A stretch of 26,652 nucleotides of DNA, taken from the IMG/VR virus record IMGVR_UViG_3300010150_000130, positions 1 through 26,652 of that record; one strand, written 5' to 3'. Position numbers and translations under genes: made by a program. Source of the stretch: a virus. Under the pieces are notes generated by a model. It was not told the origin of the DNA, did not search any database, and saw only the letters and a program-made list of their open reading frames with translations. Shown piece by piece: positions 1 to 26,652 of the stretch (its first letter is position 1; the number at the start of each line of letters is the position of its first letter).

Positions 1-121
1 CACTGGCTTCAAGGGAAACCTTTGACGAGAGAACCCTTGAAACGGGATGTAAAAGCATGGTCATTTAAGCTAGGCTTCTTGGCAAGGAGGGCCTCAGAAG
101 CACTAGCCCCTTCCTGTGAAT
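1..121. other. Left edge, no supported gene
   Basis: No complete gene is visible. The plus strand has an open frame from base 1 to a stop near 163, but it has no start inside the window and runs into the minus-strand gene ending at 122, so it could be the tail of a gene or chance. An 8-bp inverted repeat (TTCAAGGG...CCCTTGAA, about 9-43) could form a hairpin downstream of the leftward operon. It has no T-run, so calling it a terminator is not justified. Confidence 0.3.
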
Positions 122-337
122 TTAATTGTAGCCATTCTCCCACCACTTCTTTCCGTTAACCTTTTCGGCTTCACGTACTGTTTCTTCTTGAAGCCCTGCT
201 CTTGCTATGGATATCCGCACAGCCCTCCGAACAAACTCACTCATCGTTAGTCCCATCTTGTCGGCCCACTTCCGAACATCTTCTTTCAGTTCGGGAGTGA
301 GCCTCAACAAGATGGACTTCTTAGAAGTTGAGGCCAT
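122..337 (-). CDS. Small ribbon-helix-helix (CopG/Arc-like) DNA-binding protein
   Basis: A 71-residue basic protein. Residues 8-45 fit the ribbon-helix-helix pattern: a short strand (SILLRLTPELKEDV) followed by two helices with the turn MGLTMSEFVRRAV. Proteins of this family bind DNA as dimers and usually repress transcription, so this could be a regulator of the recombination operon it ends. The start overlaps the end of the preceding gene by 17 bases and has an AGAGGAAGAGG ribosome binding site inside that gene, which indicates translational coupling. The last 25 residues are charged and of unknown role. The fold call is fairly secure; the operator and targets are unknown. Confidence 0.7.
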   Translation of the reverse strand: MASTSKKSILLRLTPELKEDVRKWADKMGLTMSEFVRRAVRISIARAGLQEETVREAEKVNGKKWWENGYN

Positions 338-611
338 CGTCCTCTTCCTCTACTTCTACAGGCTGAGCTTCTCTCGACTGTTTTATTTCTACCTTAAAGT
401 TTTTGTAAGGCATCCCAGCTTTGGATGTGTTGTTCCACATTGCCATTCGTAGCACAGGCATCGAACCAGTCTTTGCCTTTTCAACTAACGCTTTCATAAA
501 CTCCCTGGTCATCTCAAGTTCACCGACCTCTTCGGGATGTTTGTCAGTCGTGGCGTACTTGTTCTTGAATATTGCAAACTGCACTGTCGGTAGATCTGCG
601 TAATCAGGCAT
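321..611 (-). CDS. Small conserved phage protein in recombination operon
   Basis: A 96-residue protein whose family I cannot name. The start chosen (MPDYADLPTV) lies 4 bases after the stop of the annealing-protein gene and has a GAGGAGAAG ribosome binding site. An earlier ATG would lie inside that gene. The body reads as a mixed alpha/beta domain (VQFAIFKNKYA; FMKALVEKAK; PVLRMAMWNN), and the tail is acidic (EVEEEDDGLNF), as in many small ssDNA-associated phage proteins. Its position between an annealing protein and a DNA-binding protein suggests a role in DNA recombination or replication. That is inference from neighbours only. Confidence 0.6.
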   Translation of the reverse strand: MPDYADLPTVQFAIFKNKYATTDKHPEEVGELEMTREFMKALVEKAKTGSMPVLRMAMWNNTSKAGMPYKNFKVEIKQSREAQPVEVEEEDDGLNF

Positions 612-615
612 ACGG

Positions 616-1305
616 CTACTTCTCCTCTGTTGTTTCATCGTTTAATTTAAGTGCTAACTCCCCTGCTTCCTTCAACTTCTTGATCAATTCTTTTGCTTCG
701 TCCTGGTTGCCACCCTTAACGACAGTCTTAATCTCTGTCTTTGTGTCCCCAGTAGGCACCCATCCCTTGTTTACCAATTCGTTGGCAACCACCTTCAACT
801 CAGCAATATAATCTGTACCAGATTTTTTTACTGTTTTAGTCTTAGGCTTTGGCTGTTTTTTGGGTGCAGACTTCTTTGGTGCAGATGTCTCACTGCCCTG
901 CGGTAAGTCCTCTCCCGCATAAATGTAATGACCTAATCCAAAGAGGGCAAAACATTTCGTTAGGCAACGCATCTTTGCATCTGATATGGACCTCGCATCA
1001 GGGTTGGCAATCGCCTTGTGCCTGTAGTCCATGACTGGAAGCCACATGTCATGGGTCACATCATGTATTGTGACAGAACAATTCACCATGCAACTGCCAC
1101 CTGGATAGATGTTCACATCTCGCATGATACCATTCTCATCTAACTGTCCCTGCCATTTAACAGTTAACTCAGGGTAGTGAGACATCATCACTCCCCAGGC
1201 CCAGGCCCAACTCAAATAACTTAATCCTCCACGATCATCTACATGCTTGCTGACATCGACCTTGGATAACTTATCCCAGATCTGCTTGGCTGTTGGCTTA
1301 GCCAT
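616..1305 (-). CDS. DUF1071-type single-strand annealing protein (Sak3-like)
   Basis: A 229-residue protein with the hallmark blocks of the DUF1071 family: LSYLSWAWAWGVM (residues 28-40), PVMDYRHKAI (90-99), NPDARSISDAKMRCLTK (101-117) and ALFGLGHYIYAGEDLP (120-135). Members are phage single-strand annealing proteins that coat ssDNA and pair complementary strands during recombination. Residues about 140-168 are a Lys/Pro/Ser-rich linker, followed by a helical tail of about 60 residues. The adjacent nuclease gene ends one base upstream, so the two form a classical exonuclease plus annealing pair. Family membership comes from recognised motifs, not from a search. Confidence 0.82.
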   Translation of the reverse strand: MAKPTAKQIWDKLSKVDVSKHVDDRGGLSYLSWAWAWGVMMSHYPELTVKWQGQLDENGIMRDVNIYPGGSCMVNCSVTIHDVTHDMWLPVMDYRHKAIANPDARSISDAKMRCLTKCFALFGLGHYIYAGEDLPQGSETSAPKKSAPKKQPKPKTKTVKKSGTDYIAELKVVANELVNKGWVPTGDTKTEIKTVVKGGNQDEAKELIKKLKEAGELALKLNDETTEEK

Positions 1306-2118
1306 CTAATCCCCCCCATTAAATTGTTTACAAAACTCTGATACATCACACCACGACTCGCACCTTATGTAACGAGCATCTCCATCGACTACAGAAAAAG
1401 TTCCTGACTTCTGAGCGTTGATGTACCTCTGTGCATCGGCAAGCGTGTCGAAACTCTTGGGCCGTCCTTTCCCCCCAACGACACTATAAGCTCCCCTAGC
1501 CCATCTCTCTTCATTGGTACAAGGAGTCGTGGCTTCCATCGTGTGCAACTTAACCCTGTGGTTTATGTATCTCTCTACTCTTTCTGCAGACCACAGGGGA
1601 ACAGGTATCGAAACAATCATAGATGCTGGGTAATCATTTTTCCCTGCCCGTGATTTCATCCAGTCCCGACACACCGCTACGATAGTCAGGCTCTTGGGTT
1701 CGGTACCACTCTGGCGTAGAAGCCAGCCGTACATATTTAGCTGTGCTTCCCAGTCTCCCTTCAACGCCTTTTGTACAGTGAAGACTGATGTAACCTTGTA
1801 GTCTGTGATGTTACCATCTACCTCTAAGTCGATTGCACCCGACACAGTGATGCCACCACATTCTGCAAAGAGCCTCTGCTCTATGTTACCTTCCCCATAC
1901 TTCTCTAGCATATTGTGTACGCTAGTACCTAACAGCATCCAGACACGATCTCTCACATCAAAAGAAAGTTTGTCCTCATGCTCTTCCTTTAGCCTGACGA
2001 TTTGCGGTGGTTGTATCAGGCCAGTAACACTGAAGTCAGCATCTCCCTTGCTGTACGAATCATCCGTTACTGCCCTCACAAATGTGTCAGGTGCGCCAAA
2101 CTCATTGGTTACTGTCAT
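1306..2118 (-). CDS. PD-(D/E)XK exonuclease, RecB/Cas4-like
   Basis: A 270-residue nuclease. In order it shows GTSVHNMLE with His68, GAIDLEV with Asp97, DYK with Asp106 and Lys108, and QLNMY with Gln126 and Tyr130, which is the RecB-type PD-(D/E)XK core. Cys200 (in PCTNEERW) and the C-terminal Cys253, Cys257 and Cys263 resemble the cysteine set that holds an Fe-S cluster or zinc in Cas4/AddB relatives. It probably resects DNA ends to give ssDNA for the annealing protein encoded next. The start overlaps the upstream stop as ATGA, indicating coupling. Metal-cluster binding is inferred. Confidence 0.78.
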   Translation of the reverse strand: MTVTNEFGAPDTFVRAVTDDSYSKGDADFSVTGLIQPPQIVRLKEEHEDKLSFDVRDRVWMLLGTSVHNMLEKYGEGNIEQRLFAECGGITVSGAIDLEVDGNITDYKVTSVFTVQKALKGDWEAQLNMYGWLLRQSGTEPKSLTIVAVCRDWMKSRAGKNDYPASMIVSIPVPLWSAERVERYINHRVKLHTMEATTPCTNEERWARGAYSVVGGKGRPKSFDTLADAQRYINAQKSGTFSVVDGDARYIRCESWCDVSEFCKQFNGGD

Positions 2119-2351
2119 TCAGTCCTCCATACACCAAAGGTGTGGTTGTCTACCCTGCGACATGCGAATTGTTTGTCCCACTTTTTTCCGTATCGTGAAC
2201 ACGCAGATCTCAGTCTGCTCTCCATCTTGCCCCCATCGTCAGGAACAATAAATGATTCCCCAATATTTAATTTTTCAAAGGGAAGTTGCATCATTCTTGC
2301 ACTCTGCTTTTGAGGTAATGGAACGCCACTCCTAATCTCTACATCTGTCAT
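2115..2351 (-). CDS. Small paralogous protein, LPFxxI/L...WR family (copy 2)
   Basis: A 78-residue protein of unknown function. It shares a layout with the gene immediately upstream: LPFEKLNIGESF in the middle, a Lys/Arg-rich helix (RSACSRYGKKW), and an end reading FACRRVDNHTFGVWRTE, against LPFDEI, HVWRRGKDLGKKY and GIGIWRVE in the neighbour. The pair look like tandem duplicates that have diverged. Overlaps of ATGA type on both sides place it firmly in the recombination operon. The compact basic strand-helix-strand pattern would suit nucleic-acid binding, but that is a guess. Confidence 0.65.
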   Translation of the reverse strand: MTDVEIRSGVPLPQKQSARMMQLPFEKLNIGESFIVPDDGGKMESRLRSACSRYGKKWDKQFACRRVDNHTFGVWRTE

Positions 2352-2623
2352 TCAACCCTCCATATTCCGATGCCATAGTCTGTGACTCTAACACTGTACT
2401 TCTTTCCTAAATCTTTCCCTCTACGCCAGACATGACTGCGAATGGCGTTGACCTGTGCGTCTACTTCTTCGGGTGACAGTGGTATCCCTATTACTGTACC
2501 TGTTTTGATCTCATCAAATGGCAGGTCTGCCCACACACGTGGTCTCCCTCCCTTGCTCTCAGGCAGTGGCACGTTCTCGCTAGTCCAGTACCTCTTATCG
2601 TCCTTGAGGTGTCTCTTCGTCAT
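2348..2623 (-). CDS. Small paralogous protein, LPFxxI...WR family (copy 1)
   Basis: A 91-residue protein, first gene of the leftward recombination operon. The start is the ATG of MTKRHLKDD, with GGGAGGT about 11 bases upstream. The core (LPFDEIKTGTVIGIPLSP, then VNAIRSHVWRRGKDLGKKY, then GIGIWRVE) matches the next gene block by block, so the two are paralogues. The N-terminal 25 residues are extra and include GGRPRVW. It faces the rightward resolvase gene across an 88-base divergent gap. Function unknown. Confidence 0.65.
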   Translation of the reverse strand: MTKRHLKDDKRYWTSENVPLPESKGGRPRVWADLPFDEIKTGTVIGIPLSPEEVDAQVNAIRSHVWRRGKDLGKKYSVRVTDYGIGIWRVE

Positions 2624-2711
2624 GTTCAAATGTACCTCCCGTTATTGCGAAAAAGACCTTGGTTAGTTATCCTAAGTGTCCCAAGTGACAACAACGATAA
2701 CCGAATGCAAC
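2624..2711. promoter_or_regulatory. Divergent intergenic region between recombination and replication genes
   Basis: These 88 bases separate the leftward recombination operon from the rightward resolvase and primase genes, so they should hold promoters in both directions. I see no convincing -35/-10 pair. A GTG at 2676 opens the resolvase frame early, but the part before 2712 has no clear ribosome binding site. The call rests on gene orientation only. Confidence 0.35.
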
Positions 2712-3131
2712 ATGAAACGCAAGTACATTAACAGAGATCCGTGTGTAGTAATGATAGAGGGGGAGCCAGCCTCGAAAGCAAACTCTAGGAGGTTGGTCTA
2801 TATCAAGGGACGAGCAGTGTTTATCAAGAGTAAGAAGGCATTGTCCTACAAGAAAGCATTTGAATTACAATGCCCTACTCGCAAAGATCTGTACAAGAAA
2901 GGACAGGATTTAGTGGTGGCAATGAAGATTTTTTATAAGACACGCAGACCAGACTTAGATGAGTCATTGATCTTGGATTTACTAGAGGGTCTTGTGTACG
3001 AAAATGATCGACAGGTAAAGATGAAATATATAGAGTGGGGCCTCGACAAAGAAAGGCCAAGGACGCACATAGTAATATCTACTATAGATAATAAAGAGAA
3101 AGTTATAGAAACTTTATTAGATAATATATAG
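2712..3131 (+). CDS. rusA: RusA-like Holliday junction resolvase
   Basis: A 139-residue protein (from ATG 2712) with the RusA pattern: an early GEPASKANSRR block, then RRPDLDE (Asp81, Asp83) and YENDRQVKMK (Asp99). These correspond to the catalytic acidic triad of RusA, in which Asp residues coordinate magnesium for paired nicking of four-way junctions. The length matches the usual 120-140 residues. In phages this enzyme resolves recombination intermediates and branched DNA before packaging. It sits 23 bases before the primase-helicase gene in the same operon. A GTG start at 2676 is possible; neither start has a strong ribosome binding site. Confidence 0.78.
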   Translation: MKRKYINRDPCVVMIEGEPASKANSRRLVYIKGRAVFIKSKKALSYKKAFELQCPTRKDLYKKGQDLVVAMKIFYKTRRPDLDESLILDLLEGLVYENDRQVKMKYIEWGLDKERPRTHIVISTIDNKEKVIETLLDNI

Positions 3132-3154
3132 TTAGATAAGGGAGAGTATAGGTA

Positions 3155-4921
3155 ATGTCTACTGAGATATTGCAGATAGCTAATAATCTAGGGATTGGAC
3201 AACACAAGATTGCTTGTCCAGAATGTCAGGACAGTAGGACTAAGCACAAGAGGGACAGACCTCTGTCTGTGCGAGTCGATGGCAAGGGTGTTCAGTATCG
3301 CTGTCATCACTGTGATGCAGAAGGCGGTTGGATAAATCAAGCAGAGCGAACAAACACATGGGGAAATTTTCCCCCGAAAGCAAGGGAGCAAGAGGTGAGA
3401 ACCATCAAGCCAATAGTTATCAGAGAGAACGAGACAAACCAGAAGGCGTTGGACTATCTTAAGTCTAGAAGTATTGCCGACGAGATCATCGACAAGCACA
3501 CCATACTTTCCACGTACCGATTCAACGGCAAGACAGTCCCTGCTGTTGGCTTTCCGTACAGAGATGGGAAGGATGTAACTGCTGTAAAGTGGAGAAGTGC
3601 TGACAAGCAGAAAAACTTTTCACAAGAGAACGTGTGCGAAGACTTCTTTAACCTGGACTCATATGTTGATGGCAACGATATCTTAATCTGCGAGGGAGAG
3701 TTAGATGCGTTGGCATGGATGTCATGTGACCTACCAGAAAACCTTACTGTACTTTCGATTCCCAATGGCGCTCCTGCTGGTGTGAAAGATGGAAAGATTG
3801 ATCCGAAGGATGACAATAAGTTTCGGTATATCTGGCGAGCAGAACGGCAACTAAAGCTATGTTCAAAAATAATTTTAAATACAGACGACGATGCACCAGG
3901 CAAGGCTTTGGAAAAAGAAATCATTCGGAGAGTGGGAAGCAGTAAGACTTGGCTTGTTTCTTTGGATGAATACAAAGATGCATCGGAAGCATTGGAGGCG
4001 GAAGGACAGCGTTACCTTGAGAATCAGTTGGACAAAGCCAAGGTTCTTCCAATCATCGGAGTCAACACAGTCGATGATATCTTTGATTCAGTGGTAGACC
4101 TTTATGAACAGGGACAAATCAAGGGTGCATCTACTGGGCTAACTGCTTTAGATGAATACATGCAAGTACCCCTTGGTATGCTAACGATTGTTACAGGCTT
4201 CCCTGCCTCTGGCAAATCGGATTTAGTTGATCAGCTATGCGTGAACCTAGCACGAAGCAACAACTGGAAGACTGTCTTCTGTAGCTTTGAGAAGCCAGCA
4301 GATTATCACTATGCACAGTTGAGTCAGAAGATAATAGATCGTCCATTCTTTATTGAGAATGAAGCGAGTCGTATGTCCCCAGAAGAGGTAGAGTTTAGTA
4401 GGGAAGTGATGAAAGAAAACTTTGTGTTCATGGACAACAGAAGTGGGGGAGCGTCAGACATAGACAGCATACTTAGGAAGGCATCCGAATGTGTACTCAG
4501 ATATGGAAGTAGGATACTAGTGATTGATCCTTACAACTACATTGATATGGGTGGGGGAAGAGAGACTGATGCCATTAGTCAGATGCTGACAAAGATACAG
4601 CAGTGGGCAAAGAACCACGACGCTCATGTATTTTTTGTGGCTCACCCTGCTAAGCTCAGCAATGAACGTAGGTCAGGGAAGAAGGTAGTCGTAACAGGAT
4701 TAGATATCTCAGGTTCACATACCTGGTTCTCCAAAGCCGACATCGGACTTACAGTATGGAGACATCCAAAAGATGAGGAGCCACCCGAAGCTCATGTATG
4801 GAAGGCAAGGTGGAACTGGGTAGGCAAGAATGGATCATGCCCCCTCCACTATGATAAGTTCAGTGGTAGGTGGCAGAACTACGGCCCTGCATTTGATGAC
4901 TACGACTGGGACTTTGAATAA
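3155..4921 (+). CDS. Bifunctional DNA primase-helicase (T7 gp4/Twinkle-like)
   Basis: A 588-residue protein. Cys21, Cys24, Cys50 and Cys53 form an N-terminal zinc ribbon. A TOPRIM primase core follows, with Glu180 in ILICEGELDAL and Asp244-246 in LNTDDDAPGK. The C-terminal RecA/DnaB-type helicase has Walker A GFPASGKS (348-355), Walker B ILVIDPYNYID (Asp458) and FFVAHPAK (491-499). Such proteins form a hexamer that unwinds the fork and primes lagging-strand synthesis. The start has GGAGAG about 9 bases upstream. The 3' end overlaps the convergent HD-protein gene by 22 bases. A GGGGAAATTTTCCCCC palindrome lies in frame at 3360-3375, encoding the linker WGNFPPKA between zinc ribbon and TOPRIM. 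Confidence 0.9.
   Translation: MSTEILQIANNLGIGQHKIACPECQDSRTKHKRDRPLSVRVDGKGVQYRCHHCDAEGGWINQAERTNTWGNFPPKAREQEVRTIKPIVIRENETNQKALDYLKSRSIADEIIDKHTILSTYRFNGKTVPAVGFPYRDGKDVTAVKWRSADKQKNFSQENVCEDFFNLDSYVDGNDILICEGELDALAWMSCDLPENLTVLSIPNGAPAGVKDGKIDPKDDNKFRYIWRAERQLKLCSKIILNTDDDAPGKALEKEIIRRVGSSKTWLVSLDEYKDASEALEAEGQRYLENQLDKAKVLPIIGVNTVDDIFDSVVDLYEQGQIKGASTGLTALDEYMQVPLGMLTIVTGFPASGKSDLVDQLCVNLARSNNWKTVFCSFEKPADYHYAQLSQKIIDRPFFIENEASRMSPEEVEFSREVMKENFVFMDNRSGGASDIDSILRKASECVLRYGSRILVIDPYNYIDMGGGRETDAISQMLTKIQQWAKNHDAHVFFVAHPAKLSNERRSGKKVVVTGLDISGSHTWFSKADIGLTVWRHPKDEEPPEAHVWKARWNWVGKNGSCPLHYDKFSGRWQNYGPAFDDYDWDFE
3360..3375. repeat. G4A3T4C5 palindrome, copy 1 (inside primase gene)
   Basis: GGGGAAATTTTCCCCC, a near-perfect palindrome, codes for part of the linker between zinc ribbon and TOPRIM. 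It is far from the other copies, which cluster at 13.0-16.8 kb. Confidence 0.6.
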
Positions 4922-5754
4922 TGAGCATGGTATCCATCGCTTAATATCTCTGTTGCTTTTCTGTATTTTTTGCGAAGCCTTTCAAGCTCTTTGCGTAGTA
5001 CTTTTTTCCCTGGCTTGTCCCGTATTGAGGACATTGAATGAAAGTTACGCTTTGAGTTAACCATTACGTCTGCGAATTTCACGAACAAGGCTACTGGATT
5101 TTCTATAACCCTTGGTAGGTAGGTCTTAAAATAATTTTCGTTTGGTTTTTTACTTATAGCAATCATGGCATCGTAGACATAAGGGCCAAATGTTTCTTTG
5201 ATCTCGTTGCGTATTCGCTTGCGAAACTTCTTGGGCTTGGCATCTTCTATTGTGTCGTGGAGTATTGCTACTAAGTGTTCTAAGCGTCCACCCCCCATCA
5301 GTATGGTACGAAGACGAACTGCTGAAACGTGATCCATGTAGGGCATATCAATTTTATCTAATTGATTTCCATGTACCTTAAGAGCAATCTCTTCTGCCCG
5401 CTTGACCTCTTCAGCTAACTTCGTTTGCCAACCAGGGAAAGTTTGGTTAGCTCGGTCTTCCATCTGGCTTCTGTGACGCAACCAACCCACCATAAATTTT
5501 CTGTGTTCAGTCATTGCATCTTCTATGGTAGGGTGAAGGTTAAATTGCCACAGATCCTTCTCTGTTATTATAGGTAGGTCTGGAGTTTCCAGATATCGAA
5601 TACCTATTATTGGGTGTACTCTGTACCCAACATCCCATCCATTGTCACGCATCGAAACAGCAAGATCGCCATCCTCTACCACTTGTACATCATGGTTTGT
5701 AAGAGCTAACTCCTCTCTCCACCAGGGCGCACCCATGTAAATGTCAGTCTTCAT
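4900..5754 (-). CDS. HD-domain protein, SpoT/MESH1-like hydrolase
   Basis: A 284-residue protein whose residues about 138-240 carry the metal-binding HD signature of RelA/SpoT-type hydrolases: MDHVSAV (His142), AILHDTIEDA (His166, Asp167, Glu170, Asp171) and VKFADVMVNSKRN (Lys226, Asp229, Asn233). In SpoT and MESH1 this site removes pyrophosphate from (p)ppGpp, or phosphate from NADPH in MESH1. Residues 1-130 form a separate N-terminal region I do not recognise. No synthetase domain is present, so a hydrolase-only enzyme is expected, perhaps blunting a host starvation signal. The substrate is inferred. The start has GAGGAGGTG upstream and an ATGA overlap with the preceding gene. Confidence 0.72.
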   Translation of the reverse strand: MKTDIYMGAPWWREELALTNHDVQVVEDGDLAVSMRDNGWDVGYRVHPIIGIRYLETPDLPIITEKDLWQFNLHPTIEDAMTEHRKFMVGWLRHRSQMEDRANQTFPGWQTKLAEEVKRAEEIALKVHGNQLDKIDMPYMDHVSAVRLRTILMGGGRLEHLVAILHDTIEDAKPKKFRKRIRNEIKETFGPYVYDAMIAISKKPNENYFKTYLPRVIENPVALFVKFADVMVNSKRNFHSMSSIRDKPGKKVLRKELERLRKKYRKATEILSDGYHAHYSKSQS

Positions 5755-5933
5755 GATGCCACCTCCTCCTCAAACCTACGTTTAACTTCTCTTTTCACTC
5801 GTTCCTCTGTCCAGTCGGGGTTATCATCCTCGACTTGTTCCTTGAGTCTTTCCATTACTGCGTCGTTGTCATAATCGTCACGTGGATTGTGTGCCATTCT
5901 CCAATCGTGATATCCAGTTCCTCTGAAGCTCAT
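5751..5933 (-). CDS. Small charged hypothetical protein
   Basis: A 60-residue protein (MSFRGTGYHDWRMAH...). The ATG at 5933 has GAGGAAAAAAC just upstream; a TTG at 5999 would extend into the AT-rich leader and is unlikely. The N-terminal third is rich in aromatic and His residues, and the rest is a highly charged helix (ERLKEQVEDD; ERVKREVKRRFEEEV). It ends by ATGA overlap with the HD-protein gene, suggesting coupled expression. Function unknown. Confidence 0.6.
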   Translation of the reverse strand: MSFRGTGYHDWRMAHNPRDDYDNDAVMERLKEQVEDDNPDWTEERVKREVKRRFEEEVAS

Positions 5934-5991
5934 GTTTTTTTCCTCTGATAATGGCTTACTTAAGCCAGGGGTTAATAGTTCGGATAAAATT

Positions 5992-6010
5992 TTGTTCAAA
6001 AATTATTTTT
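5992..6010 (-). promoter_or_regulatory. AT-rich conserved leader element, copy A
   Basis: Leftward reading AAAAATAATTTTTGAACAAA, immediately after the stop of the 6009-6359 gene and 59 bases before the ATG at 5933. It matches the other copies over AATAATTTTTGAACA but lacks the CTTTTTACG tail. It may be a promoter, operator or translation-enhancing leader. Confidence 0.5.
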
Positions 6011-6359
6011 AAGCAGGAGACGAGCCGTCGTCTTCTTCGTCGTACTCTATTTCAAAGGGCCGACCATCCGCTGGTTCCTTGTGTTGTTCCTCCAACATGC
6101 TAATAAAAATGGGGGTATGATCACCTACCCACGCACCTAACATATTGTAATTAAAGTATTCACACGCCTCTGTATAACTCATCCCATCCCTTTCGTGTAG
6201 TCTCGCAATCACCTTATCCATATCATAAGCAATCACTTGATCACCATTAAAGGTTGTTGCGACACCTACGATACAATCGTTGAACCCGTTCATTGTTACT
6301 AACGATTCTGCACCTTCAACAACTCTGTTTGCATACGTCTGTAAGTTCTTGCAACTCAT
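6009..6359 (-). CDS. Hypothetical protein, acidic tail
   Basis: A 116-residue protein. The block DQVIAYDMDKVIARLHERDG followed by MSYTEACEYFNYNMLG and AWVGDHTPIFI reads like a compact domain seen in many phage small proteins, but I cannot attach a name or function. The C-terminus is strongly acidic (EIEYDEEDDGSSPA), and no membrane segment or zinc motif is present. It overlaps the upstream gene as ATGA and is followed by the AT-rich element. Confidence 0.6.
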   Translation of the reverse strand: MSCKNLQTYANRVVEGAESLVTMNGFNDCIVGVATTFNGDQVIAYDMDKVIARLHERDGMSYTEACEYFNYNMLGAWVGDHTPIFISMLEEQHKEPADGRPFEIEYDEEDDGSSPA

Positions 6360-6925
6360 TGTGGTCTCCTAGTAGTAACGCCCTGCTGTGTGTAACCTTG
6401 CATGAGCTTGTTGTAATCAAACTGCTTTCCTATCGCTTCTCGTATGCTGATTTGTTCGGGTTCAAATCCTAGCACCCCACCTTCTGGATGTCGGTAGTAG
6501 CACACTGCACTGACAGTCGTGTGTCCACTTGCAAAGTCTCGACCTAGCCTTGTCAATCGCCACATCCCAGAAGATCGTTTGGTCCCATCGGTATTCGACA
6601 TCCTCTCTATGAGACCCCAGTATCTTAGCTTGGCGTAATCACCACCTCCATTGATTGCTCCACTGCTTGGGATGTGATGATACTTATTCTCCGCAGATTT
6701 GTACGCCATCCAACACAAGACTCTAGCGTAACTGCCTAGCTTGTATGCATAAACCTTGCTCCGACCACCGCAATGTCCACACGTAGAGATAGGTTCTTTC
6801 GACAACGCCCTCAAATTCTCTACATCAGGCACCGCACCATTGGTATCTTCAACTGTCTCTTCGTCAAAGTCGAATGTGGTTTGAGAAAAGTCATAAGGTA
6901 TTTGTTGTGTGCTATCGTGATTCAT
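6356..6925 (-). CDS. Hypothetical protein with CxxC pair and winged-helix-like region
   Basis: A 189-residue protein starting at the ATG of MNHDSTQQ. TCGHCGG near residue 60 gives one CxxC pair. Residues about 75-140 (RVLCWMAYKSAEN, DYAKLRYWGLIERM, SGMWRLTRLGRDFASG) resemble a winged-helix unit with a beta-wing, which would suit DNA or RNA binding. It lies directly downstream of a full copy of the AT-rich leader element, so it probably starts a transcription or translation unit ending with the HD protein. Function is not known. Confidence 0.6.
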   Translation of the reverse strand: MNHDSTQQIPYDFSQTTFDFDEETVEDTNGAVPDVENLRALSKEPISTCGHCGGRSKVYAYKLGSYARVLCWMAYKSAENKYHHIPSSGAINGGGDYAKLRYWGLIERMSNTDGTKRSSGMWRLTRLGRDFASGHTTVSAVCYYRHPEGGVLGFEPEQISIREAIGKQFDYNKLMQGYTQQGVTTRRPQ

Positions 6926-6940
6926 CGTCTGTAATTTCCC

Positions 6941-6972
6941 CCGTAAAAAGTTTATGTTCAAAAATTATTTTT
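6941..6972 (-). promoter_or_regulatory. AT-rich conserved leader element, copy B
   Basis: Leftward reading AAAAATAATTTTTGAACATA then AACTTTTTACGG. It ends 15 bases before the ATG at 6925 and is nearly identical to copies C and D over 30 bases. Confidence 0.55.
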
Positions 6973-7008
6973 AAGCAGGTAACGCTGAGTGGGTGGGTGA
7001 GCAAGTAA

Positions 7009-7206
7009 CTAGTAGATACATCTAGATACTTGACCAGCTATACTAGTTACGCTAGTTTCTGAATCAATGCTTATGAGATCGTCCTCTCTCAAGGCATAAC
7101 AAAGCAAAATATATTTCTTACTCTCCTCCGTGAATGAGTAGAAACTCTGCTTACCCTTCGGCCCCCTCTCAGGCTGAAGGGTTTTGTTATTCAGTCTGGC
7201 TTTCAT
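7009..7206 (-). CDS. Small hypothetical protein
   Basis: A 65-residue protein beginning MKARLNNKTLQ, with AGAGGCGAAG just before the ATG. An upstream ATG at 7233 lies deeper in the preceding gene and has no ribosome binding site. It has a basic N-terminus, a central SFTEESKKYILLCYAL helix and a Ser/Thr-rich end. It overlaps the zinc-ribbon gene by 20 bases. Function unknown. Confidence 0.5.
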   Translation of the reverse strand: MKARLNNKTLQPERGPKGKQSFYSFTEESKKYILLCYALREDDLISIDSETSVTSIAGQVSRCIY

Positions 7207-7378
7207 CTTCGCCTCTAGACCCACCAAATACATTTGCCAACCTCTTCGGTATTACCACAGTATCATTGCACGTACCACAGCACTGCCCAACCTTTACTGG
7301 TAGTGCGTTGTTTCCAAATCCTAGAATATCGTAGCCACATATTACACACTTCATTTTTTGCCCGTGTTCATCAATCAT
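7187..7378 (-). CDS. Small zinc-ribbon protein
   Basis: A 63-residue protein with two Cys pairs, MKCVICGYDI and GQCCGTCND, framing GFGNNALPVKV. This is a rubredoxin-like or zinc-ribbon arrangement common in phage and plasmid small proteins (CxxC, about 20 residues, CxxC, then PKRLANV). Zinc binding is likely from the Cys spacing; the partner is unknown. AGGAGAGG precedes the ATG at 7378, and the start overlaps the end of a very small basic ORF upstream. Confidence 0.65.
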   Translation of the reverse strand: MIDEHGQKMKCVICGYDILGFGNNALPVKVGQCCGTCNDTVVIPKRLANVFGGSRGEDESQTE

Positions 7379-7514
7379 CTGTCCTCTCCTTTATATTTGT
7401 ACGATTGGTTTCTCTTCTACGATCTCTTAATTTTTTATACATGAGACTTCTCTTTGACTTCTCATATCTTTTTTTGTGTCGCTTCTTTCTTCTGGGCAAT
7501 CCGTTTTTGTACAT
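7371..7514 (-). CDS. Tiny highly basic ORF (47 aa)
   Basis: A 47-residue ORF filling what would otherwise be a 150-base gap. It begins ATG TAC AAA AAC and is extremely rich in Lys and Arg (for example PRRKKRHKKRYEKSKRS). A GGGGG run lies 8 bases before the ATG; its stop overlaps the zinc-ribbon gene start by 8 bases, and the preceding gene stops 15 bases upstream. This spacing fits a real coupled gene, possibly nucleic-acid binding. Low-complexity basic ORFs can arise from A-rich DNA, so it is tentative. Confidence 0.42.
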   Translation of the reverse strand: MYKNGLPRRKKRHKKRYEKSKRSLMYKKLRDRRRETNRTNIKERTDD

Positions 7515-7529
7515 ATACACATCCCCCTA

Positions 7530-7922
7530 TTAATTCATCGTTGGTTTTTTTGGTATTGATATGCCTTCCTTCATAGCTTCATGTTTAATGTTTTCCTCTA
7601 GGTCATCGTCTAGCTTTTCTGTATCATCCAGTGTTTTTAATACGGCTGGAGTCCACTCTGTACCCAACCACGAAAGGAATGGCGCCCACAACATCATACT
7701 TTTCATCATAAGTTGTTGTCCCTCTTCGGTGTCTAGGTCCAATTCGGTTTCCACTTCAGGGTCAATCCCTATCTTCTCTTGTTGGTCAACGTGAAAAGTA
7801 AATGCATCAAGCATCGACACTAAAAGCCTAAGTGTATCTTCATGTAACTCCATCTTTCTTTTTCCTAGCTCAATCTCTTTCAAGGTTAGCTTGTCTAACA
7901 TTCGGTGCAGTCTGTCTGCCAT
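7530..7922 (-). CDS. Hypothetical helical acidic protein
   Basis: A 130-residue protein with a strong AGGAGG ribosome binding site. The first 55 residues form a long amphipathic helix region (LHRMLDKLTLKEIELGKRKM; TLRLLVSMLDAFTFHV). The middle is very acidic (DPEVETELDLDTEEG), followed by MLWAPFLSWLGTEW and a charged end. The pattern fits a small oligomerising or adaptor protein; no family is recognised and there is no membrane segment. Confidence 0.6.
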   Translation of the reverse strand: MADRLHRMLDKLTLKEIELGKRKMELHEDTLRLLVSMLDAFTFHVDQQEKIGIDPEVETELDLDTEEGQQLMMKSMMLWAPFLSWLGTEWTPAVLKTLDDTEKLDDDLEENIKHEAMKEGISIPKKPTMN

Positions 7923-7946
7923 GTTGCCTCCTTATTGTGGGGGGGG

Positions 7947-8246
7947 TTAACCCGTGGTAAAAAAACTAAAAATATTTCTGAACAACTTTTGAATTGTGGA
8001 TAACTTTGGGTTGCGACACTTGGCGTGTTCCATTGGGCCATTGACTCCTGGCGGTGAGTCCCAAGCATCCATCGTTGCGTTGCAATCGACATTCATGCAC
8101 CCATACAATTCACAGTGACCCAACTTCGATATCAACCTTGGATCGTGGCCAAACTTCTTGGCTCTCTTCAAAGACTTGCGGAGTTCTCGCTTCGCTCTGT
8201 CTGTACTGATACCATCTCCGCTATACAACATACTATAGTCTCCCAT
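7947..8246 (-). CDS. Hypothetical protein with YxxxYxGDGIxTD N-terminus (copy 1)
   Basis: A 99-residue protein. Its first 17 residues (MGDYSMLYSGDGISTDR) match the start of the next gene upstream (MQEYRLMYGGDGINTDK), but the two bodies differ. The body is basic (KRELRKSLKRAKKFG), then has a Cys/His cluster (GHCELYGCMNVDCNA; HAKCRN) that may bind metal. The 3' end, encoding NIFSFF, includes a diverged copy of the AT-rich element. AGGAG precedes the ATG. Function unknown. Confidence 0.55.
   Translation of the reverse strand: MGDYSMLYSGDGISTDRAKRELRKSLKRAKKFGHDPRLISKLGHCELYGCMNVDCNATMDAWDSPPGVNGPMEHAKCRNPKLSTIQKLFRNIFSFFTTG
7958..7986 (-). promoter_or_regulatory. AT-rich conserved leader element, diverged copy H
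   Basis: Leftward reading TTGTTCAGAAATATTTTTAG followed by a T-run and ACC. It overlaps the end of the 7947-8246 gene and sits 36 bases before the ATG at 7922. Confidence 0.4.
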
Positions 8247-8275
8247 ATCATCTGCTCCTATTTGGATTCTTTACT

Positions 8276-8482
8276 TCAATCATTAGGGAAATTCTCCTCT
8301 AGAGCTTTATCCCACAGGTCTTTGAGGTCCTTCTGCAGATTCTCCCAACCATCAATCTCGCCACCAACACTTTCGCTCTCCTCTAGGTACGTCCTGATGT
8401 CCTCAATCGCCCTAAACAGAGGATGTTCATACTTATCTGTATTGATACCATCTCCGCCATACATCAGTCTATATTCTTGCAT
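8276..8482 (-). CDS. Hypothetical protein with YxxxYxGDGIxTD N-terminus (copy 2)
   Basis: A 68-residue protein starting at MQEYRLMYGGDG, preceded by GGGAGGAAAAG. Its N-terminal motif is shared with the 7947-8246 protein at protein and DNA level (GGAGATGGTATCA in both), while the rest is an acidic helical tail (DIRTYLEESESV; LQKDLKDLWDKALEENF). The shared head may be a common binding peptide or an old partial duplication. The start overlaps the preceding gene by 19 bases. Confidence 0.55.
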   Translation of the reverse strand: MQEYRLMYGGDGINTDKYEHPLFRAIEDIRTYLEESESVGGEIDGWENLQKDLKDLWDKALEENFPND

Positions 8483-8775
8483 TTCTTTTCCTCCCATTTG
8501 TTTATTTGATTCAACAAACCAACAGCAAACTCTACTCGACCAACGATGAGTGCTTTGTCCACCTCATCTTCCATCTCTTCCTTGCCAGAAACTACAGGCC
8601 AGTTGTCATCCACTTCTCTTTGGCAGTAGCTTTTGATTTTTTCTATCGTGACACCATGTCGTTCTGCCAATCCAAACCATTGATCCACGCATTGATGAAG
8701 GTGAAGTGCCTCGCTTTCATCTAGGTTCAAGTCGATTGGATTACCATCTTTATCATTCGCTTGTATTCTTTGCAT
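8464..8775 (-). CDS. Hypothetical helical protein
   Basis: A 103-residue protein from the ATG of MQRIQANDKDGNP. The TTG-initiated longer version would start inside the AT-rich leader and is rejected. Helical segments include SEALHLHQCVDQWFGLAERH and ALIVGRVEFAVGLLNQINKW. The start lies 16 bases after copy E of the AT-rich element, with AGAGGCGGG as ribosome binding site. Unknown function. Confidence 0.58.
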   Translation of the reverse strand: MQRIQANDKDGNPIDLNLDESEALHLHQCVDQWFGLAERHGVTIEKIKSYCQREVDDNWPVVSGKEEMEDEVDKALIVGRVEFAVGLLNQINKWEEKKCKNID

Positions 8776-8790
8776 CGCTCGGCCCGCCTC

Positions 8791-8816
8791 TAAGTTAAAA
8801 TTAATTTTGAACAATA
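8791..8816 (-). promoter_or_regulatory. AT-rich conserved leader element, copy E
   Basis: Leftward reading CTATTGTTCAAAATTAATTT then TAACTTA. It is almost identical to copy F (10824-10847) and lies 16 bases before the ATG at 8775. Confidence 0.5.
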
Positions 8817-8852
8817 GTTTTGTTCGCTTTGTTACACCTGTCTTACAGTTTT

Positions 8853-9092
8853 CTAATTAACCCGATCAACCAACCTGTCAATGCATCGGTTGACACGATC
8901 AATCTCTGGGATTTTATACTCCCAGAACTCGTGATCAATGTATAGAGAGAGGGCGAAGTTCAGCCCACGTATATAACCTAAGTCATACTGAATATCTCTA
9001 TCATCTTCCATCCGTTTCCAGTCACGCTTCAAAGCTCGAATCATTGAAGCCAATGTGTTTCGCATCGCCTGGTGTGTGCCATCCCTTCTCAT
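8853..9092 (-). CDS. Hypothetical helical protein
   Basis: A 79-residue protein from ATG 9092 (MRRDGTHQAM), with AGGAGGAAGC directly before it; the ATG at 9107 lies upstream of that ribosome binding site. It contains a basic helix (ASMIRALKRDWKRM), then DLGYIRGLNFALSLYIDHEFW and a C-terminal RVNRCIDRLVDRVN helix. It overlaps its upstream neighbour as ATGA. Unrecognised family. Confidence 0.55.
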   Translation of the reverse strand: MRRDGTHQAMRNTLASMIRALKRDWKRMEDDRDIQYDLGYIRGLNFALSLYIDHEFWEYKIPEIDRVNRCIDRLVDRVN

Positions 9093-9334
9093 GCTTCCTC
9101 CTTGCATCGGTCATCTAGTCTTTCAGCTATGTGCAGTATGTCATCAACGAGATCCCCTAGTGTTGTCATTGCATCCAAGTCTTCCTGACATTTTGGTATG
9201 TTGCGTAGCCTCATGTCATCGGGGTAGTTATCGGCATCGTAGCCATCAATCGTTTTCTTTAAGTCAACCGCATCAAAGTACAACTCTGCAATCTCTTCAT
9301 CTGGCTTCACTTCAATTAATACACTGCGACTCAT
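9089..9334 (-). CDS. Hypothetical acidic helical protein
   Basis: An 81-residue acidic protein (MSRSVLIEVKPDEE...), with a GGAGAGGAGG ribosome binding site and start 14 bases after copy C of the AT-rich element. Helices ELYFDAVDLKKTIDGY and DLVDDILHIAERLDD dominate. It is coupled to the next gene by an ATGA overlap. No recognised domain. Confidence 0.55.
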   Translation of the reverse strand: MSRSVLIEVKPDEEIAELYFDAVDLKKTIDGYDADNYPDDMRLRNIPKCQEDLDAMTTLGDLVDDILHIAERLDDRCKEEA

Positions 9335-9347
9335 ACTTCCTCCTCTC

Positions 9348-9378
9348 CGTAAAAAGTTTATGTTCAAAAATTATTTTA
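9348..9378 (-). promoter_or_regulatory. AT-rich conserved leader element, copy C
   Basis: Leftward reading AAAATAATTTTTGAACATAA then ACTTTTTACGG. It matches copy B base for base over most of its length and precedes the ATG at 9334 by 14 bases. Confidence 0.55.
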
Positions 9379-9450
9379 GTGCTGGCGGGCTTGCACTTTT
9401 TATGGTGTACCTAACCCAACCCGCCAAAAGTTAGGGGCCACCACCAACAT

Positions 9451-10803
9451 CTAGATTTCTATCACCACACCAAACTCATCACCATAAAAACTTGGTGCTA
9501 TTCCCGATGTCACCCAAGCAACTGGATAGTTGGGTTCATCTATACGCACTGAACCATATCCATCTGTGAAGTAGATCAATGCACCTACTGTATGTTCATC
9601 TCCAGAATCTTCGATGTAACTAAAGATGGGATCGAATGATGTCCCACCACCACCGAATATATCTAGCTCCATACCCTCTGCTCCCTGCCCTGCATTGAGG
9701 TTGATGTCGTACCAAGGCTCGTCGGTATCTGCATTCATGTGTATCTTGCTGTCGATGTATGCGACACGAATCCTATCTAGTCTCAGTTCGTCTGCCCACC
9801 TAACTAGCAATGCTCTGTACTGCTCAAACTCATCTTTACCTACTGAAGCTGACGAGTCTATCGCAACGTAAAGATCTTGCACTCGCTTCTCACGTGAGGG
9901 TAAAACCATTCCTCTCTGTAGCCATCTCTTGTTAGGTTTCTTGAAGCTACGTCTTGACTTCATATTTTTCAGCAAGAAGGAAGAGATCTCCTCTGACGAA
10001 TGCTTGCCACGCTCTGACATATTCTTGATCTGTGTACAAGTTCCCCCTGCTCCCTGCCCTGCTGACTTCTCTATAAGAGATGCTTGTTCCAAACGCTCCA
10101 TCATCTCATACTCATATCTCTTGATAGCTTCCTGGCCCTGCTCGACAACAGGGCTGTCAAGTATCCCACCCATGCCAAGATCTTGACCGCTCGCCTCGCC
10201 ATCTTCATCTTCAGAATCACCATCGCTATTCCCTGCACCACCTGGTACGCCCTTTGCTGGTTCCTCTGGCTCCCACCCATTCTTGAGCATTTCGTGGCAG
10301 ATTCTTTCTACTGAATAGTTACACGACTCACTAGAATAGAAGTCATGTAGGAGTCTACCCTCTGGTAACTGAAAGTCCTCTCCATAATTGGGACTCCTCT
10401 TGATCAGTCCATTGACCTTGTAATCACAGGCTATGTTCCACAGTTCTGGATGTATATCTCCTCGCCTCGTATTGTGCATGAGAACAACGTGCAAGAACTC
10501 ATGGAAGAGTACTGTAGAATTTTCCTTATGTGATAGTGACTGCATAAAATCTGGGTTGGCCCAGATGGTATGTCCGTCGGTAGCGTAGGTCTTGTGAGTC
10601 CGATCTATCACTATGTCACACTGTCCAATGATAGTGTAAACCCCTGGATCTTTTCTGCACATTCTTGAACGTAGCTTTATAAGTAGCTGACGCTCTCTTG
10701 AAAAGTCCTCGTTCTCAACGTCGTTCATCATGTCACTGGCGATTGCACTAGCAAAATTTAGTAGTGCATTACAACCCATGTCATGGTCAATAATATATTT
10801 CAT
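9451..10803 (-). CDS. Putative metallopeptidase fused to VWA-like domain (DUF2201-type)
   Basis: A 450-residue protein. The N-terminal part has HEFLHVVLMH (His101, Glu102, His105, His110), the HExxHxxxxH pattern of the putative metallopeptidase domain that precedes VWA-like domains, plus IACDYKVNG. Residues 185-215 are a Gly/Asp/Glu linker. The C-terminal domain has a complete MIDAS metal site: DSSAS (316-320), Thr388 in GGGGTSFDP and Asp414 in FTDGYG. Such proteins are partners of MoxR-type AAA+ ATPases, and one is encoded two genes upstream (11867-13048). The pair probably remodels a target protein complex; the target is unknown. GGGAGGAACG precedes the ATG. Confidence 0.82.
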   Translation of the reverse strand: MKYIIDHDMGCNALLNFASAIASDMMNDVENEDFSRERQLLIKLRSRMCRKDPGVYTIIGQCDIVIDRTHKTYATDGHTIWANPDFMQSLSHKENSTVLFHEFLHVVLMHNTRRGDIHPELWNIACDYKVNGLIKRSPNYGEDFQLPEGRLLHDFYSSESCNYSVERICHEMLKNGWEPEEPAKGVPGGAGNSDGDSEDEDGEASGQDLGMGGILDSPVVEQGQEAIKRYEYEMMERLEQASLIEKSAGQGAGGTCTQIKNMSERGKHSSEEISSFLLKNMKSRRSFKKPNKRWLQRGMVLPSREKRVQDLYVAIDSSASVGKDEFEQYRALLVRWADELRLDRIRVAYIDSKIHMNADTDEPWYDINLNAGQGAEGMELDIFGGGGTSFDPIFSYIEDSGDEHTVGALIYFTDGYGSVRIDEPNYPVAWVTSGIAPSFYGDEFGVVIEI

Positions 10804-10823
10804 CGTTCCTCCCGTTCTCGGCT

Positions 10824-10847
10824 TAAGTTAAAATTAATTTTGAACAT
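10824..10847 (-). promoter_or_regulatory. AT-rich conserved leader element, copy F
   Basis: Leftward reading AATGTTCAAAATTAATTTTA then ACTTA. It is the near twin of copy E and lies 21 bases before the metallopeptidase-VWA start. Confidence 0.5.
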
Positions 10848-11827
10848 TAGTTTTTCATCCACTCTTCGAACCTATTTGTTGCGGGTTCAACAGTCTTACG
10901 AATATCTTCCAACTTTTCTACGATTGGTTCTCGTATGCTGTCATCTCTTCCACCTAAATACTTTCTTGCATCAGAGAGATTTCCATCACCTATCTGTTCC
11001 ACCTCATTGACTAGTCTTCTAATCTTCTTAGCAGTATCAGTCAGTGCGGTGTCTGGGAATGTCTCGTTCCACTTGTCTATGCGGTCAGCTAAATCTCTGT
11101 AGTTAGACCAACCTGGACCCTTGGGTAATTTGTTCCCCTTCCTACCATCCTTGTTGTGTTGGTAGTCTTTGAATCTATCCGCTATTTCCACAGTGTCCTT
11201 GATGATGTCATCGGCAATACCACCAATCACATTGGCCATCTTTTTCTTGTGGTTTTTTCTATCCTCTTCAACAGCCCTGTCAATAACTTCTTGAGGTGCG
11301 GTGAGTCGGATGTCTTTTGGATTCGTTGGTGGTGGCAGTGGCCTGATCCACACTTTCCAACTGTACTTCTCACGCAATTCATTTAGTGGTGGGAAGTGTT
11401 CTTGATATCTGTCGTTCAAGTCTATCTTGGCATCTGCTTGTATCTGAGGCCAGTACTTAAACAGATCGTCGTTCAATGCCTTCCAGAATTGATCACCAAA
11501 TTCTTGCATCTTTTTCTCGTACTCTACTAGGTCTTCGTACATCAGTAGGTACTCGTTACCTTTTAGTCTACTGCCGTTACTGTTGTTCCTTGAAGATGAC
11601 CAAGGCTCAGTCACACGTTTCATGTACGCCCTGGCATACTTCTCTGGATTGTTCAGCCTACGAACCAAGGAACTATCAAGCAGTAGCACTTGACCGCTGG
11701 CCCTATCTCTACTGATACCTGTCGCTTTTGCTCCTTCTCTAGCGATGTCTTTCGCAGTCTTTCTCCACCCTGCCTTTTTAACTTCTATGCCAGTGAGGAT
11801 ATGTCCACTATACAAATCTTCGTTCAT
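10847..11827 (-). CDS. Helical protein of the MoxR/VWA cluster (possibly DUF3150-like)
   Basis: A 326-residue, mostly helical and highly charged protein. It has the features ADIAREGAKATGIS-like basic N-terminus, EYEKKMQEFGDQFWKALND, HFPPLNELREKYSWKVWIRP and PLPPPTNPKDIRL, ending in a long coiled region. Helical proteins with a sel-F...W.i.PLP block occur beside AAA+/VWA pairs in phages, including DUF3150 proteins. I propose that link only tentatively. Its position between the ATPase and VWA genes suggests a third component, perhaps an adaptor or substrate. The start has GAGGGGGGCAGG upstream, 12 bases after copy D of the AT-rich element. Confidence 0.6.
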   Translation of the reverse strand: MNEDLYSGHILTGIEVKKAGWRKTAKDIAREGAKATGISRDRASGQVLLLDSSLVRRLNNPEKYARAYMKRVTEPWSSSRNNSNGSRLKGNEYLLMYEDLVEYEKKMQEFGDQFWKALNDDLFKYWPQIQADAKIDLNDRYQEHFPPLNELREKYSWKVWIRPLPPPTNPKDIRLTAPQEVIDRAVEEDRKNHKKKMANVIGGIADDIIKDTVEIADRFKDYQHNKDGRKGNKLPKGPGWSNYRDLADRIDKWNETFPDTALTDTAKKIRRLVNEVEQIGDGNLSDARKYLGGRDDSIREPIVEKLEDIRKTVEPATNRFEEWMKN

Positions 11828-11838
11828 CCTGCCCCCCT

Positions 11839-11869
11839 CGTAAAAAGATTATGTTCAAAAATTATTTTA
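11839..11869 (-). promoter_or_regulatory. AT-rich conserved leader element, copy D
   Basis: Leftward reading AAAATAATTTTTGAACATAA then TCTTTTTACG. It overlaps the stop of the MoxR gene and ends 12 bases before the ATG at 11827. Confidence 0.55.
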
Positions 11870-13048
11870 GAAGTAATGCGTATCCTGCAACCTGACCATA
11901 TGGTTTACGTATTCTTCTTGCTTCTGCACATCTTTGTTAACCGACAGTGCCATGTGTGCGAATGTCACTTCCAGTTCCTCGCCAAACAATTTGACGAATG
12001 GGAATAATTTATTTACCTGAGTTGCATCTTTTCTAACTCGCTTGCTCAGTATAGCAATCATCCCTGCTAGTCTGATCCTTCCATTGTTACTGTTGTCTAG
12101 CCTGTACTCTTCTATTTGATCTGCCATTCCTACTGGATCAGCAATCATCGCATCCAAGTCCACCATGTTGTCCATAGTATCGTGGACAGCCAGTAATTCT
12201 CTCCCTGCCTGGTGTCCGATGGTGCCGTACATGGTTGCTCGTCCCACCTGAGTGCTTAAGTCCAGTCCCTTGGTGAGGAAATCACTCATTGTTTTCATGG
12301 ACCTTGGAGTTGAAAACTGTTGTCCTCTTGGCTCAGCCTCAAAGGTATTAAGGAAGGCTTCCTCTAAGCATCCAACAGCACATACAATAATCGGATGTAG
12401 CTCACCCTCGTGATACTGAAGCCATGACTTGGCAGTGGTCCTAACCTTGTAGATGGTACACCTATCCATGAGATCAGCAGTGAAGTTGAAACTACTAGCG
12501 TTATCCCCTGCACCATTAGCAGTCCCTATAATGTGAACCTGTGGTGGTACTAGGTAGCTTGTACCCAGTGATCTCTCTTCCATGAACTGAGCGACAGATG
12601 GCATCATCTCTCTTTTCTTACCGATCTCTTCCAGTAGCATGGTGTTGTGGATATTTTCTGGTGGTCCCCAACTTGGATCAGCACCTGGCAAGTCTTCCAC
12701 AGCTTGCCTAATGTACTGAGTGTACTTTTTATTATTCCCATAGGATGGGTACACTAGGTCTTCGGGTTCCATGTTGTTGAAGTTAAGGAAGGAGTAACTG
12801 GCCTCTCCCTTTTGTGGCTTGGTTACACGTGCGTCTATCACCTCGTCATAACCTGCCCTCTTGGCTCTCTCTCTGCAATAATCCAGAGCCACTGTTGTCT
12901 TACCCATCCCGACTGGGCCGACCAAAACCACTGGCCGTAGATCCATCTCTTCCCCACAAAAATGCAAGCCTTCCAACGCTTGCGTCGGTGTTACTTCCTC
13001 TAACATCCCCCTCTCTTCCATCTCTGCTTTCCTACTTCTCTTTGACAT
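11867..13048 (-). CDS. MoxR-type AAA+ ATPase
   Basis: A 393-residue ATPase. It has Walker A GPVGMGKT (44-51), Walker B NTMLLEEIGK (Glu140/141), sensor-1 Asn178 in IIGTANGAGD and an arginine finger in ADLMDRC (Arg196). The order and spacing fit MoxR/CbbQ-type AAA+ proteins, which act as hexamers with VWA-domain partners to remodel or activate protein complexes. The partner here is the metallopeptidase-VWA gene downstream. The start MSKRSRK has GAGAGGTAAG directly upstream; a longer frame to 13108 would translate the operator-like palindrome and is less likely. Role in the phage is unknown. Confidence 0.83.
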   Translation of the reverse strand: MSKRSRKAEMEERGMLEEVTPTQALEGLHFCGEEMDLRPVVLVGPVGMGKTTVALDYCRERAKRAGYDEVIDARVTKPQKGEASYSFLNFNNMEPEDLVYPSYGNNKKYTQYIRQAVEDLPGADPSWGPPENIHNTMLLEEIGKKREMMPSVAQFMEERSLGTSYLVPPQVHIIGTANGAGDNASSFNFTADLMDRCTIYKVRTTAKSWLQYHEGELHPIIVCAVGCLEEAFLNTFEAEPRGQQFSTPRSMKTMSDFLTKGLDLSTQVGRATMYGTIGHQAGRELLAVHDTMDNMVDLDAMIADPVGMADQIEEYRLDNSNNGRIRLAGMIAILSKRVRKDATQVNKLFPFVKLFGEELEVTFAHMALSVNKDVQKQEEYVNHMVRLQDTHYF

Positions 13049-13063
13049 CTTACCTCTCTCTTC

Positions 13064-13078
13064 GGGGAAATATTCCCC
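13064..13078. repeat. G4A3-T/A-C4 palindrome, copy 2 (before MoxR gene)
   Basis: GGGGAAATATTCCCC ends 16 bases upstream of the MoxR start, just before its ribosome binding site. That is a good place for an operator. Confidence 0.6.
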
Positions 13079-13173
13079 AGTTAAATGATACCTCTTACTA
13101 CCTCTCACACTTCTTACAATAAATTTAACTGTTTCAAATCTTTTTGTCTAGGTTTTGTCACCCTCCCAGCAAG

Positions 13174-13194
13174 AAGAAAAATATTTTGAACAAT
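13174..13194 (-). promoter_or_regulatory. AT-rich conserved leader element, diverged copy G
   Basis: Leftward reading AATTGTTCAAAATATTTTTC, in the gap between the 13224-13682 gene and the MoxR gene, 126 bases before the MoxR start. Confidence 0.4.
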
Positions 13195-13223
13195 TATATA
13201 TCACTCACTTGGTTTATTTGTTG

Positions 13224-13682
13224 TTAGTAGTCTAAGAATGGTGCGTCAAAGTCTATTCTCAACTGTACGATACGCCCTTCTTCAACCTTGGCGTGTACGG
13301 GGTACAGCCCATCTCCCCACCCAGTACTAGTCGCAACAGCCAACTCGGTCACCTGGCCAGCACCATCTCGTATGGTTCTACGACAGGCTGAATCATAAGA
13401 GAATGAATCAATGGGTGTCGTGTCCTCCCTTGATACAAAGGTTCCTTCTGCTAGAAGGTCGTTCATAGTCTTGTCATAAGGCTTGATAACCTGGTCGTAT
13501 CCAGTGAAGTCCGCACTCCATTGCAGAGTGACACTAGGATCATCAGACTTTTCATAAATCCTTATGCTTACAAAATCATCGGCCTCCCAGTCGCTCAAGT
13601 AGCACGGATCGGTGATCAGTAGTTGCCCTGAGTCTACTGGAACTGTACCTATAATCTGCCATCCATTTTTTACGTTACTCAT
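13224..13682 (-). CDS. Conserved hypothetical beta-rich protein (VDSGQLLITDPCYL family)
   Basis: A 152-residue protein. The N-terminal VDSGQLLITDPCYLSDW and the C-terminal STGWGDGLYPVHAKVEEGRI are paired motifs that recur in a widespread prokaryotic and phage family of unknown activity. I recognise the pattern but not a function. Strand-rich composition and invariant Asp, Cys and Gly residues suggest a small beta-barrel, possibly with a binding site formed by the two motifs. GGAGGGAGC precedes the ATG. It is the gene before the MoxR cluster, but a functional link is not shown. Confidence 0.6.
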   Translation of the reverse strand: MSNVKNGWQIIGTVPVDSGQLLITDPCYLSDWEADDFVSIRIYEKSDDPSVTLQWSADFTGYDQVIKPYDKTMNDLLAEGTFVSREDTTPIDSFSYDSACRRTIRDGAGQVTELAVATSTGWGDGLYPVHAKVEEGRIVQLRIDFDAPFLDY

Positions 13683-13767
13683 GCTCCCTCCTCCATTTCT
13701 AAAAGTAGTTTTTCATCTGCTCCAGTCGGAACAAATTCTCCTGCTTGCCACTATATATCACTCACTC

Positions 13768-14397
13768 CTACCATCGGGCGTATGGTTGCGGATCATTTTT
13801 GAGTCCCTGCTCTATCATCCATGCATACAAGTACGGCTTGTCCTGTCTAAGCTCATGCTTTTTTGGCCGTCCATTTCTACATTCTGTCACTCCATCTGTG
13901 TCGAATGGATCGAACCATGCCAACTTCATGTAGTGTTCTAGATACCTTATGACCTGATGTCTAGTTGGTCTAATGTGTATTGAGTGGCCGTCCATTAGGA
14001 TGGTAAAATTTTCCTCACATTCCTGTGGTCCACCGACTACCTCAAATGTTTCTGGGCATACGTAGTTCAGTGCCTCTAGCCACATCTCTATACACATCTC
14101 TTCGTATCGTATTCCTACTGTCATTGCATAGCCACCTATGACTGCACCATTGGGTTCGCCATGACAAGCAAACTCTGGGTCCAACGTGTTACGTATCGGA
14201 CCGAATGTTACACTGTCAGTGCTATCCCACTGTGGACCCCAGTCATCCCTCTGATATTTAATTTCCTGGGTTTTATTTTTTCCCCTGTATCCCCCTGCCC
14301 TTATGTATTCAGAACCCTTCCCTCTCCACCCACGCCTAGTTAAGTACCCATCCTCTAGTCCCTTGGGTCTGCCCTGTGCTTTTGTTTTATTAGGCAT
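13768..14397 (-). CDS. Hypothetical protein, basic N-terminus
   Basis: A 209-residue protein starting at MPNKTKAQGRPKG, with GGAGAG just before the ATG and an 8-base overlap with the upstream gene. An ATG at 14415 is an alternative. The first 60 residues are very basic and Gly-rich (RRGWRGKGSEYIRAGGYRGK). The rest has several Cys, His and Trp residues (CHGEPNGAVIGGYAM; EEMCIEMWLEALNYVCPETF) and a C-terminal YLYAWMIEQGLK helix. The basic head would suit DNA or RNA binding. No family is recognised. Confidence 0.58.
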   Translation of the reverse strand: MPNKTKAQGRPKGLEDGYLTRRGWRGKGSEYIRAGGYRGKNKTQEIKYQRDDWGPQWDSTDSVTFGPIRNTLDPEFACHGEPNGAVIGGYAMTVGIRYEEMCIEMWLEALNYVCPETFEVVGGPQECEENFTILMDGHSIHIRPTRHQVIRYLEHYMKLAWFDPFDTDGVTECRNGRPKKHELRQDKPYLYAWMIEQGLKNDPQPYARW

Positions 14398-14647
14398 CGG
14401 ACTCTCCATCTGCATCTTCCCTAGAAATTAGAAAGCAAACTCCCTCCACTGACCTCACTGTCACCTGTGTGTGGGAGCAATCCCTTGTATCTAAGATTCC
14501 CATTTCAGCTAACTCTGCAAAGGTGTGTCGCTTATCTGAATCGACTATTTCTTTCGCTAGTTTTTCGGCACCCTCCATGTCTTCTGCCTCAAGTTCGTCG
14601 AAATGGTACACCTCAACCTTACGTACTGTTACTGAATACTCAGTCAT
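14390..14647 (-). CDS. Hypothetical small protein
   Basis: An 85-residue acidic protein (MTEYSVTVRKVEVYHFDELE...). It has GAGGAGAGTGAGTG before the ATG; a GTG one codon earlier is possible. A beta strand, a helix with AEKLAKEIVDSDKRHTFAEL, and a second strand TQVTVRSVEGVCFLI suggest a compact alpha/beta fold. Its junction with the upstream gene contains the repeated ATCACTCACT motif. Function unknown. Confidence 0.55.
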   Translation of the reverse strand: MTEYSVTVRKVEVYHFDELEAEDMEGAEKLAKEIVDSDKRHTFAELAEMGILDTRDCSHTQVTVRSVEGVCFLISREDADGESDA

Positions 14648-14650
14648 CAC

Positions 14651-14872
14651 TCACTCTCCTCTGTTAAAAGATTTGGGGGAAAATTTCCCCACCACTGCAT
14701 CCAACTCTGGCCTCTCAATCCCTACAATACTGCCGTTGGGAACGATACAATCCTCAATCGTTCCAGCACTACCTATTTTTAGGTGCATCTTCTTACCTGC
14801 AAGAGGGGAGCTATCCCCTTTCCAACACCAGGAATCTGGCACCCATATGTCTATCCAATCAAACTGTTCCAT
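14651..14872 (-). CDS. Hypothetical small protein with in-frame palindrome
   Basis: A 73-residue protein from the ATG of MEQFDWIDIWVPDSW, whose A-T is part of the upstream TGA (TGATG) and which has GGGAGGAGC upstream. The longer TTG-initiated version is less likely. The fold looks beta-rich (MHLKIGSAGTIEDCIVPNGS). Near the end VVGKFSPKSF is encoded by a copy of the G5A4T3C4 palindrome. Function unknown. Confidence 0.52.
   Translation of the reverse strand: MEQFDWIDIWVPDSWCWKGDSSPLAGKKMHLKIGSAGTIEDCIVPNGSIVGIERPELDAVVGKFSPKSFNRGE
14675..14690. repeat. G5A4T3C4 palindrome, copy 3 (in frame)
   Basis: GGGGGAAAATTTCCCC, translated as GKFSP near the C-terminus of the 14651-14872 protein and about 28 bases before the next start codon. 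Confidence 0.6.
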
Positions 14873-15081
14873 CACTTGCTCCTCCCAACCATGTTCCAAG
14901 CTATGCTCGCCATCTCATCTATCGACAGACAGTTTACCATTATTCTTTGGTTGTTTGGATTAAGTGAATCAAAAACTTGTACTATCACACTGGCAGTCTG
15001 CATATCCATCATCTTTCCACCTACCACAGCACACTGCTTGTCCTCTACGATCTTTCGACAATGCTCTATTACCTTTGACAT
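14872..15081 (-). CDS. Hypothetical small helical protein
   Basis: A 69-residue protein starting MSKVIEHCRKIV, overlapping the upstream stop as TGATG, with AGAGGAGTGAG before it. It is mainly helical (ASVIVQVFDSLNPNNQRIMV) with several Met and two Cys residues. The next gene starts in its last codon, so the run 15389 to 13768 is a chain of coupled small genes. Function unknown. Confidence 0.52.
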   Translation of the reverse strand: MSKVIEHCRKIVEDKQCAVVGGKMMDMQTASVIVQVFDSLNPNNQRIMVNCLSIDEMASIAWNMVGRSK

Positions 15082-15389
15082 CACTCACTCCTCTGGGACT
15101 GACCTACCAGCCCTTCTATTTCGGGGTGAGTTTCTAGCTTTGCAAGCAACTCCATCAGTTCTTCCTCTACCTCTTGAATCCTTTCTAGAGCGTGCATTGC
15201 TGGTCTTGATGCCATGTGGATAGTAGGGATCTCTTCATCCGTTAACCCTTCCCTTGCACAGAGCAACCAGGTCAGACACTGCTTAATTTGACACTCCACC
15301 TTACGATTGAGGACTATAGCAAGAGTCTCCATGCTGTCTTCCAGGGTACTTGCTTCTAACGCACTAACTGCAAATTCATCTACCGCCAT
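15081..15389 (-). CDS. Hypothetical helical acidic protein
   Basis: A 102-residue protein with an AGGAGGT ribosome binding site 3 bases before the ATG. It is almost wholly helical (SALEASTLEDSMETLAIVLN; ALERIQEVEEELMELLAKLE), so it could form a coiled coil. A palindrome copy (15433-15447) lies about 45 bases upstream in its leader. It heads a coupled run of small genes. No recognised family. Confidence 0.57.
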   Translation of the reverse strand: MAVDEFAVSALEASTLEDSMETLAIVLNRKVECQIKQCLTWLLCAREGLTDEEIPTIHMASRPAMHALERIQEVEEELMELLAKLETHPEIEGLVGQSQRSE

Positions 15390-15432
15390 GATACCTCCTA
15401 GTTAAATGATATAACCTGGTTTAAAATATTTA

Positions 15433-15447
15433 GGGGAAACTTTCCCC
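15433..15447. repeat. G4A3CT3C4 palindrome, copy 4 (intergenic)
   Basis: GGGGAAACTTTCCCC in the leader of the 15081-15389 gene, within the 159-base gap 15390-15548. Operator-like placement. Confidence 0.6.
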
Positions 15448-15548
15448 TGGTACTGCAAGCCGTAGTGGGGAATCAAACCCCTGTACTTGAAAGAGGAGTA
15501 GGGTATGTCGGCCCTGTAACTTCCAAGATCCAATCAGGTACGGATCGT

Positions 15549-16127
15549 TTATATCTTACCTTCAGCTTTGAGATGACGTAGGTCTTCTCGTGAGGACACT
15601 GTAACGGGCATCCCCTTTTCTTTCCACTTCCTTTCAAACTCTAATTGCTTGATGTTCTCACTAACGTCAGCACCTCTAAACCTATGGTGAAAGTCCTGTG
15701 GACTATCAGTATCGTGCCATGAGGTCAGTGGGTGTGTACCACATATCGTACACACCATACTGGCTGGCCTATGATAGTGATGCTTCTCTTTCGGTCCTAT
15801 CGGTTCAGCATATTTTTTAGGGGAAATTTTCCCCACAACCATCTTGCGTACCCTTACTGGCTTACGTCTAGGCAACGTACTAGGATGACTACGGCCAAGG
15901 CTTGACTGGCTGGTAGCACTCAGGAAGTTTACCTGATTCCTACCTTTGACCAGTTGCCAAGGCTTAACCAATGGTAGCTCAAGCCTGTGTTGCATCTTAC
16001 TAACCAACCTGTAACACTCTGACCACGATCCACAAGTGATCGCCATCATGTAGAGCGATCCATTCAAGCGTCTAACCTGTCGTGGAACCCATCGCTCTAG
16101 CTCCTCTCGTGTTGCTAAGTCAGTCAT
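15549..16127 (-). CDS. Hypothetical basic protein with Cys/His cluster
   Basis: A 192-residue basic protein, first gene of the long leftward block, with GAGGAGGTCGTT before the ATG. The middle (residues about 70-110) is Arg/Lys/Pro-rich, and MVCTICGTHP followed by QDFHHRFRG near residues 133-157 is a CxxC...HH arrangement that could bind zinc. It does not fit a standard HNH nuclease clearly, so I do not call one. VVGKISPKKY is encoded by an in-frame palindrome copy. Candidate DNA-binding or nuclease-like protein; function unproven. Confidence 0.55.
   Translation of the reverse strand: MTDLATREELERWVPRQVRRLNGSLYMMAITCGSWSECYRLVSKMQHRLELPLVKPWQLVKGRNQVNFLSATSQSSLGRSHPSTLPRRKPVRVRKMVVGKISPKKYAEPIGPKEKHHYHRPASMVCTICGTHPLTSWHDTDSPQDFHHRFRGADVSENIKQLEFERKWKEKGMPVTVSSREDLRHLKAEGKI
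15820..15834. repeat. G4A3T4C4 palindrome, copy 5 (in frame)
   Basis: GGGGAAATTTTCCCC inside the 15549-16127 gene, encoding GKISP, closely resembling the GKFSP of copy 3. Confidence 0.6.
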
Positions 16128-16145
16128 AACGACCTCCTCTTTTTA

Positions 16146-16162
16146 GGGGGAAATTTTCCCCC
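16146..16162. repeat. G5A3T4C5 palindrome, copy 6 (divergent promoter region)
   Basis: GGGGGAAATTTTCCCCC, 19 bases upstream of the leftward start at 16127 and just before its ribosome binding site. With copy 2 this is the clearest operator-like position. Confidence 0.62.
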
Positions 16163-16266
16163 AGTTTTCACAGCCCGCAACATTTATTTCATGAATAAAA
16201 ATAACTAAATTTTATTTTTTTTATAAGTGTTTGCGTACCCCCAGTTTTAAGAATATGGGGTAGGTA

Positions 16267-16295
16267 TTGACCCAGAATAATCCTAACTGTATCCT
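16267..16295 (+). promoter_or_regulatory. Candidate sigma70-type promoter for small-terminase-like gene
   Basis: TTGACC (16267-16272), a 17-base spacer and TATCCT (16290-16295) point rightward. The expected start of transcription falls at or next to the ATG at 16301, implying a leaderless message, and no ribosome binding site is seen. The -10 match is moderate. Confidence 0.4.
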
Positions 16296-16300
16296 ACTCT

Positions 16301-16738
16301 ATGCCTAACCCCAACACGATTAGCCCGAAGCAGTCTGCATTCGCTGGTTTCGTAGCATCTGGTAACAGCTATACAGATGCCTACAAACTAGCGTACAATG
16401 CAGAGAACATGAGCAAGCAAGTGCTGTACAATAAGTCATCGCAACTAGCAAAGAACCCGAAGGTGAGGGAAGCAATCGAAGCACTCAAGTCGAATGACAA
16501 GGTAGCACAAGAGGCTCACGAAAAGCTAAGCAATGACTGGATCATTGAGAAACTACAGGGCGAGGCAGTGAACGAGAGCAACCCACCTAGTAGCAGGATC
16601 AGGGCGTTGGAATTGCTAGGTAAAACAGGTGGGCTGTTCGATGATAGCACACACGTTACGTTTGAACAGCGTAGTCCAGAGGACATAGAGAAGGAGTTGA
16701 TGGAGAAGCTCACTGGATTCATGGTAGTGGATGCATGA
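16301..16738 (+). CDS. Terminase small subunit-like protein (Terminase_2 type)
   Basis: A 145-residue protein. ISPKQSAFAGFVASGNSYTD followed by AYKLAYN and QLAKNPKVREAIEAL match the N-terminal helix-turn-helix region of Terminase_2-type small subunits, and SSRIRALELLGKTGGLF is the usual second block. Small subunits form rings that recognise the packaging site and regulate the large subunit. It is odd that the large terminase gene lies 2.57 kb downstream with an oppositely oriented gene between. There is no ribosome binding site before the ATG. The family call is good; whether it works with the 19312 terminase is inferred. Confidence 0.75.
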   Translation: MPNPNTISPKQSAFAGFVASGNSYTDAYKLAYNAENMSKQVLYNKSSQLAKNPKVREAIEALKSNDKVAQEAHEKLSNDWIIEKLQGEAVNESNPPSSRIRALELLGKTGGLFDDSTHVTFEQRSPEDIEKELMEKLTGFMVVDA

Positions 16739-16779
16739 TATCAGGGTGAGTAACCATAGGGTAACTAGGTAAGACCCCA

Positions 16780-16795
16780 GGGGGAAATTTTCCCC
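16780..16795. repeat. G5A3T4C4 palindrome, copy 7 (after small-terminase-like gene)
   Basis: GGGGGAAATTTTCCCC, 42 bases after the stop of the small-terminase-like gene, at the left edge of the structured island. Confidence 0.6.
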
Positions 16796-16823
16796 TAGAA
16801 AATCCTAACTAACCCCATAGCTA

Positions 16824-17143
16824 GACACCCGCACCTCAATGCGGACACCCGTACCTCATTCGGGAAAGAAAATGCTGGTCCTGCGTGGAACGCAAAGACA
16901 AGATAAGATGCTTTGGTTTTTCGCAATGGCGAAAACTTCTGCATCCATATCGAATTAGGAAATATCTTGTCGATCCCTCTAGGATCGTAAGAGATATTTT
17001 CTGATTTGATATGGATGGGAGAAAAAGGGCGTAGTTAATCCAGGGAATTTTCAGGGCATTGCCGTGGTTGGCAATGGTCTGGAATATTGTCTGGATTAGC
17101 TCGCTCCATATGATGTTGCCTTTAATTCTGGCAAAGCCAGAAA
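16824..17143. ncRNA. Left structured flank of the 17.2-18.1 kb gene: tandem hairpins
   Basis: This gene-free stretch is packed with inverted repeats: a 20-base tandem repeat (16824-16863, 16 of 20 identical) with each unit forming a hairpin with CCTCA in the loop; TGCGT/ACGCA; TTTTCGC/GCGAAAA; a 10-bp stem 16942-16951 with 17008-17017 enclosing two inner stems; an 8-bp stem 17036-17043 with 17091-17098 enclosing CATTGCC/GGCAATG; and TTCTGGC/GCCAGAA. Extended pairing at 17034-17100 includes T.G wobbles on the plus strand, hinting at plus-strand RNA. Candidate structured RNA; strand, ends and class unknown. Confidence 0.45.
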
Positions 17144-17148
17144 GCATG

Positions 17149-17193
17149 AAAAAAGGGAAGACCACCTGGCTGTGTCTACCAGATGGCCTTCCC
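17149..17193 (-). terminator. Intrinsic terminator of the 17221-18102 gene
   Basis: A 15-bp stem (17155-17169 with 17179-17193) is followed leftward by six T. Two A.C mismatches on the plus strand become G.U wobbles in the leftward RNA, so the stem is fully paired only in that direction. It begins 27 bases after the gene's stop. Confidence 0.8.
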
Positions 17194-17196
17194 TAA

Positions 17197-17220
17197 GCAC
17201 TATTCCCTCAATAGTAGTGC
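17197..17220 (-). other. Hairpin abutting the stop codon
   Basis: GCACTATT...AATAGTAGTGC forms a bulged stem with a CCCTC loop (plus strand), directly adjoining the TAG stop at 17221-17223. Confidence 0.4.
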
Positions 17221-18102
17221 CTATTTACCAGATCGCGTGTCCTTATAGGAAATGCGACTTACTTCAGGGGTAAACTCATCTTCCAAACGCGTTATGGCAC
17301 TACTAACCTGCGTGAGGTAACGAGATACAACGCCCTTTGCAGAACTAAGAGTGTCATAAAGCATCGACGCTCTCATCTGCGAGACCTTCATGTCCACAGT
17401 GTACTTATTCTTCTTCGTGGTGCCGAAGGTTGCCGTGGTCTTAGCGTCGTTGCTTTTTACCGAGTCGCCAAGATAGTAGAGGAGATCTCCGAGGGCAGAG
17501 TCTTCCTGCGCTCCATGACCGACGGAGACTGCCAGATCACTCTTGGCGATGAGATGCTGAACCCCACTCTTCCACACTAGCTTCCTGGCACCCCAGGAAG
17601 CATTGGGTTCACCTGGTACCCAAGGGCTACACATTGCCCTGGCATCATCGCGGATTCGAGGATTAGGAGAAAGGAGACACACCCCCAAATTCTGGAACTC
17701 GCGACGCTTCTCCCGAATCGCCTTGTTGGTGTTCTTCCCCATGTCGTTCCGATCAAATGGGGGTGTTTCTCCTTGCTCCAGGAGAAGATCATGCAGGTTA
17801 TGGCCCGCTTCACGGACCTCGTCCACCGCGAAGGAAAACGCATACTCCAATAGCTCGGTAACATGAGCATGATCTTCGGTGGCCCGAAGAGTTCCCTTCT
17901 GAGTGAATAGAGGGTCAAGACTAACTACCAGGCCCGCGATTAGATTAATCGTCGAGATTCGGGCAGTGTCGCCCAACTGTCTCCAGGTGGCTCCTGCCTC
18001 TGACGCTTTCGCAAGGTCTTCACCCATCGCGTGGCACTTCTTCTTAATGGATCTTCTCACCTGGAGCAGTGAGACAGCACTAACAGATTTCTTGTTCGAC
18101 AT
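17221..18102 (-). CDS. Orphan protein of the structured island
   Basis: A 293-residue protein of no family I recognise. The start MSNKKSVSAVSLLQ has AAGGAG 8 bases upstream. The N-terminus is basic (VRRSIKKKC); most of the rest predicts as helix, with a middle region rich in Pro, Trp and Cys (AMCSPWVPGEPNASWGARK). There is no transmembrane segment, nuclease, transposase or reverse-transcriptase motif. GC content by eye is near 50-55%, above the terminase and portal genes, suggesting a separate origin. The coding sequence also contains hairpins such as GCTTCCTGG/CCAGGAAGC (9 bp, 4-base loop). The gene runs against the late operon between the two terminase-like genes, with its own leader and terminator, like a cargo or mobile cassette. 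Confidence 0.72.
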   Translation of the reverse strand: MSNKKSVSAVSLLQVRRSIKKKCHAMGEDLAKASEAGATWRQLGDTARISTINLIAGLVVSLDPLFTQKGTLRATEDHAHVTELLEYAFSFAVDEVREAGHNLHDLLLEQGETPPFDRNDMGKNTNKAIREKRREFQNLGVCLLSPNPRIRDDARAMCSPWVPGEPNASWGARKLVWKSGVQHLIAKSDLAVSVGHGAQEDSALGDLLYYLGDSVKSNDAKTTATFGTTKKNKYTVDMKVSQMRASMLYDTLSSAKGVVSRYLTQVSSAITRLEDEFTPEVSRISYKDTRSGK

Positions 18103-18120
18103 ATATGTACTCCTTATTAA

Positions 18121-18149
18121 ATAAAAAACATCAGAAGTAGTTCTTCTGA
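18121..18149 (-). terminator. Terminator-like hairpin in leader, candidate attenuator
   Basis: TCAGAAG (18131-18137) pairs with CTTCTGA (18143-18149), and leftward the stem is followed by TG and six T. It lies between the structured leader and the AAGGAG ribosome binding site of the gene starting at 18102, which is the layout of an attenuator or of a separate upstream RNA ending before the gene. The stem is short, so efficiency is uncertain. Confidence 0.5.
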
Positions 18150-18150
18150 C

Positions 18151-18573
18151 ATGTTGCAGAAGGTGCGAGTGGCAAAACTTAGTCAACATCTATGGTCTAC
18201 TCACCTTAAGTGAGTGGCTCAGACCATAAGGAGAAGACACATCGACCCCCTGGAGGGTCGCATGTTCTTCTCTGTGATGTTGCTAAGTTTTAGATTACTC
18301 AGCCGATGTTGGCTGATTAATCGGCCATATCCCTAGTTCCCTCCAGTCCACGCAGAGTTCCTACTCGCACAACATTTTTCACCCTGAGAAAGTGAATGGA
18401 AGGGAAGAGAATCCTCAGATTCTCTTGGAAGGGTGGGGGATGAGCTTTCATAAGAGAGCTTCCATTGAGATGAAAAAACATCGACCCCTCAGATGGTCGC
18501 ATTTTTTTCGACGAGAGCGCTCTGGAAGCTCTCAGCTTTTGATTGCAGGCCAGTGGGGGGGAACCCCCCGCTG
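18151..18573. ncRNA. Right structured flank: branched RNA-like fold
   Basis: Nested pairing is extensive. GTGCGAGTGG (18163-18172) pairs with 18360-18370. Inside it, 18174-18190 pairs with 18276-18291 (16 bp, one bulge) and encloses two arms, 18191-18228 and 18232-18271, giving a three-way junction. Then come 18293-18322 (GATTA/TAATC and TCAGCC/GGCTGA), 18405-18426 (8 bp, loop CCTCAG), 18473-18508 and a G-rich stem 18551-18573. The hairpin core CATCGACC...GGTCGCAT occurs twice (18240-18264 and 18479-18503). In leftward transcription this would be the leader of the 17221-18102 gene. No known RNA class could be assigned. Confidence 0.5.
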
Positions 18574-18853
18574 TGCCGTCGCTGTTGTCTGTATTTATAA
18601 ACAGTGTTTTGCACATTCTACCACCAATTTTTAGCTATATTGCAGTTTTATGTCATTTCTATTCTTTGACTAGGGGCGCGCTAGATACTAACTTGATTAT
18701 CTAGATTTCTTATATGGATAATAAATCTAGATATTTTATATAGATAATCTACTATAGATTATCTATATATAGAGAAGGGGGAAATTTTTTGAAGATTTTT
18801 TCTATAATAATTTGCGCTCTCCTGCTTTCTTCTTGTAGTTTAAGAACAGAGCA
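18574..18853. other. AT-rich gap with inverted repeats before late operon
   Basis: No ORF of note. TATCTAGATTT (18698-18708) and AAATCTAGATA (18723-18733) form an 11-bp inverted repeat; TAGATAATCT (18741-18750) and AGATTATCTA (18756-18765) form a 10-bp one with a 5-base loop. GATTATCTA or its complement occurs three times. TTGACT at 18666-18671 could be a -35 box for the late operon, but the -10 is weak. Position near the terminase genes makes a packaging site or late regulatory region plausible. Confidence 0.45.
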
Positions 18854-19308
18854 ATGTTGGTGGGGAGATCAAATATACCTAGAAGGGTGCCAAGATACTT
18901 AAGCGTAAAGATATATTTTATGTTCTAGCAGAAGCAGTTGAAGCATACAAGGCTGCTGCTTTTCGTGATCGACATGGATATGCGAAGCGTGGGTATACGG
19001 CAAAAGAAGTAGTAAAGCAGTTTCCTAAATATTTTTCTATGCACAGTAGTGGTAAGATTAAGTTTATCGGAAAGAGTGCTGACGAAGTTCTAGAGGATTA
19101 CTTGCAGAAAATAGGGCATGAACCTAATAGTAAGCATTGGTATATTTTTGCGCGTCAGGTTATTGAGTTAGCACAGGACGACAGTATCGGAAGCGGAAAA
19201 GTTACAGAAGCCTATTTTAAAAAGCCTAAAAGAACCAATCGTGTTAGTAGTAGTAAGCGTACCAGAAAGGTACATCGTCGAAAATGGTCTAGAAAATCCT
19301 ATGAGTAA
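18854..19308 (+). CDS. Small basic protein before large terminase, apparent frameshift near 18880
   Basis: The frame ending at 19308 is open back to a TAG at 18880-18882 but has no ATG, GTG or TTG before 19039. An ATG at 18854 starts another frame (MLVGRSNIPRR) that would join it by a single -1 shift near 18880, giving a natural-looking NIPRKGAKILKRKD joint and about 150 residues. The conserved-looking part (DIFYVLAEAVEAYKAAAF; GYTAKEVVKQFPKYF) precedes an extremely basic tail (KRTRKVHRRKWSRKSYE). It ends 3 bases before the large terminase and could be a packaging-linked DNA-binding protein. A sequencing error, real frameshift, or a shorter protein from ATG 19039 are all possible. Confidence 0.5.
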
Positions 19309-19311
19309 TTA

Positions 19312-20805
19312 ATGCAACTAGATATAGATACTGTTACAAAGCATCTTCACTTGCTGTCTCCAAGCAAGCAAAAAGAAGTTCTCACGCTTCTTGATCAGTT
19401 AAGTGCCGCAAAAAATAAAGCTTTGTCTCAGAAGGACTTTCTTTCTTTTGTAAAAGAAGTATGGCCTGCCTTTATTGAAGGCGCTCATCACAAAATCATG
19501 GCAGATGCGTTCAATAGAATTGCCGATGGGACCCTCAAAAGGCTTATAGTAAATATGCCACCACGACATACTAAGTCAGAATTTGCATCACATCTTTTTC
19601 CTGCGTGGTACTTGGGAAGATTTCCAGATAGGAAGGTTATTCAGACTGCTCATACAGCAGAGCTTGCAGTAGGCTTTGGTCGTAAGGTACGTAACTTAGT
19701 AGGCTCAGAAGTTTATCAAAAAATATTTAATGATGTTTCTTTGAGTACAGACTCCAAAGCTGCAGGTAGGTGGAACACCAATCAGGACGGTGACTACTTT
19801 GCTATTGGTGTTGGGGGTGCTGTAACGGGTAAGGGTGCTGACATCTTGATCGTAGATGATCCACATTCTGAGCAGGAAGCTGCGCTTAATGATCCATCCG
19901 TATATGATAAAACGTATGAATGGTATACTTCAGGTCCTCGTCAGAGGCTACAGCCTGGGGGTGCCATATGTTTAGTTATGACCCGTTGGTCAAAAAAGGA
20001 TCTAACGGGAAGTATTATTAAGGCATCTATAGAAAGAGGTGGTGCGGATGAGTGGGAAGTTATAGAGTTTCCCGCAATACTTCCTAGCGGCAAACCAATG
20101 TGGCCTGGGTTCTGGCCAATTGATCAGCTTGAGGCATTGAAGGCGGAACTGCCCGTCGGTAAGTGGGCTGCCCAGTATCAACAAGATCCCACCTCTGAAG
20201 AATCTGCAATCATCAAACGTGAGTGGTGGCAGGAGTGGCCTAAGAAGAATCCTCCTTCGTGTGAATTTGTTATTCAATCTTGGGATACTGCGTTTCTTGC
20301 AAAGGAGACTGCAGATTATAGTGCGTGTACTACATGGGGAGTTTTTACAGATGAAAATGATGTGGCAAACATTATTCTTTTAGATGCGTTTCAAGAACGC
20401 CTAGAGTTTCCTGACTTGAAGTCTAGGGCCTATGAAATGTATAAAGAATATGATCCAGACGCTTTTATTGTTGAGGCCAAAGCAGCAGGCACTCCTTTAA
20501 TTTTTGAGTTACGTAGAATGGGAATACCTGTAGGGGAGTATACCCCTAGCAGGGGTAAAGATAAGATTGCTAGAGTAAATGCTGTATCAGATTTATTTTC
20601 ATCTGGGCATGTTTGGGCGCCTAAGACGAGATGGGCCGAAATGGTTATAGAAGAGTTCGCTGCGTTTCCCACTGGCGACCATGATGATTTAGTAGACTCT
20701 TCGACACAGGCACTGTTGCGTTTTCGTCAGGGTGGATTTATCCGCATAGAAAGCGATGAAGAGGAAGAAGAGTTCCTTCTTAATAGAAAAGCAGATTATT
20801 ATTAA
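19312..20805 (+). CDS. terL: Terminase large subunit
   Basis: A 497-residue packaging motor and nuclease. The ATPase part has a terminase-type Walker A, NMPPRHTKS (81-89), Walker B LIVDDPH (Asp182/183) and coupling motif LVMTRW (222-226). The RNase H-like nuclease part has IQSWDTAF (Asp325), the FIVEAK block (Glu388) and GDHDDLVDS (Asp456, 458, 459). The WDTA... and ERLEFPDLK blocks fit the terminase C-terminal family used by many podo- and siphoviruses. It hydrolyses ATP to pump DNA into the prohead and cuts concatemers. No obvious ribosome binding site precedes the ATG; coupling to the gene ending 3 bases upstream is likely. Confidence 0.92.
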   Translation: MQLDIDTVTKHLHLLSPSKQKEVLTLLDQLSAAKNKALSQKDFLSFVKEVWPAFIEGAHHKIMADAFNRIADGTLKRLIVNMPPRHTKSEFASHLFPAWYLGRFPDRKVIQTAHTAELAVGFGRKVRNLVGSEVYQKIFNDVSLSTDSKAAGRWNTNQDGDYFAIGVGGAVTGKGADILIVDDPHSEQEAALNDPSVYDKTYEWYTSGPRQRLQPGGAICLVMTRWSKKDLTGSIIKASIERGGADEWEVIEFPAILPSGKPMWPGFWPIDQLEALKAELPVGKWAAQYQQDPTSEESAIIKREWWQEWPKKNPPSCEFVIQSWDTAFLAKETADYSACTTWGVFTDENDVANIILLDAFQERLEFPDLKSRAYEMYKEYDPDAFIVEAKAAGTPLIFELRRMGIPVGEYTPSRGKDKIARVNAVSDLFSSGHVWAPKTRWAEMVIEEFAAFPTGDHDDLVDSSTQALLRFRQGGFIRIESDEEEEEFLLNRKADYY

Positions 20806-20866
20806 GAGTTGACTCTTTGTTAATATTTCCTCATTGTGTATGTTAGCTTAAGCAGAGGAAAAATCC

Positions 20867-23338
20867 GTGGCAATAGACAAATCAATAGAAGCTCTTCTGA
20901 ATCAAGATGAATTTGATATGGGGCCTGACGGCCTTACTGTAGTTGAAGATCAAGAGATTCCCGATGATTCATTAGTTACAGAAATGGACGATGGTAGTAT
21001 GGTCGTTGATTTTGATCCTATGGCAGAAGAGGGAATGGGTGGTGACTCATTTGAATCTAACCTTGCCGAATTTATAGATGAAAATGAATTATCTGCATTA
21101 GCCTCAGAGTTAGTATCTCAGTTTGAATCTGATAAAGAAAGTAGATCTGACTGGGAACAGACCTATGAGCAGGGCCTAGATCAACTGGGATTGGAAATTG
21201 AAGATCGAACTACACCGTGGGCAGGAGCTTGTGGCGTATTCCATCCGATGCTTTCTGAGGCAGTTGTTCGTTTCCAGAGTCAGACTATTCAGGAAATCAT
21301 ACCTGCACAGGGTCCAGTAAAGACTCATGTGTGGGGTAAGTTTGATGAAGAAAAGGCAGCCCAAGCGAAAAGAGTTCAGGAGTATTTGAATTATCAGCTT
21401 ATAGAAGTGATGACGGAGTATAGATCAGAAACAGAGAAGCTGTTATTTAGCTTGCCTTTAGCTGGATCTGCTTTCCGTAAAATCTACTTTGATCCGTCAC
21501 TTGGCAGACCTACCTCTATGTTTGTTCCAGCAGAAGACTTCGTTGTTGCGTATGACGAAGCAGATTTGGGGCAATCAGAACGCTATACTCATGTAATGAC
21601 TCGAAGTGCTAACCAGATAAAGAAATTACAGGTAAGTGGATTTTATAGAGACGTAGAGCTTGTGTCCTCTAATGTAGAAGATAATCCTATTACAGAGAAA
21701 TATAATGAAATTGGAGGCGTGTCTCCCTCATACGAACATGGTGAAAGACATCAGCTTTTAGAAATGCATGTTGATGTTGATCTTCCAGGATATGAAGACG
21801 AAGACGGAGTAGCGCTTCCGTATGTTATTACGATTGACAAGGGCAATAACGATATTCTTTCTATCTACAGGAATTGGGATGAAGAAGATGTGCATAGACA
21901 AAAGCTTCAGCACTTTGTCCACTACGGATATGTTCCTGGAATCGGATTTTATAATCTTGGTCTAATTCACATGATTGGAGGACTAGCCAAGTCCGCTACT
22001 AGCTTGCTTAGACAGTTGGTTGATGCGGGTACACTATCCAATCTACCAGGAGGATTAAAGACTCGTGGACTTAGAATCAAAGGCGACGACACGCCTATCA
22101 TGCCAGGAGAGTTTAGAGACGTTGATGTCCCAGGCGGGGTTATTCGCGATAACATCACCTTCCTTCCTTATAAGGAACCTTCTTCGGTCCTTTATCAGTT
22201 ACTGGGCAACATAGTTGAAGAAGGAAGACGATTTGCTTCGATGGCAGATCTTAAAGTAGCGGACATGAATCAAGAGGCCCCAGTGGGAACCACTCTTGCG
22301 ATCATGGAACGAGCTATGAAGGTCCAATCTGCGATTCAGGCTAGAATACATGCCAGCTTAAAGCAAGAGTATAAAATTTTAGCGAAAATTGTGCGCGATT
22401 ATACAGATCCAGCATATCCTTATGAAACAGAAGACGGTGAAGGAATTAAGGCTGAAGACTTCGATGATCGCATTGATGTTATTCCAGTATCAGATCCGAA
22501 TGCATCAACAATGGCACAAAGAATTATGCAGTATCAAGCAGCACTGCAGTTAGCACAGCAGTCTCCAAACTTGTACGATATGCCGTTACTACACAGACAA
22601 ATGATGGAGCTTATCGGTATTCCTAATGCAGAACGGGTAGTTCCGAATCAAGAAGAAGTTCCACCTAAAGATCCTATTACTGAAAATCAGGACATGCTTA
22701 CACTTTCTCCTGTTAAAGCGTATGAATACCAGGATCACGAAGCACATATGCGTGTTCACATGGCGCTTAAAAATGATCCGCAACTAGCGCAGGAAGTTCA
22801 AAATAGCCCTGCGGGTGGCGCAGTAAGTGGTGCATTAGATGCACATGTCCGTGAACACTTAGCATTTGTTTTCCGAAAGCAGATAGAAGAAGAGCTTGGT
22901 ATCACGCTACCACCTGCAGAAGAGCAGTTGCCGCCTAGACTTGAGTCACAACTCGCTAAACTTGTGGCTGACGCTGCCGATCAAATGATGGGCAAGAAGC
23001 AACAGCAACAGCAGGCAGAGGAGGCGGCCCAGCAACAACAAGATCCGATTGTTCAAATGCGTGAACGCGAGGTTGCTACACTTGAACAAGAGCAACAACG
23101 CAAGCAAGCAGCAGATCAGGCCAAACAACAGATTGATTTACAGAAGCTGGATGTTGAGCGACAGAAGATTGCGGCCAAAGAACGCACTGATATGGCAGAA
23201 TTGAGCCTTGAAGAGCAGGCATTAAAGCTAAAATCGGAAATTGAGTCCGAAAAATTAGACGCAGACCTAGAAATTAAGGGGTTTGAGCTAGGACTTAAGG
23301 CCAACCAAGACAGAAACGGAAATAATAATGGCCGATAG
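20867..23338 (+). CDS. Portal protein (P22-type, long)
   Basis: An 823-residue portal starting at GTG, with AGAGGAAAAA upstream. Residues about 80-560 form the portal core (SDWEQTYEQGLDQLGLE; TTPWAGACGVFHPMLSEAVV; LPLAGSAFRKIYFDP; MFVPAEDFVV). The tail (about 690-810) is a Gln/Lys/Glu-rich coiled coil, matching the helical barrel extension of P22-like portals. A dodecameric ring of this protein forms the DNA gate at the capsid vertex and docks the terminase. The acidic N-terminal 60 residues are typical of these long portals. It overlaps the next gene by 11 bases. Confidence 0.88.
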   Translation: MAIDKSIEALLNQDEFDMGPDGLTVVEDQEIPDDSLVTEMDDGSMVVDFDPMAEEGMGGDSFESNLAEFIDENELSALASELVSQFESDKESRSDWEQTYEQGLDQLGLEIEDRTTPWAGACGVFHPMLSEAVVRFQSQTIQEIIPAQGPVKTHVWGKFDEEKAAQAKRVQEYLNYQLIEVMTEYRSETEKLLFSLPLAGSAFRKIYFDPSLGRPTSMFVPAEDFVVAYDEADLGQSERYTHVMTRSANQIKKLQVSGFYRDVELVSSNVEDNPITEKYNEIGGVSPSYEHGERHQLLEMHVDVDLPGYEDEDGVALPYVITIDKGNNDILSIYRNWDEEDVHRQKLQHFVHYGYVPGIGFYNLGLIHMIGGLAKSATSLLRQLVDAGTLSNLPGGLKTRGLRIKGDDTPIMPGEFRDVDVPGGVIRDNITFLPYKEPSSVLYQLLGNIVEEGRRFASMADLKVADMNQEAPVGTTLAIMERAMKVQSAIQARIHASLKQEYKILAKIVRDYTDPAYPYETEDGEGIKAEDFDDRIDVIPVSDPNASTMAQRIMQYQAALQLAQQSPNLYDMPLLHRQMMELIGIPNAERVVPNQEEVPPKDPITENQDMLTLSPVKAYEYQDHEAHMRVHMALKNDPQLAQEVQNSPAGGAVSGALDAHVREHLAFVFRKQIEEELGITLPPAEEQLPPRLESQLAKLVADAADQMMGKKQQQQQAEEAAQQQQDPIVQMREREVATLEQEQQRKQAADQAKQQIDLQKLDVERQKIAAKERTDMAELSLEEQALKLKSEIESEKLDADLEIKGFELGLKANQDRNGNNNGR

Positions 23339-23516
23339 TGTGCTACGGCTGTTAAAAAAAGCAATTAGAGAGCAGATGAACGAGCTTGCAGACCATTTAG
23401 CGATAGGAAATGCTAAAGATATGGAAGATTATCGTAAGATTACTGGTATTATTGAGGGCCTAGCATGGACAGAACGTGAAATTATTGACCTAGAGGACAG
23501 AATTAAGGATATGTAG
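23328..23516 (+). CDS. Small conserved head-region protein
   Basis: A 62-residue all-helical protein (ADHLAIGNAKDMEDYRKITG; GLAWTEREIIDLEDRIKDM). Proteins with this AKD.xxY...GxIxGLAxxEREIxDLxxR pattern lie right after the portal gene in many podoviruses. A role in head assembly is likely but the precise one is unknown. It overlaps the portal stop by 11 bases and shares one base with the next start. Confidence 0.65.
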   Translation: MADSVLRLLKKAIREQMNELADHLAIGNAKDMEDYRKITGIIEGLAWTEREIIDLEDRIKDM

Positions 23517-23701
23517 TGACATTAAAGTGGCAATCTCTGGTTCAGCTAGGTAAATATTTCGGTGTCATTGACAAAGAAGATGCCGAAGCCTTTGTTGAGC
23601 CAGAAGTAAATGATTTTAAGTTTGATATAGACCATAATGGAGAGCTTTGGGTGTCAGTCCCAAAGAAAAAAAGCAGTAAAAAAGACAAACCTTCTAATTA
23701 G
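23516..23701 (+). CDS. Small hypothetical head-region protein
   Basis: A 61-residue protein starting at GTG, whose first base is the last base of the preceding TAG, with AAGGAT upstream. It has a helix LVQLGKYFGVIDKEDAEAF, a strand region DFKFDIDHNGELWVSV and a Lys-rich tail. Position suggests a head or packaging accessory. Not recognised. Confidence 0.6.
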   Translation: MTLKWQSLVQLGKYFGVIDKEDAEAFVEPEVNDFKFDIDHNGELWVSVPKKKSSKKDKPSN

Positions 23702-23746
23702 AAGCGCGACCGTCCGAAAGGATGCAACAATTTAACGAGAGGTCAC

Positions 23747-24166
23747 ATGACTAAGCTCGCGAAAGAAGTAGAAAACCCTGTTATTGATGTCGAAGACATC
23801 ACGTTTGAGAGAGAAGGCAGTTCTTCTCGCACCGCAACACAACTACCCGTGCCAAAAGGCTATAAGTTATTGATTGCACTCCCCAGTGTAGCCGAAACTA
23901 CAGAGGGTGGCATCATTAAGTCGGTACAAAGTCAACAAGACGAAGCAATCGCGACTGTTGTAGGCTTTGTATTGAAGATGGGACCCGATGCTTACGCTAA
24001 TTATGGTCGATTTCCCACTGGACCCTACTGTGAAGAGGGTGATTGGGTAGTTTTTCGAGCATTTAGTGGTACAAGAATCAAAATTCATGGTAAAGAGTTC
24101 CGCTTGATCAACGATGATACGGTTGAAGCGGTTGTTGAAGACCCTAGAGGCGTGGAGAGAGCATAA
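23747..24166 (+). CDS. GroES-like co-chaperonin fold protein
   Basis: A 139-residue protein. From residue 35, PKGYKLLIALPSVAETTEGG is the GroES-type first strand and roof region. VVGFVLKMGPDAYANYG, EEGDWVVFRAFSGTRIKI and EFRLINDDTVEAVV follow the co-chaperonin order of strands. The segment equivalent to the mobile loop (GGIIKSVQSQQDEA) lies in the usual place. Host GroES is about 97 residues, so this has an extra N-terminal arm. By analogy with T4 gp31 it may help host GroEL fold the capsid protein encoded just downstream, or it may be a structural protein using this fold. GAGAGGTCAC precedes the ATG. Confidence 0.68.
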   Translation: MTKLAKEVENPVIDVEDITFEREGSSSRTATQLPVPKGYKLLIALPSVAETTEGGIIKSVQSQQDEAIATVVGFVLKMGPDAYANYGRFPTGPYCEEGDWVVFRAFSGTRIKIHGKEFRLINDDTVEAVVEDPRGVERA

Positions 24167-25182
24167 TGAGTGAAGAAACTGGAAGAATGGCCGAAGAAGA
24201 CAAGTTTTTAGGGGTAAGAACCACTATAGAACCGCCTTCAGAGGACGTAGAACAGGCAAAATCTGAAGATTTTGAGGTTAGTGTTGTAGATGACCGATCA
24301 AAAGAAGATCAAAGGCATGCTCCACTGGACAAAGAGGGAAATTTACTCAAAAAACAAGGGCAAGACCTTGAAGAGTACGGTGGAAAGGTAAAAGATAGGA
24401 TTGGTAAGCTAAAAAAGGACTATCACACCGAGCGTAGGGCAAAAGAAGCGGCAGAAGCCGAGTCAAGCGAGGCAGTTAACTACAGTCGTGCCATGCAGGT
24501 GGAAAATCAGCGACTTTTGCAACTGGTTCGCAATTCTCAGGCTGCATTAACCGATCAAGCGAAGAGTCGTGCGGCTTCTAACCTTGCTCTTGCAGAAGAT
24601 AACTTTAAAAAGGCACATGAGTCGGGTGATTCCCAAGAAATAGCTGAAGCACAGAAAAATCTAACAAATGCACAGCTAGGGCAGGCATATGCGCCTAATG
24701 TTTCCCAAAAGATTATTGATAACTGGCAGCAGCAAGTAAGACAGCAAGAACAAGCGGCAGCACAGCAGACTCCATACGTACCAGAGGTGCCGCAAGTAGA
24801 TCCAGACCCAAAAGCGGTGGAGTGGCAGGAAAATAATCAATGGTTTGGTGAAGATACTGAGATGACTAGCTTTGCTTACGGTGTTCACGAAAGACTTGTT
24901 AATCAAGAAGGTATTGACCCAGACTCTCAAGAGTACTACGATTTGATAGATCAACGAATGGGAGAAGTTTTTCCATCGCGCTTCAGTAGAGGCAATAATG
25001 AAGAAACTATTATTGTTGATACTGCGACGACTCGTAAGACGAGTCCCGTGGCTGCAGCCTCTAGGAATAGTGGCGCATCACCACGCAAAGTAACATTAAC
25101 ACATACACAGGTAAGGCTCGCGAAACGCCTTGGCCTAACTCCGCAGCAATATGCTGCACAGCTTATGAAGGAGAGAAATTAA
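24166..25182 (+). CDS. Putative scaffolding protein
   Basis: A 338-residue hydrophilic protein. The first 80 residues are acidic, residues about 80-215 are a long coiled coil (KVKDRIGKLKKDYHTERRAK; QQQVRQQEQAAAQQT), then a Pro-rich linker, and a short basic helix-turn end (RLAKRLGLTPQQYAAQLMKE). Composition, length and place between portal and capsid genes match scaffolding proteins, which shape the prohead and leave before packaging; the basic C-terminal helix would bind the coat protein. It starts on the TAATG overlap with the previous gene. Confidence 0.72.
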   Translation: MSEETGRMAEEDKFLGVRTTIEPPSEDVEQAKSEDFEVSVVDDRSKEDQRHAPLDKEGNLLKKQGQDLEEYGGKVKDRIGKLKKDYHTERRAKEAAEAESSEAVNYSRAMQVENQRLLQLVRNSQAALTDQAKSRAASNLALAEDNFKKAHESGDSQEIAEAQKNLTNAQLGQAYAPNVSQKIIDNWQQQVRQQEQAAAQQTPYVPEVPQVDPDPKAVEWQENNQWFGEDTEMTSFAYGVHERLVNQEGIDPDSQEYYDLIDQRMGEVFPSRFSRGNNEETIIVDTATTRKTSPVAAASRNSGASPRKVTLTHTQVRLAKRLGLTPQQYAAQLMKERN

Positions 25183-25183
25183 A

Positions 25184-25651
25184 ATGGCCGAAGAACGCGC
25201 ACCACGGGAACCGCGGAATTTAGATAGTCGTGAAAACGAATCTAGAGATAAATCCTGGGAACCTGCATCAATTTTACCAGATCCAGAGCCACAAGATGGC
25301 TATGTGTTTAGGTGGATTCGTACATCAATGGTTGGCAATGCTGATAACACCAACGTATCTAAAAGATTTAGAGAAGGTTGGGAACCAGTAAGGGCCGAAG
25401 ACCATCCTGAACTTCAAATTATGAGCGATCATAAATCTGAATGGGGTGAAAAGGGTGGTATTGAAGTTGGCGGACTACTACTGTGCAAAGCTCCACAAGA
25501 ACTAGTGGAGCAACGTCGTGACTACTACAAGAAGCATGCAGAATCACAGATGCAAGCCGTTGACAATAATTATATGCGTGAGAACGATCCAAGGATGCCA
25601 GTTCTTGCGCCTGATAGAAAAACTCGTATAGCATTTGGCGGTAATCGCTAG
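25184..25651 (+). CDS. Conserved head-region structural protein
   Basis: A 155-residue protein with a charged N-terminus, then QDGYVFRWIRTSMVGNADN, SKRFREGWEPVRAEDHPEL and GGLLLCKAPQELVEQRRDYY. This block occurs beside scaffold genes in many phages of this type. The precise job is unknown. It starts one base after the scaffold stop, with GGAGAGAAA upstream. Confidence 0.65.
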   Translation: MAEERAPREPRNLDSRENESRDKSWEPASILPDPEPQDGYVFRWIRTSMVGNADNTNVSKRFREGWEPVRAEDHPELQIMSDHKSEWGEKGGIEVGGLLLCKAPQELVEQRRDYYKKHAESQMQAVDNNYMRENDPRMPVLAPDRKTRIAFGGNR

Positions 25652-25688
25652 TGCTTTGATAAACAAATGAACTAAATAGGGTATTATT

Positions 25689-26306
25689 ATGGCTACTTCA
25701 GCTTCACCGTATGGAGCTAGGCCCATTGGTACATTAAGTGCGTCAGGCTCGTTTACGGGCAAGACTCGTAATTTACCAATTATCACAACTTATGGAACTG
25801 CTATTTTTAATGGCGATTTTGTTAAGATTGCAGCAGACGGTACAGTCGCAAAAGATACTGGGACTACCGCCTTGACTAGTTGTGGTATTTTTATGGGCTG
25901 TTCTTATACAGATCCAACAAGTGGACAGAAGACGTTTAGTGACCAATGGCCCGCATCGAATGCAGCAACTGATGCAATGGCTTACGTCTTAGACGATCCG
26001 AATGTCGTATTTCAAATGCAAGGTGACGAGGCAGTGAACACCACAGACCGTGGACTTAACGCGTCTGTTGTTCAGACTGCTGGTAGCACTTCGATTGGAA
26101 AATCCAAGAACGCTTTGGATGGTTCAACACCAGCTACCACGAATACACTTCCTCTTCGTATCCTCGACTTTGTCGATGGACCGATGAGCTTGCCTCCGAA
26201 GGGAACAACCGCGAGCGATGCCTATCCTGACGTTATTGTGAAATTCAATGCCGCGTCGAGTGGGTCAGCCTCTAATCATTCATATTTAAACGCCACTGGC
26301 GTATAA
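25689..26306 (+). CDS. Putative head decoration or fibre-like protein
   Basis: A 205-residue protein rich in Thr, Ser, Ala and Gly, with predicted beta strands and no charged clusters. SPYGARPIGTLSASGSFTGK followed by GTAIFNGDFVKIAADG is a start motif seen in proteins just before the major capsid gene of marine and other phages. Its size and composition suit a capsid decoration protein. The specific role is inferred. AGGGT precedes the ATG; the capsid gene follows after 14 bases. Confidence 0.62.
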   Translation: MATSASPYGARPIGTLSASGSFTGKTRNLPIITTYGTAIFNGDFVKIAADGTVAKDTGTTALTSCGIFMGCSYTDPTSGQKTFSDQWPASNAATDAMAYVLDDPNVVFQMQGDEAVNTTDRGLNASVVQTAGSTSIGKSKNALDGSTPATTNTLPLRILDFVDGPMSLPPKGTTASDAYPDVIVKFNAASSGSASNHSYLNATGV

Positions 26307-26320
26307 TAGGAGACTGACAA

Positions 26321-26652
26321 ATGGCTATATCACGCGCTCAATTACTCAAAGAACTTTTACCTGGGCTTAATGCTCTCTTTGGGATGGAATATGCACGGTA
26401 CGATGACGAGCATAGTGAAATCTATGAGACTGAAAGTTCGGATCGGTCCTTTGAGGAAGAAGTAAAGCTTTCGGGCTTCGACGCTGCTCCCGTTAAAGAT
26501 GAGGGAGACGCAATTTCTTACGACGCTGCACAGGAGAGCTTCACGGCTCGCTACAACCATGAGACCATCGCCATGGGCTTTGCTATTACCGAGGAAGCAA
26601 TGGAAGATAATCTCTATGATTCTCTGTCGGCTCGTTATACTAAGGCTTTGGC
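26321..26652 (+). CDS. Major capsid protein, N-terminal part (cut by window end)
   Basis: The first 110 residues of a larger protein, open to the end of the window. SEIYETESSDRSFEEEVKLS, FDAAPVKDEGDAISYD and HETIAMGFAITEEAMEDNLY followed by SLSARYTKALA are the usual N-terminal blocks of a HK97-fold-type phage major head protein. AGGAGACTGACAA precedes the ATG. The rest lies outside the window, so the fold and length cannot be checked. Confidence 0.85.
   Translation, partial: MAISRAQLLKELLPGLNALFGMEYARYDDEHSEIYETESSDRSFEEEVKLSGFDAAPVKDEGDAISYDAAQESFTARYNHETIAMGFAITEEAMEDNLYDSLSARYTKAL

Follow-up and report, generated by a model that had tools for sequence, protein, structure and literature searches.

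The virus record IMGVR_UViG_3300010150_000130 (26.7 kb; its 26,652 nucleotides are referred to here as the window, the phage as W, and its relatives by L numbers) carries between its terminase genes a cassette at about 16859–18535 that is one allele at a fixed site and no one-off insertion. From the sequence comparisons we give about an even chance to its being an accessory cassette of the moron type that includes RNA elements, is swapped by recombination, and probably serves phage-phage or phage-host conflict. The protein family and the RNA elements are new here, and the kind to which they belong, the moron-like accessory cassette, is a known one; no earlier description of such a cassette was found in the openly accessible literature, subscription papers being mostly outside the scope of the search.

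Replacement of the cassette between terS and terL

The two terminase genes are transcribed rightwards, and a 293-residue open reading frame with an ATG start lies between them in the leftward orientation (17221–18102, − strand). The left neighbor (16301–16738, + strand) matches the PHROG 51 terminase small subunit (1.4e-11), which supports its assignment as TerS where the Pfam match is sub-threshold, and the right neighbor (19312–20805, + strand) matches the PHROG 38 terminase large subunit (7.8e-105) and is also backed by Pfam (8e-12). Comparison of W with L121 shows that TerS and TerL are 93% and 92% identical, whereas the cassette proteins are only 38% identical. The DNA of the two phages is ~86% identical up to coordinate 16858 and again from 18535, and in the intervening segment nothing aligns except a 48-nt piece of the reading frame and a hairpin with a GUGGUU loop.

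The left edge, at which the similarity to L121 stops, consists of two copies of GACACCCG(C/T)ACCTCA (16824–16858, + strand), and ACCCGTACCTC of this edge is present in seven of the gaps between terS and terL. At the opposite end, the right edge and the conserved region preceding TerL (18535–18801, + strand) are 86.5% identical to L121 and include a box at 18599–18655 and AT-rich palindromes at 18695–18775. The box, ATAAACAGTGTTTTGCACATTC, and the palindromes (together 18599–18775) are strongly conserved in the relatives, and this is perhaps the TerL promoter region. A different palindrome, GGGGAAATTTTCCCC, occurs with no more than three mismatches at seven places in the window (3358, 13062, 14674, 15431, 15818, 16145, and 16779, with 0.07 matches expected), mostly intergenic and in one case right behind terS, and it is possibly a phage-wide terminator or operator.

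Divergence of the W/L121 type is seen across phages whose terminase genes are 92–96% identical, with cassette proteins that are 22–38% identical and DNA that is mostly unalignable. For example, L010, L137, and L147 have 93–96% DNA identity on the terL side, yet the cassette protein of L010 shares only 35% and 23% identity with those of the other two phages. The reverse pattern is shown by L007 and L122, with a dS of 0.13 for the cassette and 0.32 for TerL. Both patterns presumably arise because recombination in the conserved flanks exchanges the cassette. Hypermutation inside one phage was considered and rejected, as versions of the same phage in other metagenomes show no more than a few base differences in the cassette.

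The dN/dS ratio of the cassette reading frame is 0.29–0.60 in related pairs, compared to 0.04–0.06 for TerL and 0.08–0.10 for TerS, indicating a real gene that is fast-changing; its rate of evolution, under purifying selection, is roughly ten times that of TerL. Core packaging genes that are ~90% identical, with an embedded gene and RNA replaced wholesale, reflect the behavior of an allelic specificity locus. Loci of this type are usually the sign of an arms race.

Within the clade, defined as phages with a TerL at least 79% identical, the TerS–TerL gap is 1.7–6.6 kb in all 15 measurable members (W included), a number from which members with TerS cut by a contig end were left out; in L121, L122, L093, L132, L137, L147, and L152 the gaps are 2.5–4.1 kb. 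Most gaps hold a reading frame of ~220–380 residues, usually leftward, and no empty site was seen among the gaps measured, such that a cassette occupies every one of them and its alleles differ. The preliminary description took small and large terminase genes to be usually adjacent, and this does not hold: they are never so in the clade, they are adjacent, without a cassette, in relatives with a TerL 65–70% identical (gaps of 89–475 nt, with the exception of 1.4 kb in L047), and genes again sit between them in cultured relatives at 56–60% TerL identity. The separation of terS and terL is thus not special to the clade.

The constant position of the cassette between terS and terL throughout the clade might suggest that its RNA or protein is a cofactor of packaging, forming part of the terminase motor as the phi29 pRNA does. 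This is improbable, however, as the protein and the RNA have been exchanged almost in full beside a TerS and a TerL that barely change, which makes a packaging RNA unlikely, and the relatives at 65–70% TerL identity do without the cassette. Even less probable is the insertion of a mobile, homing, or satellite-like element at this place. The sharp edges, the foreign-like composition, and the box repeated at the left edge are features that such an element could have, but nothing in the cassette was recognized as an integrase, transposase, homing nuclease, or replication gene, its only large reading frame being one that lacks a family match; all measured sites in the clade are occupied, and no copy was found at any second locus. 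What stands of the inserted RNA-protein unit proposed in the preliminary description is therefore a discrete cassette containing RNA elements and a protein gene, as seen from the break with L121 between 16858 and 18535 and from conserved flank hairpins; its suggested mobile or satellite-like nature is not supported.

Several gaps have contents of other kinds. That of L022 contains two tandem related reading frames on the + strand (2456–3154 and 3827–4627) that are 24% identical, showing that the cassette gene can undergo duplication and inversion. In L028 (3683–4498), L039 (3937–4752), L038, and L041 the hypervariable reading frame is replaced by a rightward one that is 77–99% identical among these phages and which may resemble DUF932. 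L137 and L148 have a further reading frame upstream on the strand of the cassette gene, stopping just before the leader hairpins and ending in an acidic DALPF or DDLPF-like tail as in single-stranded-DNA-binding proteins. G-rich (GGTGG)n tracts are present in L007 (1–330) and L122 (8530–8790), with three TTACTATAGATAGGGCGAAGC-like copies within 250 nt, and the G run of L007 may be a sequencing artefact.

The cassette gene and its product

The cassette gene belongs to a family of mostly helical proteins with nine members (W, L121, L007, L122, L010, L132, L137, L147, and L148). No match to this family was found in Pfam, PHROGs, NCBIfam, PADLOC, or PDB sequences, nor by tblastn in cultured phages and plasmids, and ten cassette proteins compared with the PADLOC defence models gave no match at an E value of 1, so that the initial view of a leftward gene without a recognizable family is upheld over the databases searched. 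Searches of bacterial species genomes with the protein pattern and with the stem-loop pattern yielded no bacterial or prophage home for either. A model built from five sequences is a helix bundle (pLDDT 71, pTM 0.70) in which residues 190–241 are unreliable, and the single-sequence fold of the W protein (pLDDT 44) is of no use. Foldseek and VIA-align comparisons of the model, unreliable at residues 190–241, returned only generic helical bundles at background level, the best being a designed protein with a Z of 9.1. By these sequence and fold searches the nine-member family is a new one, lacking a sequence-family or clear fold match.

Reading frames in the same place but outside the nine-member family are present in L008/L012, L019/L123, L020, L043, L025, L029, and others. 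Pairwise HHalign and a Gibbs motif search over these positional reading frames found no secure similarity to the W family and gave no support to a single superfamily for all of them; that of L020 alone reaches an E value of 0.04 against the nine-member profile.

The gene has its own expression signals. A Shine-Dalgarno sequence, AAGGAG, can be read seven bases ahead of the ATG (18110–18115, − strand), and an intrinsic terminator follows the reading frame (17154–17194, − strand) with 17 pairs and then a T run, an architecture shared in relatives; both had been noted at the outset. A strong terminator of their own is found for 14 of 18 cassette reading frames and for none of 87 control reading frames of the same genomes. 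The GC content of the W coding part is 0.52 compared to 0.43 in TerL, in agreement with the GC-richness first described, and GC3 is above that of TerL in 16 of 17 cassettes (mean +0.16). Phage morons are accessory genes that lie among core genes and bring a promoter and a terminator of their own, and the terminator and GC3 values correspond to moron anatomy, save that neither an empty site nor a promoter was found. A scan for consensus promoters of the sigma-70 type, the only type covered, gave hits at chance level, and the lack of both an empty site and a convincing promoter argues against a classical moron, which should show both.

Structured flanks and elements conserved as RNA

Both flanks of the gene are densely folded, as initially proposed, and on both strands they are far beyond dinucleotide shuffles, with z-scores of −8.0 (− strand) and −7.6 (+ strand) for the right flank (18103–18600) and of −8.9 and −10.6, respectively, for the left flank (16800–17220). 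Folding well beyond shuffled sequence near the reading frame is seen at only 13 of 20 loci, which counts against the explanation favored here. The coding part itself has a z of −3.2 against dinucleotide shuffles and of −4.6 against codon-preserving shuffles over its first 600 nt, and includes a perfect 9-bp hairpin that had been pointed out early and is located at 17581–17602. A folded coding region is not a consistent trait of the family, as the mean z is −2.7 compared to −1.8 in TerL, and was dropped.

The right flank has a nested domain at 18151–18375, composed of a closing stem, a 16-bp stem, and two arms; the three-way junction recognized there previously is predicted on either strand (z of −6.1 and −7.2). 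One arm is a bulged CGACC..GGTCG hairpin (18233–18270, family D1), a second copy of which (18472–18509) lies in a second structured domain at 18454–18533. Closer to the gene, a leader hairpin followed by a T run (18128–18152, − strand) precedes the ribosome binding site and is attenuator-like. The left flank contains a long hairpin of ~37 pairs at 16937–17023 (+ strand), with 26-nt arms at 16942–16967 and 16992–17017 and with three wobble pairs on the + strand and none on the − strand. Beside it, at 17029–17104 (+ strand), is the conserved hairpin with the GUGGUU loop, which is common to L121 (1249–1301).

Some of these flank elements are, as judged by their substitution patterns, conserved as RNA. 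In the W/L121 hairpin the GUGGUU loop, the internal loop, and a G-G mismatch are identical, and the stem has four compensatory changes and one wobble change with no pair broken (permutation P 0.006, after a stem extension confined to W was removed by hand); the wobbles fall on the + strand. The flanks of L008 and L012 form rods of 466–507 nt with 170–185 pairs (z of −20.8 and −23.9), in which fewer pairs are broken than in a control matched for substitutions (73 versus 107±6), an effect absent from TerL. A stem-loop, GGUAUGCUNCACCGCC, is common to L008/L012 and L137/L148 and its stem covaries, with five of 11 pairs being of more than one type and two broken cells of 44; the right flanks of these two pairs of phages otherwise barely align, and their proteins have no detected similarity. 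A further motif, UUACUA...GGGCGAAGC, is shared by L007, L122, and L121, the flanks of L007 and L122 being too alike for a covariation test. Three hairpin classes were distinguished: GUGGUU, UAUGCUNCACCG, and UUACUA...GGGCGAAGC.

The inverted repeats could also act as DNA, for instance as a replication origin or as a packaging or recombination site, and we assign this only a small probability. Both strands fold nearly equally in many places and the left flanks lack an overall wobble bias, as would be expected of DNA; against this are the wobbles and conserved loops of the W/L121 hairpin and the rods of L008/L012, in which G-U is far above A-C on the + strand and right-flank wobbles favor that strand by 27:8 and 23:8. 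An unbiased count of wobbles over all loci (16:17 on the left, 76:46 on the right, and 31:22 in controls) gave no support to a single strand for all structured flanks. The + strand assignment is limited to the W/L121 hairpin and the L008/L012 rods.

Rfam covariance models run on the W window and on the loci of 13 relatives gave no match at the gathering score, with the exception of a tmRNA-like one in L025. This is a 78-nt match in the TerS–TerL gap (7239–7316) to the ends of the tmRNA model, with 60.6 bits and comprising the tRNA-like part only; ARAGORN reports neither a tRNA nor a tmRNA there.

The flanks might alternatively serve to regulate and insulate a stand-alone accessory gene, with terminators separating the convergent terS and cassette gene, an attenuator and mRNA-stabilizing hairpins ahead of the gene, and a protein that works alone. 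This is the chief alternative, although we consider it somewhat unlikely. It would account for the very strong terminators and for leader hairpins placed ahead of the ribosome binding site; the W leader hairpin has the form of a terminator, a leader hairpin is conserved in L010, L137, and L148, and the hairpins that immediately precede the start codon exceed those of controls in strength (P 6e-4), though not in all members. Rods of 170–185 pairs, multi-arm stars, and conserved-loop hairpins without a T run, however, exceed what a terminator needs.

Possible function and comparison with known systems

In the explanation we favor, a swapped moron-like cassette with RNA elements, the clade would keep between terS and terL a fast-evolving gene equipped with a leader hairpin and a terminator of its own. 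Recombination within the conserved stretches at either end would exchange the whole cassette, so that the protein and the RNA are altered jointly and the neighbor genes stay nearly identical. The cassette would most likely take part in conflict, either excluding rival phages or countering host defence, a role suggested by its rapid evolution beside conserved core genes. The small protein may act on a fast-changing target, with the structured RNAs as its partner, as a mimic of the target, or as a regulator; that RNA and protein act together is suggested by their common replacement, and if they do, the cassette would represent a phage ribonucleoprotein module of a new kind. We also entertain, as a rather unlikely proposal, a new class of phage ribonucleoprotein conflict systems, in which a small helical protein and co-inherited fast-changing RNAs, namely hairpin stars and dsRNA-like rods, would be kept and swapped at the terS–terL junction. 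Such systems might, for example, exclude rival phages, or might decoy or inhibit host immunity that senses RNA in the manner of cabRNA/CBASS.

The three-way junction and the nearness to packaging genes recall the phi29 pRNA, but there is no Rfam match and the cassette diverges while the terminase does not. Type III toxin-antitoxin systems likewise have a protein gene beside a structured RNA; the cassette differs in that tandem antitoxin repeats do not precede its gene and the product matches no known family of toxins. GOLLD and ROOL are candidates for large, structured noncoding RNAs encoded by phages (PMC12286853), whereas the cassette flanks are shorter, have no Rfam match, and are paired with a protein gene. 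The staphylococcal phage cabRNA is a structured RNA from the terS–terL region that differs in sequence between phages and activates a CBASS cyclase (PMC10686824). The cassette resembles it in having structured sequence in that region that differs between phages, although cabRNA derives from the terS/terL coding sequence itself, with no accessory protein gene inside, and the cassette is known from sequence alone; that the staphylococcal region makes an RNA triggering CBASS immunity is a lead for the cassette (PMC10686824). With phage morons the cassette shares a stand-alone gene, a strong terminator of its own, an odd composition, a place between core genes, and a usually opposite orientation, and it departs from them in its presence in every clade member with no empty site, its block-replaced alleles, and its extensive structured flanks.

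Follow-up and report, generated by a model that had tools for sequence, protein, structure and literature searches.

A putative structured leader RNA of a hypervariable leftward gene between the terminase genes of uncultured marine phages

A leftward insert between the genes for the small (TerS) and large (TerL) terminase subunits occurs in a clade of uncultured marine phages, and in these relatives it consists of a conserved block, a G-rich hairpin, a long noncoding leader and a gene for a protein without a known family. In the window, which is the entire 26,652-base virus record IMGVR_UViG_3300010150_000130 (near-identical copies occur in two further records), the leader occupies 18121-18573. 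The preferred reading, held tentatively at a probability of about 0.45, is that this stretch encodes the structured leader RNA of a hypervariable leftward unit, whose bulk structure would act with or on the protein and which may also give a free RNA of about 420-470 nt. Confidence is held down because the folding is strand-neutral and transcription is inferred from sequence. An initial annotation had seen in the stretch the layout of either a regulatory leader or an independent RNA of about 420 nt; the long structured leader or RNA stands, with a fold far beyond chance that recurs in relatives, whereas a conserved attenuator or riboswitch is not supported.

The leftward insert and its conserved head

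TerS and TerL border the insert (Table 1), and an ORF of 89 aa precedes TerL on the right side. The closest relatives of TerL in an annotated phage collection are aquatic phages with about 46-60% identity, headed by Pelagibacter phage HTVC027P, and a terminase search led to 80 relative loci (given L numbers below). The survey of the gap examined 87 loci, of which 36 carry TerS and TerL in the same direction on one piece. The gap measures 35-466 bp in 15 of the 36 (TerL identity 66-69%) and 1.4-5.9 kb in 21 (TerL identity 70-99%; one near-identical copy of the window included), and 18 of these 21 long gaps contain a leftward ORF of at least 200 aa. The short gaps of some relatives, set against the long gaps with a leftward ORF, mark the unit as an insert whose site is empty in those relatives. 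Between the window and L088, its nearest distinct relative, the orphan protein is 38% identical, as against 92% for TerL and 93% for TerS, so change in the unit is far quicker than in its borders, whether through divergence or through exchange.

The cultured pelagiphage HTVC027P has a 548-nt noncoding gap (17671-18218; L092 3672-4219) with z of -4.4 and -5.9 in two scorings and a terminator-like hairpin inside. It is not counted as a member, the gene after the gap being unrelated by sequence to the orphan gene, and is a possible laboratory stand-in.

The conserved block ATGTGCAAAACACTGTTTAT heads the leftward unit and is the probable leftward promoter/operator region, as predicted; its reverse strand reads like a promoter toward TerL, with TTGCAC and an AT-rich element 18 nt apart. 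Its 19-nt form in the window, TGTGCAAAACACTGTTTAT, is found with at most four mismatches in 22 of the 80 terminase-relative loci, in every one on the strand opposite TerL, where one or two chance matches are expected by rough estimate. Exact and degenerate scans of viral contigs with the block pattern added L086-L091 and others. The degenerate one gave 34 records, and any of these that lack TerL or TerS and carry the pattern within an unrelated gene are apparent chance hits. After the block, most members have a run of G and, about 15 nt on, ACTGG or a similar motif, followed by a long stretch without a large ORF and then by the leftward gene. The G-rich hairpin CAGCGGGGGGTTCCCCCCCACTG is the leader's best conserved piece. 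With a G-run so near the terminase genes, a cos or packaging site was a further candidate. L068 and L073 (TerL about 67% identical) also have this block at the head of a leftward unit, whose leader is short (about 200-240 nt), and the conserved hairpin part adjacent to the block is present there in a looser form. L073 also displays, at 2800-3520 on the minus strand, CCCCCGGGGGTAACCCCGGG-type hairpins before a AGGAGAAA site that separate successive small leftward genes.

Between the block and the TerL side, the window carries an AT-rich tandem repeat (18697-18773; 26 bp, 2.8 copies), perhaps a binding array or an origin, and L088 and L007 have a similar TATAGATAATCTA-rich sequence at the same site. 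A tRNA-Asn gene adjoins the block in L097 (2414-2486, plus strand); in L068 the sequence just upstream of the block resembles the end of a tRNA, and ARAGORN reports none there. L025 contains a 78-nt match to a tmRNA model (5239-5316, plus strand; 60.6 bits), with tRNA-like ends and GGTTTCGAC, no room for a message domain and no ARAGORN call, which is possibly a stripped-down tmRNA-like phage RNA.

Table 1. Features of the insert and its borders in the window, from left to right.
Feature	Position	Strand	Remarks
TerS, terminase small subunit	16301..16738	+	phrog_51, E 1.4e-11; left border of the insert
Second strongly folding stretch, post-gene	16739..17220	-	z -7.6 and -9.4
Strong intrinsic terminator after the orphan gene	17154..17194	-	17 pairs, 9 G-C, T-run
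Hypervariable orphan gene	17221..18102	-	293 aa; no known family
ATG of the orphan gene	18102-18100	-	
AAGGAG ribosome site	18115-18110	-	
Structured leader	18121..18573	-	z -9.3 on this strand, -8.5 on the complement
Terminator-like hairpin with U6	18123..18152	-	10 pairs, 3 G-C; P ~0.95
Alternative helix, arm 2	18151..18170	-	includes CUUCUG 18162-18157, a possible antiterminator arm
38-nt repeated hairpin, copy 2	18233..18270	-	repeat family D1
Alternative helix, arm 1	18363..18375	-	partner 18170-18151
38-nt repeated hairpin, copy 1	18472..18509	-	repeat family D1; copies 79% identical
G-rich hairpin	18551..18573	-	best conserved piece of the leader
Conserved block	18597..18616	-	head of the leftward unit
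TerL, terminase large subunit	19312..20805	+	Terminase_6C 7.7e-12, phrog_38 7.8e-105; right border of the insert

Fold of the leader in the window and in relatives

On the minus strand, the G-rich hairpin (18573-18551) is followed by long hairpins to about 18176, the terminator-like hairpin, U6, AAGGAG and the ATG. This layout, described in the initial annotation as a branched fold, a 7-bp hairpin with U6, AAGGAG and an ATG at 18102, is borne out by the positions and by the fold of 18103-18600, whose minus-strand MFE of -190.8 kcal/mol compares with a mean of -138.7 in shuffles (z -8.0), none of the 100 reaching so low a value. The complement of the leader folds equally well (Table 1). Coding controls from the window (n = 4) give sense-strand z of -0.0 to -1.2, and the coding region of the orphan gene -2.1 on the sense strand versus -3.0 on the complement. 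Across 133 scanned segments of 200 bases, the averages for the two strands are -2.9 and -3.5 in the two that fall in the leader, and -0.6 and -0.4 in the 122 outside the insert. Rfam searches of the window give no family above its cut-off, and nothing of note at the permissive level either.

Strong folding also occurs after the gene and inside some coding regions, and so is not special to the leader. The segment 17021-17220, which folds strongly on both strands, is the top of the 133, ahead of the leader. The gap after the gene has z of -7.6 in the window, -10.6 in L088 and -8.0 in L019, and of -1.4 to -4.3 in seven others; the terminator found there in the window has its counterpart at 4589-4618 in L088. 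The post-gene stretch of L088 is similarly structured and different, with the core GCGAGCTAA...GCCAACCACGG...TTAACTACGC in common with the window. As a conserved RNA, the post-gene element GCGAGCTAA...TTAACTACGC was dropped, both ends being present only in the window, its copies and L088.

Fifteen leaders from the loci were prepared, and the 12 shorter than 1,100 nt were scored against 25 shuffles each, the three longer ones, L087 among them, being left unscored. All 12 fold strongly, with z of -7.5 to -17.6 on the leader strand and -5.0 to -18.0 on the complement, and they are not fully independent, L007/L091 and L012/L013 being close pairs. A structured leader thus recurs ahead of the gene, and its sequence past about 85 nt is largely replaced. 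Alignment of the window and L088 leaders gives nothing convincing beyond these first ~85 nt and the region of the ribosome site, and blast of the window leader and the orphan protein against the phage collection returns chance-level matches only.

Some parts of the fold are common to several leaders. Much of a rod of several hundred nt is found in both L012 and L008, with the same apical hairpin, and its loop GGCGGUGnAGCAUACC sits on another stem in L086, L087 and L090. In all 10 cassette records that contain the loop (5 distinct leaders), a perfect stem of 5 bp or more closes it; of 43 occurrences elsewhere in the examined loci, one has a stem of at least 4 bp and none a stem of at least 5 bp, and the 49 stretches matched in many unrelated contigs mostly lack stems. 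Several hairpins differ as complete units between two leaders, L086 having them and L090 lacking them. A palindromic hairpin, GCGAGCAAGCTCGC, is common to the otherwise unrelated leaders of L012, L019 and L087. The leaders of L087 (unscored) and L090 (scored) contain a small ORF near their end; in L086, L087 and L090 (the last from the alignment), the small ORF between leader and gene is about 85-97 aa long and contains paired cysteines.

Selection on pairing at the RNA or DNA level

Compensatory changes were counted in five leader pairs in both directions, using a Watson-Crick-only fold and a null of independent change. L012/L008 has 14 compensatory changes versus 6.9 under the null (P 0.0075), distributed over 14 pairs, and 17 versus 6.1 in the reverse direction (0 of 2000). 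L086/L090 shows 4 versus 0.1 in both directions (0 of 2000), all four within one helix, and L086 to L087 gives 26 versus 13.9 (P 0.0005). The excess is not significant from L087 to L086, nor in L007/L091 and L015/L111. A pair count of the GGCGGUGnAGCAUACC hairpin over 4 distinct rows finds one doubly changed pair, which is not above shuffles (98 of 500). Stems are less changed than loops in L007/L091, L015/L111, L086/L090 and L012/L008. The compensatory changes and the turnover of whole hairpins fit selection for pairing with turnover of modules.

The two strands fold equally well and the wobble tests are neutral, so that a DNA-level origin stays a candidate. With Watson-Crick-only folds of 16 leaders, single mismatches comprise 49 A-C and 24 G-U, against 56 and 35 in shuffles, and in none of the 10 directed comparisons of the compensation test does G-U exceed the null. 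The stretch would then be a set of DNA palindromes at a hot spot of recombination or replication, with template switching or exchange of hairpin modules, and the folding of a transcript would be a by-product. Whole hairpins of L086 that are missing from L090, and strong folding both downstream of the gene and within some coding regions, agree with this explanation, and part of the pairing signal could be imitated by template switching at palindromes. Three observations look instead like kept structures or speak against a purely DNA-level origin, namely the compensatory changes over 14 pairs between L012 and L008, the same apical loop on different stems, and stems that changed less than loops in four leader pairs; the DNA-level explanation is doubtful, though the most probable of the competitors. 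In the coding regions of the gene, the sense strand folds better than the complement in six of seven relatives (L008, L010, L025, L019, L007 and L015), L088 being the exception, but not in the window, and this bias leans weakly to RNA.

A leader RNA and its protein

If the leader acts as RNA, as preferred here, 18121-18573 would form the 5' portion of a transcription unit that runs leftward within the gap from TerS to TerL. Its transcription would most likely start just inside the conserved block, near 18597-18616, yield a large folded leader RNA followed by the message for a fast-evolving protein, and stop at 17194-17154. The weak terminator at 18152-18123 may let part of the transcripts end as the free RNA of ~420-470 nt. 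Selection would retain heavy base pairing and the 5' G-rich hairpin, with the remainder replaceable, often as whole hairpin modules; pairing that is retained while sequence turns over points to a bulk structured RNA rather than a ligand-sensing aptamer. For the leader, the most probable role would be that of a partner or regulator of the adjacent protein, either in an RNA-protein complex or through mRNA protection and dosage. The proteins of the variable genes are not uniformly basic (pI above 8 in 8 of 17 and below 7 in 7 of 17), and RNA binding is thus only a guess.

The 293-aa protein has no match among Pfam, PHROG, PADLOC and NCBIfam models and no clear relative in the annotated phage collection, in which the L088 and L008 proteins have no match either. 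A protein search of genome contigs also gave none, and the L090 and L008 proteins, each scanned singly, matched only themselves or near-identical records. Homologues are present in seven other loci, and the resulting group of eight (A1, window included) aligns over the full length, with 17-38% identity to the window protein and a conserved stretch around GK...KR. L008, L012 and L020 form a second group (A2), for which a distant relationship to A1 is suggestive only (E 0.0017, probability 16%). The AlphaFold model of the orphan protein has a pLDDT of 83.6 and a pTM of 0.80. Foldseek finds no convincing match for it (best E 0.40 in the PDB, 0.34 among viral models), the best VIA-align Z of 7.1 lies within the range of common arrangements, and a profile search of PDB sequences gives nothing below E 0.29. 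The coding sequences of the variable gene in L008, L010 and L025 have sense-strand z of -7.2 to -8.2, unusual for coding sequence.

An unlikely alternative is a hypervariable RNA-protein pair, in which a large, almost fully paired RNA of exchangeable hairpin modules and its fast-evolving binding protein, made together, would be directed against the host, e.g., in anti-defence or host takeover, and the amount and shape of pairing, not the sequence, would be selected.

The terminator-like hairpin and attenuation

The region 16700-19100 contains seven terminator-like sites, versus 1.9 expected. The one ahead of the orphan gene has a 7-bp core (18149-18131), which extension to 18152-18128 brings to 10 pairs, and a U6 run at 18128-18123. 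The alternative folds suggested earlier for the adjoining arm 18151-18172 exist on paper. Pairing of 18170-18151 with 18375-18363 gives a 13-bp helix with a 7-nt bulge, in a nested fold 4 kcal/mol above the MFE, and CUUCUG 18162-18157, a repeat of the terminator 3' arm (CUUCUG 18137-18132), can form a 6-bp antiterminator with CAGAAG 18148-18143 (P 0.04, 2.6 kcal/mol worse). Evidence that either the antiterminator or the long-range helix is used was not found.

Attenuation in the window phage alone is possible on these elements, if rather improbable. CAGAAG 18148-18143 would pair either with CUUCUG 18162-18157, for read-through, or with CUUCUG 18137-18132, for termination, the choice being set by the long-range helix or by a bound protein. 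The terminator's P of ~0.95, the energies of its competitors, and a U6 and ribosome site in place suit such a switch, but the stem is weak, with 3 G-C pairs, and the layout is absent in L088, which has no terminator-like site ahead of the gene. Among 14 leaders, only four (window, L010, L087 and L090) have such a site within their final 150 nt, and in L087 and L090 it follows the small extra ORF. Neither Rfam on the window nor comparison of the window with L088 reveals a conserved aptamer core of the riboswitch type. Together with the 4 of 14 count, this leaves attenuator or riboswitch-like control unsupported as a conserved function, and the leader layout first described is real but local.

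Comparison with known systems

In phage HK022, the putRNAs are about 70 nt long with two stem-loops, and putL lies just downstream of PL, as described in PMC9378689. The leader resembles them as a folded RNA that would directly follow a phage promoter, here the predicted one of the block with the hairpin behind it; it differs in being several times longer, with only the first hairpin conserved. Antitermination of the put or nut type, in which the promoter-proximal G-rich hairpin would modify RNA polymerase to pass the terminators of the leftward unit, draws on this hairpin being the sole sequence-conserved part directly after the block and on its looser form in the short leaders of L068 and L073. 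It is nonetheless quite improbable, since several hundred nt of further structure would be left unexplained and the strong post-gene terminator would be purposeless if ignored. Least probable is a pair resembling a type III toxin-antitoxin system, with an RNA antitoxin, a weak terminator and a toxin gene, for although the order of RNA, terminator and gene in the window is that described for ToxIN (PMC5772629), the leader has no tandem repeat array, and the protein is no recognised toxin and has no Pfam, NCBIfam or PADLOC family match. Structural searches with the orphan model gave no match to a ToxN-like endoribonuclease fold, which is no proof of absence.

GOLLD and ROOL are described in PMC12286853 as phage-encoded noncoding RNAs of several hundred nt, extensively folded and of unknown function. 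The window leader is likewise phage-encoded, several hundred nt long and extensively folded. Unlike them, it directly precedes a protein gene, its sequence core is not conserved and the window has no tRNA; the covariance models of GOLLD, ROOL and OLE find no match in the window, also at permissive level, and none at gathering level in 16 relatives. A literature search found no paper on a phage structured noncoding RNA together with terminase, and other listings came without this element.

If the RNA is made and used, it would represent a class of large phage RNAs detected through architecture and fold instead of sequence, as sequence searches with one member find almost nothing else though all scored members fold extremely well. 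The gap between TerS and TerL of these marine phages would then be worth searching for fast-evolving genes of phage-host conflict. Extra units among phage genes are known as morons or cargo inserts. Like them, the leftward unit is an addition in opposite orientation, located at a fixed position between late genes and provided with a promoter-like block and a terminator of its own; it is distinguished from them by its unusually large folded noncoding part and by a content that turns over while the head block stays.
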